Positions 1 to 64,000 of a stretch of DNA of 64,000 nucleotides are shown one piece after another (positions within the stretch are counted from its first letter, which is position 1; each line of letters begins with the position of its first letter). Under the pieces are notes generated by a model that saw only the letters and a program-made list of their open reading frames with translations, had not been told where the DNA came from and did not search any database. The translations under genes were made by a program, and so were the position numbers. Location of the stretch: contig NZ_DAHXOI010000007.1 of NCBI RefSeq assembly GCF_027364955.1, forward strand, positions 62,001-126,000, written 5' to 3'. This stretch comes from Ferrimicrobium sp. GTDB lineage: Bacteria > Actinomycetota > Acidimicrobiia > Acidimicrobiales > Acidimicrobiaceae.

Positions 1-1
1 C

Positions 2-157
2 CCGACCATCGTGCGTGAGGCGGTTGGCGATCGGACGGAGGAAGTTCACCAGGCCAACCTCTTCGATCTCGAGGCCAAATATGCCGATCTCTGCTCGTTA
101 CCAGCAGCATGTACGTATCTGGCGCAGGTGACTCCGACACCAGCTGCGGGGCACTAG
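2..157 (+). CDS. C-terminal fragment of an unidentified protein
   Basis: An open frame enters from the left edge and stops with TAG after 51 codons. The fragment reads like real protein: mixed charge, an acidic/aliphatic helix with FDLEAKYADL, and a small Pro/Ala-rich tail. I do not recognise the family from so short a tail. It converges on the DapA-family gene that follows on the other strand. Reading frame fairly secure; function unknown. Confidence 0.45.
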   Translation, partial: PTIVREAVGDRTEEVHQANLFDLEAKYADLCSLPAACTYLAQVTPTPAAGH

Positions 158-222
158 CTTCGCCCATGTAGTGTGGGGCCAAGTCCTTTGGGAGGACGAT
201 TCAAGGTGGGGCGAACGCGAGG

Positions 223-1050
223 TTACCCGAGGCGCACTCCTGTCGGGGTACCAAAGCGAAGATGGAGCTCATGCTTGATCGCTTTGGGGAAACCAGTGGC
301 GGTCGCGCGGTGGAGTTCAGCGATCGCGAGTTGCGCCTGGGCGTCTCCGTTGAGGGCGAGATGACAGAGGGCTGGGTCGAGGTTGGCCACCGCAAGAATC
401 GCTCCCTGGATGGAGAGTAGGCCAGCGAGGGCGAGCAGTACCGGGTTGCCGACATAGAGAGCGCCATGAAAGCGTTGGACCTCATCGAGGAGTCTAGACG
501 CGTCGCCACTTGAGTCCTTCGAGCCAACTACCGGAAGAGAACAGAGAGTCTCGACGGTAAGACCCGGTGCCGAGGCGGCCGGGAAGTGATAGGCCAGGAT
601 CGGTGTCGTTGGACAAGCATCGAGGATCGCTTCGTAGTAGGGGCGTGGATCGAGGGATCTGGGAGGGGAGAGCACAAGGAGTGCATCGGCACCGCTGTCG
701 ACCGCTCGCTTGGAGGTGAGTACCGCGGCCCGCGCTGATGGTTGCCCGGTTCCAGCAAAGATGGGTATGGACGGGGGAAGGGTGGAACGTAGTTCGTGGA
801 TGAGGCGGGCACGCTCATCATCATCGAGGGCACTAGCCTCACCAGTGGTCCCTGCGACCAAGACGCCGGTTACCCCGAGTTCGACGAGGTGTGCTCCGTG
901 TTCGGCAGTCGCCTCGACCAGCAGCTCTCCCTCGTCGTCAAAGAGCGTTACGAGTGCCACGCCGATGCCGCCAAAGAGTGGATCTTGGTGGGCCTCATGA
1001 GAATCGGAGCTGGTCGTGCTCCGTGGTGCTGGTTGTTGGTCGGTAGCCAT
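223..1050 (-). CDS. DapA/NanA-family (class I) aldolase
   Basis: A 275-residue member of the dihydrodipicolinate synthase/N-acetylneuraminate lyase superfamily. These TIM-barrel enzymes act on a pyruvate- or 2-oxoacid-like substrate through a lysine Schiff base. The substrate-binding GTTGE motif lies at about residues 67-71, the catalytic tyrosine at Y154 (ILAYHFPA) and the Schiff-base lysine at K178 (VGSKDSSGD). It is slightly shorter than typical DapA (about 290), with a polar 25-residue N-terminal extension. No lysine-pathway gene is nearby, so it may be a sugar-acid or keto-acid aldolase rather than true DapA; sequence alone does not settle the substrate. Family assignment is firm. The start is the first ATG of the frame and could lie further in. 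Confidence 0.85.
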   Translation of the reverse strand: MATDQQPAPRSTTSSDSHEAHQDPLFGGIGVALVTLFDDEGELLVEATAEHGAHLVELGVTGVLVAGTTGEASALDDDERARLIHELRSTLPPSIPIFAGTGQPSARAAVLTSKRAVDSGADALLVLSPPRSLDPRPYYEAILDACPTTPILAYHFPAASAPGLTVETLCSLPVVGSKDSSGDASRLLDEVQRFHGALYVGNPVLLALAGLLSIQGAILAVANLDPALCHLALNGDAQAQLAIAELHRATATGFPKAIKHELHLRFGTPTGVRLG

Positions 1051-1097
1051 TGGAGCCTAGTGTAGTGGCGAGCACCTTAGCCAACAGGCGAAGCATC

Positions 1098-1645
1098 GTG
1101 TTTACTCAGTCGACCGCGGCTAACGCTACGTTTCGTCTTCTCCGACACCCTCTGCCTCGATGTGGGGCAGAACCACATCGAGCTAATTGGTTGTCCACCA
1201 GCTCTTGGTGCTGAGCAGCGGCATAATCGGGGGGGACCAAGAGAAGTCACGCGACAGTTGCATCGATGGGTGCGCTGAACCCAAAAGTGCAGGTGAAGAT
1301 GATACGGCGAGGATGATATGAGGTGCGTGGGCCTTAATCGAGACATCGTCGACATGTTGGGCAGGCTCAGTTCCCAGCCCCATGAGAGGATGGGGACAAG
1401 CACCCCAGGGCAATTCTGGTGTTCAGTAGCCTCATGAGAACCGCCTAGACAGCGAGTAGCAGGCTACGAAAGGCGGGGATAATAACGAAAAAGGCGACCA
1501 CAAGTACGGTAGATTGCGTGTTTGATCGAATTGAATCTGTAGGGCCATGGTTCCGGTCACGAAACCCTCTACACCGGGAAGCTCTCGTAGCACAGGTTCT
1601 GGGGTGGACCCAAAGGGAAGGCGACCGGCGTAACGGAATCATTCG
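1098..1645 (-). pseudogene. Remnant of an MMPL-family transporter (C-terminal part)
   Basis: The DNA is clearly homologous to the 3' part of the intact MMPL gene at 3108-5294. Bases 1098-1300 follow 3105-3300 (shared stretches include CCTCTGCCTCGATGTGGGGC), and 1300-1640 follow about 3500-3800. Roughly 200 bp in between are missing. Several indels and stops break the frame, so no protein can be made. It is a decayed paralogue or partial duplicate in the same orientation as the intact copy, about 1.5 kb away. Boundaries are approximate. Confidence 0.8.
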
Positions 1646-1984
1646 ATGCGTGGCTTTCCCAGGTAGTTGAGGCAGTGTGCGTCGGTTCTGAAAACATCGG
1701 TTCTGAACCTCAACTGGAACTCGCAGTCAGAGCGTGGGTTGTGCACTCCGCCTTTGGAGGTGCGATCGACCACCTCAAGGAAGCATGGGTTCAGATGGTT
1801 ATCCCGTTCACCGCTGTTTTGACAGCAGGGCACACCTTTGACCGACTGTCGCATCCCGGCTCTTGTTGGTGTCGCCCTATCAGCACGCGAGTGAGATTGC
1901 TGCCGGTGGTCCGAGATGCAGGTTCTCTCACCGAGTGACTCGCGAGAGCCGAACCTTGAGAAACGTTACGCAAAGGTGATCGGC
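1646..1984. other. Non-coding interval
   Basis: I see no supported gene here. It contains a short imperfect duplication: an 11-bp sequence at 1682-1692 recurs at 1697-1707. The rest probably holds decayed sequence and the promoter of the nucleotidyltransferase gene. Confidence 0.4.
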
Positions 1985-2338
1985 ATGTCTGACTTTAGTG
2001 ACAGCTATCCTCTAGCTATGGGCACCGTTACGCCGTCGACTCAGGCCTCACGCACCCTGATCGATGCGCACCGCGACGAGTTAGATGCTGTGATGCAGAG
2101 ATACGGGGCAACCAATCCACGACTGTTCGGCTCAGTCGCTCGCGGCGACGCGACACCGGAAAGCGACATCGACATTCTCGTAGACCTCGACCCAGCGGAG
2201 GGGAACGTTCTGTTCCGTGCTGGTGGACTCAACGACGAGTTCCGTCGCATCCTGCAGCGAGACGTGGACGTCTTCTCCACCCAACTACTCAAGGACCGGG
2301 TATCGGTCACGGCTGTCGCTGAATCGGTACCGCTTTGA
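1985..2338 (+). CDS. MntA-like minimal nucleotidyltransferase (antitoxin)
   Basis: A 117-residue protein of the polymerase-beta-like minimal nucleotidyltransferase family. It carries the signature GS-x10-D-x-D as GSVARGDATPESDIDILVD at residues 49-67, with D61 and D63 as metal ligands. In characterised MntA/HepT pairs this protein transfers AMP to a tyrosine of the HepT toxin and so neutralises it. The gene is followed, with a 4-base overlap, by a HepT-like frame, the usual arrangement. The HepT frame is broken here, so the antitoxin may now be an orphan. An in-frame ATG at 1916 would add 23 residues; I chose 1985 because homologous proteins start close to the core fold. An ATG at 2018 is also possible. 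Confidence 0.75.
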   Translation: MSDFSDSYPLAMGTVTPSTQASRTLIDAHRDELDAVMQRYGATNPRLFGSVARGDATPESDIDILVDLDPAEGNVLFRAGGLNDEFRRILQRDVDVFSTQLLKDRVSVTAVAESVPL

Positions 2339-2681
2339 GTCGAACCACGCAAGAACGGATCGGAGATATTCACATCGCCATTCCTCGCTGTCTGCACTAC
2401 GCCGATGATCTCGATGCGAGCGAAGGGTACCTGGCAGATATGGCCATGGATGCGATCGAACGCAATATCGTTGTCGTGGGCGAGGCGCGAATCACCTGCC
2501 AGAGACTTTGATCAAGGCGCTACCCGAAATCGATTGGTCTGCGATTCGCGGTATGCGTAACATTCTCATTCACGAGTACTTTGGCGTGGACAAGGACATC
2601 GTGCACGATGTCATCACCACCAAGCTTTGGCCTCTAGATGAGGTCCCCACGAGGCACGCGGCTCAAAATGTTGAGGACTAG
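2335..2681 (+). pseudogene. hepT-like toxin gene with frameshift
   Basis: Starting at a TTG that overlaps the mntA stop, the frame encodes a HepT-like helical start (RIGDIHIA..., then MAMDAIERNIVVVGEA). It runs into TGA at 2509-2511. Moving to the third frame near 2487 restores the family: NHLPETL, then RGMRNILIHEY, which contains the R-x4-H-x-Y motif of HepT RNases, ending at TAG 2679-2681. Loss of one G, turning GCGGCG into GCGCG near 2485, would explain the break. The toxin is therefore probably inactive, unless this is a sequencing error. The family call rests on the motif and the gene pairing. Confidence 0.75.
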
Positions 2682-3107
2682 GCAGATTTTGACAGCTGTG
2701 GGTTTTGGAAGGTGCCCAACCGGGGTCAGCAGCGACATACCTGCTGGTTATTGCTCCATTTTGCCAGCTGGAAGATGCATCGCTGCATGGTTGCGCGTTC
2801 CACTACACTTGGCCAGGATATCTATGTCTTGATCGGTTAGCGTGATTTTAGTGCCGAGTTCCCGGATTGCAGGAGCCGAGCGGTGAACTCCGCGAAGGTG
2901 GTGCGATGGCTAGGCTCGCTTCCACTACGCATCACAGACAGAAGAACGGGCTGGTAGCTGTACTCATGAAATCTCAGGACATGGTGCCCAGGAGAGTGCA
3001 GTTGACTACAATCAACCCATATTCGCTTGAGGCTTCGAACCTTCTTCGTCTTGGGCCTGGCGGGAACCTCGATTCGTTTCCTTCAGTAGGTTTAATTCAT
3101 GCTGCGG
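2682..3107. other. Non-coding interval
   Basis: No frame here has recognisable protein character or a convincing ribosome binding site. It separates the broken toxin gene from the 3' end of the MMPL gene. Confidence 0.4.
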
Positions 3108-5294
3108 TCAGTCAACCGCAGCTAACGCAATGGCTGTCGCCTCGTCTTCTTCGACACCCTCTGCCTCGATGTGGGGCAGAATCTTGTCGAGCCACTTGGG
3201 TATCCACCAGCTCTTCGTGCCAAGCAGTGTCATAATCGAGGGGACCAAGAGAAGCCGCACGATGGTTGCATCGATGAGTACGCTGACCCCAAAACCGACG
3301 GAGAACATTTTGATGACCACATCAGGTGATCCAGCAAAGGCGAAGAATACGCTTGCCATGATCAGGGCAGCGGCAGAGATCACGCGACCGGTGGAGGAGA
3401 GACCCTCAGAGACGGCCTCAGTGTTGTCATCGGCCCGCATCCAGACCTCTCGTACCTTCGAGAGGAGAAAGACTTCATAGTCCATCGAGAGGCCGAAGAC
3501 GACGGCGAAGACGATGAGAGGAACGTAGGCCTCGATCGAGACCTTGTTCGGTACGTCGAGCAGACTCCGCCCCCAACCCCATTGGAAGGTGGCGACCAGC
3601 ACCCCGTAGGCTGCCCCGATGCTCAGTAGGTTCATGACAACTGCCTTGATGGCGAGTACCAGGCTGCGGAAGGCGGACATGATTATGAAGAAGGCGACCA
3701 CAAGCACAGCCAGGATGGTGAGTACCAGATGTGAGCCGAGGGTTTGATCGAATTGGATCTGTAGGGCTGTACCCCCGGTGACGTAGCCCTTCGCGCCGGT
3801 ACCAGCGGTGACCTTGGGGATGGTGGTGTTTACCAACGTCGAGTAGAGCGTCGTTGTCTTCTGATTATCTGGCCCAGTCTTTGGTACCACGGTTGAGATA
3901 AGCAGGGCTGAGTTGGGCGTTGGTGCCGGTGGGGTGACTGAGGCGATGTCTGGAACCTTACTGATCTGCTGGTAGAGGTCATTGGCCAGGGTGGTGGGAG
4001 ACCCCTGGTAGTGGTTGATGGCAAGAACGACAACGAGCGGACCGTTGGCACCTCGACCAAATGCCTGGGCTACCTCGTCATAGGCGCGACGGGAGGTAAA
4101 AGAGGTTGGGTACGAGGAGTCGCCGACGTTTCCGAGGCGCATCGAGAAGAATGGAATGGTGAGGACGCCGAGAAGGATAAGACCGGCAAAAAGGAAGAGG
4201 ACCGGCCTGCGTTGCAGACTGCGAGCATAGCGGTGCCACATGTCATTTCGATCACCCGCCTCGGCCTTCGGGGATCCAAGATGGAGACGGTCGATACTGC
4301 GCCCAGCGAGACTGAGGCCGGCGGGCACCAGGGTGATCGCGCCAGCAGCTGCGGTGAGAACGCCAAAGAAGGCGGCAAAGCCGAGTTGGCCGAAGAAGGT
4401 GATGCCAGAGGCGTAGAGTCCAAACAGTGCCACGGATACACTGGTTGCCGCCACGAGGACAGCGTGTCCACTGGTGGCAACCGTGCGACCAGCGGCGTCG
4501 ATAGGATCATGACCGTCCATGATACGTTGGCGAAAGCGGGTGCTCAAGAAGACGGCATAGTCGATCCCGACTCCAAGGCCTATCATGAGCGCCAACGTTG
4601 GCGAAGCGGTAGCGAAGGTGATCACGCTGGCGACCATACCGAGAATGGAGACACCGATGCCGACACTAAAGACGGCGGTGAAGAGAGGTAGTCCAGCGGC
4701 GATGAGACTTCCAAAGCTGACGAGGAGCACGACGATGGCCACTCCAAAGCCGATAGCCTCCGATGTGGTGTCACGCGTCGGCGGGTTGACATTGGCATCA
4801 AACCCTCCGCCATAGTTGACGGCCAGGCCTGAGTGTGTCACAGGTTCCATGGCGCTATAGAGCGAGTTCGCGTAGCTAGTCCCGAGTGATGCGGGGAGCA
4901 CCGAGAGATGAACGGTGATCAGCGCGGTGGTTTTTGACTTCGAGAGTCCTGTCGAGCTGGGAGCGAGTGGATTGCTGACTGAGATCACATCTTTGAGGCG
5001 GGCTAGGTTCTGTTCGGCTTGGGTGAGTGCGCCTCCTTGGGATGTGAGGTCCTTGCCAGTGACGACGACCAGTCCGGTATAGCCAGATGCCTTTGGATCG
5101 TTCTTGGCCAGAAGTGCCAGTCCGGTAGAGGACTGGGTCCCCGGCAGGTTCACGTTGTTCTGGTAGATACCGGAGATCTCGTGGTGCCCGATGAGCGCTG
5201 CGGCTAAGACGACAACCCAGATAGCGATCGTTGTGAACGGGTGACGAGCGCACGCGCGTCCGACGCTATCAAGTCGATGTGGTTGCTTGTTCAT
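3108..5294 (-). CDS. MMPL/RND-family membrane exporter
   Basis: A 728-residue transporter with the classic MMPL plan. There is one N-terminal membrane helix (about 15-35), an extracytoplasmic domain, a block of five to six helices (about 165-340), a second extracytoplasmic domain, and a second helix block towards the C-terminus. The pattern GIDYAVFL...R near the first block and its counterpart LSMDYEVFLLSKVRE in the second match the family. Such proteins export lipids or hydrophobic compounds across the membrane using proton motive force. The start at 5294 is preferred over an upstream ATG at 5405 because AAGGGGG sits 5-6 bases before it. A TetR gene lies divergently upstream and is the likely repressor. 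The substrate is unknown. Confidence 0.88.
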   Translation of the reverse strand: MNKQPHRLDSVGRACARHPFTTIAIWVVVLAAALIGHHEISGIYQNNVNLPGTQSSTGLALLAKNDPKASGYTGLVVVTGKDLTSQGGALTQAEQNLARLKDVISVSNPLAPSSTGLSKSKTTALITVHLSVLPASLGTSYANSLYSAMEPVTHSGLAVNYGGGFDANVNPPTRDTTSEAIGFGVAIVVLLVSFGSLIAAGLPLFTAVFSVGIGVSILGMVASVITFATASPTLALMIGLGVGIDYAVFLSTRFRQRIMDGHDPIDAAGRTVATSGHAVLVAATSVSVALFGLYASGITFFGQLGFAAFFGVLTAAAGAITLVPAGLSLAGRSIDRLHLGSPKAEAGDRNDMWHRYARSLQRRPVLFLFAGLILLGVLTIPFFSMRLGNVGDSSYPTSFTSRRAYDEVAQAFGRGANGPLVVVLAINHYQGSPTTLANDLYQQISKVPDIASVTPPAPTPNSALLISTVVPKTGPDNQKTTTLYSTLVNTTIPKVTAGTGAKGYVTGGTALQIQFDQTLGSHLVLTILAVLVVAFFIIMSAFRSLVLAIKAVVMNLLSIGAAYGVLVATFQWGWGRSLLDVPNKVSIEAYVPLIVFAVVFGLSMDYEVFLLSKVREVWMRADDNTEAVSEGLSSTGRVISAAALIMASVFFAFAGSPDVVIKMFSVGFGVSVLIDATIVRLLLVPSIMTLLGTKSWWIPKWLDKILPHIEAEGVEEDEATAIALAAVD

Positions 5295-5520
5295 CAATTC
5301 CCCCTTCACACATCTCTGTGCTTTCCTCAGATCAACGAGGTCCATGGAGATTCCGCAGCTGGCACTGGCCGCTCGGACACCCTCAGACCACTTGCTCGGC
5401 TCCATCGGCCCTGGTCTGACACGGTATCCTAATAGGTGACAGTATTGCCAAGTGCAGGTTCTGCCAAAAGAGTTTTCCTAAATTGATATCTTCCAAGTCC
5501 GGCAGGTAGGCTTACTGAGT

Positions 5521-6183
5521 ATGGAGATCAACAAGCCAGTTGGACGTCGCGAGATCAAAAAGGCAGCGACGAGAGAGCGAATCATCGAGGTTGCTCGACA
5601 GCTCATCGCCCAGCAGGGCTTTCTTGAAACCACCATCCTCCAGATCACGGACATGGCGGATGTATCAGAGCGCACCTTCTTTCGGTATTTCGAATCCAAG
5701 GATGATCTCTTGCTGCTTGATCTCGTCTCCTATTTTGATCTCGTCGAAGTAGAGGTGCTACGACGTCCTCGATCCGAGGAGCCACTGAGGGCGCTCCTTG
5801 AGGCGATCGTGAGTGGTATTCGTCAACGGATGGATGCGGTACTGGAGGTACCAATCTTTCGTCCTCATCGTTCTGGGGTAGACCTCACGGGTCAGCTCGC
5901 ACGGAACTATTTGAATTTCGAGCTCCGCGTTGCTCAGGCCTTGGCGGATCGACTCGTCGATGAAGGTGTCGATGCGGAGTCCGCAAGATTTCGTGCCGAT
6001 GTTGCCGCAAAACTGGGAGTCAGTACGTTGCGTGCTGCGGTTCGTGAGGTCTTTCAGGAGTTACCGGAGCGGCTTCATCCCGAAACCGACCAGCTCATCG
6101 AGCGAATCGAGCGAGCCTTTGTAATAGCGGGTGAGGAGTTTCAACTCTTTGGCCAAGCCGGTGTCCTGCAACGCGGTGAATAA
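5521..6183 (+). CDS. TetR/AcrR-family transcriptional regulator
   Basis: A 220-residue regulator with an N-terminal TetR DNA-binding domain at about residues 10-60. The helix-turn-helix reads TILQITDMADVSERTFFRYF, followed by the usual F/Y-x-K/SKDDLL. The C-terminal part is a variable ligand-binding helical bundle. It is divergent from the MMPL exporter, with about 225 bp between the starts, so it probably controls that gene and itself. No clean palindromic operator was found in the gap. The start is the first ATG at the edge of the conserved domain; its ribosome binding site is weak. Confidence 0.85.
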   Translation: MEINKPVGRREIKKAATRERIIEVARQLIAQQGFLETTILQITDMADVSERTFFRYFESKDDLLLLDLVSYFDLVEVEVLRRPRSEEPLRALLEAIVSGIRQRMDAVLEVPIFRPHRSGVDLTGQLARNYLNFELRVAQALADRLVDEGVDAESARFRADVAAKLGVSTLRAAVREVFQELPERLHPETDQLIERIERAFVIAGEEFQLFGQAGVLQRGE

Positions 6184-6567
6184 GCAAGGCGAGCAGGCTT
6201 CCCGAGCCGAGTGAGCGGTTGCACGATCATATTCCAAGCAACAACCCCACTAGGAGCCGACGGAACGGATCCTAGTGAAGTGTTCGTTCTATGATGTGTG
6301 AGAAAGTGGGTGGTGGGTCGAGCCTGCCAGTTGAAGCGCTTCCCGCCACCCTCGTTCCAAAACTTCGTGCGTGATGCACATGCCCTCCAACCTCGTTGGG
6401 CGCGGTTCCCTCTGAGGTCAGATTGACAACTCTCTGAGCACCGTTTTTGTCCCCAATTGGACGGCCACTTAGGATCATATAATCCGGAGGCGGGCCTCGT
6501 TCTCGGGTAGGGGATGCGATCATCTCAGCCGAGACAGATATCGAGGCTAGCCGCCTCCGGGGCGCCA
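6184..6567. other. Intergenic interval between convergent genes
   Basis: This lies between the 3' ends of the TetR gene and the surface-protein gene. A minus-strand frame of 98 codons exists (6272-6568), but it has no recognisable family, overlaps the stop of the surface-protein gene and lacks a good ribosome binding site. I do not call it a gene. Confidence 0.35.
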
Positions 6568-8943
6568 CTAGCTTGCTCGACGACGCCTCAACTCATAGGC
6601 AACGATACTCACCACGCCGCTCGCTGATAGGCCCAGTCCAATCGGCACCAGTGGCGTTGATTGAGCAGGGGCGAACGGGGGACCGGTCTTTAGGGTCACT
6701 GGCGTTGGAGTCGACGGAGCCGTCACGCTCGATGAAGAGGTATGTACCGGGCTCGGCGCTGACACGGAGGTCGTCGTCGGGCTTGTCACTGGACTTGTCA
6801 CAGGGGGAGTGGATACCGTGACCGCCTGTGTCACCTGGCTCGCTGGAGCATAGGTGCTATTGCCAGCCTGATTCGCATCGATGGTACACGTTCCCGCGGC
6901 GTTGAAGGTGACCACACCATCACTGGCGATCGAACACACCGTAGCTGACGATGGGGCAACGGTGAGTGCCACCGCAAGGCCCGAAGTACTGGTCGCCGTT
7001 GGTGTATAGGTATTGCCTGTCTTCGCGCTCGTTGGTGGCGTGGAGGTAAAGGAGATGGTCTGAGGCTCGAGGTAGCCGCCCTGATAGGCGCCAGCGTAGC
7101 AGTAGGAGGAATTCGCTAGGCGAACATAGCCTCGCTGATCCGTTGCCGGACAGACACCGCTAGAGACAGGGATGTAGTTGATGGCTGGGTTGCCGGGCGA
7201 GGGTTGAATGGTGTTGGTAGGGCCGCCGTTGTCCTCCAGGTCGCCAAGCAGGTCCACCGTAAGGCTCACCTCGCTCGTCGAGGATGAGGAGAAGTCACAG
7301 CTTGAGTCGCTGGCAACGTTGTAGCCATTGCCTGTAATGGTGCTGGAGATAGCGCAATCCTTGCCGTGTGCGTCACTGGCTCCTCCGGCAATCAAGTCGG
7401 CAGTCAGAGCTGTTGTGGCCTTGGTGGAGACGCTGGCAATCCCGGCGCCAGTGCCAGGCTCCCCTTGAGTCGCATACCCATATACAATTCCACGCGCACC
7501 GGTGTTGTTTTGGGCGATGGTGGAGTTTGTGATAGTCAAGTCACCGGTAGCAAATATCCCACCACCGTCGCCACCATTGGAACCGTCAGCAGGTGTAGCT
7601 CCGGGGTTAAGAAGGCTAACGCCGGCACCGCCGGCACCAGCGCTGTTGTTCGCGATGGTGGAGTTCGTAGTCGTCAGATCGCTAGCAGCTACTCCACCAC
7701 CGTTTCCGCCATGACCACCGGAGCCAGCCACAGCCGAACCTTCGACACCGATCCCAGGATCGCCTCCAACACCGCCGACACCTGCACTGTTGTCCGAGAT
7801 GGTCGAGTTAGAGATGACCGGATCACTATCAGAGAGAATCCCACCACCGTCTCCGCCATGGCCACCGTTGCCACCTGCACCACCGTTGCCGCAGTCTGCG
7901 TCGTTAATCCCAAAACCGCAGTGGCCGCCGACACCTCCGGCACCGCCAGCACCCGCGCGGTTGCTCGAGATGGTGGAGTTCGTGATCGTCAGCATGCCAC
8001 CGCCGATACCTCCGGCACTCCCGCCCCAGCCGCCGGCACCTCCGGCACCGCCGGTGTCGCCAATGCCATTGTTGGTGCCGGAGACACCCACGCCGCCATG
8101 GCCACCTTTGCCGCCCGCACCGCCGGCACCTGCACTGTTGCCCGAGATGGTGGAGTCCGTGATCGTTAGCTTCCCGATTGCAAGGATGCCACCGCCGATA
8201 CCTCCGTCGCCTCCCGCAGTGCCGCTGGCGCCGTTATTACCGCTGATGCCGCTGGCACCCTTGATACCAGCGCCCCCAGCACCTGCACGGTTGTCCGAGA
8301 TGGTGGAGTTCGTGATCGTCAGATCGTGAGTGGCGAAAATACCACCACCGCTGCCTCCGTCTTCACCCGCACCGCCGGCACCTGCACTGTTGCCCGAGAT
8401 GGTGGAGTCCGTGATCGTCAGATCGCTGCGGGCGAAAATCCCACCACCGTTGTCACCAACGGGGGCGACGCCATTTTTGACCGTTACACCAACGAGATTT
8501 AGTGTGCCCGAGCCTTGTACCATCAGCACTCTGGAAGTGCCGTCTCCATCTAGGACGGGCGAGATATCGGGGCCCGCTGGTTGGATGGTGATATCGAAGG
8601 ATTTGCTAGCAGAGCTAGTGTCCACCGTGAACCCTCCAACGTAGTCGCTAGCTGTTCCCGTCTGAGTGGCAGATGTAACCAGGTCGATAGTAACGTCGGC
8701 GGTAGTGCTGCTATCAGCAGCGTCCAGAGCGGTCTGTAAACCACAGGGGGAGCTCTGGGTGCAACTACCACCAGATCCATTTGACGATGCATAGAGGGTC
8801 GTGACTGGATTCGAAGATGAGGTGAGCTGCGAGGCTGGGATCGTGAGACTCGAACCCAAACCGATCATCCCAACACAAAACACCGATACCGTGCTTAAAC
8901 GAAGTACACGAATTCCTCTTGAGAACAACCGTTTTCTAGCCAT
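6568..8943 (-). CDS. Glycine-rich parallel beta-helix surface protein
   Basis: A secreted protein of about 791 residues. It has an N-terminal signal peptide (basic start, then a hydrophobic stretch ending near residue 38). Next come about seven repeats built on LTITNSTISGNSAGAGGAGG, each followed by a Gly-rich loop of variable length, typical of right-handed beta-helix (pectate-lyase-like) proteins. An Ig-like repeat starting QTISFTSTPPTSAKTGNTYT follows, then a Pro/Thr/Ser linker. The C-terminus has LKTGPP, about 15 residues later a membrane segment, and RRRR. The ending resembles a wall-sorting signal without the LPxTG proline. The ATG at 8943 has GAGGGGG 5 bases upstream. The function is probably surface adhesion or matrix; no catalytic residues are evident. 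Confidence 0.82.
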   Translation of the reverse strand: MARKRLFSRGIRVLRLSTVSVFCVGMIGLGSSLTIPASQLTSSSNPVTTLYASSNGSGGSCTQSSPCGLQTALDAADSSTTADVTIDLVTSATQTGTASDYVGGFTVDTSSASKSFDITIQPAGPDISPVLDGDGTSRVLMVQGSGTLNLVGVTVKNGVAPVGDNGGGIFARSDLTITDSTISGNSAGAGGAGEDGGSGGGIFATHDLTITNSTISDNRAGAGGAGIKGASGISGNNGASGTAGGDGGIGGGILAIGKLTITDSTISGNSAGAGGAGGKGGHGGVGVSGTNNGIGDTGGAGGAGGWGGSAGGIGGGMLTITNSTISSNRAGAGGAGGVGGHCGFGINDADCGNGGAGGNGGHGGDGGGILSDSDPVISNSTISDNSAGVGGVGGDPGIGVEGSAVAGSGGHGGNGGGVAASDLTTTNSTIANNSAGAGGAGVSLLNPGATPADGSNGGDGGGIFATGDLTITNSTIAQNNTGARGIVYGYATQGEPGTGAGIASVSTKATTALTADLIAGGASDAHGKDCAISSTITGNGYNVASDSSCDFSSSSTSEVSLTVDLLGDLEDNGGPTNTIQPSPGNPAINYIPVSSGVCPATDQRGYVRLANSSYCYAGAYQGGYLEPQTISFTSTPPTSAKTGNTYTPTATSTSGLAVALTVAPSSATVCSIASDGVVTFNAAGTCTIDANQAGNSTYAPASQVTQAVTVSTPPVTSPVTSPTTTSVSAPSPVHTSSSSVTAPSTPTPVTLKTGPPFAPAQSTPLVPIGLGLSASGVVSIVAYELRRRRAS

Positions 8944-9569
8944 CACAACCCCCTCTGTAGCACCTACGCAGCCACTAGATCCCTATCCAGTCGGCCTTTG
9001 AGTGAAATACTCGCGCCAACCCTACATCAGAAATCGAATACTGTCAACTCTGCCAGTAGGCAGTACTGCGATATGGCAGAGATGATAGATGGCACGGGTG
9101 TGAGTTGGCATCTCTGCTAGAAACCAGTGAATAACACCTCATTCCCGTTTTCTCGCCTATGAGCCGATCCTCTTCGCGCAGGACGCTGACCTGACGCTAC
9201 GTCGATGCGGAGGAAGCGCTTGACGTGCTAGCTCTGGTGCTTAGCCACGTGAGCCCTGTGGAGCGATGTATCTTGGATAGTCTGTGGTCCGCAAAACTGA
9301 TGGTGAGGTTTTGGAGGGCCTCACGGGAATGTAACGGGGTCTTTTGGCTCTATGGGGATCAGTCTCTCATGTCAGCATCCTCCGTAAGGGAGACCAAACG
9401 GGGAGTCGCCTGAAAGGCCAACAATACTCTTCGTCCGGCAGCGTGGCCCTACGCAATGGCAGCCAAGGAGGACAGACGGCATTGCCAATTGATAGGATCA
9501 CGCTAGCTATCCAGCGAGCAACCGTGGTCCTATGGGAAGCCCAGAGTTCCCTCAAAAGACGCATATCCC
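8944..9569. other. Non-coding interval upstream of surface protein
   Basis: It holds the promoter region of the surface-protein gene and about 400 bp in which no frame shows a recognisable family. It adjoins the broken group II intron reverse transcriptase and may contain further decayed mobile sequence. Confidence 0.35.
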
Positions 9570-9941
9570 CGCGGTGGACCGACATCAGTATCGGTGTACT
9601 GGAGGGAATCATCGTCTAGTGAGACGTTTTCGAGATGGCAAGCGCCGTCTACGAGGCGGATTTGCTCGGCCTCTACGGCTGGTTTCTGCCAGAGTGCGAC
9701 CTCGGTTCCACCCGATACGCTCCAGCTCCTCTGCTGGTCCGGATTGCAATCAAGAGGGTGAATCGAGATGATCGTCTTGACTGGAGTGACTGCTCCCCCA
9801 TGCTCAATGCATGTCCGGTTGATCAAGTTGCTCGATGAGCGCATTGGAGACAAAGGAGTTCTGCGGCTGATCGAGCAAGGGTTGGCCGCAGGAGTTATCG
9901 AGGATGGAAACTGGGCTGAGACGCCAGAGAGTTCATCGTAA
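9570..9941 (+). pseudogene. Fragment of a group II intron reverse transcriptase
   Basis: Two segments in nearby frames match the group II intron-encoded protein family. The first, about 9585-9690, reads VLEGIIV, two stops, DVFEMASAVYEADLLGL, paralleling the family stretch LEDKIVQ..V.EVLNAIYEADFLGFSYGFRPGR. The second, 9807-9941, reads RLIKLLDERIGDKGVLRLIE then AGVIEDGNWAETPE, paralleling LL..RIGD..LLRLI...L.AGVLEDG...ET.EGTPQGG. The YADD active-site segment and the maturase domain are absent. It is a relic of a retroelement with in-frame stops and at least one frameshift. I could not delimit the intron RNA ends. Confidence 0.62.
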
Positions 9942-10731
9942 GGACTTGCTCTGGTCGTTGTTCGCTAACTGTTCTCTGTACGATGTCTTTGACCGCTCAA
10001 TCCGACAGTGCAGATGTCCAGCACACCAAGGATTGCACGGTTGCGTTTAGGTTAATAGATGACCTCATGGTCGAGTAACGCGCTGCCTCAGCGAGGTTCG
10101 CGAAACGTTCAATCTGGCGGAGCTGCGTCCGACAAGACCCGCCTCATCTACGTTTGGCCGTTTCGCAGCTCAGGACCAAGAGAGGGCTTAGACGGCTAGC
10201 GATGATCGACCCTCCAGCCTTATGCATCAGTGTCAGAAGGCTGGGGATGAGCATTTCTGGTTCCGGCGTGTCTCCATCAAGACGAGACCGCGGGCCAGCT
10301 AGCGAAAGATTCAAAGTCGAGATTTGGAGCCGCCAGCGACGCTCCATAGTCAAGCGGTGGTTACCGCATGAGGGCGTTGTGCATCCAGTACGGTGCTTTG
10401 CAGCCGCAACTCAAGGCAGGAGTCCGGTTCGCTGATCCCATAGATTGGGGGCTGTCCGAGGACTCTGGTAGGGGCAGCCCCCCGGGATAGGTAAGGACCC
10501 TCATGGGTCTGCAGTAGATGCCCTGGCCAACTGGAGGAGTTGTTGAGCCGATCCGGTGACACGGTGGAGCAGTACTTTGTCCAGCCGGATGGGGGGCGAC
10601 TATCACCTCCGGTTTGGTGGGAGCGGGTGGTTTCCATTAACCACACTGCAACCGCTAGCTCTGGCTCTCTCCGGGTAGCTAGCATGTCCATCAACTGAGT
10701 TGAGCCTAGTGCTCTGAAAAGGAGATCGATA
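9942..10731. other. Non-coding interval downstream of the intron relic
   Basis: No frame is recognisable. The stretch may include remains of the intron RNA or another mobile element, but I could not identify domain V or terminal repeats. AAGGAG just before 10732 belongs to the next gene. Confidence 0.3.
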
Positions 10732-11073
10732 ATGGACACCGTTGATGAGATGGCTGGTAGCGGAACACACCAATCGCGACTCGTTCGCATCCTTGCCTAT
10801 GTGCCGAGGATCCTGGCGTCAAAGCCGCATATCATCCTGCTGACACTGCTCGGGGTCTACCTGGTGGTGCTGCCGTTAGTGTCGGTGCACGTCTCGGCTT
10901 TTGCCGAGCTTGTTGGCGGCAACTATACCAACGTTACCAGTGACCTGGGCGCTTGTATCGCGGCGGGCGGCACCATTCACCTCATCAAGTCACACCGGGA
11001 GCACCGTAGCCAGCTCACGAAACTCGAGAACTTGGTAACTGAACTTCACCGTCGGCTGGACGAGAGGGGTTAA
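10732..11073 (+). CDS. Small two-helix membrane protein of unknown function
   Basis: A 113-residue protein with one clear hydrophobic segment (about 33-53, IILLTLLGVYLVVLPLV) and a weaker one at about 74-86. It ends in a basic, heptad-like C-terminal helix with LTKLENLVTELHRRL. AAGGAG precedes the ATG by 8 bases, supporting the start. I do not recognise the family. It stands 130 bp upstream of the ferric-reductase-like operon in the same direction, but the gap makes co-transcription uncertain. Confidence 0.6.
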   Translation: MDTVDEMAGSGTHQSRLVRILAYVPRILASKPHIILLTLLGVYLVVLPLVSVHVSAFAELVGGNYTNVTSDLGACIAAGGTIHLIKSHREHRSQLTKLENLVTELHRRLDERG

Positions 11074-11204
11074 GAAGTTTCTTGTCTCAGCTCGGCTTCA
11101 GTCGATGCCAAGCTTCACACGGCATGCTGGAAGATGGAGGGCCGCAGAGTTCTCCACCCTCGGTTACTTGATTGGGTGTCTGCCGGTTGGGCTAAAGGAG
11201 TTGT

Positions 11205-12569
11205 ATGAAGGTTTCGGCCCCCACGGGCGCGGCGGCTGCACGGACAGATTCGGCGCGACCCCGACGTTCAGGTGAGACTGGTCTGTTGGTTGCCATGGCA
11301 GTTGCAGGCATTGGCCTTGGTGTGATACTGGGATTACCCTTGGTTGACGGGACGGTGCATGAGATCCATGCGCCAGGCGGTTGGACGCTGTTCCTTGGAT
11401 CGGTGACGGGACTGATCGGTACCTACTTCGCCCTGGTGATGGTGTTCATGGCCTCCCGTCTGCCCATGCTTGAGCGAGCCCTGGGCAGAGGTGGGGTGAT
11501 GGGTTGGCATAAGAATCTCTCCATACTTGCGATCTCCTTTATCCTCGCCCACGCGGTGCTCACCACGATGGCCTATGCCGAGATCGCCAAGACAGGATTT
11601 ACCCATGAGCTTGGTGTGCTGATCAACACCTATCCCGATATGATCACCGCGTTCATCGCTCTGGGGTTGATGTTGTTGATCGGGTTGGTGTCCCTGCCAT
11701 GGTTGCGCCAGCGCCTCTCGCGAGAGAACTGGTGGCTCTTGCATCTCTTGATCTACGTCGCCCTCGTGCTCTCCTTCGCCCATGAGTTGGCCCTTGGTCC
11801 GAGCTTTGTGAACCACCCCATCGCACAATGGGTGTGGGGGCTAGCGTGGATCGGGGCTGGAGTTGCGATCCTCACCTATCGTATTTTCGTACCGCTACTA
11901 CGCTCCATGCGCCATGGGTTGCGGGTGGCGGCTGTGGAACCTCAAGCCAATGGTGTGACTAAGATCCTTCTTGAGGGCCAGTATCTAGAAGACCTCCCGC
12001 TTCAGGGAGGCCAGTTCTTCGAGTGGCGCTTTCTCACCCGGGGTCGATGGTGGCAAGCCCACCCGTTCTCGGTGGTCGATCGCCAGGAGGATACCCTGCG
12101 GCTGATGGTGAAGCCGATCGGAGACTTTTCAACGAACCTTGCCGAGCTCAAGGTGGGTACCCACGTCTGGTTTGAAGGCCCTTATGGCAACTTTACGGTG
12201 GCACAACGGGCCAGAGATCGCGCGCTACTCATCGCTGGTGGAATTGGGGTGACCGCCGTACGGGGTCTGCTCGAGGATCTACCCCGTGAGAGTCGTCCCG
12301 CGGTGGTGTTGCGTGTCACCGCCAAGACCGATGTGGTGTTACTTGACGAACTCGAGCGACTGGTCAACGAGCGTAACGGCAGGGTCTACATCTTGAGTGG
12401 GGATCGCACGGAGGTGGATCTGCGTACCATCGCAGGCAACATCAAGGACTACCGAAGTCGGGATATCTTCATCAGTGGGTCTCCCGGTTTCGTTGAGGCG
12501 GTTCGCGATGTCTTTGTACAGCTCGGTGTCAAGCGGCGTCAGCTGCACGCAGAGCCCTACACGATTTAG
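11205..12569 (+). CDS. Ferric reductase-like transmembrane flavoprotein
   Basis: A 454-residue protein combining a ferric-reductase-like membrane domain (about 25-230, six helices) with a cytoplasmic FAD/NAD(P)H ferredoxin-reductase-type domain (about 235-454). Histidines placed for heme b appear in GWHKNL, LAHAV, LLHLLIY and FAHEL. HPFSVV is the FAD-binding motif, GPYG follows, and IAGGIGVTAVRGLL is the NAD(P)H-binding loop. It should move electrons from NAD(P)H through FAD and heme across the membrane. The next two genes encode an FMN-carrying protein and its flavin transferase, so the natural acceptor is probably that covalent flavin and, beyond it, ferric iron or another extracytoplasmic acceptor. 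AAAGGAG precedes the start. Confidence 0.85.
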   Translation: MKVSAPTGAAAARTDSARPRRSGETGLLVAMAVAGIGLGVILGLPLVDGTVHEIHAPGGWTLFLGSVTGLIGTYFALVMVFMASRLPMLERALGRGGVMGWHKNLSILAISFILAHAVLTTMAYAEIAKTGFTHELGVLINTYPDMITAFIALGLMLLIGLVSLPWLRQRLSRENWWLLHLLIYVALVLSFAHELALGPSFVNHPIAQWVWGLAWIGAGVAILTYRIFVPLLRSMRHGLRVAAVEPQANGVTKILLEGQYLEDLPLQGGQFFEWRFLTRGRWWQAHPFSVVDRQEDTLRLMVKPIGDFSTNLAELKVGTHVWFEGPYGNFTVAQRARDRALLIAGGIGVTAVRGLLEDLPRESRPAVVLRVTAKTDVVLLDELERLVNERNGRVYILSGDRTEVDLRTIAGNIKDYRSRDIFISGSPGFVEAVRDVFVQLGVKRRQLHAEPYTI

Positions 12570-12626
12570 CCAATCGGTTGGTGGCGGACGGATGGCCGAT
12601 GACAAAAATCGTGAGAAGGAGGGTGT

Positions 12627-13082
12627 ATGCGTAGGATATTGACGGTACTTGGGGCAACGGTCGTGGGCCTTATTGGCATCCTTACCCTGCACCCGCGGGC
12701 TAAAACTCAGCTGAGCGTCGCCTCGGTTGACAAGAACCACCCTAGCTCGAAGGCCAGCAAGGGCAAGGCTGCGACGCCGACCAACGTGCCGCTCCCAGCT
12801 GGACCAACCTCGGTGACGGGACCGCTGACGAACTACGGATTTGGCGACATTGCGGTAACGGTGGAAGTGAAGGCGCACAAGATCGTTGACATCTCCATCG
12901 CAAAGTTCCAGGCCCTTGAGGCGTACTCGATCGAAATCGAACAGGCTGCGGTTCCGTCACTCAGAGCGGAGGCACTCAAAGCCCAAGGACTTCCAATCGC
13001 GATCGTTTCGGGTGCTACCTACACCAGTCAGGGATTCGCATACTCGTTACAGGGTGCTTTGAACAAGTTGCGAGGCAAGTGA
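12627..13082 (+). CDS. FMN-binding domain protein (covalent flavin carrier)
   Basis: A 151-residue exported or membrane-anchored protein. It has an N-terminal hydrophobic segment (residues 4-22), a basic/Ala linker, and an FMN_bind domain from about residue 65. The flavinylation site reads SGATYTS at 128-134, with T131 as the expected acceptor of FMN by a phosphoester bond; the aspartate often seen a few residues earlier is replaced. The gene follows the ferric-reductase-like gene by 57 bp and overlaps apbE by TGATG, an obvious operon. GAAGGAGG precedes the start. It most likely receives electrons from the reductase on the outer face of the membrane. Confidence 0.85.
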   Translation: MRRILTVLGATVVGLIGILTLHPRAKTQLSVASVDKNHPSSKASKGKAATPTNVPLPAGPTSVTGPLTNYGFGDIAVTVEVKAHKIVDISIAKFQALEAYSIEIEQAAVPSLRAEALKAQGLPIAIVSGATYTSQGFAYSLQGALNKLRGK

Positions 13083-13831
13083 TGCTCGCTGAGATTGTGA
13101 CCATGGGCACCGTCTTTACCCTTTCGGCAGCTGATCAGATTGACGAGGAAGATGGGAAGCAGATCGAGGTGGGCTGGGAGTCGCTGGTCGAACGTGCGAG
13201 GGCCGAGCTTGGACGCATCGACGCTGTATTTAGCACCTACCGGAGTGATAGTGAGGTCAGTCGTCTCCGTCGGGGTGAGCGTAGCGTTCACAGTGATGAA
13301 CTCGATGAGGTGATCGCCCTCTGCGAGGTTGCTCGGGAGCTCTCAGATGGCTACTTTAACCCGTGGGCGGTCCCTGGTGGGTTTGACCCATCGGGACTGG
13401 TGAAGGGTTGGGCGGCCGAGCGCATCCTTGGAATGGTGATTGCCACAGGGGCAACTGAGGCGGTGGTGAATGGTGGTGGCGATATCGCAATCCACAGTGA
13501 CACCCTGATCAACGTTGGCATTCGCCACCCTCACCACGCCGATCGGCTGTGTGGGGTGGTCCAGACCAATAGCGCGGTCGCGACCTCAGGACTCTACGAG
13601 CGGGGGTGTCATGTCGTCAACCCCGTGGGCGACGAGCTCGGTGCGTTCGCCGCCACGATTGTTGGGGCGCCACTCTATCTTGCCGATGCGCTGGCGACAG
13701 CGGTGATCGCCGGAGGGGTGCGAGTCCTCGAGCGGATCGGTCAGGTGGGGTCCTTTCGCGGGCTGTTGATCACCTCCGATGGAATCATGCAGACACTCCC
13801 AGGCACCTTACTCTCATGCATCGAGGCGTAG
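13082..13831 (+). CDS. apbE: FAD:protein FMN transferase (ApbE)
   Basis: A 249-residue ApbE-family enzyme that splits FAD and attaches FMN to a threonine or serine in target proteins. Family motifs seen are TMGTVFTL near the N-terminus, the substrate loop PSGLVKGWAAERI, and NGGGDIAIH. It lacks an obvious signal peptide, unlike many Gram-negative ApbE proteins, so modification may occur before or during export. The ATG overlaps the stop of the FMN-binding protein (TGATG); a GTG one codon earlier is an alternative. The target is almost certainly the adjacent FMN_bind protein. Confidence 0.88.
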   Translation: MLAEIVTMGTVFTLSAADQIDEEDGKQIEVGWESLVERARAELGRIDAVFSTYRSDSEVSRLRRGERSVHSDELDEVIALCEVARELSDGYFNPWAVPGGFDPSGLVKGWAAERILGMVIATGATEAVVNGGGDIAIHSDTLINVGIRHPHHADRLCGVVQTNSAVATSGLYERGCHVVNPVGDELGAFAATIVGAPLYLADALATAVIAGGVRVLERIGQVGSFRGLLITSDGIMQTLPGTLLSCIEA

Positions 13832-13848
13832 TGCGCGATTATGGATGA

Positions 13849-14769
13849 CTAGGCGTCTCCGAGTTGTTCCAGAAGCTCCACCGATGGACAGAAGAAGAGG
13901 GTCCCAGTGATCGCGGTGGAGAAGTCGAGCAACCGGTCGTAGTTGCCAGGAGGGTCGCCAAGGAACATGTTGGTGAGCATGCGTTCGGTGATCCGGACAT
14001 CCCTGGCATAGCCGATGAAGTAGGTACCATAGTGGTGGTCGTGAAGACTTCCAAAGGGCATGTTGAGCCGGTAGATCGCAAGCTCTTCGTCGTTGGCATC
14101 GCGGATGTTGTTGAGCGCAACATGGGAGTTGACGGGCTTGGTAACGTCATCGAGTTCAACGTTCTCAAGTTTGCGACGACCGACGGCTCGCTCTTGATCT
14201 TCGGTGGTAAGTGCCTCCCAAGCGCTGAGATCGTGCAGATACTTCTGGACGATGACGTAGCTACCGCCAACAAAGGTTGGCTCTTCTTCGCCGATGATCG
14301 CCACTTGGGCTGCCTCGCTTTGGTCGGGGTTCTCGGTCCCATCAACGAAACCAAGGAGATCGCGTTGATCGAGGTACTTGAAACCTTGCACTTCGTCAAC
14401 GATGACTGAACCAGTCGGCAGCCGGTCCTTGAGAAGACGTGCGAGTTCGAAACACAGGCCGAGTTCCTGTGAACGGATATGAAAGAAGAGATCCCCGGGT
14501 GTGGATGGCGCATCGCGCACCACCCCATGGAGGGGGATGAAGGGGTGAAGGTGTGCTGGTCGTCCAGGTGAGAGCTGATCCCAGAGAAGCGAGCCGATGC
14601 CGACCACACAGCTGAGTCGTGCCTCCGGATAGCGAAACCCCACCGCCTTGGTGAGGCCATCAACTTCTCCAAGAACAGATCGGATCGCGTTCGTGTGATC
14701 AGCTGGAACGGTGACAACCATAAAAATGGCAGCCCCGGTCAGTGGTGTTGCAATTTCTTGAGGTTTCAC
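13849..14769 (-). CDS. Dye-decolorising (DyP-type) heme peroxidase
   Basis: A 306-residue DyP peroxidase, close in length and motif spacing to the YfeX-like subgroup. The signature GFVDGTENP lies at 140-148 with catalytic D143, the proximal heme ligand is H216 in NSHVALNN, and the distal arginine is R234 in YRLNMPFG. It has no Tat or Sec signal, so it is cytoplasmic. No encapsulin gene is adjacent. AGGAGG stands just before the GTG start. It lies head-on against apbE with 17 bp between stops. It probably detoxifies peroxide; a physiological reductant cannot be told from sequence. Confidence 0.9.
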   Translation of the reverse strand: MKPQEIATPLTGAAIFMVVTVPADHTNAIRSVLGEVDGLTKAVGFRYPEARLSCVVGIGSLLWDQLSPGRPAHLHPFIPLHGVVRDAPSTPGDLFFHIRSQELGLCFELARLLKDRLPTGSVIVDEVQGFKYLDQRDLLGFVDGTENPDQSEAAQVAIIGEEEPTFVGGSYVIVQKYLHDLSAWEALTTEDQERAVGRRKLENVELDDVTKPVNSHVALNNIRDANDEELAIYRLNMPFGSLHDHHYGTYFIGYARDVRITERMLTNMFLGDPPGNYDRLLDFSTAITGTLFFCPSVELLEQLGDA

Positions 14770-14853
14770 TTCACCTCCTGGCGGTTAGCGATGGATGGCG
14801 ATCATGCATAGGGTGACCGTTGCTGTTGGTTGCTACCTATCGTATGGATTGGG

Positions 14854-15228
14854 CTAGCTGACGATCTCGAGGAGCAGCCCCCCAAGGATGGCCGCGTTCT
14901 TGTAGAACTGGATGCTTTGATTCTTCCGCGCAGCATCGTCCTCTTCACGCCAGAAGGGATGACCCACAATGGTTGTAGCGGTGATGGAGGTAGCGAGTCC
15001 AAGCGCAGCGAGCTTGGGTTTGATGCCGAGTGCGAGAGCGATTCCGCCTGCTACCATAACCCCACCGTTCAAGCGTACGAGCTCCTGGCTCGCAGGTAGG
15101 CCCGAGCGTTCTAGCGCCTTGTGGCGCATACCTGGCTCGCGTGCGGCACCTAGGCCTCCGTAGATAAGCGGAGAGGCAACCATCGCCCTTCCCAGTTGAC
15201 GACACAGCTTTTTTGTCTTTTGGCTCAT
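14854..15228 (-). CDS. DoxX-like membrane protein
   Basis: A 124-residue protein with three to four hydrophobic helices and the DoxX pattern: GRAMVASPLIYGG at the start, then a Gly/Ala-rich helix, GHPFWRE and QFYKNAAILGGLL. DoxX-family proteins are small membrane proteins; some are linked to redox homeostasis. It lies 84 bp upstream of the DyP gene in the same orientation, so the two may be co-transcribed. No strong ribosome binding site precedes the ATG. The family is reasonably clear; the function is not. Confidence 0.78.
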   Translation of the reverse strand: MSQKTKKLCRQLGRAMVASPLIYGGLGAAREPGMRHKALERSGLPASQELVRLNGGVMVAGGIALALGIKPKLAALGLATSITATTIVGHPFWREEDDAARKNQSIQFYKNAAILGGLLLEIVS

Positions 15229-16129
15229 AATGGTAGCTACTTTCTGCGTATTGGTAGTGAAATGTTCCTTTCCTCAGTCTAGCGGGAGTGGTGTCCAATG
15301 GGGGGGGCGACGTGTGGTGCCGAGGGGATTGCCATGAAAGCTGGACCCGCACGGGCTCATCGATTGTTGACCCAACAAGCTAGACATTGCGTCGTCTAAG
15401 TTCTTCGCAACCTGCGATGTTTCAGTGATTCATGAAGGGGGTTGATTGGCATTGCGGAGTTGTGGCCGTTGGGACAATTCGAGAGTTGTGTGCACTGTAG
15501 GTGTGCCATTTGTCTCTTTGTAGAAAGTAATCCACCGCGTTCAGCACATCGTGGAACATGATACTGGCTTCTCCGTAGCCGGAGGTAGGGGTTACTGGGC
15601 GCGTAGTGCAGTCGTATCTGGTGAGAAGTGTGATCGTGTTTGGCACCTCGAGAGGTGCACTGTCACTGACGCTAAAGCATTCGTGAGTTGGTTGGGTGCA
15701 GTATCCACACCTGGCACTGCGACGTCTGTTGGTTGTGTGACCTGGGTTGGAGGAGGTTGTCGAGCTGCAGGCGGTTGTTGCCGTGCATCGAGATGGAGTG
15801 CGCCAACTGGCGGTGGCTGTAGAGAATGTAGCCACTCTGGTCAGCGATCCATGTCATGCAACAGTCGCGCGATTACAGGGATGGCTTACAGTGTGAGGTG
15901 TAACAAATATTACAACAACGACTTGGCATGAGGGATTAATTTTATTGTGCAAATAGATTGTTAATTCATCAAGAATTGTACCCATGTCCATCTTGGATGG
16001 TGTAGTCTCCTTGGAAGTAGAGTGCGTGTCATTACAGGGTCGCAGCGGTCGGTTTGGTCGCGTGACCTAGTGGCCACGTACTGATATCCAAATTGGCGTA
16101 GGTGGCATGTGATGCTCAAGGAGGAGGCT
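15229..16129. other. Long non-coding interval
   Basis: About 900 bp without a supportable gene. Candidate frames on both strands (for example 15422-15835 minus and 15551-15931 plus) have no recognisable family and skewed composition. A locally AT-rich stretch at about 15895-15985 stands out against its surroundings and could be promoter or decayed foreign DNA. Confidence 0.35.
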
Positions 16130-16969
16130 ATGGGGGTAGCGAACGTACTGCTGATCGAAGAGGATGACTTGATCGCGCGGGGGATGGCTGGGATGCTTGA
16201 AGATCTCAGCTGGGGCCATCCGCTACGGGTGCGAGCCCTATGCGAAGTGTCACGTACAAGTCTGGAGAGAACGCCGCTGGTGATTGTCGGATTGACTCCA
16301 CAAAACGCCGATATGGTTTCGTCCTTGGCTCATGGGAATCACCAGGTGGTTGTGTATTCGAGTTCGGTAGGTTCTCGCCATATTGGCGATGCAATCGGTG
16401 CTGGCGCTCTGGGTTACGTCGAGCGTCATTCTCTTGATCAGAAGGAGCTTGCTCGTCAACTCTACCTCGCCAGCCAAGGGGCCCGCTGTGTGTCGCGAGG
16501 GCTGGCTCGCCGGCTATTAACTGACATGGAAGCCCGACCGCTGTCGCAGAGTTTAGAGATCGACGATACGGCCAGAACCTATCTCCAGCGCTGGAGCGAT
16601 CAAGGATGTATCGGTGTCGCAGGTCAACGACAGTGGGAGGAGGCGGGAGTGATTCAGGGCATCTGGAATACCTGGGCAAAGAGGACACAAACCTACCGTC
16701 TGGAACTTACTGAGCGACAGGTGGAGATTCTGGCAGCCCTTGATCGGGGGTTGAGCGCTGGTGAAATCGCCGAGATGCTGTTTGTCTCGGTAGCAACGGT
16801 GCGAGCTGATCAGGATCGTGTCAAAGAGCGGGTTGCTGACATCATTGGGACAGAACTCAAACGTGATACGGCGTGTCGTCGAGCGTGGCATCTTATGCAT
16901 GGAATGTGGCACACAGATTATGAAGTTCGGGACCATAGTGGACAGAGCGATAGACGCGCCCTGTCATAA
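16130..16969 (+). CDS. Orphan LuxR/NarL-type regulator with degenerate receiver
   Basis: A 279-residue protein. Residues about 5-120 follow a receiver fold: acidic cluster EEDD near the N-terminus, VVVYSSSVG, and AIGAGALGYVERHSLD at the position of the conserved lysine region. The phosphoacceptor aspartate appears replaced in PLVIVGLTPQ. A linker follows, and the C-terminal part at about 190-250 has a LuxR-like helix-turn-helix (LTERQVEILAALDRGLSAGE, then EIAEMLFVSVATVRADQDRV). The ATG at 16130 has AAGGAGGAGG directly upstream, so it is preferred over the ATG at 16109. No kinase gene is adjacent. It may respond to something other than phosphorylation. Confidence 0.72.
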   Translation: MGVANVLLIEEDDLIARGMAGMLEDLSWGHPLRVRALCEVSRTSLERTPLVIVGLTPQNADMVSSLAHGNHQVVVYSSSVGSRHIGDAIGAGALGYVERHSLDQKELARQLYLASQGARCVSRGLARRLLTDMEARPLSQSLEIDDTARTYLQRWSDQGCIGVAGQRQWEEAGVIQGIWNTWAKRTQTYRLELTERQVEILAALDRGLSAGEIAEMLFVSVATVRADQDRVKERVADIIGTELKRDTACRRAWHLMHGMWHTDYEVRDHSGQSDRRALS

Positions 16970-17298
16970 TTCCGGCAGATCTCTCCTTTGGGCGCAATAG
17001 ACACCGCCTTCCACCAGAGAGTCCGATCAGGTGACTAGGCATACAGATATTTTTCTGGAGCACAGCGACAACAGGAATGAAGCGAAGGGATCAACGTATC
17101 AGGATGAGCCGACGGTACGATCTGATCCTTGGGCCTCCCAGCATCGCTCCAGTTAAAACCAGGCACGCTGCTTGGGCCACATGAAAGAGCGCCGACGTGT
17201 CACATGCAAAACTGCTGTTGCTTGCTATTTGGGCAACCGAGCTAATTCATCAAAGCTGATTGCGGTCGAGGTAAGTGACGAGGAAGATTACGAGTCGA
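16970..17298. other. Intergenic interval between convergent genes
   Basis: It lies between the stops of the LuxR-type regulator and the signal peptidase gene. No gene or strong hairpin was recognised. Confidence 0.35.
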
Positions 17299-17943
17299 TT
17301 ACTCGACGGCTGCTGGTTGAGTGGGCGTACTTTCAGTGGCTGAAGACGGTGGTGGAGTTTGTTTCGGCTTTCGCGTGAAGGCGAACCAGACGAGTAGGCC
17401 GACGGCTAAGCCAAGGATTACTTTGCCAACAACGCCGAGTTCGAAGACGAACCACCGCCACGCATAGGCGGGATGATGGACGAAGAGCTGAGGAAAGCCG
17501 AGAAACTTTGGTGCGTAGACGACCTTCCCGATGATGTCATTCATCCGGAGTGGCGGATCAAAAACGTCGGGTCTACTTGCTGGGTTGTCACCTTTGGTGA
17601 CGAGATTGCCGTTAGGCTTGATCGCGATCAGACGGTGTGCCCATACCAGTCCATTGGCGTGAAACTCGATGACCTCCCCCACGTGATAGGAGGATTCGTG
17701 TTCGACGAAGATCATGGAACCTGGAGGAATGGTGGGATACATTGAAGGAGTGTAAACGTAGCTGTGATTGGTCCTTGACAAGAAAAACGCGCCCCCTACG
17801 AGGATGAAGGTCGCCACGAGAACCAGCGTTAACCGTGCCATTCGCTCTAGCTTCGATCGTGTTTGTCGAGTTTGCTTGATCGGCTTTGAGTTGGCAGAGT
17901 CGTCATCGGGACTGAGTGATTCAGGAAGTTGCGCTGTGTTCAT
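17299..17943 (-). CDS. Signal peptidase I, SipW/archaeal type (S26B)
   Basis: A 214-residue membrane peptidase. It has a cytoplasmic N-terminus, a membrane helix at about 37-56, then the catalytic serine S67 in YTPSMYPTIPPGSM. The second catalytic residue is histidine, H103 in WAHRL, instead of the lysine of ordinary bacterial signal peptidase I, and TKGDNP with D119 follows. This Ser-His type (S26B) is known from archaea, the ER and Bacillus SipW. A second membrane helix (about 170-192) and a Pro-rich tail close the protein. It lies just downstream of a camelysin/TasA-like gene, the usual SipW substrate class, so it probably processes that protein. Confidence 0.88.
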   Translation of the reverse strand: MNTAQLPESLSPDDDSANSKPIKQTRQTRSKLERMARLTLVLVATFILVGGAFFLSRTNHSYVYTPSMYPTIPPGSMIFVEHESSYHVGEVIEFHANGLVWAHRLIAIKPNGNLVTKGDNPASRPDVFDPPLRMNDIIGKVVYAPKFLGFPQLFVHHPAYAWRWFVFELGVVGKVILGLAVGLLVWFAFTRKPKQTPPPSSATESTPTQPAAVE

Positions 17944-18015
17944 GAGTTCTTGTCCTTGCGTTGCTAAAATAAGGCGAGCCTAACCAATGCTAGCTTGGTA
18001 ATGATTCTAGATCGG

Positions 18016-18063
18016 AGCGGTACCCCAGTCGATAATTGCCATATTCTTGACTGGGGTACTGCT
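18016..18063. terminator. Strong hairpin between camelysin gene and signal peptidase gene
   Basis: Fifteen bases (18016-18030) pair with 18049-18063 around an 18-base loop with one mismatch; the core is GTACCCCAGTC against GACTGGGGTAC. No T-tract follows on the minus strand. Its position suggests partial termination or mRNA-end protection, giving more camelysin than peptidase message. Confidence 0.6.
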
Positions 18064-18087
18064 CTAGACGGTCGTCACAAAGGTGGA

Positions 18088-18804
18088 TTAAGGCGCACTT
18101 GTCGCCGTCAACGTGGGTGCGGTGCCGTCCGCCGTCTGAGTGGTTGGCGCTGATGGCTCTGCCGTTATGGTGTAGGGAATGTCGATGGTAGCCCCATTCC
18201 ATGCATTGGCTCCTCCTTCTCCAGACGCGTAGGGAGCCAGTGCAAATGCGACTGTCGCGGTTGCTGTTGTTCCCGACGCAACGGTTCCAAGGACGAATGC
18301 TACAGGTGTTGGGAGAGGGTATCCACTGGTAGGCTCAGTCATGTTCGTGGTAGTGTCCGGTAGATTGCTCCCCCGGAACATCGGGTAATAGTAGGTAGTG
18401 CCACCTGCCGTGTACTTTACCCATAATTGCTCAAGAGCTTCTTGGTTGCCAGCAAAGTCCTTATCGTACACATTCGAAATGTTCAATGTGAAGTCCTCGG
18501 CGACAGAGCCAGTGTTGTCGAGCGTTACCGTCTCTGAGTTGGTCCAGGTGTAACTCGCTACCACGGCACCTGAAGAATTGAGACCTGATGGAGTGGCACC
18601 TGACGGAGACGGTACCAGCAGAGACGCTTTAAGATTTCCATTAGTGAGCGTCTGGGAAACTGTAGCGCCAGACGCATTCAAATTTCCGGTGGTTGTTGCG
18701 CTGAACTGAGTGTGTACCGGCGTTGCGGCAAATAGCATCGCGGTCGTCCCGCCAGCCACCGCGAGTGCACTGAGTTTAGCGACTATGTGATCCCGATATC
18801 CCAT
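18088..18804 (-). CDS. Camelysin/TasA-like exported protein
   Basis: A 238-residue secreted protein with a signal sequence ending near TPVHTQFSATTTGN, which resembles the processing region of SipW-dependent camelysin/TasA proteins. A beta-rich domain follows with VTLDNTGSVAEDFTLNISNV and the AWNGATIDIPYTITAE ending, also seen in the paralogue at 31337-32287. A Thr/Pro/Ala tail has no membrane anchor. The neighbouring S26B signal peptidase supports the assignment. In Bacillus such proteins form matrix fibres; camelysins are surface proteases. Either role is possible here. AAGGAGG precedes the ATG, and a structured leader lies upstream. Confidence 0.75.
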   Translation of the reverse strand: MGYRDHIVAKLSALAVAGGTTAMLFAATPVHTQFSATTTGNLNASGATVSQTLTNGNLKASLLVPSPSGATPSGLNSSGAVVASYTWTNSETVTLDNTGSVAEDFTLNISNVYDKDFAGNQEALEQLWVKYTAGGTTYYYPMFRGSNLPDTTTNMTEPTSGYPLPTPVAFVLGTVASGTTATATVAFALAPYASGEGGANAWNGATIDIPYTITAEPSAPTTQTADGTAPTLTATSAP

Positions 18805-18823
18805 TTCTTTTCCTCCTTGTTAT

Positions 18824-18919
18824 GTTGCGGGTACCGGTTTCGCCACTTGCTCCTCTCGGGGTGGAGCGACCAACAGACCCCCGAGATTCATAGCTTTACC
18901 CACTAGTCACACTATGAAT
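18824..18919 (-). promoter_or_regulatory. Structured 5' leader of the camelysin-like gene
   Basis: On the minus strand two perfect stems follow each other with no base between them. ATTCATAG (18919-18912) pairs with CTATGAAT (18893-18886) around an 18-base loop. CTCGGGG (18885-18879) pairs with CCCCGAG (18861-18855) around a 17-base loop. A conserved-looking single strand with AAGTGGCGAAACCGGTACC follows, before the AAGGAGG ribosome site. The back-to-back stems suggest a folded leader, possibly a riboswitch. It does not match any riboswitch consensus I can recall with confidence. Confidence 0.45.
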
Positions 18920-19308
18920 GTGGGATAGCCGCGACCATAGCAGATTTACTATTCCTGGCGCCGTAAGGAATCGACCATCCTTCAAAGCGCTCTCCAAGTC
19001 GACGGATGGGACAAGTAGCTCATTATAGTTTGCTTGGTGACTGGCTGGTGAAGGAGAATTGGTCCTGTATGCACTTCGCCAATCTTGCGAAGACTCATTG
19101 GTCCACGGGTTGGTTGGTCCAGAAGACTCACTTACGGCTTGCCAGGCGCCGGACGTCTAGGTTGAGGCTACTGTTCTGACGAGAAGTTAAGCAGATAGAT
19201 TCCGAGTCGCGAATTGTGGTCATGACTACCCAAGCCAGTGGCCGTGGTCACTGTAAACTTATGCTTTGGGTTTACTCACGCCCTCCTCTGGTCGTTGCAT
19301 GCAGGATC
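18920..19308. other. Non-coding interval
   Basis: It lies between the camelysin leader/promoter and the 3' end of the phosphoribulokinase gene. No gene recognised. Confidence 0.35.
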
Positions 19309-20235
19309 TCACGTGTGGATCATATGATGCAACAGGATTAACTGCGCCACCGCCAGGGGTGCCGATCGTTCGGTGGAACTGATCACACCGAGGCTCTCAG
19401 GGATCTCGCCGTCGAGCCCGATCTTCTCCCAAAGCTTCTCCTCGACGAGTCGGGTAGCTGACTCTGGGGCGTGACCATGGACATGGAGCGCGTCCACCGG
19501 TTTGCCGTCTTGATCACGGATGAGTTTGATGTGAGCCGCCTCTCGGGTAGCTGGTGTCAGGATGTCGTGGAGATCGGGATGTGGCACCGTCGGCCGTAGG
19601 AGGATCGTGGCACTGATCTCCTTTCGACCCTCGACTGGTGCAAACGAGATCACGATGTCCGCGTGTGCTCGTTGGGGCCGGATGAACTTCTCTGACTCGG
19701 GTTCGCGTTTGTCAAGGTCAGCGAGGACCTGTTCCTCGGTGTAACCACGTTTAGATACATCACGCTGAATCTTCCACTCGCGCCGTATCGGCTCCGGTGG
19801 ATCAAGATAGGCGGTGACGTCGAAGGTAGCCCTGGAGAGACGTGACCAGAGCGGAAATAGCCCCTCGACGATGACGATCTCGCGAGGCGTGAAGAGTTCG
19901 GGTCGACCGAGGGTACCGTCAGCGTGGTGATACTTGGGTTTGAGGATCGGTTGGCCGAGCGTCAGCAGCTGGAGGTGCTGTTCCATAATGTCGAGATAGT
20001 TACACTCTGGATTAAGGGGAGTAAAGGGCAGGCTTTTGCGCTCTATCCGATCATACCGATGGTAATCGTCGGTGCAGAACGAGGAGATACGGTGCTCGCC
20101 GATGGCCTGTACCAGCCCCTTGGTCAGCGTGGTTTTGCCAGAGGCCGAATCTCCTGCGATGGCGAGCAAGGCTACCCGCTCGGGATGGGGTTGGGTGGCG
20201 AGGAGTTTCTGGATGGCTGCGATTCGATGGGGCAT
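19309..20235 (-). CDS. prk: Phosphoribulokinase
   Basis: A 308-residue kinase that makes ribulose 1,5-bisphosphate from ribulose 5-phosphate and ATP, a step specific to the Calvin cycle. The P-loop is GDSASGKTT at 28-36. TDDYHRYDR, NYLDIMEQHL, KPKYHHADG and IVIVEGLFPLW follow in the order seen in class II (cyanobacterial/plant-type) PRK rather than the proteobacterial class I enzyme. It is the last gene of the minus-strand Calvin array, 54 bp behind the transketolase fusion, and has GAAGG ahead of its ATG. The assignment is firm given motifs and context. Confidence 0.9.
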   Translation of the reverse strand: MPHRIAAIQKLLATQPHPERVALLAIAGDSASGKTTLTKGLVQAIGEHRISSFCTDDYHRYDRIERKSLPFTPLNPECNYLDIMEQHLQLLTLGQPILKPKYHHADGTLGRPELFTPREIVIVEGLFPLWSRLSRATFDVTAYLDPPEPIRREWKIQRDVSKRGYTEEQVLADLDKREPESEKFIRPQRAHADIVISFAPVEGRKEISATILLRPTVPHPDLHDILTPATREAAHIKLIRDQDGKPVDALHVHGHAPESATRLVEEKLWEKIGLDGEIPESLGVISSTERSAPLAVAQLILLHHMIHT

Positions 20236-20289
20236 ATGCCCTTCCTTTCTTCGTTGACCTCTCGATGATCCTGGTGTCAGTGGCTGGGT

Positions 20290-23172
20290 CTAAGGAACGA
20301 GGCGGCGGACGATGCCGTAGCGTCCCTCCTGAATCCAGAGACTCTCGAGTTCAGTGAGGTCCCCAACCGCCGTGGGCGGGGCGAGCGGATGGGCTCCCGT
20401 TACCGAGGTAGCGACGACGATCGATCCCGCATGGGCGAGATCACTCGCCTCGAATTGCATGGTGTCATACTCTGGGTAGATAGCTTTGACGAGGGTCGCT
20501 TCGGCCTCGCTCTGGGGCGCAAATCGGCTCTGCATCTGCCCCGAGAGGGCGAGGGTCGCCGCAGCGGAGATGACTCCTTCGGGGGTGCCCCCAATACCCC
20601 ATAACATCACCGACCCTGGATCACCGCGCAACACCCGTAGACTGGCCATCACGTCACCATCGGGTATCTCGATGACGGGCACTCCGTGACTCCGCAGGTT
20701 AGCGATCATCGTCTCATGCCGCGGTTTAGCCAGGATGACGACGGTGGTTTCGCCGATGCCAAGTCCAAGGCGACTTGCCACACTCTTGACGTTTTCAAGC
20801 AGTGGGCGCGAGATATCGATGACCCCAGCAGCTCGTTCGCCGACGATGAGTTTTTCCAGGTAATAGCCGGGTAGTGGGGTAAATCCTCCTCCAGGAGCTG
20901 CGGCGATAACCGAGATCGCACCCTCTCGACCGGTGGCCGCAAAGTTGGTTCCCTCCAACGGGTCGATCGCGAGGTCGATGTCGATGGTGCCGGTGCCGAG
21001 CCGCTCTCCGACATAGAGCATGGGCGCGTCGTCCTTCTCGCCCTCACCGACGATCACGGTGGCAGAGACGGGGAGCCTTCCGAGCTCTTCGCGCATGGCA
21101 GAGACGGCAGCTGCGTCGGCACGATTCTTATCCCCAAGGCCGACCTCGTTGAGTGTCGCACAGGCGGCAGCCTCGGTCGCTCGAAGAAGATCCGAGACGA
21201 GATGTGAGGGATGCCCTAAGCGATAGGAGTCGACCACAAGATCGAGAGCGGCGTCGGCGACTTCGGTTGGGGTGAATCCGAAGTGTGCAGCCACCTCGGC
21301 CATCGGAGCCGAGGTGCCGAACGCTCTTACGTTGTAGAGCCGATCACCAGGACTCAAGAACTCATGCCATCCGGTACCAACGCTCGCTTCAAGTACGAGT
21401 CGGGGGGTACCGGTTGGTGCAAAGGCGTCCCGGTCGCGCGGATCGATCGCTAAGAACCGTTCGCGCCAGGGCACGGAGACGACTCGCGCGTCGACGTCGT
21501 CCTCGTCTTTGAGGATCTTGGCTGCCGTAATCGCAAGCGCTACCTCTGAGCCAGAGGCGACGAGGACGACCTCTGGGGAGGTTCGAGGATCACCATAGAC
21601 GATGCGAGCTCCGGTGTTGGCGAGCCAGTCGGTGTCCTCATTTGTTGGGATTTGGGGTAGCGGTTGTCGGGTGAGGGCAAGGATCGTTGGGCGAGTTCGC
21701 TCAGCGAGGGCGAGCTCCCAGCTCGCAAAGGTCTCAAAGGCATCCGCCGGGCGCAGCACTGTCGTATTGGGAATGATCCGAAGTGCCTCGAGTTGTTCGA
21801 TCGGCTGATGGGTTGGCCCATCCTCTCCCACCGCAAATGAGTCGTGGGAGAAGAGATAGATCACCCCGAGACCCATCAGTGCACAGAGGCGCAATGAAGG
21901 GCGGAGGTAGTCAGAGAAGACGAGAAAGGTGGAGACATAGGGGGTAAAACCGTAGAGGGCCAGACCGTTGGCGATTGCAGCCATCGCGTGCTCGCGGATT
22001 CCAAAGTGGATCGCTGAGCCCGAGAAGTCATCGGGGGTGATCGCCTGGAGGCCGACATTGAGCCCGGTTGACTCCCCAAGGTCCGCTGATCCACCGATCA
22101 ACCCAGGCGCCGCGTCTGGACCGTTTGCGATTGACTTCAGAAACAGCGCCGAAGCCGCCCTGGTGGCTAGGGGCGCCGTCGGCAGAGGAGGGTTCTGGTG
22201 GGATTGCACCTTGGCTTTGGCGATGCCCATCCAGTCGTTGTGCCGTTGACGCCAGACAGAGGCCTGAGCTTGCTTGTCGGCGACGATGCTTGCCACGTGT
22301 TGGCGCACATCCTCTGGAACCCAGAACGTTGGTTCGCTAGGCCAGCCGTAGGCGGCCTTGGTCGCCGCAAGCTCCTCGGCACCGAGCGGTGCACCATGGG
22401 CCTTTGAGGTGCCAGCTTTTGTTGGTGCACCCCTACCGATGATGGTTGGGGCGATGATCAGGCTTGGGCGCATTTGCTCAGCCATCGCCTGGCGATAGAT
22501 CTGTTCGATCTCATCGAGATCCTCAGGGTTGGTAATTGTGAGGACTTGCCAGCCGTAGCTCTCAAAGCGGGCGATTGGATCGTCAGTGCAGGACTGATGC
22601 CTCGGGCCATCGATGGTGATGTCATTGGAGTCATAACCCACAATGAGATGACCCAAGCCGAGCATGCCAGCGAGCGATGCGGCCTCATGGCTGAGGCCCT
22701 CCATTAGATCTCCATCAGAGGCGAGGACGAAGGTGTAGTGGTCGATGGGAGAGTCATCCATCCCGTGACGAAGCTTTGCTTCACCGATGGCCATGCCCAC
22801 CGCTGTCGCGAGTCCCTGTCCCAGCGGTCCGGTGGTGGTCTCCACGCCTGGAGTATGTCCATATTCGGGATGACCTGGGGTCTTTGACCCGATTTGGCGA
22901 AAGCGACGCAGCTCTTCGATGGACAAGTCGTACCCGAAGAGATGGAGCAGTGAATAGAGAAGCGCCGAGCCATGCCCGGCGGAGAGGATGAAACGATCCC
23001 GATTGGGCCAGCTGGGGTCTGCGGGGTCAAAGTTCATCAGTCGCGCAAAGAGCGTGTAGGCGACAGGTGCGAGACCCAGTGGTAGCCCTGGGTGGCCGGA
23101 GTTTGCCGCTTCTACTTGGTCGACAGAGAGCATGCGTACGGTTGTGACGCTGCGTTTATCGATTGAGTTCAT
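20290..23172 (-). CDS. Transketolase fused to class II (GlpX) fructose/sedoheptulose bisphosphatase
   Basis: A single 960-residue frame joins two Calvin enzymes. Residues about 1-640 are a full transketolase: NSGHPGLPLG near the N-terminus, the thiamine diphosphate motif region GDLMEGLSHEA...N, and the central pyrimidine domain with GIREHAM. From about 650 to 960 it is a GlpX-type bisphosphatase with GEGEKDDAPM, DIAIDPLEGT-like DLAIDPLEGT and GIGGTPEGV. No stop or start signal lies at the junction, and the linker is short. GlpX makes fructose 6-phosphate (possibly also sedoheptulose 7-phosphate), both used or made by transketolase, so substrate hand-over is plausible. AAAGGAG precedes the ATG. 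It sits between phosphoribulokinase and the two-component genes. Confidence 0.92.
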   Translation of the reverse strand: MNSIDKRSVTTVRMLSVDQVEAANSGHPGLPLGLAPVAYTLFARLMNFDPADPSWPNRDRFILSAGHGSALLYSLLHLFGYDLSIEELRRFRQIGSKTPGHPEYGHTPGVETTTGPLGQGLATAVGMAIGEAKLRHGMDDSPIDHYTFVLASDGDLMEGLSHEAASLAGMLGLGHLIVGYDSNDITIDGPRHQSCTDDPIARFESYGWQVLTITNPEDLDEIEQIYRQAMAEQMRPSLIIAPTIIGRGAPTKAGTSKAHGAPLGAEELAATKAAYGWPSEPTFWVPEDVRQHVASIVADKQAQASVWRQRHNDWMGIAKAKVQSHQNPPLPTAPLATRAASALFLKSIANGPDAAPGLIGGSADLGESTGLNVGLQAITPDDFSGSAIHFGIREHAMAAIANGLALYGFTPYVSTFLVFSDYLRPSLRLCALMGLGVIYLFSHDSFAVGEDGPTHQPIEQLEALRIIPNTTVLRPADAFETFASWELALAERTRPTILALTRQPLPQIPTNEDTDWLANTGARIVYGDPRTSPEVVLVASGSEVALAITAAKILKDEDDVDARVVSVPWRERFLAIDPRDRDAFAPTGTPRLVLEASVGTGWHEFLSPGDRLYNVRAFGTSAPMAEVAAHFGFTPTEVADAALDLVVDSYRLGHPSHLVSDLLRATEAAACATLNEVGLGDKNRADAAAVSAMREELGRLPVSATVIVGEGEKDDAPMLYVGERLGTGTIDIDLAIDPLEGTNFAATGREGAISVIAAAPGGGFTPLPGYYLEKLIVGERAAGVIDISRPLLENVKSVASRLGLGIGETTVVILAKPRHETMIANLRSHGVPVIEIPDGDVMASLRVLRGDPGSVMLWGIGGTPEGVISAAATLALSGQMQSRFAPQSEAEATLVKAIYPEYDTMQFEASDLAHAGSIVVATSVTGAHPLAPPTAVGDLTELESLWIQEGRYGIVRRLVP

Positions 23173-23916
23173 GATCTGACTCCTTTGATGGGGTTTGGGA
23201 GGTGGAGGTGCGTGGTGTCTGTCATCGTCGGACCGTATCGCTCCTCATCTGAGTTCTTTGTCGCCACGCGGCGCTGATCTAAACGGAATGCGCACTGGAG
23301 TGAGAGAACCGCCTGTTGAGAACCTGATTGCGGGTGGCTGGTCCTGGGGTCGGGCACACGAATGCTTCTGCCGCGTAGCTGGCGGCGAATCGCACGTGGT
23401 GCAAGGTCTGTCGAACGGAGTGTAAAAAATGGGGAACACCGTCTCATAGCCGACGAGCTCATAGCCGACGAGGAGGTGTGCTCTTTTGTCATGGCACGGG
23501 CATGATGTCCGGTGCGAGGACCCCTTTCGCCTGATCTAATGCCCGATGGGGAGATGTTGACGCTGCCACGGTGCTCGGTACGTCGTAGTGTTGGGAAAAT
23601 TGAGGAAGATCTCGAGCATCGGCGAGTGGACAAGTGATGAGGTATCATCTCGTTCTGCACCTCCCCTTGGTTGCTGAGCGTTCATGACAACCTAGTTGGT
23701 GCGTTGGTTGATCTTCTCCCCAACATGGGTGAGAACGAGGGTGAGGCCGCTCGCCAAAGGAACCCCACCGGTGGCGTTCTCCGCTAACCGTATCAGGCAA
23801 GTTCCTGCGTACACCTCCAGCTGCGCGCTGCCAGAGAACAACACTGCCTCAGATTGCTGGTGGTCCGGAGGTCGTACATGTCTTTTCTATTGAGCGTGTT
23901 GGCATTGGCCATAGTC
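23173..23916. other. Long promoter/leader interval upstream of the transketolase fusion
   Basis: 744 bp without a supported gene. It separates the histidine kinase gene from the transketolase fusion, which therefore probably has its own promoter here. It contains a 15-bp tandem duplication at 23443-23472. No CbbR-type palindrome like the one upstream of cbbR was seen. Confidence 0.4.
23443..23472. repeat. Two-copy 15-bp tandem duplication
   Basis: CTCATAGCCGACGAG occurs twice without a gap (23443-23457, 23458-23472), 270-300 bp upstream of the transketolase start. Confidence 0.9.
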
Positions 23917-25089
23917 CTACTGGACGGCACTGGCGGCGACGGGCACCAAGAGGCGCACCAGGGTTCCCTCACCAAGCGTAGAGAAGAGCTCGAGGCGTCC
24001 TCCGATGATCCGAGCCCGTTCTCGCATGCCACCGAGGCCAAAGCCTCCGACATGAGTCGTCGTGTCAAAGCCGTCCCCGCGATCCCGCACGACGACCACC
24101 AGGTCGCCGCCGATTGAGGCGAGCCGGAGCTCACAGGTGGTCACCCCTGAGTGTTTCCAGGCGTTGTTGATCGCCTCTTGCATGATGCGCAGTACGGCGA
24201 GCGCACGTTCGGGGGCAAGGGCAAGGGCGGTGTCGTCGGTTCGATCCTCGATCACGACAGCGAAGTCGGGATAGGAGTTGGCAAGCGTCTCGATCGCCTC
24301 GGCGAATCCAAATTCGTCGAGTGCCTGGCGTGGCGTGTCCTGGATCAGCCGACGCATCGCCTGGGTGCTCGCTTTGAGCAGATCAGAGGCGACACAGACA
24401 TCGCGTGCCTCGTGTTCGTCAAGGCCAGGTGAAGCCTTGACCGCTTCAAGCCGGTAGTAGGCGGCGTGAACCTGTTGGAGTACCCCGTCGTGGAGCTCGA
24501 GCTGGAGACGGCGACGTTCCGCCTCTTGGGCCTCGATGAGCTGCTGAGCGAAGCCCTCCAAGGCACGTTCGTGGGCTCCGAGCTTTGCCACGAGGAGAGT
24601 ATGTTCGAATGCGCCGGCGAGAAAACTGGCCACGGTGGTGAGTACCTGTTGTTGATGGAGAAGATCGACGTCCTCGTGTTGCCAGTGGACGTTCAGAACT
24701 CCGACGACATTCCCGCTTGCGTGGATCATCGGCACCGAGATCAGTATCCGGAAGAGCTCCCCCTGGAGCTCGGGGAGGTAGCGGTAGCGGTGATCGGCCC
24801 ACTTGTCGGGGACAACCGCGACTTGGCCAGTTTGGGCTACCCAACCGGCGATGCCATCTCCGAGTCCGAGCCATACTTGGTGGCGATACGAGTCAAAGGG
24901 TGGGGTGGCACCGACGAGTTCTAGGCGCATGAGTTCGGGGTCCACGAGGTGGACAAAGCAGACGCTTGCACCGACCGCATCGACCACCAGGGATGCCGTT
25001 TGGGCCGCTAGCTGATCGAGATCGAGGGTCTCCGCGAGCACCTGGGCGAGTTGACGGTAGAGAGTGAGTTCTTCGGGTTCAGTATTCAT
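23917..25089 (-). CDS. GAF-domain sensor histidine kinase (NarL/DegS type)
   Basis: A 390-residue cytoplasmic kinase without membrane helices. A GAF domain occupies about 20-175. A HisKA_3 dimerisation domain follows with the phospho-accepting histidine in RLQLELHDGVLQQ (about residue 195). The HATPase domain shows the N box IMQEAINNAWKHSG, VRDRGDGF and GFGLGGMRERA. The GAF domain suggests sensing of a small molecule or redox state. The response regulator gene is just upstream in the same operon, so the two are a cognate pair. I place the start at 25089; an ATG at 25152 would add 21 residues translated from a short tandem duplication. Confidence 0.88.
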   Translation of the reverse strand: MNTEPEELTLYRQLAQVLAETLDLDQLAAQTASLVVDAVGASVCFVHLVDPELMRLELVGATPPFDSYRHQVWLGLGDGIAGWVAQTGQVAVVPDKWADHRYRYLPELQGELFRILISVPMIHASGNVVGVLNVHWQHEDVDLLHQQQVLTTVASFLAGAFEHTLLVAKLGAHERALEGFAQQLIEAQEAERRRLQLELHDGVLQQVHAAYYRLEAVKASPGLDEHEARDVCVASDLLKASTQAMRRLIQDTPRQALDEFGFAEAIETLANSYPDFAVVIEDRTDDTALALAPERALAVLRIMQEAINNAWKHSGVTTCELRLASIGGDLVVVVRDRGDGFDTTTHVGGFGLGGMRERARIIGGRLELFSTLGEGTLVRLLVPVAASAVQ

Positions 25090-25099
25090 CGGTTTCACG

Positions 25100-25133
25100 A
25101 GATTCCCCGGTATCAGAAGATTCCCCGGTATCA
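25100..25133. repeat. 16-bp direct repeat, period 18
   Basis: AGATTCCCCGGTATCA occurs at 25100-25115 and 25118-25133, immediately upstream of the kinase start. It would encode a repeated IPGNL if the upstream start at 25152 were used. Confidence 0.9.
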
Positions 25134-25176
25134 CAAGTCTTGTTGGTAGCACAGAGCATCTGGGCTGTGTCAGGAT

Positions 25177-25833
25177 TCATCGGAACGTCACGTCCCGTAA
25201 GGCCACGGCAACTGCTTCGGCTCTTGACTTGACCTTCAATTTACGATAGATCGAGGAGAGGTGACTCTTGACCGTCTCCTCCCCGAGGAAGAGGCTCTGG
25301 GCGATGGACTTTGTTGACATGCCTTTTACGATGAGTTCGAGAATCTCACTCTCACGGTGGGTGAGTCCAAGATGGGCACCTGGCCAGAACTCGCCGAGTT
25401 GGAGGCGTGCTGCCAAGAGAGCGACGCGTCCCGCGATGGAAGGGTCGATGGTGACCTCACCGTCGACGACTCTTCGTAGAAGTCCAACCAGCTCAGCTCC
25501 CGTAGCCTGCTTGAGGAGATACCCTCGAGCCCCAGCGCGAAGAGCTCGAAAAAGATAGGCCTCGTCGTCGTAGGCGGTGTAGAAGACGACCGATACCTCG
25601 ATACCTTGAGTGGTGATCTGCTCAAGCAGCTCAAACCCTGAGCTCGTCTTCAGCCGCGCATCGGTGAGCACAATGTCGGGCAACGGGGAGGTGGTGAGTA
25701 GTTCGATCGCTTCATCGACCGTTTTGACGGCGGAGACGACCTCTACCTCGTCGATGTGGGTCCGCAGCATGGCACGAACTCCGTCGATGATTACCTCATG
25801 GTCATCGACCAGCATCAATTGAATGGCTCTCAT
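25177..25833 (-). CDS. NarL/LuxR-family response regulator
   Basis: A 218-residue response regulator. The receiver has the acidic pair D10-D11, the phospho-accepting aspartate D58 in DIVLTDARL, and a lysine in GYLLKQATG. The LuxR-type helix-turn-helix is at about 150-215 (LTHRESEILELIVKGMSTKS, then IAQSLFLGEETVKSHLSSIY). All key residues are present, so it should be phosphorylated by the GAF kinase encoded 24 bp downstream of its 87-bp-distant neighbour start. It lies within the cbbR-aldolase-kinase array, suggesting a role in carbon fixation control, though targets are unknown. Confidence 0.9.
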   Translation of the reverse strand: MRAIQLMLVDDHEVIIDGVRAMLRTHIDEVEVVSAVKTVDEAIELLTTSPLPDIVLTDARLKTSSGFELLEQITTQGIEVSVVFYTAYDDEAYLFRALRAGARGYLLKQATGAELVGLLRRVVDGEVTIDPSIAGRVALLAARLQLGEFWPGAHLGLTHRESEILELIVKGMSTKSIAQSLFLGEETVKSHLSSIYRKLKVKSRAEAVAVALRDVTFR

Positions 25834-26009
25834 GAGGGGTGTGCTCCTCCCGCGAGGCGTGCTCGTGGGTGCAACCCTGCCTGGTGCCGCTCGCTTATCA
25901 TCGTGCGCATCTGATCAACTTCGCGTTCGCTAGTGAGACGGCAGCCCTGGGCGGTGAGGTAGCCCTGATCGAACTCTTGCTGACGGGTGATTGCAGTTGT
26001 GATCGCCAT
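25830..26009 (-). CDS. Small hypothetical protein ahead of the response regulator
   Basis: A 59-residue frame starting at an ATG with GGGAG upstream and ending in an ATGA overlap with the response regulator start, typical of translational coupling. The protein is polar with EFDQGYLTAQGCRLTSERE and a basic tail, no membrane segment. I do not recognise it. The overlap and ribosome site suggest it is real, perhaps a small partner of the two-component pair or merely a coupling leader. Confidence 0.42.
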   Translation of the reverse strand: MAITTAITRQQEFDQGYLTAQGCRLTSEREVDQMRTMISERHQAGLHPRARLAGGAHPS

Positions 26010-26212
26010 GGCGTGCTCCCCACTCTGTGTGACGCTGGCCAAAGCTTACTCGTCAGCTTCGGACGTTCCACGCGGTAGCGGTCGGCCTCGGAGCAAGAGT
26101 GATGGGCCGTTTGCTTTGCAGCACCAGCGCGAGACGCTGATCAGGTTGCAGAACCAATGCAAGGCGTTGATCGGCACCCGACGCGACGTTGGTCGCGTTG
26201 CTGGGCTCAGCG

Positions 26213-27214
26213 TTAGACATTCACCAGGTGTCGGGGCCGCAGAACGGAGGCAGTGGCGGTGACGCGGTCCATCAGACTTGCCTGGGTGCGTTGCCGATCC
26301 CGCCCAGAACTCGCCCAGACCTTCATCGGTGTATCCTGAAGCGCGCGTCCGAAGGAGAAGGTGATCGGCCATGGCAGCGCCTCGATCTCGTTCATGGCGG
26401 CCAGATTTGCTGTTGCCATGTCATCGGACTGCCCACCGGATAGGAGCGCAATCCCGGCGACTGAGGCCGGCACGACGTCACGATAACATTCGACGGAGAC
26501 CTCCCCGATCTCTCTGGCAGTTGCCGTTGGCCCAGTGGTGCCTGGGGTGATCATCGAGGGTTTGAGCACCATGCCCGGGAGGAGTACCTCAAAGGAGCGG
26601 AGTTGGTCAAAGACGGCCGCGAGTACCGTTCCGGCGACCCGTCTGGTGGTTGCGAGGTCATGATCACCTTCCATGAGGATCTCAGGTTCGACGATTGGGA
26701 CGATGCCTGACTCCTGACAGAGTTTGGCGTAGCGAGCCAGGGCGTGGGCGTTGGCCTGGATGCAGATCGCGCTTGGCTTCGCCTGGTCGATTTGGAGTAC
26801 TGCGCGCCATTTGGCAAAGCGCGCCCCTCGCGTGTAGTAATCGACGAGACGAGGGCCGAGGTTGTCCAACCCTTCGGTCACCAGCTCCCCATCGCTTCCA
26901 GCCAGTGGCTTTGCTCCGGTATCGACCTTGATCCCTGGAAGCATGCCGTGCTGCACCAGGAAGTTGGGAAAGGAGAGACCGCTGGTGGTTGTCTGGTTGA
27001 ACGTCTCATCGTAGAGAATGACACCAGAGACATACTCTCCGAGTCCGGGAGAGCTAAAAAGGGTTTCACGCCAATCACGGCGAGTTGAATCGGTTGATTC
27101 GAGCCCGTGAGCGACGAAGCGTTTGGTGAGGGTGGGGCTACTCTCGTCGGCGGCGAGGATCCCCTTCGGGTGCGCCACCATGGCCCCAGCGTGTTCGATC
27201 AGTTCCTGTGACAT
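26213..27214 (-). CDS. Class I fructose-bisphosphate aldolase
   Basis: A 333-residue Schiff-base aldolase of the animal/plant-like class I family. It shows GILAADESSPTLTKRF near the N-terminus, YDETFNQ, GIKVDTGAKPL, IVPIVEPEIL, the Schiff-base lysine in MVLKPSMITPG and GIALLSGGQSDD. It joins glyceraldehyde 3-phosphate and dihydroxyacetone phosphate in the Calvin cycle and may also form sedoheptulose bisphosphate. It starts 24 bp after the cbbR stop, in the same operon. The class I enzyme is notable, since many bacterial cbb operons carry a class II CbbA. Confidence 0.92.
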   Translation of the reverse strand: MSQELIEHAGAMVAHPKGILAADESSPTLTKRFVAHGLESTDSTRRDWRETLFSSPGLGEYVSGVILYDETFNQTTTSGLSFPNFLVQHGMLPGIKVDTGAKPLAGSDGELVTEGLDNLGPRLVDYYTRGARFAKWRAVLQIDQAKPSAICIQANAHALARYAKLCQESGIVPIVEPEILMEGDHDLATTRRVAGTVLAAVFDQLRSFEVLLPGMVLKPSMITPGTTGPTATAREIGEVSVECYRDVVPASVAGIALLSGGQSDDMATANLAAMNEIEALPWPITFSFGRALQDTPMKVWASSGRDRQRTQASLMDRVTATASVLRPRHLVNV

Positions 27215-27238
27215 TGGTCCTCCCCACGTGTGTTGGCC

Positions 27239-28198
27239 TTAACCTAGGCGCTCTGTTCCTTTGGCGATCTCACCCAAACCGTGGGGCTCTAGGGTGAACT
27301 CCACCTCACCCAAGGACCCTAAGTAGTTGGCAAAGTGGTCGATGCTGCCCGCAAGCGTCTCCCCAGTGCGGACAGCAAGGCACCAGCTTCGGCGCTGAGG
27401 AAAGGGTTCCACGGTCAGGGAGACGAGCTCGCCGGCGGCTAACTCTTTGGACACCGACTCGGTAGAGATCACGGCAACGCCGAGACCGAGCTCCACGAGC
27501 CGCTTCATGGCAAGGTTCGAACCAACCGAGAGAGTCGCTGGGCTGATCGCGAGCTCGCCGAGGAGTTCTTCGGCTGAGGCGCGTGTCCCTGAACCAGGCT
27601 CTCGAACGAGCCAGGTGTGTTCCCCGACCTGTTGGGCGGTGGGGGAGAGTGAACCGTCGAACCACTCGGTGGCCCGCCGTTTGTTGGCGATCAAGGCGAG
27701 CTCGTGCCCTCGGGTTGCGATCACGTGGACGAATTCACTCTGGGTTGGTCTTCCCGAGATGACCAGGTCGACCCGATGGTCACCGAGTAGCTCGAAGAGA
27801 CTCGTCTTGTTGGCGACCTCGAGGTTGATGGTCGCGTGTGGCATCAACTCGAGGTAACCCTGGAGCCACCGCGGAAGGAGCTCCTCGCCAACGGTGGCGA
27901 CGGCTCCGATTCGTAGTGTGGGCGCATCGGGATGGCTGGCTTCTCGGCTGCGCACCAAGGCCTCTTCCATGGCGCCGAGAAGGGTTGCGGCATATCCGGC
28001 GAGGACTCTGCCTGCCGGGGTGAGGGCGAGTCCGCGCCCAACGCGCTGGGTCAGGTCTGTGCCGACCTCGCGCGATAGGGCTGCCAAGGTGGAGGAGACG
28101 GCGGCCGAACTGACAAAGAGCCGCCGACTCGCTCCAATGACGGATCCGGTGTCGGCCACTGCCAGCAGGGTTTTGAGTTGTGTGTTGGTCATCATCAT
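27239..28198 (-). CDS. cbbR: LysR-family regulator CbbR
   Basis: A 319-residue LysR-type regulator divergent from the RuBisCO genes, the standard position of CbbR. The N-terminal winged helix-turn-helix reads LKTLLAVADTGSVIGASRRL and continues through AVSSTLAALSREVG. The C-terminal co-inducer domain includes LRIGAVATVGEELLP and the VREPGSGTR motif. Three ATG codons stand in a row at the start; the true one may be the third. CbbR usually senses metabolites such as NADPH or ribulose bisphosphate and activates cbb transcription. The identification as CbbR comes from context plus family. Confidence 0.85.
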   Translation of the reverse strand: MMMTNTQLKTLLAVADTGSVIGASRRLFVSSAAVSSTLAALSREVGTDLTQRVGRGLALTPAGRVLAGYAATLLGAMEEALVRSREASHPDAPTLRIGAVATVGEELLPRWLQGYLELMPHATINLEVANKTSLFELLGDHRVDLVISGRPTQSEFVHVIATRGHELALIANKRRATEWFDGSLSPTAQQVGEHTWLVREPGSGTRASAEELLGELAISPATLSVGSNLAMKRLVELGLGVAVISTESVSKELAAGELVSLTVEPFPQRRSWCLAVRTGETLAGSIDHFANYLGSLGEVEFTLEPHGLGEIAKGTERLG

Positions 28199-28202
28199 GA
28201 TA

Positions 28203-28226
28203 ATAGTTAATGTTGAGATTAACTAT
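28203..28226. promoter_or_regulatory. Perfect inverted repeat, likely CbbR operator
   Basis: ATAGTTAAT (28203-28211) and ATTAACTAT (28218-28226) form a perfect 9-bp inverted repeat with a 6-bp spacer. It contains the T-N-A character of LysR sites. It lies directly before the cbbR start and about 90 bp upstream of cbbL, the expected place for autoregulation and cbbL activation. Confidence 0.72.
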
Positions 28227-28305
28227 CTGCGGTTTATTCCAAGGTATTGAATGAACTATCGTTTGGATGAGATCGCTACTGTAATCCCATGTCCACAGAT
28301 CGTGA

Positions 28306-29766
<1,461 letters not shown>

Positions 29767-29787
29767 CACCAGAAAGAGGAGACTCTC

Positions 29788-30204
29788 ATGCATCTCACCC
29801 AGGGCCAATTTTCATTTCTGCCACCACTGACCGACGAGCAGATCTCCGCCCAGATTCGTTGGGCTCTCGATCACGATTGGGCGATCGGCATCGAGTTCAC
29901 CGATGACCCACATCCGCGCAATACCTACTGGGATATGTGGGGCATGCCGATGTTTGACCTGCGCGATCCGGCGGCCATTCTCTATGAGATCAATGAGTGT
30001 CGTCGGGCGTATCCGAACCGCTATATTCGGGTGACTGCCTTTGATTCAACGAGAGGGTGGGAGGCGCCCCGGATGTCCTACCTGGTGAATCGGCCGGCGG
30101 AGGAGCCTGGATTTGGACTTGTTCGCCAGGAGAGCGAGGGTCGACACATCACCTACACCACGCACAGCTATGCCACGGAACAGCCACCCGGGGAACGCTA
30201 TTGA
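29788..30204 (+). CDS. cbbS: RuBisCO small subunit
   Basis: A 138-residue small subunit that caps the L8 core. It has the N-terminal [32 protein letters not shown], and [15 protein letters not shown]. It carries the extended C-terminal hairpin typical of red-type enzymes ([14 protein letters not shown]). AGAGGAG precedes the ATG, and 21 bp separate it from cbbL. Confidence 0.95.
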
Positions 30205-30249
30205 GCATCAACGGTTTTAACAGGTACGCAACGGAGCTGGCCGCTCATC

Positions 30250-31179
30250 ATGGCTGATCGAGAGGAAGCCGGAACCTTGTCCGATGGTGTAGATCTTGGA
30301 GCTCTGTTTCTCGAGACAAAGATCCAAGAGACGCTCGACGAACTCGACGCTGAGCTTGTCGGTCTACGACCGGTCAAGACCCGTATTCGTGAGATTGCTG
30401 CGCTGCTCCTTGTCGATCGTGCGCGAGCGCAGCTTGATCTCGCGGGGGGTAATCCCAGTCTGCACATGAGTTTCACCGGTAACCCAGGCACTGGAAAAAC
30501 AACGGTGGCGATGCGCATGGCTGAACTGCTTGCCAAACTTGGCTACGTTCGCCAAGGCCAGCTCGTGGCGGTCACCCGCGATGACCTGGTTGGCCAATAT
30601 ATTGGACACACTGCTCCAAAGACCAAGGAGGTCCTTAAACGAGCTATGGGGGGTGTGCTCTTCATCGATGAGGCGTACTATCTGTTTAAGCCCGAGAACG
30701 AGCGAGATTATGGCGCCGAGTCGATTGAGATACTCCTGCAGGTGATGGAGAACCAGCGTAACGATCTTGTGGTGATCTTGGCGGGGTACAAGGACCGCAT
30801 GGATACCTTCTTTAGCTCGAACCCTGGGATGTCGTCACGGATCGCGCACCATATCGATTTTCCTGATTACTCCCTCGATGAGCTGGTCGCGATTGGCAAG
30901 CTCATGCTTGCTGCTCAGCAGTATCGGCTCTCCGACGAAGCCGAAGGGGTCTTTCGGCGATATCTTGAACTCCGGATGGCCCAGCCCAACTTTGCCAACG
31001 CAAGAAGTGTGCGCAATGCCCTCGATCGGACTCGTCTGCGCCAGGCCAACCGGCTCTTTGAACGACGTAGCGCCCTGGTGACCCGCGTGGATCTCATGAC
31101 GATTGAGCCGCCCGATATCCTGGCAAGCCGTGTCTTTGACACGGACCCGGAAGAAGACAACCAGCTCAAGGGCGACTGA
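30250..31179 (+). CDS. cbbX: RuBisCO activase CbbX
   Basis: A 309-residue AAA+ ATPase that removes inhibitory sugar phosphates from red-type RuBisCO by pulling on the large-subunit C-terminus. Walker A is [11 protein letters not shown] (about residue 77), Walker [12 protein letters not shown] (about 135), and the pore-loop region YIGHTAPKT lies between. Sensor segments and the helical lid follow, including [13 protein letters not shown]-like [19 protein letters not shown]. It is 45 bp behind cbbS in one operon. Confidence 0.95.
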
Positions 31180-31336
31180 CCTGCCTTGCTCGCTATAGAG
31201 CATGGCTGCTGGTGTGCTTTTGGCTACCTTGTTGGGTTGGGAAGCACGACGGGTAGTGGCTCCCAGTGATTCGCCCTTCTCTCATGTCAATACCGGAGCC
31301 CATGACGCTGCTAGGTTCCGTGGTGATGGGGCGGAG

Positions 31337-32287
31337 TTATGGGTTCGACGCGAGGGACCTACGGCGTCGATTGGCCTCGAGGACGCTGATACCTGCGATG
31401 CCTAGCCCTAGAAGGCCCCCACCGATCACCATCTCCCAATTGCTACTACGTGGTGATTGGGGTGGACCGGTGACGAGTCGTACTGGCGCTGGTGCCGAGT
31501 TGTGAGATGTAGAGACCGGCGCGGTGGCCCGGGGAGTGGTCGATGAGGCGCGAGAGACCGGGACGTGGCTAGTCGTCGGGGCATGGCTAACTACCGGGAG
31601 CGTTGTGGGGGGTATCACGCCGAGCGGCGTAGTGGAGGGTCGGCGAGTAGGTGCTGGTGCGCTCTGGCTGGCGACGATCCGATAACTGATCGTCGCCGAT
31701 TGGCCATTCCAAGCGTTGCCAAAACCCTCTCCGTTGGCTAACTCGACCGCAACGGGTATGGATACCCGCTGGTTTGGAGCGACGCTAGTCGCAATGGGCA
31801 GGGTGATACTTTTCAGTGATGACAAGGTGAGCGACGAGGACGGATCAAGACTGTTGGGCGCGGAGGGATCGAGATGGTAGGTGATCGTCCCCTTAGAGGT
31901 GGTCACCAAAAATTCGAGCTGGCCGAGGTCGCCGAAGCTGGCAAGCGTATCGGTGACGCCGGTGAACTGGAGATCAAAATCCTCTGATGTAGTGCCGGTG
32001 TTGGTCAGCGTGAAAGGAATCGTGTTGGTCGGTATGCCGGGAAGCAGGTTCGTCGCCTGCAGCGTCCCGTTGGTGAGACCGACACCGACGGACGCACGCA
32101 CAAACGCACTTGCCGGAGTCGCAAAGGCACCTTGGCCAGAGAGAGCAAAGGTCGCGACAGAGGCTGAGGCGCCAACGGCGATCACCGTCCAGCCCATCCT
32201 CGTGAACCGCGGCCATACCCTTCTCTGTCTATGCGTGTAATCCAACGGTACGCCCTTCGATGACGGATGCCATCGATCGACGAGCAT
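31337..32287 (-). CDS. Second camelysin-like surface protein with C-terminal anchor
   Basis: Up to 316 residues. A signal/membrane segment near GWTVIAVGASASVATFAL is followed by a beta-rich domain with IPFTLTNTGTTSEDFDLQF and FGNAWNGQSATISYRIVA. This matches the layout and the AWNG ending of the protein at 18088-18804. A Pro/Thr/Ser linker leads to RLVTGPP, a membrane segment (about 280-300) and NRRRRS, the same ending as the beta-helix protein at 6568-8943. The start is uncertain; the ATG at 32197 lies closer to the signal segment. It converges on cbbX. Likely an exported, membrane- or wall-attached protein processed by the SipW-type peptidase. Confidence 0.68.
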   Translation of the reverse strand: MLVDRWHPSSKGVPLDYTHRQRRVWPRFTRMGWTVIAVGASASVATFALSGQGAFATPASAFVRASVGVGLTNGTLQATNLLPGIPTNTIPFTLTNTGTTSEDFDLQFTGVTDTLASFGDLGQLEFLVTTSKGTITYHLDPSAPNSLDPSSSLTLSSLKSITLPIATSVAPNQRVSIPVAVELANGEGFGNAWNGQSATISYRIVASQSAPAPTRRPSTTPLGVIPPTTLPVVSHAPTTSHVPVSRASSTTPRATAPVSTSHNSAPAPVRLVTGPPQSPRSSNWEMVIGGGLLGLGIAGISVLEANRRRRSLASNP

Positions 32288-32886
32288 CCAACGTAAAGTC
32301 TACGAAGCCCAGTTCGGCATGCAAACCCATCCCATGGGTTCGGTTTGTTGATCGGAAACATTTAGCAGAATAGCTATTGCTGGCGGTCTTGATAGTCCGG
32401 TGCGAATGCTAGGCCCTGTCTCGTATTGGGAAGACAAGCAAAGTCAAGAGGAAGGGTTGCCACTGCCAGCCCGTCATCGGTCCTGGTGAGGAAAGCGCCA
32501 CCGGCCCGGTCGAGAACTGACATCCATGATGGGTTGTGAGAACGATGGAGGGCCAACCCGGGTTATCTTCGCATACGTGTTAGGTGTGGGAGGTTCGGAA
32601 TCACAAGCGCAGATTATGCGGTCGCGTATCTTGGCGCGCACTCGTGAGGAGCATGGTGGATATCCCAACCGCTGCAATGGTGGCATTGTCGCTCAGAATG
32701 GAGGCTGCCTTAGGCGTTGCCAAGTGATCGAAGAGTTGCGCCAGATTGGCTGGTGAAGGCAAAAGTTGTTGCGAGGTGGGGGAGGTTCTTGGGGAAGCTG
32801 TGTTGAACGAGCGGGTTGCAAGCATGCGAGACGTGGTGCTGAGCTAGGTTGGATGCGTGTGCTCTGTTTCGCGAAGTAGGTAACTG
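32288..32886. other. Non-coding interval
   Basis: Divergent promoter space between the camelysin-like gene and the lipoprotein gene. No frame in its 600 bp is recognisable. Confidence 0.35.
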
Positions 32887-34695
32887 ATGGGCCGTCAAGC
32901 TCCACTATGGCTGATGCGACGAGCAATAACGTTTATCGCGACCACGATGCTCTTGGCGGGTTGTGGGTCTGTCAATTCTCATACTGCCGGAGCGACCCGA
33001 AGCAAGGCGGCCGGGACCAATGCGACCTTTCCTCTAGAGATATTGCAGAGCTCGATCACCCCGTCGGGGTCGGTGTATCTCTCCTCTGCGTCGAGTGAGG
33101 GAGGTAACCCGGTCCTCTTAAGGTACCAACGGGGCAAGTTTTCTCAACTCGCGCGCCTTCCGGGATCAGTCGATCTCATCGATTTTCTCAATCGGCGTGA
33201 CGGCTTGGTGGCCTCCGAGTCAACCGGTAGTGTGTACGCTGCGGTCGACGGTGGAGACCACTTTCGGCTCCTCCATAACTTCTCGCGCCAGGGTAGCATC
33301 GTGGGGTTGGGTTTGGTGACCTCCACCCATGGTTATGTGGTGCTCGGCACACCGACAGCAACCGTTGTCGATCAGACGATAGACGGTGGACATAGCTGGC
33401 ATACGATCGGGACGCTCCCCATCTCTTACCCGGACCGGGCTCTCTTTGACTTCGCTGGCGGTGACTCCTATCTCATGGTAGAGAGTGGCGGGGGAGGAGC
33501 GCCAGCCTACTTTGTCCAGAAGGAAGGAACATCCACCTTCCAGAGGGAGGATCGAGGCTTGGCTGCTCCTCAGTCGCCCGCTGGCAGTCTTCAGCCCAGT
33601 AGCCTTCAAGTCGTTGGCCAGAGTACGGTCGTTGGGTTCCAGTCAAACTCGGGAGCCAATTTTGGCCCGACGCCGCCGCTTCTCGCCACCAAACCCACGC
33701 CAAACTTTGTCGAACGACAGCCGGCTTGGTTCGGAACTCATCGGGTCGAGTTCAATAACTTTCGGAGACTCTCAGATGGTACGGTCATCGCAGTTTCTGG
33801 GCGGGGGATCTACCAATACAGCAATAAGAGTGGGTGGAGACGCTCCTATCCCGCGCTCATGGCAAGCGCGATCTTCAATGCCCAGGGTCGCCTTGGTACG
33901 GTCGGTGTGAACCAGCAGGGTCAACACGTGGTGATGGTTGGTGCGACGAAGTGGAGTTCTCCAACCCTTCAGACGTTACTGGGGTCCCCGGATGCTCAAG
34001 TGATCGGAATGACGACGAAACGCTCCCTTCTCATTACCTTGCAAAAGCCCGACGGCTCTCTGCGACTCTTTGCCCTCGACCGAGCAGGTGATGAACGAAG
34101 CGTCCCGTTTCCCCTGACTATCGCTAGGACGGTCTCCTCGGTTGTGGCGGCTGGCAGCGGACTCGCCATGGAGGCGAGTTCCAACGCTGGTCTTGGTCCC
34201 GTGTATCTCTCGTCGATCGCCGCCAGTGCGCGTGGGATTGACTTGCACCTAGACTCCACGATTCCGCTGGCCATGTACCCACTTTCCGCGCAGAGCCTTT
34301 GGATTGGCGCAGCGCAGCGGGTGGGGTTCGGCACAGGGGCTGGCTCGCCAGGTAGGAGTGATTATCTTGCCTATAGCGGTAACGGCGGGCGGAGCTGGAC
34401 AAATATCAGTGTTGGTGCGAACGATGTCGATGCGATCGATTACGCCTCACCTAGGATCGTTTGGGCGACGCTCAGTCCCTATGCCACGCCTTCGTTTTCG
34501 TTTCTTGTTCGGGTGAGCCGTGCGACGGGTTCGGTGGTGCGCGTACCGATCCCATCCTTCTTCCACCGGGGCTTTGTTGCGGTTTTTGTCTCCTCGACGA
34601 CTGGTTGGCTTCAAGCGACTAGCTGCGACTCCGGCTGTAGTGCATTCGTTGGGACCACCGATGGAGGTGGTCACTGGGGCCTTGTCTCCCCCTGA
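32887..34695 (+). CDS. Lipoprotein with BNR/beta-propeller repeats
   Basis: A 602-residue exported lipoprotein. The signal peptide ends in the lipobox LLAGC (Cys about residue 26). The rest is beta-rich with several BNR-like Asp-box repeats, such as TIDGGHSWHTIG, SGNGGRSWTNIS and TTDGGGHWGLVS, which point to a beta-propeller of the sialidase/photosystem-assembly-like superfamily. No sialidase catalytic set is evident. It may bind a ligand or protein at the cell surface. Neighbours give no clue. The start could also be at a downstream ATG (residue 10). Confidence 0.75.
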   Translation: MGRQAPLWLMRRAITFIATTMLLAGCGSVNSHTAGATRSKAAGTNATFPLEILQSSITPSGSVYLSSASSEGGNPVLLRYQRGKFSQLARLPGSVDLIDFLNRRDGLVASESTGSVYAAVDGGDHFRLLHNFSRQGSIVGLGLVTSTHGYVVLGTPTATVVDQTIDGGHSWHTIGTLPISYPDRALFDFAGGDSYLMVESGGGGAPAYFVQKEGTSTFQREDRGLAAPQSPAGSLQPSSLQVVGQSTVVGFQSNSGANFGPTPPLLATKPTPNFVERQPAWFGTHRVEFNNFRRLSDGTVIAVSGRGIYQYSNKSGWRRSYPALMASAIFNAQGRLGTVGVNQQGQHVVMVGATKWSSPTLQTLLGSPDAQVIGMTTKRSLLITLQKPDGSLRLFALDRAGDERSVPFPLTIARTVSSVVAAGSGLAMEASSNAGLGPVYLSSIAASARGIDLHLDSTIPLAMYPLSAQSLWIGAAQRVGFGTGAGSPGRSDYLAYSGNGGRSWTNISVGANDVDAIDYASPRIVWATLSPYATPSFSFLVRVSRATGSVVRVPIPSFFHRGFVAVFVSSTTGWLQATSCDSGCSAFVGTTDGGGHWGLVSP

Positions 34696-35166
34696 GATCG
34701 TGGATCTTCTTATTGGACCGTCCATCCGCTAGAGGGGTTGGGTCTTTTGCCGAAAGGCTTGAGGAGTGTGTCCTCAGTCGGGGGGATGAAGAATTGGGCA
34801 TCGACTCGGTGGGTGGCGGGTCTATGCTCGCATCGTCCTTGGTCGCTCATGCCATCGTCGCAGTGGAGGGATGGCCGCGACGGTACTCGTCGCCTAAGCG
34901 TTTGACTCGACCATAGCTGGGCCGAGATTTGTCCGTTCATCAGCCCAGCGGTTCTGGATTGTGGAGGCACACCACTTGGAGCCTGACCGGCCGAAGATGC
35001 ACCATGACGCTGCGATGAGGTACGGTCAATTGTGACTTGTTGGACGGCCGGATGGGTGTTCATTATCGCTACCACTGTTCCTCACCGTCGGTAGACCGGT
35101 CAAGAGGGATCTGCAACGCAAGCACTGATACTTCGTCGCAGCCCGAAACACCTCGAAGCTAGCCTC
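34696..35166. other. Non-coding interval
   Basis: Frames on both strands are unrecognisable. No strong hairpin was found after the lipoprotein gene. Confidence 0.35.
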
Positions 35167-35964
35167 GTGGGCATGACAAACTCTCCTGGCCCTCGCAGCC
35201 CCCTCGACCCTATCACGACTCACTATCTCTCCTCTGAACAGGAAGCATTTTTGGAGACTCTAGAGAACACACCGCCGGATGCACTTACTGCCTGTGAGCT
35301 TTGGCGAACCCATGAACTCGTAGCTCACTTAACGGCGGGAGCCATTGAGATCTCATTGAATCTCGAGGCTGCACTTGATGGCCTGCCGATCCCAGTGACC
35401 CGTTCCTTTGAGGAGCGTGAGGCACCGTACCGGGAGATGGCAGATCAGCGTTTGCGCAACGAGTTGCTCACCTCTTTGGAACGCGTCTCTCGGGTCCTTC
35501 ATGCCATGCTCGTAGAGGATCCCGACGCAGTGGTCCCCTGGAACGGTCGATCAATGGTAGTCGCTACCTTTGTTACCCATCTGCGTAGCGAGTTGGCGCT
35601 GCATCGATGGGATCTGCGGGGCGATGATGAGATTGGCTTTACGCTCCTCTCACAGCCGGAGCTCACCGCACATGCGGTCACGGTACTCGGGACGGTACTC
35701 GTTGATCAGACCGCTAGATGGACAAGACCGGCGGGTTCGCTCATCGTTGGAACACTAGATGCACCTAGCGTTGTGGTCAGCCAGGAGAGTAATGGCCGTC
35801 AGTTGGTCTTTGGGGACGACGACTCCGATCCGACGATTGTGGCCGACACGGCAGCAAGGTTACTCCTTCTGTGGGGAAGAATGCCCAACGACCCACGCCG
35901 CGTGAGCGCTCCTGGTGGTCCAAACGCAGTAGCCGAGCTCAGAGCGCTTCTCTCTGGATATTGA
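35167..35964 (+). CDS. Maleylpyruvate isomerase (MDMPI)-like protein, DinB superfamily
   Basis: A protein of about 265 residues with the N-terminal four-helix MDMPI/DinB fold. The metal-binding pattern is visible as THELVAHLTAGA (first histidines) and LRSELALHRWDL (E-x3-H). The C-terminal part resembles the SCP-2-like domain often attached. In Actinobacteria this family uses mycothiol as cofactor for isomerisation or conjugation reactions. The actual substrate is unknown. The start is GTG at 35167 or ATG at 35173. Confidence 0.75.
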   Translation: MGMTNSPGPRSPLDPITTHYLSSEQEAFLETLENTPPDALTACELWRTHELVAHLTAGAIEISLNLEAALDGLPIPVTRSFEEREAPYREMADQRLRNELLTSLERVSRVLHAMLVEDPDAVVPWNGRSMVVATFVTHLRSELALHRWDLRGDDEIGFTLLSQPELTAHAVTVLGTVLVDQTARWTRPAGSLIVGTLDAPSVVVSQESNGRQLVFGDDDSDPTIVADTAARLLLLWGRMPNDPRRVSAPGGPNAVAELRALLSGY

Positions 35965-35979
35965 TCTCTGGATATTGAT
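35952..35979. repeat. Two-copy 14-bp tandem duplication at a stop codon
   Basis: CTCTGGATATTGAT occurs at 35952-35965 and 35966-35979. The first copy contains the TGA stop of the MDMPI-like gene, so a second identical stop context follows. Confidence 0.9.
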
Positions 35980-36079
35980 CGGTGTGTGCTCGGTGGCCGT
36001 CACTGTTGCACCCGACGCAGGCTCGGGATGTGCCTGTCCTGCCCGTCTAGGTCGGGATAGGCCAAGTTACTGGTCATCT

Positions 36080-36513
36080 ATGTCTCGACAGGTAGTGGTA
36101 GCGTGTTATCGGTGTCAGTCGCAGCATGGCACTGCCATTTGCTCGGTTGTCTGGCAGGGGCACGGTACCCTGGTAAGAGACCACAGCGAAGATGCGCCCG
36201 CCTTCGACTGCTTGTGGTGGGGGACAGTCCTGAGAAGAGGTGCCACCATAGCACAGCAAAGGCAGCACCGATTCCCTGGATGCATTGCTCGGTAACTAGA
36301 AGACCCAGGGCTGGTACAAGTCTGAGAAGGGCAGGTCCGAGAACAAGGATCGTCATACCCGCTCGCACCATGTCGAATTCCTCGCATTCTCCCGAGCGCA
36401 GCACGACACCGGGGCCGCGTTGTAGGAGTTAGCGATCCACTGGTGGTTGACTGGAGGTATGCCGATAGTCGTGCGCGCGCGAACTGGACCGCCATCGTGT
36501 CAAGGATGACCAT
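36080..36513 (-). pseudogene. Degenerate N-terminal fragment of a DHA2-type MFS transporter
   Basis: Reading the minus strand across frames gives family-like segments in order. First FMVILDTMAVQ...LSAYLQSTTSG (36525-36440), like the first helix FMVILDTTIVNVALP..; then, after frameshifts, LRSGECEEFDMVRAGMTILV and LVPALGLLVTEQCIQGIGAA (36404-36250), like the GDRFGRRRVF..G..LF..GS and ARAIQGIGAA stretch of drug:proton antiporter-2 proteins. Homology then fades. Several indels break it and the remaining two thirds of the transporter are missing. It is a relic. Confidence 0.62.
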
Positions 36514-36672
36514 GAAGTATCCAACACAGGTAGCTGCCGACGGTCGAGGGCGAATCCCTGGATGGCGCCGCTCTCCAAGGTCCCATGCTCCGGTCGACCT
36601 CTGGCCACACCCTCAGCACTACCATCGGAACCTCAGCGACACCCCGAAGTATCGTGAGAATAGAGTGGACAG

Positions 36673-37422
36673 GTGACGACAAAAACACCAGCGCTTGGCG
36701 ACAGTGACATAGGGGTTGTGGCTGCCTTGATGGGAGAACCCGCTCGTGCAGCGGTGCTCATGGCGCTGCTCGACGGTAGGGCCTTGGCCGCGAGCACGCT
36801 AGCCGCAGAGGCTGGCGTGAGCGCCTCTACGATATCGGCCCACCTGGCTCGGCTCGTCGACGGGGGATTGATCAGCGTCGAGGCCTCAGGGCGTCATCGC
36901 TACTTCCGTCTCTCTCGCAGCGAGGTCGCACAGGCGCTTGAGGCACTTGCCTGTCTTGCCCCCTGTCGCCCGATCCGATCCCTCCGCCAAGACACGCACG
37001 CAAGGGCGATTCGTGAGGCTCGAACCTGCTACGACCACCTCGCCGGGCGCCTGGGTGTGGCGCTCTTGGAGGCGCTTGTTCGTGACGGAGTTCTTGTGGC
37101 TAGCCAGAGCAAGCGAGCCAGGGAGTCGGATCCCATCCTCGGAGCGGGACGATCTTTTGACTACCTTCTCACCGATGAGGGCAGATCACGTCTGCTAGGA
37201 CTCGGAGTCCAACTCGTTAGTTCCTCGAGGCGTCCATTAACCCGCTACTGTCTGGACTGGAGTGAACAGCGTCCACACCTCGCCGGCGCACTGGGAGGTG
37301 CACTGCTCCTACGTTTTCTTGATCTTGGCTGGATTGTCCGTGGCGAGCGCCGAGTCGTGAAGGTGACTCAATCTGGCCGGTCTCATCTCGCTCAAGAGTT
37401 TGGCATCGTTATTGACGGTTGA
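36673..37422 (+). CDS. ArsR-family transcriptional regulator
   Basis: A 249-residue protein with an N-terminal winged helix-turn-helix of ArsR type (about 10-90). It includes GEPARAAVLMALLDGRALAA, AEAGVSASTISAHLARLVDG and SGRHRYFRLS. A longer C-terminal part (100-249) looks like a second winged-helix-like fold and contains CLAPCRPIR, two cysteines that could bind metal, which is inference. The start is GTG. It is unusually long for the ArsR family; the long form is common in Actinobacteria. It follows the MFS relic, which it may once have regulated. Confidence 0.8.
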   Translation: MTTKTPALGDSDIGVVAALMGEPARAAVLMALLDGRALAASTLAAEAGVSASTISAHLARLVDGGLISVEASGRHRYFRLSRSEVAQALEALACLAPCRPIRSLRQDTHARAIREARTCYDHLAGRLGVALLEALVRDGVLVASQSKRARESDPILGAGRSFDYLLTDEGRSRLLGLGVQLVSSSRRPLTRYCLDWSEQRPHLAGALGGALLLRFLDLGWIVRGERRVVKVTQSGRSHLAQEFGIVIDG

Positions 37423-37769
37423 GGTTGTCCATCTCGGGGAGTGACGCAAGAGTTCTGTACTGGAGAGAGTTAGGACACCGGATCGGACAAATGGGATGGA
37501 GCCGGATAGGTATGGTGATCAGGTGGCGTATCGGGAGTCGAGCCTGATCGCATCTATTTTGAGCGGTTGTGTGCTCGCCAGACTCCTCATCGTGGGATGA
37601 TCAAGGATACGTTGCTCGTTTGTCGCTGATCACTGTTAGCGGTCACGACATCGAGGTGTAAACATCTGAAGACTCAAACATATAGTCTCGACGATGCAAG
37701 CACAAACACTTGTTGACAAGTTATACTGCTCTGGGTGTATTCTGGACATAGTGTGTTGATTGAGGCATA
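37423..37769. other. Non-coding interval
   Basis: No gene recognised. It is locally AT-richer near 37670-37770, just before the next gene, consistent with a promoter. Confidence 0.35.
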
Positions 37770-38564
37770 GTGGAGTTTCATCGTCGGCGATTTCGCTCCG
37801 TTTGGCTGGTGCTTGGGTTGCTGCCCTTCTTGCTTGCTGGGTGTGGTGTCGAACACGCTGCATCTGTTAAGCAGGCTGCTCTGCCCAAAGCGACCTCTGG
37901 AGTGAAAACGGCAGAAGCGAAGGGTGCTAGTACCAGCACTGGCCAAGGAACCTCTTTGCTCGATCGTGCTGGAGTCGTCGTGGGAGCAGAGCCCGTCCAC
38001 ATGAAAATGACCATCACGGATTCTCTCGGCAACATCGACTCGGTGACGACCATGGCTACTGATCCTTTGAACCGGGAGCTTGTGGGTACGACGCATTCAA
38101 CGGTGAGTGGCCTCAGCGGTGCGAACGCGGTGACGGTGGTGGGACACTTCATCGCCATCGGCAGTCGTTACTGGGATGAGTCTAATCCGCCAGGTGGTGG
38201 GTGGCATGAGGGTACTGTCCATCCTGGGGATCCCTTTCCGCTCAGTAAGCTGCTTCCCTATCTGGTCAACATTCATGGAGTGCCGGGTAAGTTTATCCGT
38301 GGTCACGCCACCATAGGGGTGAGTGCTACTCTAGACAGCCAAGGGGTGCGATTGATGGAACAACAAGCCACCACGACGCTCGTTAGCCCGGCTCAACAGA
38401 TCATCGATTCGATCGCTTTCAGTCTCTGGATGGATCCAGATCATCGCCCGCGGGAACTTCAACTCACTGAGCATTGTGTTCAAGAGGGCCACCCCTATCA
38501 GGTCTATGAGACGATTCTGTATTATGACTGGGGTGTCGGAGTGCACGTCGTTAACCCGACTTGA
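37770..38564 (+). CDS. Exported lipoprotein of unknown function
   Basis: A 264-residue protein with a signal peptide and lipobox LLAGC (Cys about 25). A low-complexity Ala/Lys/Ser stretch follows, then a beta-rich domain with MKMTITDSLGNIDSVTTMA and RYWDESNPPGGGWHEGT. The overall plan (lipobox plus a half-barrel-like beta domain) is reminiscent of LppX/LprG-type lipoproteins, but I see no diagnostic motif. The start codon is GTG. No obvious operon partner. Confidence 0.62.
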   Translation: MEFHRRRFRSVWLVLGLLPFLLAGCGVEHAASVKQAALPKATSGVKTAEAKGASTSTGQGTSLLDRAGVVVGAEPVHMKMTITDSLGNIDSVTTMATDPLNRELVGTTHSTVSGLSGANAVTVVGHFIAIGSRYWDESNPPGGGWHEGTVHPGDPFPLSKLLPYLVNIHGVPGKFIRGHATIGVSATLDSQGVRLMEQQATTTLVSPAQQIIDSIAFSLWMDPDHRPRELQLTEHCVQEGHPYQVYETILYYDWGVGVHVVNPT

Positions 38565-38774
38565 TAATCGCGTGCACGTGGCACCGTGGTGCCAAATAAC
38601 CCCGTTGTTTGAGCAAGGGTTGCAGCTCTATTGCGTGCTCGCTATTCGATGGGTCTGAACTTGGTGAGTAGTTGGGTTTTACATGATTACTTTCTAGGAA
38701 AGTGATCCGGAACGCGTACGTAAAGGGTTGAGGTTCGTTCCCCGGTATGCCTTTGGAGAGGGCTGTTGTCTCTG

Positions 38775-39296
38775 CTAACTTGGTTTGGTAACCGTCACGA
38801 TCAAGGAGTTCTTGGTCCCGCTGCTCCCACTTGATCCAAGGATCGTAATGTTCCAGCTTGCTGAAGACCAATTTTGGACAGCTCCGCCATTGTAGGAGTA
38901 GCTCGATTTGTCAGAGTAGTTGGCGGCATGGAGTTCGGCCGCATAGTTCGATAGTTCAGACCGAAAACTGCCTGTAAAGGAGTATGTTAACTCGTAATGT
39001 TGACCCCCCGAGACGGTAGTGGCGATGCTCCCAACCAACTTGATATGGGGTGGTAGTGGGATTCCGGAAGGAAAGCCGGAGGGAAGGCTAGAGGAGGCCC
39101 CGACCACCTCGCTACCCTTGGATGTCTTGAATGTCACTTTCGATCCGCTTGAGTTGGTATTGACCTTTACGGTACCGTTCGGGGTTGATACCGAGACCCC
39201 AGAAGAGGAGCCGCAGGCACCCAGCAACAGAGACATAATGCCCAAAAAGCTAACAGCTGCAACCAGATGCTTAGACCCATGAAGTTGGTGTTGCAT
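38775..39296 (-). CDS. Small exported lipoprotein
   Basis: A 173-residue protein from the ATG at 39296, which places the signal peptide correctly; an ATG at 39350 would add 18 polar residues. The lipobox is LLGAC. The mature part is Ser/Gly/Thr-rich with LPSGFPSGIPLPPHIKLVG and a beta domain (HYELTYSFTG...). That segment is common in actinobacterial lipoproteins of unknown role. No functional assignment. Confidence 0.62.
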   Translation of the reverse strand: MQHQLHGSKHLVAAVSFLGIMSLLLGACGSSSGVSVSTPNGTVKVNTNSSGSKVTFKTSKGSEVVGASSSLPSGFPSGIPLPPHIKLVGSIATTVSGGQHYELTYSFTGSFRSELSNYAAELHAANYSDKSSYSYNGGAVQNWSSASWNITILGSSGSSGTKNSLIVTVTKPS

Positions 39297-39551
39297 GCTC
39301 CCATCTCCCGATCGGATACCTCGATTATCGGTAATCATCCATCCGCCCATCGCAGGCTCCTCCTTCTATTGCCTTCTCATGCTTGTCTCAAGGATTCGCG
39401 CACCACTCGGTGACTTGCAGACGTTCCGACATGAGTTACCAGAGGATCAAGCGTAGCTGGTTCAGACTTGGTTGTGCCGTCATGTCGTGATGATGCAGGT
39501 GGGATATCGATATCTATGATGGAATTCCCGTGGCGAATCTCGGAGGTTTGT

Positions 39552-40022
39552 CTATTCAGCTTCGTTGGATGTAACAAAGGCTGGCCTAATCTGAAAGAGG
39601 AGATACCAGATGACAAGCACCTCCAAGAGGGACCAGATGCCACCTAAGCCAGTCAATATCACGACGATAATAACCATCGCGACTTGGATTATGGATGCAT
39701 AAAATAACAACTGCCACCCACGACGCCGATGCTCACGTAATCCGGGAACGGCTACTAGGTAGCACACGCCATAAACGGCGGTGAGCGCTGCGGCAAGGTA
39801 GAGCGAAAAGGTGAAACTCACACCATCAAAGAACCCTACAAACCCAAAGTCGTTTGCCAGCGTTAAGAAGCCCAGGGCGTCGAAGAGGTAAAGCACCCCT
39901 ACGATTGCGACGATCAACCAAGCCCAGCGGATCAACCACGCAACAAACTCCTTCGGCAAGTTTGGCAAGTCGGATGAGATGTTGACGAATTTTGATTCGA
40001 GTTTGTCAGCGAAAGAATGCAC
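39552..40022 (-). CDS. Four-helix membrane protein of unknown function
   Basis: A 156-residue protein with an amphipathic N-terminus (ISSDLPNLPKEFVAWLIRWA) and four hydrophobic helices at about 28-50, 68-92, 107-125 and 126-148. A basic loop (REHRRRGW) would face the cytoplasm. I do not recognise the family. The small hydrophobic architecture and clean termini make it a likely real gene. Confidence 0.6.
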   Translation of the reverse strand: MHSFADKLESKFVNISSDLPNLPKEFVAWLIRWAWLIVAIVGVLYLFDALGFLTLANDFGFVGFFDGVSFTFSLYLAAALTAVYGVCYLVAVPGLREHRRRGWQLLFYASIIQVAMVIIVVILTGLGGIWSLLEVLVIWYLLFQIRPAFVTSNEAE

Positions 40023-40562
40023 GTCACGATTATAGCCACTGATATGGCGTAGAGGTTATCGTGTTCCCAAAAAAGATGTTGTGGTCTATCGATCTTCATG
40101 TTTTTGGGTGATAAACGACGTCACTGCGCTGGTTAATAGTACCGCAACGTTCTGGGCGGTCGATCGTGGTGGACTTGCTTGAGTATTTGATTACCGCCGG
40201 ATCGACAAATGGGTAGCGGAGGTGCCAAGCAAGCCCCCACAGTGCAGTACGGTAGCAAGCCACTTCCACGACGGGGCCGACGGTGAGAATGGTTCCCTTG
40301 ATGCTGGTCGGATTCAGTGGGAGTTGGTTGGGCGATCGTTGCCTCTCTGGATGGCTGGGCGTGTGGAACGAGGGTATCAAGCCCACGAGGAAGGGCTGCC
40401 GAGAGGGCACATCTTCGCCGGGCTGAGGTGAAGGAGGTATCCCATCCGAGGATCGGGAATGCACGACTAGGATAATGGTTGTAGATGCAAATAGTTTTCT
40501 AGGCCATCGGCAGTGAATTGTCCTTGGCGGGGAACCTGATGATAGCAAACGAAGAGGTGTTG
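40023..40562. other. Non-coding interval
   Basis: Divergent promoter space. Long frames on both strands (for example 40096-40548 minus) have no recognisable family and overlap the promoter of the reductase gene. Confidence 0.35.
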
Positions 40563-41417
40563 ATGAAAGATTTTATCGGTGGAGAGTTTGCGATCGGTGA
40601 AACATTGCGAGTAGGAAGGCTTGGCTACGGCGCGATGCAGATCACAGGTCCTGGAGTCTGGGGACCTCCTCGAGATCTAGACGAGGCGAAGCGGGTGCTG
40701 CGCCGAGCGGTCGAACTCGGGGTGACGCTGATCGACACGGCAGATTCTTATGGACCCTATATCAGCGAAGAGCTCATCCATGAGGCACTGCATCCGTATC
40801 CCGCAGGGCTGGCGATCGCAACGAAGGCGGGTCTCGTACGTACTGGACCGGGTGTCTGGGTGCCGGTGGGTCGTCCAGCCTACCTTCGACAGGAGGCGGA
40901 GATGAGTCTTCGCCGACTTGGTGTTGATCGGTTGGATCTTTTCCAACTCCATCGCGTTGACCCCGATGTCCCCTTGGCAGACCAGGTCGGGCTCTTGGCG
41001 GAACTTCAAGCAGAGGGCAAGGTGGATAGGATTGGCCTATCGGAGGTCACGGTATCCCAGATTGAGGAGGCGCGGACCTACGCCACAATTGATTCGGTTC
41101 AGAACCTCTATAACGTGGCCAATCGCCAGTCTGAGGAGGTTCTTCAGTACTGTGAAGCATCGGGTATCGCGTTCATCCCCTGGTTCCCGATTCAGACAGG
41201 GGCACTTGCGCAAGGTGACGGTGCGCTCGGTGAGGTGGCACGCGAGCTCGGTGTAAGCCCAGCACAGGTCGCATTGGCCTGGCTGCTCGCAAAATCACCG
41301 GTGATGCTTCCAATACCTGGAACCTCCAGTGTGGCCCACGTCGAGGAGAATATCGCCGCAGCGGAGATCGAGCTCACAGTGGAGCAGTTGGCGCGACTGG
41401 ATGGCCTAGCCTCGTAG
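40563..41417 (+). CDS. Aldo/keto reductase
   Basis: A 284-residue NADPH-dependent oxidoreductase of the AKR superfamily. The catalytic tetrad is visible: D58 and Y63 in LIDTADSYG, K88 in ATKAG, and the histidine in FQLHRVD. The C-terminal cofactor segment includes LPIPGTSSVAHVEEN. The ATG at 40563 has AGAGG 6 bases upstream and is preferred over the in-frame ATG at 40518. The last 151 bp are duplicated at 43582-43732. It converges on a truncated MFS fragment; the original neighbour was the full MFS gene at 43754-44956. Confidence 0.88.
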   Translation: MKDFIGGEFAIGETLRVGRLGYGAMQITGPGVWGPPRDLDEAKRVLRRAVELGVTLIDTADSYGPYISEELIHEALHPYPAGLAIATKAGLVRTGPGVWVPVGRPAYLRQEAEMSLRRLGVDRLDLFQLHRVDPDVPLADQVGLLAELQAEGKVDRIGLSEVTVSQIEEARTYATIDSVQNLYNVANRQSEEVLQYCEASGIAFIPWFPIQTGALAQGDGALGEVARELGVSPAQVALAWLLAKSPVMLPIPGTSSVAHVEENIAAAEIELTVEQLARLDGLAS

Positions 41418-41773
41418 GGGTGCTTGGCCACTCGCTATCACGTGGCCGTTCGTTGTTCCAGTAGGTGACTTCCGGCCACTGCGGCTAAGCCACAGGTGGT
41501 TGCTGCAAGCAACCATCCCGCACTATAGCTGAAGTGATCGATACAAAGACCGATGATGGTTGGACCCAGCATTCCGCCGAGTCGACCTCCCAACTGGGTC
41601 ATACCCGTCGCTCTGGCTGGGGTTGCACGATGTTTGTCGATCACAGCGAAGTTAAAGAGTCCGTTCCATCCCCAGCCGACACCAAGAGCAATGACCGCAC
41701 CGGGTACGAGGAGCACGGCCAGCCCTAGGTGTTGTCCAAGCGCGAGGCTTGCATAACCAACGGCACCGATGAG
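41267..41773. repeat. Long direct repeat, left copy (about 507 bp)
   Basis: It spans the 3' end of the aldo/keto reductase gene and the 3' end of an MFS gene. It is nearly identical to 43582-44098; differences are a few substitutions, one extra G and a 9-10 bp insertion in the right copy. The two copies bracket a 1.8 kb segment. Confidence 0.95.
41438..41773 (-). pseudogene. 3' fragment of the MFS transporter gene
   Basis: It encodes the last 110 or so residues of the transporter at 43754-44956 (LIGAVGYASLALGQHLGLAV through SHLLEQRTAT), with two codons missing near the end. It breaks abruptly at 41773, where the direct repeat ends. A short frame continues into unrelated sequence but lacks the N-terminal helices, so it is non-functional. 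Confidence 0.88.
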
Positions 41774-42349
41774 TTCATTATCTGGGCTCCCAGCACGCAA
41801 CGGTTGCTAGAACCCCCTGATACCGAAGGGTCAGCCGATGACCTCGAGGGTGGAGGCAGCGTGAATGGTAATATGGGTTGAGCTGGGCTCTCTGATACTT
41901 CTCGCGATAACGTAAGGCGGGGATGAGAGCGGTCGCTCGCTCACTTGGATCCAACCTTGGTGTCGGCAGTGGGTAGGTGAGGACCTGTGTTCGTGATCGA
42001 ACAGGATCCGGCATTGCAGTGGCGATCTGAACAGGCAATAGTTGGAGTCCTCGTTGCTGGTCAGGTTGGGAGAGGCGGTTTGTAGCTGATGTAGCCAGTC
42101 GCAACTCGGTAGTTGAGGAGGCGGACTCGCGTGTCTTGGTGGCCCAATTGACGCCGATAAGCCCATGGCTCCTATGGTTCGAATTTGTGTGGTGCGGATT
42201 TGTGGTTGTAACGGCATCAGACCCCGTAATAGGAGAGCGCGGTCTCGGGCCGATGGCCCCGCCCGTGTTGACCCTGACCCAAGGAACGTGCTCTGTGCCG
42301 TTACGTCGGCTTGTCAATGATGTTGTCGCACCAGATGCGAACTAGGCAG
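41774..42349. other. Left part of inserted segment, no gene recognised
   Basis: It lies between the left direct repeat and the toxin-antitoxin-like pair. Long minus-strand frames exist (41778-42317) but their composition (Arg/Pro/Thr-rich) does not look like a natural protein. Confidence 0.35.
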
Positions 42350-42376
42350 TGCCGACGACACATGGTGTCGTCGGCA
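42350..42376. terminator. 12-bp perfect hairpin after the antitoxin gene
   Basis: TGCCGACGACAC (42350-42361) pairs with GTGTCGTCGGCA (42365-42376) across a 3-base loop, 20 bp beyond the antitoxin stop on the minus strand. No T-tract. Probably the terminator or 3'-end stabiliser of the pair. Confidence 0.65.
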
Positions 42377-42395
42377 TCTCCGTACCGGAGTAGCA

Positions 42396-42713
42396 TCACA
42401 TGGATTGTTGGAAGACAACGTGCTCGAGTCGACGAAGGCGCTCGACCACGCTTAAGCCGTCGTGCTCTTCTTCCTCAGCATGGAGCCGGTCGAGTGCCCA
42501 GATGCGGATCAGCGTTGAGATGGAGAGGTTCGCCTCTTCGGCAGCCTGCTGAAGGCGTGCGTGCTCGTTGGCAGACAGTCGAACCGACACCACGGTGGGT
42601 CGACCGATGTTCGGCCTCGTGATCGCGACCCCCTGAGGCATGGTGTCTTCGCCATCGTAGTGCTCCGCCGCTGTCCCCTCCTCGGCGAGTATGTCGTCGA
42701 TCTTTTTATTCAC
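42396..42713 (-). CDS. Ribbon-helix-helix-type antitoxin-like protein
   Basis: A 105-residue protein from a GTG whose G is shared with the TAG stop of the upstream partner gene (TAGTG). The acidic N-terminal third is followed by RPNIGRPTVVSVRLSANEHA, then EEANLSISTLIRIWALDRL, the beta-strand/two-helix pattern of CopG/Arc-like DNA-binding antitoxins. The C-terminus is acidic and helical. The coupling and order (putative toxin first) resemble BrnT/BrnA-like modules. It likely represses its own operon. The family is inferred from pattern. Confidence 0.65.
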   Translation of the reverse strand: MNKKIDDILAEEGTAAEHYDGEDTMPQGVAITRPNIGRPTVVSVRLSANEHARLQQAAEEANLSISTLIRIWALDRLHAEEEEHDGLSVVERLRRLEHVVFQQSM

Positions 42714-43015
42714 TAGTTCTCCTTTGTGTAGATATGGCGATCTCGTGCGCTTGCAACCCAGGCGTTGGCGCCCCACCACTCCCCGCTAGGTTGCTCAATC
42801 TCATCGGCCCTAGCGGCGACCAAGATGATGACGAGGATGTTGCGAGCGCTCGTTGAGTATCCGATTACCCGCACCGAGCGACCACTCCGGCTCGCTGGAT
42901 CCGGAGTTAACCAGACCGCATGATCCTCATTCACTGCCTCGTCGGCCCACACAGGGATGACGCCGTGACGCGAGCGGATGTAGTCGGCCCGCTTACGCCA
43001 GTCAACTGTCACCAC
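42713..43015 (-). CDS. Putative toxin partner of the RHH protein
   Basis: A 100-residue basic protein. It reads YIRSRHGVIPVWADEAVNED, then PDPASRSGRSVRVIGYS, and AWVASARDRHIY at the end. Similar actinobacterial proteins occur beside RHH antitoxins, and the fold plan (helix, then beta sheet with a final RDRHIY-like strand) resembles the RelE/BrnT-like toxins, but it does not match BrnT itself. Start GTG, possibly the second of two. Toxin activity is inference from gene coupling. Confidence 0.58.
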   Translation of the reverse strand: MVTVDWRKRADYIRSRHGVIPVWADEAVNEDHAVWLTPDPASRSGRSVRVIGYSTSARNILVIILVAARADEIEQPSGEWWGANAWVASARDRHIYTKEN

Positions 43016-43581
43016 ACCTACATGCTACTACAATCGACTACGCGTTCCAACTCGCTAGCGGTGCTTTGTAAGGTGATGGCGATGAGTGGCTGTCGAGATC
43101 GGCGGCTCGCCTGCGTACGATTGTCGTTGGTCGACACGACACTCCCGTCGCGCAGGTGCTTCTCTCTTTTCTGCACCGGAACTACGCAGCAGCGGTTGGC
43201 TCTAGGGCCAAGGTATGAGTGGGCCCGTGTTGATGTCCTCGATCGGTGGGCCCGACACCCTTACCTCCCTGGCTGCTCATGATAGCGCCCTTGAAGATTG
43301 GTGCATGGCTACTTCTTTGCGCATGTCACGAACCAGGTGTGCGCGGGATAGGCAACGAGTTGTGAGAGTACAAGTATGGCGATGTTTCTTGTGACCGCCG
43401 TCCACCTTCCTTGCAAGATTGATGGCGCAACGAGCGACGACCTCGGCGACAGTGTGATCTTCCGTCTGGCTCGGAGTGAGCAAATCGGTCACTCAGCTTT
43501 AGGCGTGATGTCTCGCGAACGGCTTGGGGTAGTCGGTGGGCTCTCAATATGCTGTCGAAGCACGAAGTCGACGATGAAGGG
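43016..43581. other. Right part of inserted segment, no gene recognised
   Basis: It lies between the toxin start and the right direct repeat. A frame starting at 43376 reads through into the duplicated reductase tail, giving a chimeric 118-codon frame; its first 67 codons match nothing I know. Confidence 0.35.
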
Positions 43582-43732
43582 GGTCGCATTGGCCTGGCTG
43601 CTCGCAAAATCACCGGTGATGCTTCCAATACCTGGAACCTCCAGTGTGGCCCACGTCGAGGAGAATATCGCCGCAGCGGAGATCGAGCTCACAGTTGAGC
43701 AGTTGGCGCGACTGGATGGCCTAGCCTCGTAG
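43582..43732 (+). pseudogene. 3' fragment of the aldo/keto reductase gene
   Basis: The last 49 or so codons of the reductase (VALAWLLAKSPVMLPIPGTS through LARLDGLAS) duplicated without the rest of the gene. Left over from the event that created the direct repeats. Confidence 0.9.
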
Positions 43733-44098
43733 GGGGTGCTTGGCCACTCGCTATCACGTGGCCGTTCGTTGTTCCAGCAGGTGACTTCCGGCCACGACAG
43801 CTACCGCGGCTAAGCCACAGGTGGTCGCTGCAAGCAACCACCCCGCACTGTAGCTGAAGTGATCGATACACAGGCCGATGATGGTTGGACCCAGCATTCC
43901 GCCGAGTCGACCTCCCAACTGGGTCATACCCGTCGCTCTGGCTGGGGTTGCACGATGTTTGTCGATCACAGCGAAGTTAAAGAGTCCGTTCCATCCCCAG
44001 CCGACACCAAGAGCAATGACCGCACCGGGTACGAGGAGCACGGCCAGCCCTAGGTGTTGCCCAAGCGCGAGGCTTGCATAACCAACGGCACCGATGAG
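43582..44098. repeat. Long direct repeat, right copy (about 517 bp)
   Basis: Counterpart of 41267-41773. Its left edge is inside the aldo/keto reductase gene and its right edge inside the MFS gene, which is intact on this side. Confidence 0.95.
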
Positions 44099-44956
44099 CA
44101 TCATGATGGCGATGACCGAGAAATGGGAGGAGTCGCGACGATCAGCGAGAAAACCGCTGGTGATGCGCACCACTACGGTCGTGGCTCCGGCGAGGGCGGC
44201 AATAAAGCCGGCGGCACTTTTGGAGATACCCGCATGGACGGTACCAGAGACCAGAAAGGCAGCCATGCCGGATGCGCTAAAAACCCCAAGTCCGATACCA
44301 ATGGCGAGCAAGGTGATCGGCAGTTTGTCGATCGCTGGCAGTGCTCTTGTGCCATGCCTCGCAACCTTGGATCGTGGCTGCGGGGGCCGTGGCACCAAGA
44401 TCGCCGTGGTGATGGAGAGGATGGCGGCGAGTCCAAAGGCCCAGCGCCAACCCACGGTAAGCGCAAGTGCCGGAACAGCGAGACCACCGAGTAAGGAGGC
44501 AAAGGGAACCGCTGCTTGCTTGATACCAAAGGTGGCACCCTGCTTGCCGGGTTTACCTCGCCTCGCCAAGAAGAGGTTCGAGGCGGTGGCGGTGGCGGCG
44601 CTGACCATCCCGCAGGGGAAAAGGAGGAGGGCGAGTAGCCACCAGGAGGAGGACAAGAGTGCGATCGCAGCGAGGAGGACGCCTCCAATGACAGGGGTGA
44701 GCTTCAGGACCCGCACCCCTCCCATGCGTTCGGCTACTCGACCAGAGGGTACCGCCCAGAGGGCTGCGCCGAGATAGTAACTCGTGACGGCGAGGCCGAG
44801 CTCGGCGGTGGTCACCGAAAAAGACTGACGGATCTCGACCGCGAGAGCACCGACGAGGAATGCGGGGATCGATGCCATGCTGGTCGCAAGGACAGAGACC
44901 AGGAGATCCCTGTTGAGGAGACCACCTCCCATGGATGGCGCGTTTGTCGCGCTCAC
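43754..44956 (-). CDS. MFS transporter
   Basis: A 400-residue major facilitator protein with twelve predicted helices. It has the helix 2-3 loop motif GRVAERMGG and a matching loop in the second half (GFLADRRDS). GIKQAAVPFASLLGG in helix 5 resembles the cyanate/nitrate-like and CynX/NNP-style transporters, but the substrate is not clear. The start overlaps the stop of the upstream Mpo1-like gene by 4 bases, so the two are one operon. Its last third is duplicated at 41438-41773. Confidence 0.85.
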   Translation of the reverse strand: MSATNAPSMGGGLLNRDLLVSVLATSMASIPAFLVGALAVEIRQSFSVTTAELGLAVTSYYLGAALWAVPSGRVAERMGGVRVLKLTPVIGGVLLAAIALLSSSWWLLALLLFPCGMVSAATATASNLFLARRGKPGKQGATFGIKQAAVPFASLLGGLAVPALALTVGWRWAFGLAAILSITTAILVPRPPQPRSKVARHGTRALPAIDKLPITLLAIGIGLGVFSASGMAAFLVSGTVHAGISKSAAGFIAALAGATTVVVRITSGFLADRRDSSHFSVIAIMMLIGAVGYASLALGQHLGLAVLLVPGAVIALGVGWGWNGLFNFAVIDKHRATPARATGMTQLGGRLGGMLGPTIIGLCIDHFSYSAGWLLAATTCGLAAVAVVAGSHLLEQRTAT

Positions 44957-45270
44957 TCGTCGGGGGTGAGCTCATTGTGAGCTCGCGCAAGGTGAGGACC
45001 GAGGCGTCCGGCCATCGCGAGAGCGAGCATCCGGTAGTCAGCCAGCAGTGACGCAAAAGGGTGCGCAAACGTCTCTGGTCTATTGTGTTCGATGAAGAAA
45101 TGGGCAAACCAGGCAGGGACATAACCGGCGATGGGCACGGCGACGAGGTCGCGTGGCCGCCGCGCCCGCGCGAGGACGACGATCGCTAGTGCCGAACCAA
45201 AATAGTGGAGCACTCGCGTCGACCGACGCGAGTGTGCACGCAGATACGTCAACCAAAATTCGTCAGTCAT
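44953..45270 (-). CDS. Mpo1-like (DUF962) membrane protein
   Basis: A 105-residue protein of the Mpo1/YGL010w family. The pattern is FWLTYLRAHSRRSTRVLHYF, then GYVPAWFAHFFIEHNRPETF and HPFASLLADYRMLALAM. Conserved histidines in LHYFG, HFFIEHNRP and HPF are those thought to bind iron in yeast Mpo1, a 2-hydroxy fatty acid dioxygenase. Two hydrophobic segments. It overlaps the MFS gene by ATGA. The enzymatic role in bacteria is inferred. Confidence 0.82.
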   Translation of the reverse strand: MTDEFWLTYLRAHSRRSTRVLHYFGSALAIVVLARARRPRDLVAVPIAGYVPAWFAHFFIEHNRPETFAHPFASLLADYRMLALAMAGRLGPHLARAHNELTPDE

Positions 45271-45369
45271 AGACCTACTTTAGCGGTGTCGCAGGAACAT
45301 CTCAAAGTGAAAAGGAAGGGTTGTGACGTCGGTGAGCACGAGTTGGGTGCCCTGGTAATGAGGAATTCC

Positions 45370-46671
45370 CTAGGACTTGGGATGCTCGACAGGGATGACG
45401 GCTGGGTCGACGAGGCGCAGAGAATCGCTAACAGTATCGAGCTCTTCGAGCTCACCCTCTCTCCCCTCGACCCCATGGTCGAGAAAGCGTCTCGCTGAGG
45501 GTAGAACCCGACGATCGAGGGAGCCGACGCCGTCATTGTAGGCCTTCACGGCCGAGGCGAGCCCCCCACCCATTCTGGCAAGGTGATCTCGGAAGGTACC
45601 CAAGCGTTGATAGAGATCACGACCGATCGCAGCGATCTGTGCCGCATTTTCTTCGAGTGCCTCCGATCGCCAGCCAAAAGCAACGGCCTTCAGCAGTGGC
45701 AGCAGGGTGGTCGGCGATGCGATGATCACCGATTGCGTAAAAGCCTCCTCAAGAAGGGACGGTTGTGCGGCAAGTGCTTCGCTGAGGAAGGCCTCACCTG
45801 GGAGGAAGAGGACGACGAAGTCAAGGCTGTTATGTAGTCGCTCACCGTAGCGACGGGAGGCAAGATCGTGCACCATCACCTGGAGTTGATGGGCATGCGC
45901 CGCCCGTAGCGTGAGACGTTCTTCGTCGGTTTCGGCCTCCGTCATCCGGAGAAACGCATCAAGGGGTACTTTCGCATCGACCGCGATGGACCGGTTCCCT
46001 GGTAGGTGGATGACCACATCGGGACGACTGCGTCCGGTGTCATCGCTGAGGGTTGGTTGTTCTTCGAAGTCACAGTATCGAGTCATGCCGGCGAGTTCGA
46101 TGACCCGACGAAGCTGCACCTCACCCCATCCTCCGCGTACTGTCGGTTGGCGTAGCGCCTTGACCAAACTGTCGGTCTGCGCCCTGAGTTGTGGGAGATG
46201 GATCGTCATGAGATCCTCGAGTGACTTACCAAGCGCCCCGAACTGTTCCCGCCGATTGTCCTGGAGATCGCGCAGCTCGGTATTGAGTCGCTTGAGTTCC
46301 TCATCGACCGGTTGAACAAGGTGCTCAAAAGAGGTCTTTGCCGTGGCGGAGAAGGTCTTCTCTGCTCGTGTGGCAAGCTCCTCGGTGTACCCCTGCATGG
46401 TCGTTGAGACCCTCGCTGCCAGCAGGCTGTGGGCGTACTCGATAGATCGGTCAAGCTCTTCTTTCGCGAGGGCCGTGGCGCTGAGTCGTTCTTCGAGCCG
46501 TGCGATCGTCTGTTGTGCTTCACCAAGCTCGGTGGATTTCACCGACATCTGCTCGCGTAGATCTCGGCACTCATCCATTAGGGTGGAACTCTCACCCTTC
46601 CCTCGGCGACCAATGAGGTAGCCAAGAAGCAATCCGACCACAGCCGCCAGGAGTACCGCTAGGTAGACCAT
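45370..46671 (-). CDS. rmuC: DNA recombination protein RmuC
   Basis: A 433-residue RmuC-family protein. It has an N-terminal membrane helix (VYLAVLLAAVVGLLLGYLIG), a coiled coil (about 30-130), and the nuclease-like RmuC domain with QPTVRGGWGEVQLRRVIELA, SRPDVVIHLPG, AVDAKVPLDAFL and FLPGEAFLSEAL. RmuC limits DNA inversions at short repeats in E. coli. The start at 46671 has AAGGAGG 5 bases upstream, so a much longer frame reaching 47049 is rejected. Confidence 0.9.
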   Translation of the reverse strand: MVYLAVLLAAVVGLLLGYLIGRRGKGESSTLMDECRDLREQMSVKSTELGEAQQTIARLEERLSATALAKEELDRSIEYAHSLLAARVSTTMQGYTEELATRAEKTFSATAKTSFEHLVQPVDEELKRLNTELRDLQDNRREQFGALGKSLEDLMTIHLPQLRAQTDSLVKALRQPTVRGGWGEVQLRRVIELAGMTRYCDFEEQPTLSDDTGRSRPDVVIHLPGNRSIAVDAKVPLDAFLRMTEAETDEERLTLRAAHAHQLQVMVHDLASRRYGERLHNSLDFVVLFLPGEAFLSEALAAQPSLLEEAFTQSVIIASPTTLLPLLKAVAFGWRSEALEENAAQIAAIGRDLYQRLGTFRDHLARMGGGLASAVKAYNDGVGSLDRRVLPSARRFLDHGVEGREGELEELDTVSDSLRLVDPAVIPVEHPKS

Positions 46672-46752
46672 ACTAACCTCCTTGCTCTGTAGTGTATGGC
46701 CGGGCACCGACGGAGCTGTGCCCCAGAGGCTCAAAGGAAGGCATCGAGTTAG

Positions 46753-48522
46753 ATGATGATGCAGAGGAAACAGGCCAAGGGCGGACCGGTCACGGCTTGC
46801 GGGCGGTTCTTTCTTGCCTCCTTGCTCGGCATCGGCCTCATCCTCCTTCCCCATGCACATCCTGCGATGGAATTGATCAACCAACGGGGAGCTTCTGGGA
46901 CGATGACGGTACAGTTCGACGTCGTACTCAAACCGCGGGATCAACGTCAGCTCTTCGCCGCTGCCTGGCTCCGCTCGCAGCAGCCACCAGGAAGCTACCT
47001 TACCCCTGCGCAATTTGGTCAGCGCTATGCTCCGACACCGGCCAAGCAAGACCTTGTCAGTGACTACTTCCAGGACTACGGCCTGGTGACGGGAGCTCCT
47101 TGGGCTGGTGGTTTGGTGATGCCCGTCGCGGGTACGGTAGCCGATGCATCAGCTGCCCTTGGGGTCGCCTTTGACCAAGTACATCTTTCGGGAGGTAGGA
47201 GTGTCGTTGTCGCCGACGCCTACCCCAAGCTGCCCGAAGCGATCGATGACCTTGTCGATGGGGTCACTGGCCTCTTTGCCAATGGTTACTTCCCGGTGAC
47301 CCCCAAGGGTGCGCGAGCGAACAGATCGCTCACCTGTTCTGGACTCAGTCAAAAGAACACGCCGAGCGGTGGCTTTTCGCCAGCGGTAGTTGCAAAGTAT
47401 TATCACCTGTCGCGGTCACGTCTTCCACACCCGGTCACCGTCGGGATCGCCGAGTTTGGGAGTGTGACACCCTCGTTGGATCAGAGTATCATTCGCTTTG
47501 CACGTTGCCTGAGGGAACCAGTGCATCTGGCGACCGTTGCAGTTGATGGTGGTTCAGACAACACCAGCTATGCGCACCTTGAGGAGGTGGCACTCGACGT
47601 CGAGACGCTGATCGCCTACGCTCCCGGGGCACATCTGCTGGTCTATACCGCGAGTGCTGGTGATGCTGATGCGTTGTATCTGCGCATGGTGAGTCAGGAT
47701 CGCGCCAGTATTCTTTTGACCACGTGGGGGTCCTGCGAGAGCGATACCCCTCCCCAACAGCTCACGATCGAAGAGCTGGCCTTTGCACAGGCCACACTGC
47801 AGGGACAGACGGTGGTGGCGGCTAGCGGTGATGATGGGTCATCGGATTGTCTCGCCACGAGGGGTGGAGATGGGCTCTCGGTCGACGATCCTGCCTCGCA
47901 GCCGATGGTGACTGCGGTCGGTGGCGAGCAGTTCACCACCCCACTAGGCCCCGCTGCTCGACCTTGGGTGTGGAATGATCAGACCTACGCTGGCGCGAGC
48001 GGTGGCGGAGTCTCGCATGTCTTTGTTGAACCCCCCTACCAGCGCGGTGTCTACGCTGGTGTAAGAGGAGTCCATCAACTCTGTCATCTCAGTGCGGGTT
48101 GTCGGCTTGTGCCCGATGTCGCGATGATAGCGGTTGGTGGAGAGATCGATGTACCGAGAGGCGGATGGACCTTGTTGGGGGGTACGAGCCTGGCGGCATC
48201 CGTCTTCGCAGCTGGCCTCGCCGAGGTCGAGGCCCATGCCTCCGCAAGACTCGGACTCATTAACCCTTGGCTCTATCGCCTCTCCAACCATGGTTGGGTT
48301 TTCACGCCGGTGCACAGGGGAGGTAACGATTTTCGTCATCTACACCCAGGTCGATTCCTGGCGGGTGGCCACTTCAGCCTGGCGACGGGGCTTGGAACAC
48401 CGAATTTTGCTCTGCTCACCCGCGCACTTGCCGACTGGAGGGATGGACGGAGTGGGGATGCAGCGGATTGGGTTCGCACGTCAGCGACACTGCATCTCCG
48501 TGAAGTCTCGGGCAGGTTCTAA
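46753..48522 (+). CDS. Sedolisin-family serine-carboxyl protease (S53) with prodomain
   Basis: A 589-residue secreted acid protease. A signal segment (about 18-38) is followed by a pro-kumamolisin-type activation domain (about 50-190) and the catalytic domain. The S53 catalytic residues are visible: E278 and D282 in LEEVALDVE, oxyanion D360 in ASGDDGSSDC, and nucleophile S479 in GGTSLAA. The C-terminal calcium-binding segment is around GLGTPNFALL. These enzymes work at low pH, fitting an acidophile. Three ATG codons stand in tandem at the start; any may be used. It is divergent from rmuC. Confidence 0.92.
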   Translation: MMMQRKQAKGGPVTACGRFFLASLLGIGLILLPHAHPAMELINQRGASGTMTVQFDVVLKPRDQRQLFAAAWLRSQQPPGSYLTPAQFGQRYAPTPAKQDLVSDYFQDYGLVTGAPWAGGLVMPVAGTVADASAALGVAFDQVHLSGGRSVVVADAYPKLPEAIDDLVDGVTGLFANGYFPVTPKGARANRSLTCSGLSQKNTPSGGFSPAVVAKYYHLSRSRLPHPVTVGIAEFGSVTPSLDQSIIRFARCLREPVHLATVAVDGGSDNTSYAHLEEVALDVETLIAYAPGAHLLVYTASAGDADALYLRMVSQDRASILLTTWGSCESDTPPQQLTIEELAFAQATLQGQTVVAASGDDGSSDCLATRGGDGLSVDDPASQPMVTAVGGEQFTTPLGPAARPWVWNDQTYAGASGGGVSHVFVEPPYQRGVYAGVRGVHQLCHLSAGCRLVPDVAMIAVGGEIDVPRGGWTLLGGTSLAASVFAAGLAEVEAHASARLGLINPWLYRLSNHGWVFTPVHRGGNDFRHLHPGRFLAGGHFSLATGLGTPNFALLTRALADWRDGRSGDAADWVRTSATLHLREVSGRF

Positions 48523-48546
48523 ACTGCGGTGGTGGACGCAGGACGA

Positions 48547-49260
48547 ATGACGAAGATCTATGGGGTGGGGCTCGGACCGGGTGACCCTGGATTGGTGACG
48601 CTCGCGGCGCTGCGGGCCATCACCAGTGCCCAACTCATTCTCGCTCCTTCGAGCCAGCCCCGAACGATAGGCCGTGCGGAAAGGATCGTCCGTGATCTGT
48701 TGCCCGACCGAGAGGTGGTCTCGGTGCCAATGCCGATGACGGGTGGCACCACCGGCATCACACAGCGGGAGGATGCCACGCGCACATTGATCCGCGATTT
48801 GCGCCCAAGGCTCATGAATACGACGGTTGCCTTTGTTACGCTTGGTGATCCACTAATCTACTCGACGTTCTCGCTCTTTGTGGCGTCGCTTCACCATGAG
48901 CAGGTGCCAATCGTAGTGGAAGTGATCCCGGGGATCCCCGCCTTTGGCCAGTTGGCGAGTCTGACGACGACCAACCTGGTTGACAACGACGAACGTCTCC
49001 ATTTGGTACCAGCGACTGGGGGACTCGATCATGTTGCACGCTTGCTTGAGGACCGGGAGTCTGTGCTTGTCCTCTACAAGCTGTCCGCCAACTTCGCGGC
49101 GATCCGGGCCATGATTATCCGAGCTGGCCGGCTGGAGGGAACCATGGTAGGGATGGAGTTAGGCACTGAGCGCGTACAGGTTCTCGCGCTTAGTGAAGCT
49201 CCAGAGGTCGTGGGGTACTTTGCAACCATTATCGTCCCCGTCCAAAGGAGGCAAGGATGA
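48547..49260 (+). CDS. cobI: Precorrin-2 C20-methyltransferase
   Basis: A 237-residue SAM-dependent methylase of the tetrapyrrole family. GVGLGPGDPGLVTLAALRAI at the start and TVAFVTLGDPLIYSTFSLFV with VIPGIPAFG are the CobI/CbiL signatures. It methylates C20 of precorrin-2 (or cobalt-precorrin-2) in corrin ring synthesis. The ATG at 48547 is preferred over a GTG at 48529. It is first in a run of four corrinoid genes and overlaps cobU by ATGA. Confidence 0.86.
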   Translation: MTKIYGVGLGPGDPGLVTLAALRAITSAQLILAPSSQPRTIGRAERIVRDLLPDREVVSVPMPMTGGTTGITQREDATRTLIRDLRPRLMNTTVAFVTLGDPLIYSTFSLFVASLHHEQVPIVVEVIPGIPAFGQLASLTTTNLVDNDERLHLVPATGGLDHVARLLEDRESVLVLYKLSANFAAIRAMIIRAGRLEGTMVGMELGTERVQVLALSEAPEVVGYFATIIVPVQRRQG

Positions 49261-49784
49261 GCCCAACGACTCTGGTGCTCGGGGGTACGCGTTCTGGCAA
49301 GTCAGCCTTTGCCGAGTCGCTCCTTGATGATAAGCCAGCGGTCCACTACATCGCCACCCTAGCGGCATCTTCGGACCCCGAGTTCAGCGAGCGTGTCGCG
49401 ATTCATCAACGGCGCCGAGGGCCCCGATTCTCTGTGCTTGAGCTCGAGGAGCCTCGTGATCTGGTGCGTCTGCTGGCCTTTGATGATCATCCAGTGCTGC
49501 TCGATTCCATTGGAACTTGGTTATCACGCCTGGACGTCTGTGATGCACAAGGACTCGCAACATTGACGCAACAACTTGTTGCCACTCTGCGGGTGCGACG
49601 TATGCCGCTGGTGATCGTCTCCGAGGAGGTAGGGTTGGCCGTCCATCCCATGACCGCAGCTGGCCGCTGCTTTGTCGATGCGTTAGGAACCCTGAATCAG
49701 GCACTCGCTCGCGAGGCGGCGCATGTCTTCCTGGTGGTGGCCGGGATTCCTCTCGCGCTCGATGGGTATCGTGGGCATGAGTAA
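49257..49784 (+). CDS. cobU: Adenosylcobinamide kinase/guanylyltransferase
   Basis: A 175-residue bifunctional enzyme (CobU/CobP) that phosphorylates adenosylcobinamide and adds GMP. P-loop GGTRSGKS lies near the N-terminus. VSEEVGLAVHPMTAAGR and DALGTLNQALA match the family, as does the C-terminal VVAGIPL. It overlaps cobI by 4 bases and is followed by cobS. Confidence 0.93.
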   Translation: MSPTTLVLGGTRSGKSAFAESLLDDKPAVHYIATLAASSDPEFSERVAIHQRRRGPRFSVLELEEPRDLVRLLAFDDHPVLLDSIGTWLSRLDVCDAQGLATLTQQLVATLRVRRMPLVIVSEEVGLAVHPMTAAGRCFVDALGTLNQALAREAAHVFLVVAGIPLALDGYRGHE

Positions 49785-49805
49785 TTCCCTCGCTGTAGGT
49801 CGATT

Positions 49806-50546
49806 GTGATGGGTCGTGTGTCCCAAGGAACACGGGGGGCTATCGCCTTCATGACCCTGTTGCCTCTCGGAGGTTCGCTCAACGCGGTCAGCCTCGTGGT
49901 GATTCCGCTGACGGGGTTGATCGTCGGTAGTGTGGCCTTTGTGGGGTTCTGGCTCGGTGACCGATCGGGCTCAGCGTTGGTTGGTGCAGTGGTGGCACTC
50001 ATCGTCGATGCGGCGCTGACGAGGGGGTTGCACTACGATGCGGTAGCCGACACCGCTGATGGCCTCGCCGGTTTTGTAACGAGGGAACGCCGCCTCGCCA
50101 TTATGGATGAGCCGACGGTAGGTGCTTTTGCCGTGGTAGCGCTCGTGGTGGTGGTGTTGGTGCGGGTCGCCGCCTGGTCATCGATCACCTTTCCAGCCTT
50201 TGTGATCGGATTCTTTGTGCTCAGCCGCGCGTTGATGGCGCTCGCCATGATGTGGTTCCCGCTCGCTAAGGAGAGTTCTATGGCGCAGGTCTTCGCGAGC
50301 CAACGGCGGCGTTGGATCATCTGGGCGCTCATCGCTGAGGCGCTCATCGCTATCGTTGTCACAGCACTACTCGCCACGTCGCTGGTGGCGATTGCGATCG
50401 TGTTCGGCGCGGGGTGCGGGTTCGGTGTTCTTGCCCTTGCTGTTCGACGCCTTGGAGGAATCACCGGTGATGTGGTCGGTGCAGTGGGTCTGGTCGCCGA
50501 ATCGGGCATGCTTCTCGCGACAGCGGTGATGCGGGTGCATGGCTAG
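49806..50546 (+). CDS. cobS: Adenosylcobinamide-GDP ribazoletransferase
   Basis: A 246-residue integral membrane enzyme joining adenosylcobinamide-GDP with alpha-ribazole to give adenosylcobalamin (phosphate). The metal-binding signature reads RGLHYDAVADTADGLAG, and GGITGDVVGA marks the C-terminal part. Six to seven hydrophobic helices. Start at GTG followed directly by ATG. It overlaps the next gene by 8 bases. Confidence 0.93.
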   Translation: MMGRVSQGTRGAIAFMTLLPLGGSLNAVSLVVIPLTGLIVGSVAFVGFWLGDRSGSALVGAVVALIVDAALTRGLHYDAVADTADGLAGFVTRERRLAIMDEPTVGAFAVVALVVVVLVRVAAWSSITFPAFVIGFFVLSRALMALAMMWFPLAKESSMAQVFASQRRRWIIWALIAEALIAIVVTALLATSLVAIAIVFGAGCGFGVLALAVRRLGGITGDVVGAVGLVAESGMLLATAVMRVHG

Positions 50547-51459
50547 ATCCCACTATCGGCGACCCTCGGCGCTGGTCGTTCTCGGCGCGATGGTGCTCGA
50601 CGAGCTCCTCGGTGACCCCACAAATCGGTGGCACCCCGTCCGCTGGTTTGGGATTGGTGTCGATAGGCTCGAGGGACGCGTCTATGCGGACTCAAGGGCT
50701 AGCGGAGTGGTGCTGTGGAGCTTGGCGCTTGTCCCTTCAGTGGTGTTGCCTCCACTGCTTCGGCCGGGAGGACGCATTGTCGAGACGCTTGGGCTATGGC
50801 TGACCTTCGGGGGACGATCGTTGGTCCGCGAGGCTGAAGTGCTTGCGGCGTTGCTCGAGGCGGGAGATCTGCCCGGTGCGCGCATACGACTAGGAAATCT
50901 TGTCGGCCGCGACACCGCTGAGCTTGACCCAGAGGAGATCGTTCGAGCCGCGATCGAGTCGCTCGCTGAGAACACCACGGACGCAGTCCTTGGTCCACTG
51001 TGGTGGTATGCGGTTGGCGGATTAAGCGGTGCCCTCGCTTTTCGCAGTAGCAACACGCTCGATGCGATGGTGGGTCATCAGAACCGTCGGTACCAGAACT
51101 TTGGCTACTTCTCGGCAAAAGTTGATGACCTAGCCGTGATGCCCGCCGCGATCCTTGGCGTCATCGTTAGCTGGCTCGGGGCCCGTTCCGAACAACGTCG
51201 GCGCATCGGCCACCTGATCGCGCTGGCCCCCCAACACCCCTCGCTGAACGCGGGGCTGATTGAGGCGGCCTTCGCCGGCGCACTCGGTGTCAATCTCGGA
51301 GGCATGAATCACTATCGAGGCCAAGCGGTCAGTACCCCTCGATTGGGTGGGGGATCCCCTCCTGATGTTCGGGCGCTCCATACGGCGAGTCGGCTCGCTC
51401 GCCAGGTCTTCTGGAGGAGTGCACTCGTCACCGCTCTTGCCATCATCGCTGGTTCTTGA
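50539..51459 (+). CDS. cbiB: Adenosylcobinamide-phosphate synthase (CobD/CbiB)
   Basis: A 306-residue membrane enzyme that attaches aminopropanol (phosphate) to adenosylcobyric acid. Signatures are LDELLGDPTNRWHPVRWFG at the N-terminus, ESLAENTTDAVLGPLWWYAV and SSNTLDAMVGHQNRRYQNFG. It is last in the corrinoid run; the absence of the remaining ring genes means they lie elsewhere or the organism salvages precursors. cobI nevertheless indicates de novo capacity. Confidence 0.92.
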   Translation: MARSHYRRPSALVVLGAMVLDELLGDPTNRWHPVRWFGIGVDRLEGRVYADSRASGVVLWSLALVPSVVLPPLLRPGGRIVETLGLWLTFGGRSLVREAEVLAALLEAGDLPGARIRLGNLVGRDTAELDPEEIVRAAIESLAENTTDAVLGPLWWYAVGGLSGALAFRSSNTLDAMVGHQNRRYQNFGYFSAKVDDLAVMPAAILGVIVSWLGARSEQRRRIGHLIALAPQHPSLNAGLIEAAFAGALGVNLGGMNHYRGQAVSTPRLGGGSPPDVRALHTASRLARQVFWRSALVTALAIIAGS

Positions 51460-51466
51460 TAGCGTC

Positions 51467-51500
51467 CTGCTTCTTGTAGATCACTGCTTCTTGTAGATCA
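51467..51500. repeat. Two-copy 17-bp tandem duplication
   Basis: CTGCTTCTTGTAGATCA occurs at 51467-51483 and 51484-51500, followed by the first 6 bases of a third copy. It lies 8 bp after the cbiB stop. Confidence 0.9.
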
Positions 51501-51622
51501 CTGCTTGCACCATGCTTGGTTGACCTCTTGCGCCCTGGGGTTCGCTCACTGAGGTCACCGCGTTAAGCGATTAATTACTCCTCCTTGCAATCCAGATATT
51601 GTGATGGTCTCGAAGTTCTAGC

Positions 51623-52009
51623 ATGAGACAACTTCGAGTAATGATCTTCGGTGCAATCGTCCTACTTTTGGGAGGGTTAGTCCTTGCGGCTTGTGGGTCG
51701 AGTGGTTCGAGTGTTGGTGCATCGAATCTGCATCCTGGTCCATCTGCATCGGGGAAGTCGGCCACCATTGTGATCAGTAATTTCCAATTTATCCCCGATG
51801 AAGTGGTCGTCCACCAAGGTGAGGAGATCATCATCCACAATGAGGATTCAGTGGGACACACTTTTACTGCCGACAATCGTAGCTTCAATACTGGGGTGAT
51901 CCCACCGGGGCATACCGTGCATTTCATTATCCATAACAAGCCAGGTACGTATCCATTTCTATGTCTGATTCATCAGTTTATGACCGGAACTCTTGTTGTT
52001 GTGAAGTAG
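51623..52009 (+). CDS. Exported cupredoxin lipoprotein
   Basis: A 128-residue lipoprotein. The signal peptide ends in the lipobox LAAC with C24. A single cupredoxin domain follows, with all type 1 copper ligands: H79 in SVGHTF, C114 and H117 in FLCLIHQF, and M120. It should be a small blue-copper electron carrier tethered to the outer face of the membrane. It lies 71 bp upstream of two ferritin-like genes in the same direction. In an iron oxidiser it could carry electrons from ferrous iron, but this is inference; it is not recognisably rusticyanin or sulfocyanin. Confidence 0.85.
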   Translation: MRQLRVMIFGAIVLLLGGLVLAACGSSGSSVGASNLHPGPSASGKSATIVISNFQFIPDEVVVHQGEEIIIHNEDSVGHTFTADNRSFNTGVIPPGHTVHFIIHNKPGTYPFLCLIHQFMTGTLVVVK

Positions 52010-52080
52010 GGAGGTGCCTTAGATACGCAGCAATTTTAGCTCCATTCGTTCTATATATCGTCTTATAAAAGGAGAAAATA

Positions 52081-52941
52081 GTGACCAAAGAAGCCTTTGA
52101 TCCACGTCCATTGAATGAACTTATCGAACAATCATCAGATCTGCAGTCGGATACCATGGCACAGGCTCACCAGGGTCTCGCAGAGACCGTGGAGCTCGGA
52201 CAGGAGCTGCGCAGCCGCGGGGAGCTCGATCCCTATGAGGCCGAGGCTGTTGCCGCGGAACGTCGCAGTATGTTGCGTACGGGACTCTTTGGTGCCGGGG
52301 CTCTTGCGGCGGCAGGCTTTGGTGCAGCGCTCTTTAGCCTTGAATCGACACCAGCTTTTGCCTCGACTCCGACTGATGTGCAGATTCTGCAGAGCAACGC
52401 CTCGATTGAGGTGTTGGCCGTCAATACCTACAAGACCGCACTCACCCTCCCCTACATCGGTGGAAGTAGTGCCAACGGCGTGATCAAGGCCTTTGCCGAG
52501 ACCACCATGGCCCAGCACATGCAGCATCTGAGTGCCTTCAACGCAGCCGTCAAGTCGCTTGGTGGAACACCACAAAACAGCGCGGATCCCGCGCTCGTGC
52601 CTGTTGTAAAAGCGGCGGTCGCCAAAATCACCGGTCCAGAGGGCGTAGTCGCCTTAGCACTGGAGCTTGAGCAAGCCGCGGCAGAGACCTACGTGAAGGC
52701 GACAGGGGTGATCACGTCGTCGAGTGCGCGCACTTTGACGGCATCGGTGATGGGTGTTGAAGCACAGCACGCCTCGATCCTGCTTGCCGTGCAGGCGTTG
52801 CTAAAGGGGAATGCTCCACAGCTGATTGCGTTGCCACCCAACGCGGCTGCACTACCCGCTGCTGCGGGCTCCATTGGCTTCCCCGACGCCTTCTTCCCAA
52901 CCGTTAACGCTCGTCCTCTCATGGAAGGAGCAGTGAAGTGA
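52081..52941 (+). CDS. Exported ferritin-like domain protein 1
   Basis: A 286-residue protein. About 60 charged residues precede an ERRSMLRTG motif and a hydrophobic segment (66-95), possibly a Tat-type signal, ending near FAS. The rest is a four-helix ferritin-like domain with metal-ligand candidates E110, E140 plus H145, E197 (with E195/E202), and E227 with H230. Start GTG with AAAGGAG upstream. It is a tandem paralogue of the next gene; the pair follows the cupredoxin gene. Possible roles are iron oxidation, iron storage or oxidative-stress protection outside the cytoplasm; no proof from sequence. Confidence 0.8.
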   Translation: MTKEAFDPRPLNELIEQSSDLQSDTMAQAHQGLAETVELGQELRSRGELDPYEAEAVAAERRSMLRTGLFGAGALAAAGFGAALFSLESTPAFASTPTDVQILQSNASIEVLAVNTYKTALTLPYIGGSSANGVIKAFAETTMAQHMQHLSAFNAAVKSLGGTPQNSADPALVPVVKAAVAKITGPEGVVALALELEQAAAETYVKATGVITSSSARTLTASVMGVEAQHASILLAVQALLKGNAPQLIALPPNAAALPAAAGSIGFPDAFFPTVNARPLMEGAVK

Positions 52942-52985
52942 TACACCGCAATCGAGAGAATCAAAGGAACAGAAAAGGAGCCACC

Positions 52986-53774
52986 ATGGAGATCAGTGAG
53001 GCTGAACTCAATGCAAAGATCGTTGAACTTGATGAGATTCACCACGACGTGAGCCTGCCAGCGCTCCAGGAGGGTGCTAAAGATTGGGCCGAGGAAGTCG
53101 CCCAAGAGCGATCACAGGTCGAGGCTCGTTCTCGTCTCAATCGACGTACCTTCCTCCTCGGAGTGGGTGCTACCGTCGGCGCAGGCGCGCTGCTTGCGGC
53201 CTGTGGTTCGAGTTCCTCGGCGACGAAGGCCTCCTCCTCTTCGAGCGCTCCTGAGCTATCTGCCTCCACGCTGACCGATCTTCATGTGGCTGCCTTAGCG
53301 GCGAGCCTCGAGAACCTTGGGGTCTATGCCTATACGGCAGGTATCAACGCCGCCAAGGCGGGCAAGCTGGGTTCTGTGCCTCCTGCGGTGGTTGTCTTCG
53401 CTGAGACAGCGCGCGCTCAGCACAAGGAACATGGAGCTGCATGGAATGCGATCTTGCGTTCCGCCGGCAAGTCGGCGGTGACGGCAACGGATCCGGTGCT
53501 CACTCCAGTGGTTAATAAAGACTTTGCCTCGGTAACAAATACCGTTGATCTCGCAAAGCTGGCGCTAGAGATTGAGAATATCGCTGGGGAGACCTATCTC
53601 TCGGCGATCGGAGTCCTCGCCCAACCCATCGCGATTCGGACCGCAGCGAGCATCGAGCCGGTTGAGATGCAACACTCAGCAATTCTCAACTTTATTTTGG
53701 GCACCTATCCGGTGCCGAACGCCTTCGAACCCACCACGTTGGCGCGACCGACCTCGGACTACACCAAGCTCTGA
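52986..53774 (+). CDS. Exported ferritin-like domain lipoprotein 2
   Basis: A 262-residue paralogue of the preceding protein. Fifty polar residues precede the twin-arginine motif LNRRTFLLGVGA and a lipobox (LAAC, C73), so it is predicted to be a Tat-exported lipoprotein. The ferritin-like helices carry E109, E140 with H146, E195/E197, E202, E227 and H230 in the same spacing as its neighbour. ATG at 52986 has AAAGGAG upstream and is preferred over an earlier frame start at 52938. Folded export by Tat fits a metal-loaded protein. A hairpin follows the gene. Confidence 0.82.
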   Translation: MEISEAELNAKIVELDEIHHDVSLPALQEGAKDWAEEVAQERSQVEARSRLNRRTFLLGVGATVGAGALLAACGSSSSATKASSSSSAPELSASTLTDLHVAALAASLENLGVYAYTAGINAAKAGKLGSVPPAVVVFAETARAQHKEHGAAWNAILRSAGKSAVTATDPVLTPVVNKDFASVTNTVDLAKLALEIENIAGETYLSAIGVLAQPIAIRTAASIEPVEMQHSAILNFILGTYPVPNAFEPTTLARPTSDYTKL

Positions 53775-53803
53775 TCGAAGGCACGCGCTGACCGTAAAGA
53801 TGG

Positions 53804-53848
53804 CCGATGAGGGGCTTTGCTCGCTTGCGAGTTGAGCCCCTCATTCGG
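53804..53848. terminator. Terminator-like hairpin after the ferritin-like genes
   Basis: CCGATGAGGGGCT (53804-53816) pairs with AGCCCCTCATTCGG (53835-53848) with one bulge around an 18-base loop. No T-run follows. It closes the cupredoxin-ferritin-like operon. Confidence 0.7.
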
Positions 53849-53868
53849 GTGCGCGCTAGGGTTGGTCT

Positions 53869-55989
53869 ATGCACTCGTTAGCACCACTAAAACTCTCCGA
53901 CCTCGCACTACGACCGATCCCCGGTATGACGTTGCCGAGTCAGGTCGCCTTTACCCCTCGTGGGACCGACCTGTATTACCTTGCGCCGCACGCCGGTGAT
54001 CGTCTCGGCCTCTTTCGTTTTGACATCACCAACAAGAAGGAACACCTCGTCGTCTCCGCCCCGGGTGAGGGGGATGCTCGCGAGGCTGAGACGCTCGAAG
54101 AGGAGCTGCGTAAGCAACGATTGCGACAGACCCTTGGTGGCGTCGGTGGCTTTCAGATTCTTGATGATGCACGTGCGCTGGTCAATATCGGTGGTACGTT
54201 CCAACTGGTTGGGTTGCCCGATGGTGCCACGATCAACGGATACGACCTCACCGGTCTCCAACACCTCCAACGATGTGGTGACGACTGTTTCGTTGCTACG
54301 ACGGGGACGGAACTCGTCGTAGTTTTTGGGGATGGACGACGAGAGCAGCTCGTGGCGGCGGCGGGTGATGGCATGTCGGTTGGCTTGGCCGAGTACGTGG
54401 CGCAGGAGGAGCTCGGTCGGATGAGCGGGCTCTGGCTCGATAAGTCGGGGCACCTGTTGGTCTACACGGAGATCGATGAGTCCAAGGTGGCGGAGCACCT
54501 GATCGTGCGGACCGATGTCCACCCGAATATGGTGGAACGCTTCCGTTATCCGATGGTAGGAGCGACAAATGCCTCTGTCGTAGTCTGTCTCTTCGATCTC
54601 GAGACGCGCAACAGAACAGTGATAAAGCGTTTTGATGACGAGAGCTATCTCGCCAATGTTGTGTGGCTCGATCAGGACCGAGTGGTGATCTCGTCTCTCA
54701 ATCGGGCCCAAGACTGCCTGACCCGTTGGGTCTACCGGCCAAGCGATCGATCGCTCGTCGAGCTCGACGTCGAGCAAGGTGACCCGTGGGTCAATCTCCC
54801 AGAACGCGAGTTCGCGGTTGACGGTGATCTTGTGACGACGTCGGAGGCCCAGGATCATCAACGCCATCTCATTCGCCTGCATCCAGATGGTACTCGCACA
54901 CAGATCGGAGCGCTGGTCATTCGCGAACTCCTCGGTGTCGAGGGCACGACGGCACTGGTGGTCGCCACCGGAGACGAGCCAACACAAGAGTGGCTCTATC
55001 GAGTCGACCTCGTGACGCATCATTGCGAGCGAGTAGCCGTTGGGTACGGGGCCGCGACAGGGGTCTTGGCGCCAGATGGTCGCAGCACCTATGTGAATGC
55101 TTCATCTCGAGATCGTTCTCCGGTCGCGATGCTTGACACCCTTGGCGAGCCGGTACCAATTCGGGCGACATCGGTACCTTTTGAGCTGTTCGAACCAGAG
55201 ATGATCGAACTTACGTCGGCGACCGGTGAGACGTTGTATGGAGCGGTGTACCTTCCTCCCCCTGAGCGGCGTGAGGGTGCACCGCTGATCGTGTCCGTGT
55301 ACGGTGGACCCCACGCACAGCTGGTGGTGGATCACTTTGGCCTGACCATGGATCTTCAGGCACAGTACCTTGCGCAACAGGGTGCGGTAGTCGTCAAACT
55401 CGACAATCGTGGAAGCTATGGCCGGGGCCTGGACTTTGAGGCCTATCTGCGCGGCCGCTTTGGCCAGATCGAATTGGAGGATCAACTGCGGGGTGTGGAG
55501 TACTGCCAGCGCCGTTACCGGCTTGACCCTGAGCGGGTAGGGATCTATGGCTGGAGCTATGGTGGTTATATGACCTTGCTCGCGCTGACGCGAGCGCCAG
55601 AGGTCTTTAGCGTCGGTGTCGCGGGTGCACCGGTGGTGGATTTTCGCTGGTATGACACCGCCTACACGGAGCGCTATCTTGGGGACCCAATCGGAAATGA
55701 GGAGGGTTATGAGCGCTCCTCGGTGCTGGATCAATTGGAGGGACTCCGTGGAAGACTCATGATCATTCACGGCATGATGGACGAGAATGTCCATTTTGGT
55801 CACACCTCCTCACTGCTTGGGCGTGCTAACGAGCTTTCGAAGGATATCGAACTCGTGGTGTTGCCGGCGAGCCGGCACGCTCCGGCCGACGCGGCAAGTC
55901 TTGGCCGGGTGGCCAAGAGTCGTACGAGGTTTCTGCTCTCGAACCTTGGCCTCGCTGGGGGCTTGGGTGAAGAATCGAGTACCTCCTAG
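53869..55989 (+). CDS. Prolyl oligopeptidase-family serine peptidase (S9)
   Basis: A 706-residue cytoplasmic peptidase. The N-terminal two thirds form a beta-propeller; the C-terminal alpha/beta-hydrolase domain has nucleophile S563 in GWSYGGYM, D638 in MMDENVHFG and H670 in SRHAP. YGGPHAQLV and NRGSYGRG precede the nucleophile as in dipeptidyl-peptidase IV-like and acylaminoacyl-peptidase enzymes. No signal peptide. Likely cleaves short peptides, perhaps after a penultimate proline. It stands alone. Confidence 0.9.
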   Translation: MHSLAPLKLSDLALRPIPGMTLPSQVAFTPRGTDLYYLAPHAGDRLGLFRFDITNKKEHLVVSAPGEGDAREAETLEEELRKQRLRQTLGGVGGFQILDDARALVNIGGTFQLVGLPDGATINGYDLTGLQHLQRCGDDCFVATTGTELVVVFGDGRREQLVAAAGDGMSVGLAEYVAQEELGRMSGLWLDKSGHLLVYTEIDESKVAEHLIVRTDVHPNMVERFRYPMVGATNASVVVCLFDLETRNRTVIKRFDDESYLANVVWLDQDRVVISSLNRAQDCLTRWVYRPSDRSLVELDVEQGDPWVNLPEREFAVDGDLVTTSEAQDHQRHLIRLHPDGTRTQIGALVIRELLGVEGTTALVVATGDEPTQEWLYRVDLVTHHCERVAVGYGAATGVLAPDGRSTYVNASSRDRSPVAMLDTLGEPVPIRATSVPFELFEPEMIELTSATGETLYGAVYLPPPERREGAPLIVSVYGGPHAQLVVDHFGLTMDLQAQYLAQQGAVVVKLDNRGSYGRGLDFEAYLRGRFGQIELEDQLRGVEYCQRRYRLDPERVGIYGWSYGGYMTLLALTRAPEVFSVGVAGAPVVDFRWYDTAYTERYLGDPIGNEEGYERSSVLDQLEGLRGRLMIIHGMMDENVHFGHTSSLLGRANELSKDIELVVLPASRHAPADAASLGRVAKSRTRFLLSNLGLAGGLGEESSTS

Positions 55990-56143
55990 CGGGACCAAGA
56001 ACTGAGAGGTTCGTGAGAGTTCTACCCGAAGGCCCCTTGGCGTTGCGTGGCCGCGGGTAGGTTGTGGTCGTGATGGATCAACACGCATGCACCGGCACAC
56101 GGGTTCCCGGTGGACTAGGTCAACTCATCTCGAGGGGAATGGG

Positions 56144-56157
56144 CATTGTGCACAATG
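56144..56157. promoter_or_regulatory. 14-bp perfect palindrome upstream of the GH30 gene
   Basis: CATTGTGCACAATG is self-complementary over its full length and lies about 95 bp upstream of the hydrolase start. A candidate repressor site; no cognate regulator is adjacent. Confidence 0.45.
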
Positions 56158-56250
56158 AGTGTGGAGCCGTACCTGGCGACGCGCGGATGTCGCCTGATGA
56201 GCGATCACGTGCGTGCCGATCGTCCTTGAACTGGCGAGCCATGGTCAACG

Positions 56251-57822
56251 GTGCCCACACTTCGATCAACTGAGGGACGCTCGCTAGGACGAAGGTTGGG
56301 GTTGGCTGGAGCCTTTCTCGCCTCCCTCGTCGCCGCCGTAGTCCTTGTACTCGATGTTGGCGTTACGTTGGCGCCCGTGACGGCGGTCTCATTGGATCAG
56401 CCACGTCAGGCCACCGTGGTGGGTGCTGTCGCCCCGAGTCCCTCACACCGGCTGGTCGGTATCGGCGCCTCGGGCGCGTGGTGGTCCGACCCTGCCTATG
56501 CGCTGGGGCCGCGTGATCGACGGCGAATCGGCCAGCTCCTCTATGGTGCGCACGGCTTGGCGCTTTCGCAGTTCCGCTTCAATATCGGTGGAGGCGGGGT
56601 TGGCGTTACCACCTGGTGGAAGGCACCGCCAACCTGGTACCAAGCCAATGGGGCCTTCAATTTCGGCACCGATAGTCAGGCGGTCTATTTCCTGCGCCAA
56701 GCCGCCAAAGCCGGGGTTCGCGATCTGGTCGGCTTCGTCAATGCCGCTCCCCCTGCCTTTACCTCTAACCATGAGAGTTGTGGGGGGACTCTCATGGCCA
56801 CAGCGATACCCGCCTACGCACTTGAGCTGGCCGAGACCGTCCAAGGGATCCATTCTCATTTTGGCGTTAAACTCTCCTACGTCTCACCCATGAACGAGCC
56901 GGTCGGTTCCCAGGCGTCCTGCCATCAAGAGGGGATGGCGGTTCCGATCGATGAGCGCGGTCCACTGGTGGTGGCGCTCGCTGCTGACCTGCGACGTTTC
57001 GCTCCGTGGTGCCACGTGATCGCTGACGAGTCCGCTTTTGTCGCAAACGGCTTTCTCACCAATACGTCGAAGTGGCTCAGTTATCCCGGCGCCTCGAAGG
57101 CGGTCGCTGCCCTGGCTTTTCATGGGTACGATTACCCAGACGCCGCGACTCTTCATCGCGTTCATCTCCTGGCCCAACATTTGCATCACCAGGTCTGGGC
57201 AACGGAGATCTGTTGCCATACTCCCAATGGGTTCGCCTATCAGTATGATCCCACGATGATCTCAGGCATCTGGCTCGCCGACACTATCTATAACGACCTG
57301 ATGGTGGCGGGAGCCTCAGCCTTTGATTGGTGGTTGGCGCTCTCTCCGGATCTCGGGTGCGATCCCGCATCGGACCCGACTTGCTTTGGCGACATCAACG
57401 CCTTGGGTCGCAATGACGGTCTGATCTACTTCGACCTCAATGGCGGTGCTAATGGCGATCATCACCTCTATCTCACGAAACGCTACTGGGTACTGGCGAA
57501 CTTCTCGCGCTATCTCCGCCCTGGAGCCCAGTTGTACCAGGTGGCGACCTCCGATTCTCGAATCAAGGCACTGGCCGCACGTGAGGGTGATCTGGAGGTG
57601 GTGGTCGCCATCAATCGTTCCCCAGAGGGAGCGCCGCCGATCCCCTTCGTTCTTGAGTTCCCAAATGGTTCCCCACGACTGGTGCCCGACTACAGCGTGG
57701 AGACCTCGTTCACTGCGAGCCTGCGACCGGTGGCGAATCCTACGGTGACTGGTTCGATCGTCGCGACGCTTAGTCAGCCTTTTAGCGTGACCACTTACGT
57801 CTTTAAACGCATGAGCAAGTAA
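56251..57822 (+). CDS. GH30-like secreted glycoside hydrolase
   Basis: A 523-residue protein with an N-terminal signal/membrane segment (about 17-40), a TIM-barrel and a C-terminal beta domain. VGIGASGAWWSDPA at the start of the barrel, QFRFNIGGGGVG, the acid/base glutamate E216 in PMNEPVGS and the nucleophile E319 in WATEICC fit clan GH-A family 30 (O-glycosyl hydrolase). The polysaccharide substrate is unknown; galactan- or glucan-type beta-1,6 links are common in the family. Start is GTG. It is followed 24 bp later by glmU, probably without functional link. Confidence 0.8.
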   Translation: MPTLRSTEGRSLGRRLGLAGAFLASLVAAVVLVLDVGVTLAPVTAVSLDQPRQATVVGAVAPSPSHRLVGIGASGAWWSDPAYALGPRDRRRIGQLLYGAHGLALSQFRFNIGGGGVGVTTWWKAPPTWYQANGAFNFGTDSQAVYFLRQAAKAGVRDLVGFVNAAPPAFTSNHESCGGTLMATAIPAYALELAETVQGIHSHFGVKLSYVSPMNEPVGSQASCHQEGMAVPIDERGPLVVALAADLRRFAPWCHVIADESAFVANGFLTNTSKWLSYPGASKAVAALAFHGYDYPDAATLHRVHLLAQHLHHQVWATEICCHTPNGFAYQYDPTMISGIWLADTIYNDLMVAGASAFDWWLALSPDLGCDPASDPTCFGDINALGRNDGLIYFDLNGGANGDHHLYLTKRYWVLANFSRYLRPGAQLYQVATSDSRIKALAAREGDLEVVVAINRSPEGAPPIPFVLEFPNGSPRLVPDYSVETSFTASLRPVANPTVTGSIVATLSQPFSVTTYVFKRMSK

Positions 57823-57846
57823 TCTAAAATTGGAGAGGAGGGCATA

Positions 57847-58944
57847 TTGGCGCTTCGTTATGCGATGGTCCTTGCCGCTGGCAAAGGAACACGAATGGCA
57901 TCTGAGAGGCCAAAGCCGCTCATGAAACTCTGTGGAGTCTCCATGTTGGGGCATGTGATGCGTGCGGTGCTCGGTGTTGATGAGCTTGAGCGTGTCGTCG
58001 TGGTGGTCGGCCATCAGGCTGACCTGGTAGAACGTGAGTTACGCGGAGCCACGCCCAGTGCCGCTGAGATTGTCACGGTGCGCCAGCCCGAGCAGCGCGG
58101 CACTGGCGATGCCGTGTCAGCCGGTCTCTCGAGATTGCCGGATCTGCTGCCCGGCGTGGGAGGATCAGGTTCGGAGGTGGTGATACTACCGTCGGACACT
58201 CCCCTGGTTACTGCGAGCACACTGCGCGAGCTTGCCAAAACCCATGCCCAGGCTGGCAATGCGGCGACGATTCTCACCATGGAGGTGGCGGATCCATCCG
58301 GCTATGGACGTATCGTTCGCACCGCTAAAGGCGCGGTGAGTGGTATCGTCGAAGACCGCGACCTCGTCGGTGAAGAGGTCGAAATTCGTGAGGTGAATAC
58401 GGGCATTTACCTCTTTGACCTAGCCGTGCTCCCGGTTGCCATTCGACGCCTTGCCCCGTCGAACTCGCAGCGAGAGTACTATCTCACCGACACCATCGGT
58501 CTGCTTGCCCAGGCTGGTTATCAGGTGGGGGTTATGCCGGTGGCTGATGCGCACGAGACCCAAGGGGTGAACGATTTACCACAGCTTGTCGAGGCAGAGG
58601 AGATCATGCGAGAGCGAATCCTTGCTCGACACCTCAAAGCTGGAGTGATGATGGTACGGCCAGAGACCATTACGATCGATGCCGAGGTGGAGATCGGCCG
58701 GGGGAGCACGATCTGGCCCAACACGCTGTTGCTTGGCCGCACGAGAATCGGCGACTCGGCGGAGATCGGTCCTGAGTCAAGTCTCCTCGACAGCGAGGTC
58801 GGGGACGGGAGTCGGTTGGTCAGGGTCGATGCCACTGGAGCAGTGATCGGTGCGTCGGTGCAGGCAGGTCCGTATGTGTCGATCCGCGAGGGAGCCACGG
58901 TACCAGATTACGCGGTAGTAGAACCCTTCTCTCTTTTGAAGTGA
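57847..58944 (+). CDS. glmU: GlmU-like UDP-GlcNAc pyrophosphorylase, short form
   Basis: A 365-residue protein. The N-terminal uridyltransferase domain is intact: LAAGKGTRM, KPLMKLCG, QRGTGDAV, and EVNTGIYLFD. The left-handed beta-helix begins near residue 255 but stops after only a few coils, ending in PFSLLK. Normal GlmU is about 450-460 residues and has its acetyltransferase active site in the missing part. It probably makes UDP-GlcNAc from GlcNAc-1-P but may not acetylate GlcN-1-P. Start TTG with GGAGAGGAGG upstream. It precedes prs, the common glmU-prs order. Confidence 0.85.
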   Translation: MALRYAMVLAAGKGTRMASERPKPLMKLCGVSMLGHVMRAVLGVDELERVVVVVGHQADLVERELRGATPSAAEIVTVRQPEQRGTGDAVSAGLSRLPDLLPGVGGSGSEVVILPSDTPLVTASTLRELAKTHAQAGNAATILTMEVADPSGYGRIVRTAKGAVSGIVEDRDLVGEEVEIREVNTGIYLFDLAVLPVAIRRLAPSNSQREYYLTDTIGLLAQAGYQVGVMPVADAHETQGVNDLPQLVEAEEIMRERILARHLKAGVMMVRPETITIDAEVEIGRGSTIWPNTLLLGRTRIGDSAEIGPESSLLDSEVGDGSRLVRVDATGAVIGASVQAGPYVSIREGATVPDYAVVEPFSLLK

Positions 58945-59139
58945 AGTAAGCGAACGGTTCAGCCGTTGGCTCCAGAGACCGATCAGAGTAGCGTGCGCAC
59001 GTTGGGATGGTGCTACGTCGACACGAGCGGGTGCGCACGATAACCTTCTTGGCCCAGGCAACCGGCTGGCTGTATCGAGGAGCGGGTACTATGGGTTGGG
59101 ATTGCGCGATTGTCGGTGCAACGAGGGAAGGAGCTTTAC

Positions 59140-60111
59140 ATGGAGTTGGTCCCAAGGAAGCGACTTGAACTCTTCTCGGGTCGAGCTCATCCTGAGCTGG
59201 CTCGCGAAGTCGCTGACCATTTGCAGGTCAAACTGGGCGAGCTGACGTTGCGCGAGTTCTCTGATGGTGAGATCTACTCTCGGTTCGATCAGTCGGTGCG
59301 AGGCAAGGATATCTTCTTGCTCCAGTCGCATGCTGGCCCGGTGAATGACTCGATCTTTGAGCAGCTCATTATGGTCGATGCGGCCAAGCGTGCCTCGGCA
59401 AAACGTATCACGGCGGTCTGTCCCTACTATGGGTATTCGCGCCAAGACCGGAAGGCCTCGGGGCGTGAACCGATCACCGCAAAGTTGGTGGCTGACCTAT
59501 TCAAGGCTGCGGGTGCGGATCGCATCATCTCTGTCGATCTGCACTCAGGGCAGATCCAGGGCTTTTTCGACGGACCCGTCGATCACCTCACCGCCACCCA
59601 GGTACTGACCGATTACCTGCGAGCCCAGGACGTCGGCGACTTAGTCATCGTCGCGCCGGATGCTGGACGGGTCAAGGTTGCCGAGCGTTACGCGCAGAAG
59701 CTACAGGCTGGTCTTGCGGTTGTGCATAAGAGTCGACCAAAGGGTACGGCGAATGTGGTGAATGCCCTCAACGTCGTCGGTGATGTTGCAGGCAAATGTT
59801 GTGTCATTGTTGACGACATGATCGACACTGCGGGGACGGTGACGGCCGCTGCTGATCTGCTGCTCGGTCGCGGTGCGAGCGACGTCTGGGTGATGGCAAC
59901 CCACCCCATCCTCTCGGGCCCTGCGATCAAGCGGTTAACCGATTCGAGCATCTCTCGGGTCATCGTTACCAACACCCTGCCATTGAGTGGCGATCGTCTT
60001 GTCGATAAAATTGAAGTTGTCTCGATCGCGAAGGTCATCGCCGACGCGATCGCCGCCGTTTTTGAGGACGGATCGGTCTCCGAGCTTTTCCATGGAGATA
60101 ACCTCTCCTGA
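59140..60111 (+). CDS. prs: Ribose-phosphate pyrophosphokinase
   Basis: A 323-residue PRPP synthase. It has ELFSGRAHPELA, FSDGEIYSRFDQSVRG, the flexible-loop region CPYYGYSRQDRKASGREPIT, SVDLHSGQIQGFF and the PRPP-binding loop VIVDDMIDTAGT. It makes phosphoribosyl diphosphate for nucleotide, His and Trp synthesis. The ATG at 59140 with GGGAAGGAG upstream is preferred over an earlier in-frame GTG-type start near 59110. Confidence 0.95.
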   Translation: MELVPRKRLELFSGRAHPELAREVADHLQVKLGELTLREFSDGEIYSRFDQSVRGKDIFLLQSHAGPVNDSIFEQLIMVDAAKRASAKRITAVCPYYGYSRQDRKASGREPITAKLVADLFKAAGADRIISVDLHSGQIQGFFDGPVDHLTATQVLTDYLRAQDVGDLVIVAPDAGRVKVAERYAQKLQAGLAVVHKSRPKGTANVVNALNVVGDVAGKCCVIVDDMIDTAGTVTAAADLLLGRGASDVWVMATHPILSGPAIKRLTDSSISRVIVTNTLPLSGDRLVDKIEVVSIAKVIADAIAAVFEDGSVSELFHGDNLS

Positions 60112-60170
60112 GAGTTGGCTAGCTGGAGCCGCTATGCTCTGTATGTTGTTTCCCACAAAGTGAGGTTTGC

Positions 60171-60695
60171 GTGGCAAAGGTTATTGCCTATGAAGGTAGA
60201 GAACCAGGAAGTGCGGAGAGTCGTCGTCTGCGCGCGGCCGGGAAGGTGCCAGCCGTGGTCTATGGCGGCACCACAAAGGTTCGGAATCTTTTTGTGGATG
60301 CCCACGATTTTGAGACCGCTCTTGGCCATCGGGTGAACGTCGGTGCATTGATGGAGCTTGAGGTGGCCGGCAAGGTCACCACGGTGCAGCTGCAGGAACT
60401 GCAGCGACACCCAGTTCGCCGCAGTCTCAGCCATCTGGACTTTCTTGCTATCAATGTCCGCGAGGAGATGGAGGCGACGATCGAACTTCGCTCGGTGAGT
60501 GAAGAACTTGAGATGGAAGAGCCGAGCCTTCGGGTTCGAGGCCATGTCAAGGATATCCCTGACTTTCTCGAGATCTCGCTGGAGATGCTCGATGAGGCTG
60601 AGACCTTCACCGCTGGACAGATCCCACTCCCCAAAGGGGTGGTACTGGTCAGTGACCCTGAGACCATCGTTGCTCGCCTGGCCGACAAGCTTTAG
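60171..60695 (+). CDS. rplY: 50S ribosomal protein L25 (long, CTC form)
   Basis: A 174-residue L25/CTC-type protein. The N-terminal 5S rRNA-binding domain has GSAESRRLRAAGKVPAVVYG and LQELQRHPVRRSLSHLDFL; a C-terminal beta domain (about 95-174) makes it the long form. Start GTG. It precedes pth by 18 bp, the usual rplY-pth pairing. Confidence 0.95.
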   Translation: MAKVIAYEGREPGSAESRRLRAAGKVPAVVYGGTTKVRNLFVDAHDFETALGHRVNVGALMELEVAGKVTTVQLQELQRHPVRRSLSHLDFLAINVREEMEATIELRSVSEELEMEEPSLRVRGHVKDIPDFLEISLEMLDEAETFTAGQIPLPKGVVLVSDPETIVARLADKL

Positions 60696-60713
60696 TCACC
60701 CATCCTGCGGGAG

Positions 60714-61292
60714 GTGAGTAAAACAGTTTTAGTCGTCGGCCTCGGTAATCCGGGCTCTCGTTATCGTGGCACCCGTCACAATATGGGTTTTGCCGTCGCT
60801 GATGCTTTGGCCAGCGACCTCGGCATTCTGTTGTCCCGTCGCCACCAGGGGTTAACCGGGACCGCACGCCTTGGGGAACAGACCGTGCATCTGCTGCTTC
60901 CCCAGACCTTTATGAATCACTCAGGTCTCGCCGTCGCTGAGTTTGTCCGCTATAGCCCCGTCGAGTACCCAGATGGTTTGATTGTCATCCATGATGAACT
61001 CGATCTCGAACCAGGAGTAGTTCGTATCAAGTTGGGGGGCGGTCTCGCTGGCCACAACGGGCTAAAATCGATTGCGCATCTCATCGGCACACAGAACTTC
61101 GTTCGCGTGCGGGTTGGCATCGGTCGACCTACGGATCAGTCTGCAGTCGTTGACTTTGTGCTCGCTCGCCCAAAGCCCGAGGACCGAGTCGAACTCGATC
61201 TTGCGGTGCAACGGGGTGTCGATGCAGTGCGTGACGTGATTGAGCTTGGCCCGGAGCGAGCGATGACCCAACACAACCAGCGGGCCCGCTGA
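60714..61292 (+). CDS. pth: Peptidyl-tRNA hydrolase
   Basis: A 192-residue enzyme that frees tRNA from stalled peptidyl-tRNA. Active-site N12 and H22 are seen in GLGNPGSRYRGTRHNMG. LLLPQTFMNHSG and DELDLEPG with GGGLAGHNGLKSI complete the signature. Start is GTG; the stop overlaps the mfd start by one base (TGATG). Confidence 0.95.
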   Translation: MSKTVLVVGLGNPGSRYRGTRHNMGFAVADALASDLGILLSRRHQGLTGTARLGEQTVHLLLPQTFMNHSGLAVAEFVRYSPVEYPDGLIVIHDELDLEPGVVRIKLGGGLAGHNGLKSIAHLIGTQNFVRVRVGIGRPTDQSAVVDFVLARPKPEDRVELDLAVQRGVDAVRDVIELGPERAMTQHNQRAR

Positions 61293-64000
61293 TGAGCTCG
61301 ACAGTGCTTGCCAAGCTGATGGAGGGTCTGGGAAAGAGGCTCGATCCCGAGCTGCTCGGTGCTGCACCTGCAGCGTCGGCGGCAATCGTGGCCCAAAGCG
61401 CACCCGGTGACCGCATGCTGCTTGTCGTGGCAGGTGAGGCCGAAGCCGAATCGATCGCCTATGACCTCGCTACGTTGGCGGATGGCTACCAGAGTTATTG
61501 GTTGCCAGCGTGGGACACCGTGCCCTATGAACGAGTCGCGCCATCGATGCGCACGACTGGACGTCGGTTGCGTGCCTTGGTGGCCTTGCAGGAGGAGTCC
61601 GAGTGGCCCGTGGTGGTGACAGCATCGGTGCGTGCTGCCCTGCAGCGCCTCGCCCCGAGCGCCCTTGGTCTTGTATGCGCTCGGCTTCGAGTTGGCGCGA
61701 AACAGTCGCAGGAGGAACTCATCGGCTTTCTTGTCCGGAGCGGCTATCTGCGAGAGTCGCAGGTGTCGAGCCCGGGCGAGTTCGCGGTCCGCGGGTCCAT
61801 CGTTGATATTTTTCCGCCAGATCAGGACAACCCGATCCGCGTGGACTTCTTCGATGACGAAATTGATCGTCTTGTCGCCTTTGATCCGACCTCACAGCTC
61901 ACGATTGCCTCCATCGAACACTGCGAGGTGCTTCCGGCAAAAGAGGTGCTCATCGACGACCCCTTGCGAAGGGGACTCAACGAGTTGGCCGAACAAGCCC
62001 CAGTCCTTCAGGACCGAATCAGCGAGTTGCTGGCGGGGACGAGTCCAGACCCGGTTGAGAGCCTTCTTCCGCTGTTGCTCGACCATGAGGCGACGCTCGT
62101 CTCAGACCTGCTTGGGGAGAACGACGTGCTGATCGTCGCCGGGGGCGCGCTACTTGAGGCTGAGTCGGTACGTATCGCCGCTGACGAGGAGTCGATGACG
62201 AGTGCGCTGGCACCGACATGGGGGATCGATGCAACGGACTCCACCACCGGCCTTCTCGCCCCCTTTGCGCATCTCCAGGCGAGTGCTGCGCGTCGGGTCG
62301 AGTTGCTCGATGGCGGTGTCGAGCCCCGACCCCTTTCGATCGATCACCGCGATATGGCGGGTTTTGTCGAACGCGTTGGTGCTCTGGTTCGTGGGGGCTC
62401 CCGAGTGATGGTGACCGCTGAGTCGCCAGCTCGCCTACGGGCACTCAACGCGACCTTTGCGAGCTTTGATCGGTATCCAGTGGTGCTCAAAAGGGAGGCA
62501 AATCCTCCTGAGGCAGCCGGTCTCTATCTTGTGGAGGGGATACGCCTCTATCACTCATTCGTCATCGAAGCGGCAAAGCTCGCAGTGGTGGCTGATGCGG
62601 ATTTGGTGCGACCGTTGGCCAACCCGCAGCCGAGGCGCCAACGTCCAAGAACGATCACCTCGACGTTGGATGATCTCGCCCCAGGCACCCTAGTGGTGCA
62701 TGAGACCTATGGTGTGGCGCGCTACGAGGGGATCGTCTCGCGATCCCTCGCGGGGGTCGAACGGGATTATCTCCTGCTTGAGTTCGGCGGGAAGGACAAG
62801 ATCTACCTCCCTTCCGATCAGACCGATCGGATCACCCTCTACGTCGGTGGGGAGAACCCCGCGCTCTCGCGACTGGGTTCAAAGGAGTGGAGTCAGCAGG
62901 TCAAGAAGGCGCGCAGAGCGGCAAATGAGGTTGCACAGGAGCTTGTCGTCCTCTATCAGAAGCGGCTGATCACCGCTGGTCATGCCAAGGAGCCTGACAC
63001 CGTTTGGCAGCAGGAGATGGAGTCGAGCTTTGGCTACGAGCTCACCCCTGATCAAGCCGTCGCCATCGAAGAGACCAAGAGTGATCTTGAGCAACCGGTT
63101 CCAATGGATCGGATGGTCTGTGGTGATGTCGGGTTTGGGAAGACGGAGGTAGCCATACGGGCGGCCTTCAAAACCATCCAGAGCGGGGCCCAGGTGGCGA
63201 TCCTTGTTCCGACCACGATCTTGGCCCAGCAACACTATGACACCTTCCGTGAGCGCTTCGAGCCCTACGGTGTCAAGGTTGGGTTGTTGTCGAGGTTCGT
63301 AAGTCCTCGCGAGGTCAAGCGCTTGAAGGAAGAACTACGTCTTGGCACCCTTGATTGCCTGGTAGCGACCCACGCGCTGGTCTCGAAGGAGATTGATTTT
63401 CGACGGCTTGGACTCCTTGTGATCGACGAGGAACAGCGCTTTGGTGTGGCGCATAAGGAGTTCTGGAAGACACGCCATCCGGATCTCGATGTGCTGACCT
63501 TGTCGGCGACTCCGATTCCGCGTACGCTGGAGCTCTCTCTGGTTGGAGTGCGTGATATGTCGCTGTTGCGGACACCACCGCTCGATCGTCAACCGATCTT
63601 GACCCACGTCGGCCCCGATGACGATGCGGCGATCTCAGAGGCGATTCGTCGCGAACTGATCAGAGGTGGTCAGGTGTTCTATGTCCATAACCGCGTGCGT
63701 GATATCCAGTCGATCGCGCGCAAAGTCGCCGACCTCGTCGGGACGGCGCGCATCCTGGTCGCGCACGGCCAACTCCCCGAACACGAGTTGGAGCGAGTTG
63801 TCGATGAGTTCTGGCATCGTAAGGCTGACGTTCTTGTCTGCACGACCATCATCGAGAGCGGGATCGACCTTCCATCGGTCAATACGCTTATCGTTGACCA
63901 TGCGGAGGATCTCGGGCTCGGGCAGCTCCATCAGCTTCGTGGACGGGTCGGTCGATCGGGGCAGCGAGCCTATGCCTACCTGTTCTATCCCCGGACCAAA
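61292..64000 (+). CDS. mfd: Transcription-repair coupling factor Mfd (5' part)
   Basis: 903 codons are open to the right edge; the gene continues beyond. The order is a UvrB-like N-terminal module with SPGEFAVRGSIVDIFP, the RNA-polymerase-interacting domain around VVHETYGVARYEGI, and the RecG-like translocase. The translocase has Walker A GDVGFGKTEVA, ILVPTTILAQQHY, the DEEQ box VIDEEQRFGV, LSATPIPRTLELS and QLHQLRGRVGRSG. It removes RNA polymerase stalled at DNA damage and recruits UvrA. Coupled to pth by TGATG. Confidence 0.95.
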   Translation, partial: MSSTVLAKLMEGLGKRLDPELLGAAPAASAAIVAQSAPGDRMLLVVAGEAEAESIAYDLATLADGYQSYWLPAWDTVPYERVAPSMRTTGRRLRALVALQEESEWPVVVTASVRAALQRLAPSALGLVCARLRVGAKQSQEELIGFLVRSGYLRESQVSSPGEFAVRGSIVDIFPPDQDNPIRVDFFDDEIDRLVAFDPTSQLTIASIEHCEVLPAKEVLIDDPLRRGLNELAEQAPVLQDRISELLAGTSPDPVESLLPLLLDHEATLVSDLLGENDVLIVAGGALLEAESVRIAADEESMTSALAPTWGIDATDSTTGLLAPFAHLQASAARRVELLDGGVEPRPLSIDHRDMAGFVERVGALVRGGSRVMVTAESPARLRALNATFASFDRYPVVLKREANPPEAAGLYLVEGIRLYHSFVIEAAKLAVVADADLVRPLANPQPRRQRPRTITSTLDDLAPGTLVVHETYGVARYEGIVSRSLAGVERDYLLLEFGGKDKIYLPSDQTDRITLYVGGENPALSRLGSKEWSQQVKKARRAANEVAQELVVLYQKRLITAGHAKEPDTVWQQEMESSFGYELTPDQAVAIEETKSDLEQPVPMDRMVCGDVGFGKTEVAIRAAFKTIQSGAQVAILVPTTILAQQHYDTFRERFEPYGVKVGLLSRFVSPREVKRLKEELRLGTLDCLVATHALVSKEIDFRRLGLLVIDEEQRFGVAHKEFWKTRHPDLDVLTLSATPIPRTLELSLVGVRDMSLLRTPPLDRQPILTHVGPDDDAAISEAIRRELIRGGQVFYVHNRVRDIQSIARKVADLVGTARILVAHGQLPEHELERVVDEFWHRKADVLVCTTIIESGIDLPSVNTLIVDHAEDLGLGQLHQLRGRVGRSGQRAYAYLFYPRTK

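Follow-up and report, generated by a model that had tools for sequence, protein, structure and literature searches.

A transketolase–GlpX frame in a cbb cluster

On the minus strand of the window, as we call the whole stretch of 64,000 nucleotides analyzed here, positions 20290-23172 form a single open reading frame of 960 codons that starts with an ATG at 23172. Its translation contains no internal stops, and frame 1 of the plus strand over the same positions is broken by them. The frame joins the domains of a transketolase to those of a class II (GlpX) bisphosphatase, and the features of the gene and its surroundings are as follows.

19309..20235, minus: phosphoribulokinase gene, 54 nt downstream of the fused gene (NCBIfam NF005655, over cut-off)
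20290..23172, minus: fused tkt-glpX gene, 960 aa (ORF listing and translation; conserved in relatives)
20302..21201, minus: FBPase_glpX (class II FBPase), residues 658-957 (Pfam PF03320, 2.4e-89; PDB GlpX matches)
21202..21234, minus: junction or linker, about residues 647-657 (alignment and internal-start scan; low pLDDT at 648-650)
21271..21582, minus: transketolase C-terminal domain (Transketolase_C_1), residues 531-634 (Pfam PF22613, 1e-21)
21655..22170, minus: Transket_pyr, residues 335-506 (Pfam PF02779, 1.1e-47)
22228..23163, minus: Transketolase_N (ThDP-binding), residues 4-315 (Pfam PF00456, 2.8e-124)
23180..23186, minus: Shine-Dalgarno-like AAAGGAG, 7 nt 5' of the ATG (direct sequence reading)
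23917..25152, minus: GAF-domain histidine kinase, a conserved neighbor (Pfam; synteny)
25177..25833, minus: LuxR/NarL-type response regulator, a conserved neighbor (Pfam; synteny)
26213..27214, minus: class I fructose-bisphosphate aldolase (NF033379, over cut-off)
27239..28198, minus: LysR regulator, CbbR-like by position (Pfam; no NCBIfam row at cut-off among those listed)
28318..29766, plus: RuBisCO large subunit (PF00016/PF02788)
29788..30204, plus: RuBisCO small subunit (position and recurring synteny beside rbcL)
30250..31179, plus: AAA ATPase, CbbX-like by position (PF00004, PF17866)

All four Pfam domain matches of the fused protein exceed their gathering cut-offs, and these scores rule out a chance reading frame. 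The N-terminal part qualifies as a transketolase both by its layout of three domains (PF00456, PF02779, and PF22613) and by score, reaching 688.2 bits against a cut-off of 682.25 for the transketolase equivalog TIGR00232 (NCBIfam). The phosphatase half scores 299.7 bits for PF03320 (gathering cut-off 27) over profile positions 3-302 of 307 and matches solved GlpX and FBP/SBPase chains in a PDB search. It falls narrowly short of the glpX equivalog TIGR00330 (NCBIfam; 251.4 bits against a cut-off of 259.3), and because of this we assign it to PF03320 only. A sequence-only reading of the locus had described both complete domains in one uninterrupted 960-codon frame; the frame, its translation, and the Pfam matches bear this out and add the minus strand, and the fixed 1:1 stoichiometry proposed there follows from the single frame. 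Its placement of the gene inside a cbb cluster also stands, given the linkage to RuBisCO and phosphoribulokinase in the window and the synteny in relatives. The RuBisCO large subunit, the small-subunit ORF, and the CbbX-like gene are divergent from the strand of the fused gene.

The genome from which the window comes also contains a stand-alone transketolase (46% identical), which adjoins a transaldolase, and a stand-alone GlpX (42% identical), so the fusion is not its sole source of either activity; it gave no match to class I FBPase (PF00316). We considered a 163-aa ORF upstream of the fused gene (23169-23660) as a leader gene, but it matches nothing in Pfam or NCBIfam; among the compared loci its sole match, partial and at 56%, lies in one congener, and we do not count it as a gene. 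Promoter and terminator scans resembled those of shuffled sequences (3 versus 4.1 and 9 versus 8.3 hits, respectively). The GC content of the window is 58.2%, compared with 55.3% for T23T and 58.16% for YE2023. The host bacterium is probably acid-loving.

Distribution and descent of the fusion

Of the 42 genomes in the window's GTDB family (Acidimicrobiaceae), 28 have a frame that runs fused across the junction: 25 are tabulated, and three (G397, G398, and G412) are represented only by fragments that span it. In these 28, the stop or frameshift at this point that the sequence-only reading had named as evidence against itself is absent. For five fused genomes (G261, G297, G399, G401, and G411), the contig stops before the phosphatase half is complete. 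A TAG is present in the last codons before the contig end of G261. Three further genomes (G346, G402, and G403) have two adjacent genes instead of the fusion, one has its state blurred by fragmentation (G414), and ten, nine of them g6 and one g204, showed neither a fused nor a paired gene, G416 among these giving no transketolase match at all. RuBisCO was matched in 23 of the 28 fused genomes, in all three split ones, and in the fragmented one, and in none of the ten others; the fused genomes without a match (G405, G398, G406, G407, and G408) have completeness values of 65-96%. The gene order that recurs in relatives is rbcLS/cbbX/cbbR/fba/HK-RR/rpe-tkt-glpX-prk. In other genera rpe precedes the fused gene; a search of three g1 genomes (G000, G280, and G148) placed it elsewhere.

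Outside the family, none of the matches listed from even samples of the order (397 genomes) and the phylum (396 genomes) continued past query residue 660 without a stop, and neither did any row from 36 genomes of the order of G689, a distant actinobacterium, at E values up to 1e-150. A scan of one genome per species over 84,980 species gave at least 593 candidate loci; among the best 80 of these, only L006-L008 are fused, all from Acidimicrobiaceae/Actinomycetes MAGs, and L006 is probably G410 again. Among the loci compared, the phosphatase half matched only those of the family and G689. Among plasmids, six records reach a query coverage of 80% or more; in five of them tkt and glpX are separate, and the remaining one, from Legionella adelaidensis (80% coverage), is annotated with tkt and gap. 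Within the samples searched, the fusion appears confined to Acidimicrobiaceae.

Fused copies are also found outside the cbb cluster. On contig C8 of G280 and in G405, two congeners of the window's genome, both flanks are syntenic with the window (blastn pieces over 250 bases); synteny extends to about 15.2 kb on the ApbE side and resumes at about 40.6 kb on the aldo/keto reductase side. Between these points only the fused gene matches the window (20290-23187). Contig C5 of G280 holds a second cluster with its own fused copy, prk, HK-RR, fba, cbbR, rbcLS, and cbbX; G405 has a PRK fragment on another contig, identical to that of the window. Given the lone copies at this syntenic site, the link between the fused gene and the cbb cluster is not an exclusive one. 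Both lone copies are constrained in both halves (dN/dS 0.12 and 0.06), and either they serve other pentose/hexose metabolism too or they are recent remnants.

The state preceding the fusion is likely to have been an operon of the type seen in G689, where an unfused rpe-tkt-glpX-prk stands alongside the same two-component genes and the stop codon of tkt overlaps the start codon of glpX in an ATGA. In the samples searched, G689 is the only genome outside the family with such an operon; Mycobacterium intermedium, SZAS8, and SSEL have rpe-tkt and no detectable glpX in the stretch examined. In a careful tree computed from the TKT and GlpX columns of 35 rows, without G412, a single clade unites the fused rows with the split ones (100/98), and the split trio is nested in genus g4, grouping with G117 (100/99) and then with G261 (97/99). 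A quick TKT tree of 35 family rows and 22 others showed the same nesting; both of these trees omit G397, G398, and G414, along with five of the nine g6 genomes. The constraint of all fused rows as one clade, a group defined by architecture, was rejected (AU test, P = 5.6e-9), with a P value that assumes a group named beforehand whereas the test was run after the quick tree had already shown the nesting. In a quick GlpX tree, the fused GlpX joins that of G689 and is separated from ten stand-alone GlpX sequences found in the family, which rules out a recent fusion from the housekeeping glpX; the split rows fall inside the g4 group, their exact place not being resolved. Long branches were flagged in the quick TKT tree, the careful tree (G413, G689, and G199), and the GlpX tree, and that of G689 amounts to 0.96 changes per column in the careful tree.

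In the split trio, the transketolase genes terminate with three different stop codons (TAG, TAA, and TGA), and possible GTG or ATG starts lie 4-9 bases beyond them, a pattern that argues against one sequencing error common to all three. The nesting and the AU test rule out the split genes as the ancestral state, and the trees are most simply read as one fusion followed by one later fission nested inside. The fusion would have taken place once, in the ancestor of the clade, by loss of the stop between the overlapping tkt and glpX of an rpe-tkt-glpX-prk operon, and one subclade would later have re-split the gene. As the gene is split again in three genomes nested in the fused clade, covalent linkage is not strictly required.

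Proposed function and competing explanations

We consider it likely that the protein is a bifunctional TKT/F(S)BPase, that it goes back to a single fusion, and that the main gain lies in locked co-synthesis and co-location. The product would be one enzyme of ~100 kDa in the regenerative Calvin cycle, with a ThDP transketolase at its N terminus and, at its C terminus, a metal-dependent bisphosphatase of class II (GlpX), two activities that we infer from the domains and conserved residues. The phosphatase half would hydrolyze FBP and, judging from the pathway context and by analogy with the glpX of Bacillus methanolicus, probably SBP. The FBPase and SBPase products F6P and S7P are direct substrates of transketolase. 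Since the phosphatase would release the next transketolase substrates, the irreversible step and the reversible one that it drives would be brought together in the same molecule at 1:1. We infer a selective advantage that would consist mainly of the locked co-synthesis and co-location, with channeling as a possible extra. The stand-alone tkt and glpX, the shortfall for TIGR00330, changes at phosphatase position 712, and the five fused genomes without RuBisCO count against this explanation, as do the cbb-bearing Ferrimicrobium acidiphilum, a species of the probable genus of the host, in which CO2 fixation was not detected, and the single precursor genome on a long branch. The fusion is useful but not indispensable, having later been undone in one branch.

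That F6P and S7P are channeled from the phosphatase to the transketolase site, and that physical linkage is the trait under selection, seems to us rather unlikely. Pathway knowledge speaks for it, both phosphatase products being transketolase substrates, as do the retention of the fusion through most of a deep clade and the short linker, which measures roughly 10 residues in the window protein and has almost disappeared in g3. However, the alignment shows that linker length and sequence vary between genera, and the AlphaFold2 model (23-row alignment; mean pLDDT 82.7, pTM 0.69), in which junction residues 648-650 are one of five segments with pLDDT below 50, supports no fixed arrangement of the two domains. 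All 50 PDB rows listed in a fold search with the model are transketolases, and the search alone does not show the phosphatase fold. The secondary fission weighs further against channeling: G346, G402, and G403 have each kept RuBisCO, rpe, and prk, and linkage being dispensable in at least one RuBisCO-bearing lineage makes channeling less likely, though possible. We hold it to be unlikely that the protein is a trifunctional TKT/FBPase/SBPase module that would hand over F6P and S7P within an oligomer and would be kept alone after loss of the cluster.

Residue conservation bears on whether both halves of the proposed bifunctional enzyme are active. Each of the 17 listed transketolase positions is invariant across the 36 aligned rows, which cover fused, split, and TKT-only proteins and G689, and the window protein has the ThDP/metal and substrate residues, whose roles we take to be those of known transketolases. 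In the phosphatase half, E710, D714, D737, E740, T742, Y771, and K774 have one letter in all 30 covered rows, D686 is invariant in the 23-row alignment A1, and the window protein retains every listed metal and catalytic residue, with roles presumably as in E. coli GlpX. Among relatives, position 712 of the acidic motif is Ala in G082, G406, and G408 (three of four g3 rows) and Val in G199, position 681 is Asn or Glu in five, and position 838 is Glu in G402; where 712 is changed, the phosphatase activity may be altered. Six within-genus comparisons gave dN/dS of 0.07-0.12 for the TKT half and 0.03-0.06 for the GlpX core, values that are rough as synonymous changes are near saturation in several pairs (pS up to 0.73). 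Overall, purifying selection acts on both halves, with dN/dS values of about 0.03-0.13. One half could be catalytically weak and mainly a scaffold or regulatory domain for the other, and the GlpX score just below the TIGR00330 cut-off, the four rows changed at 712, and the stand-alone copies of both enzymes are in keeping with this. We nevertheless judge it distinctly improbable, as the listed catalytic and metal-site positions are retained in the window protein and dN/dS is lower for the GlpX half than for the TKT half in each of nine pairwise comparisons (6 + 3, with one pair in both sets).

Highly improbable, in our assessment, is that the fused frame yields separate proteins by internal initiation or by proteolysis of the linker. 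The presumed precursor and the split relatives do have separate adjacent genes, and 15 of the 16 fused sequences scanned contain start-type codons close to the junction; six of the 16 share an ATG at residue 624. But only G174 of the 16 has a Shine-Dalgarno-like match (4-base) before such a codon, the internal start codons near the junction of the window sequence have no such motif, the recurring ATG lies without one inside the transketolase C-terminal domain, and in the fused members no separate stop codon closes the transketolase half. An artefact of assembly or sequencing can be set aside as practically impossible, as we found no point supporting it and the same fused architecture is present in many assemblies, including the one-contig chromosome of G032 (2,158,157 bp). 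Conserved in many other genomes, the in-frame fusion of the two enzymes is genuine and neither chance nor a sequencing slip.

Known systems and significance

The transketolase half has the same full-length domain set as stand-alone transketolases (TIGR00232), with a score above the cut-off and, in the structure search, 47% identity to the Geobacillus stearothermophilus enzyme 8cip; the difference is the second enzyme joined in frame at the C terminus. The phosphatase half resembles class II GlpX (E. coli, M. tuberculosis, and the cyanobacterial FBP/SBPase) in its whole-domain PF03320 match and conserved motifs, but it is the C-terminal part of a fusion and slightly below the TIGR00330 cut-off, and from the family's own stand-alone GlpX it is separated as a distinct clade. 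The G689 operon shares gene order and two-component regulator neighbors with the fused locus, but its ATGA-overlapped tkt and glpX are not fused. In the plasmid-borne tkt-glpX-fba of Bacillus methanolicus, the same two enzymes are encoded by neighboring genes of a cyclic C1-assimilation pathway, but those genes are separate, belong to another phylum, and serve the RuMP cycle instead of the Calvin cycle. Its glpX is said to encode both SBPase and FBPase (PMC9214030).

For Ferrimicrobium acidiphilum T23T, a type I RubisCO and 11 CBB enzymes have been described and CO2 fixation was not detected (PMC4417700); neither that paper nor PMC4714123 mentions the fusion. The terms transketolase, bisphosphatase, fused, RuBisCO, and ribulose had no match in the A. 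ferrooxidans genome paper (PMC3035218), a term search had none in PMC11636282, and no mention of the fusion was found in the titles and abstract openings listed from the open-licence literature. Both enzymes and their operon proximity are already known; the fusion itself was not found in print by these searches. Should G032 be the A. ferrooxidans type strain, its sequence has been publicly available since 2009 and the protein is not new to databases.

As a part, the fused gene is ready-made for engineered CO2 or methanol assimilation, for which PMC9214030 describes the co-expression of tkt and glpX from separate genes. The significance of the fusion is also that two Calvin cycle enzymes of consecutive steps are found in one protein and that the unfused, fused, and re-split forms are all extant. 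Unfused G689, the fused members, and the re-split G346, G402, and G403 form a natural matched set that lets fusion, co-expression, and channeling be weighed against one another as the selected trait in the regenerative phase.

Fused genes at syntenic sites and elsewhere

In the congener G280, a lone fused transketolase–bisphosphatase gene lies on contig C8 at a site syntenic with the window (locus L204:1404-4298), and the fused gene of a second congener, G405, is likewise solitary at a window-syntenic site (L202:2343-5237). The remaining cbb cluster genes had no match at these syntenic sites of G280 C8 and G405; a separate fused copy is carried by a second cluster on contig C5 of G280. A phosphoribulokinase (PRK) fragment of G405 (G405:C127:2511-3104) is 100% identical to the window PRK, unlike the fused proteins of G405 and the window, which are 83% identical, and assembly contamination or recent transfer is a possible source of the identical fragment. 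On the Legionella adelaidensis plasmid NZ_LR134433.1, a single tblastn piece covers 80% of the fused window protein (query P0001), spanning genes annotated as tkt and gap, and is perhaps a spurious extension.

RuBisCO matches among relatives

Three genomes of genus g3 (G406, G408 and, at locus L142, G407) contain rpe and the fused gene, with a phosphoribulokinase match in two of the three. The family genome search found no RuBisCO match in any of them, reflecting either missing contigs or real loss. Genomes of genera g6 and g204 negative for RuBisCO matches retain a sister transketolase lacking the phosphatase half (L100-L102, L128, L132). Besides its strong match, genome G414 has an additional weak RuBisCO-large match (G414:C50:13826-14521, 1.2e-24), perhaps a RuBisCO-like protein.

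Two-component genes and lifestyle

The window carries, in the same neighbourhood as in relatives:

23917-25833, histidine kinase and LuxR-type response regulator genes

One or both of these genes also adjoin rpe-tkt(-glpX)-prk in distant relatives (loci L009, L010, L012, L013 and L183), and this recurrence suggests a conserved cbb-linked two-component system. Directly past the CbbX-like gene, the interval 31340-34692 contains a 316-aa and a 602-aa ORF, neither of which had a Pfam match.

Ferrimicrobium, the probable genus here, is heterotrophic by description, CO2 fixation not having been detected (PMC4417700), and the window nevertheless holds a cbb cluster at 19309-31179. Purifying selection acts on the fused gene, in contrast with the description of Ferrimicrobium as a heterotroph in which CO2 fixation was not detected.
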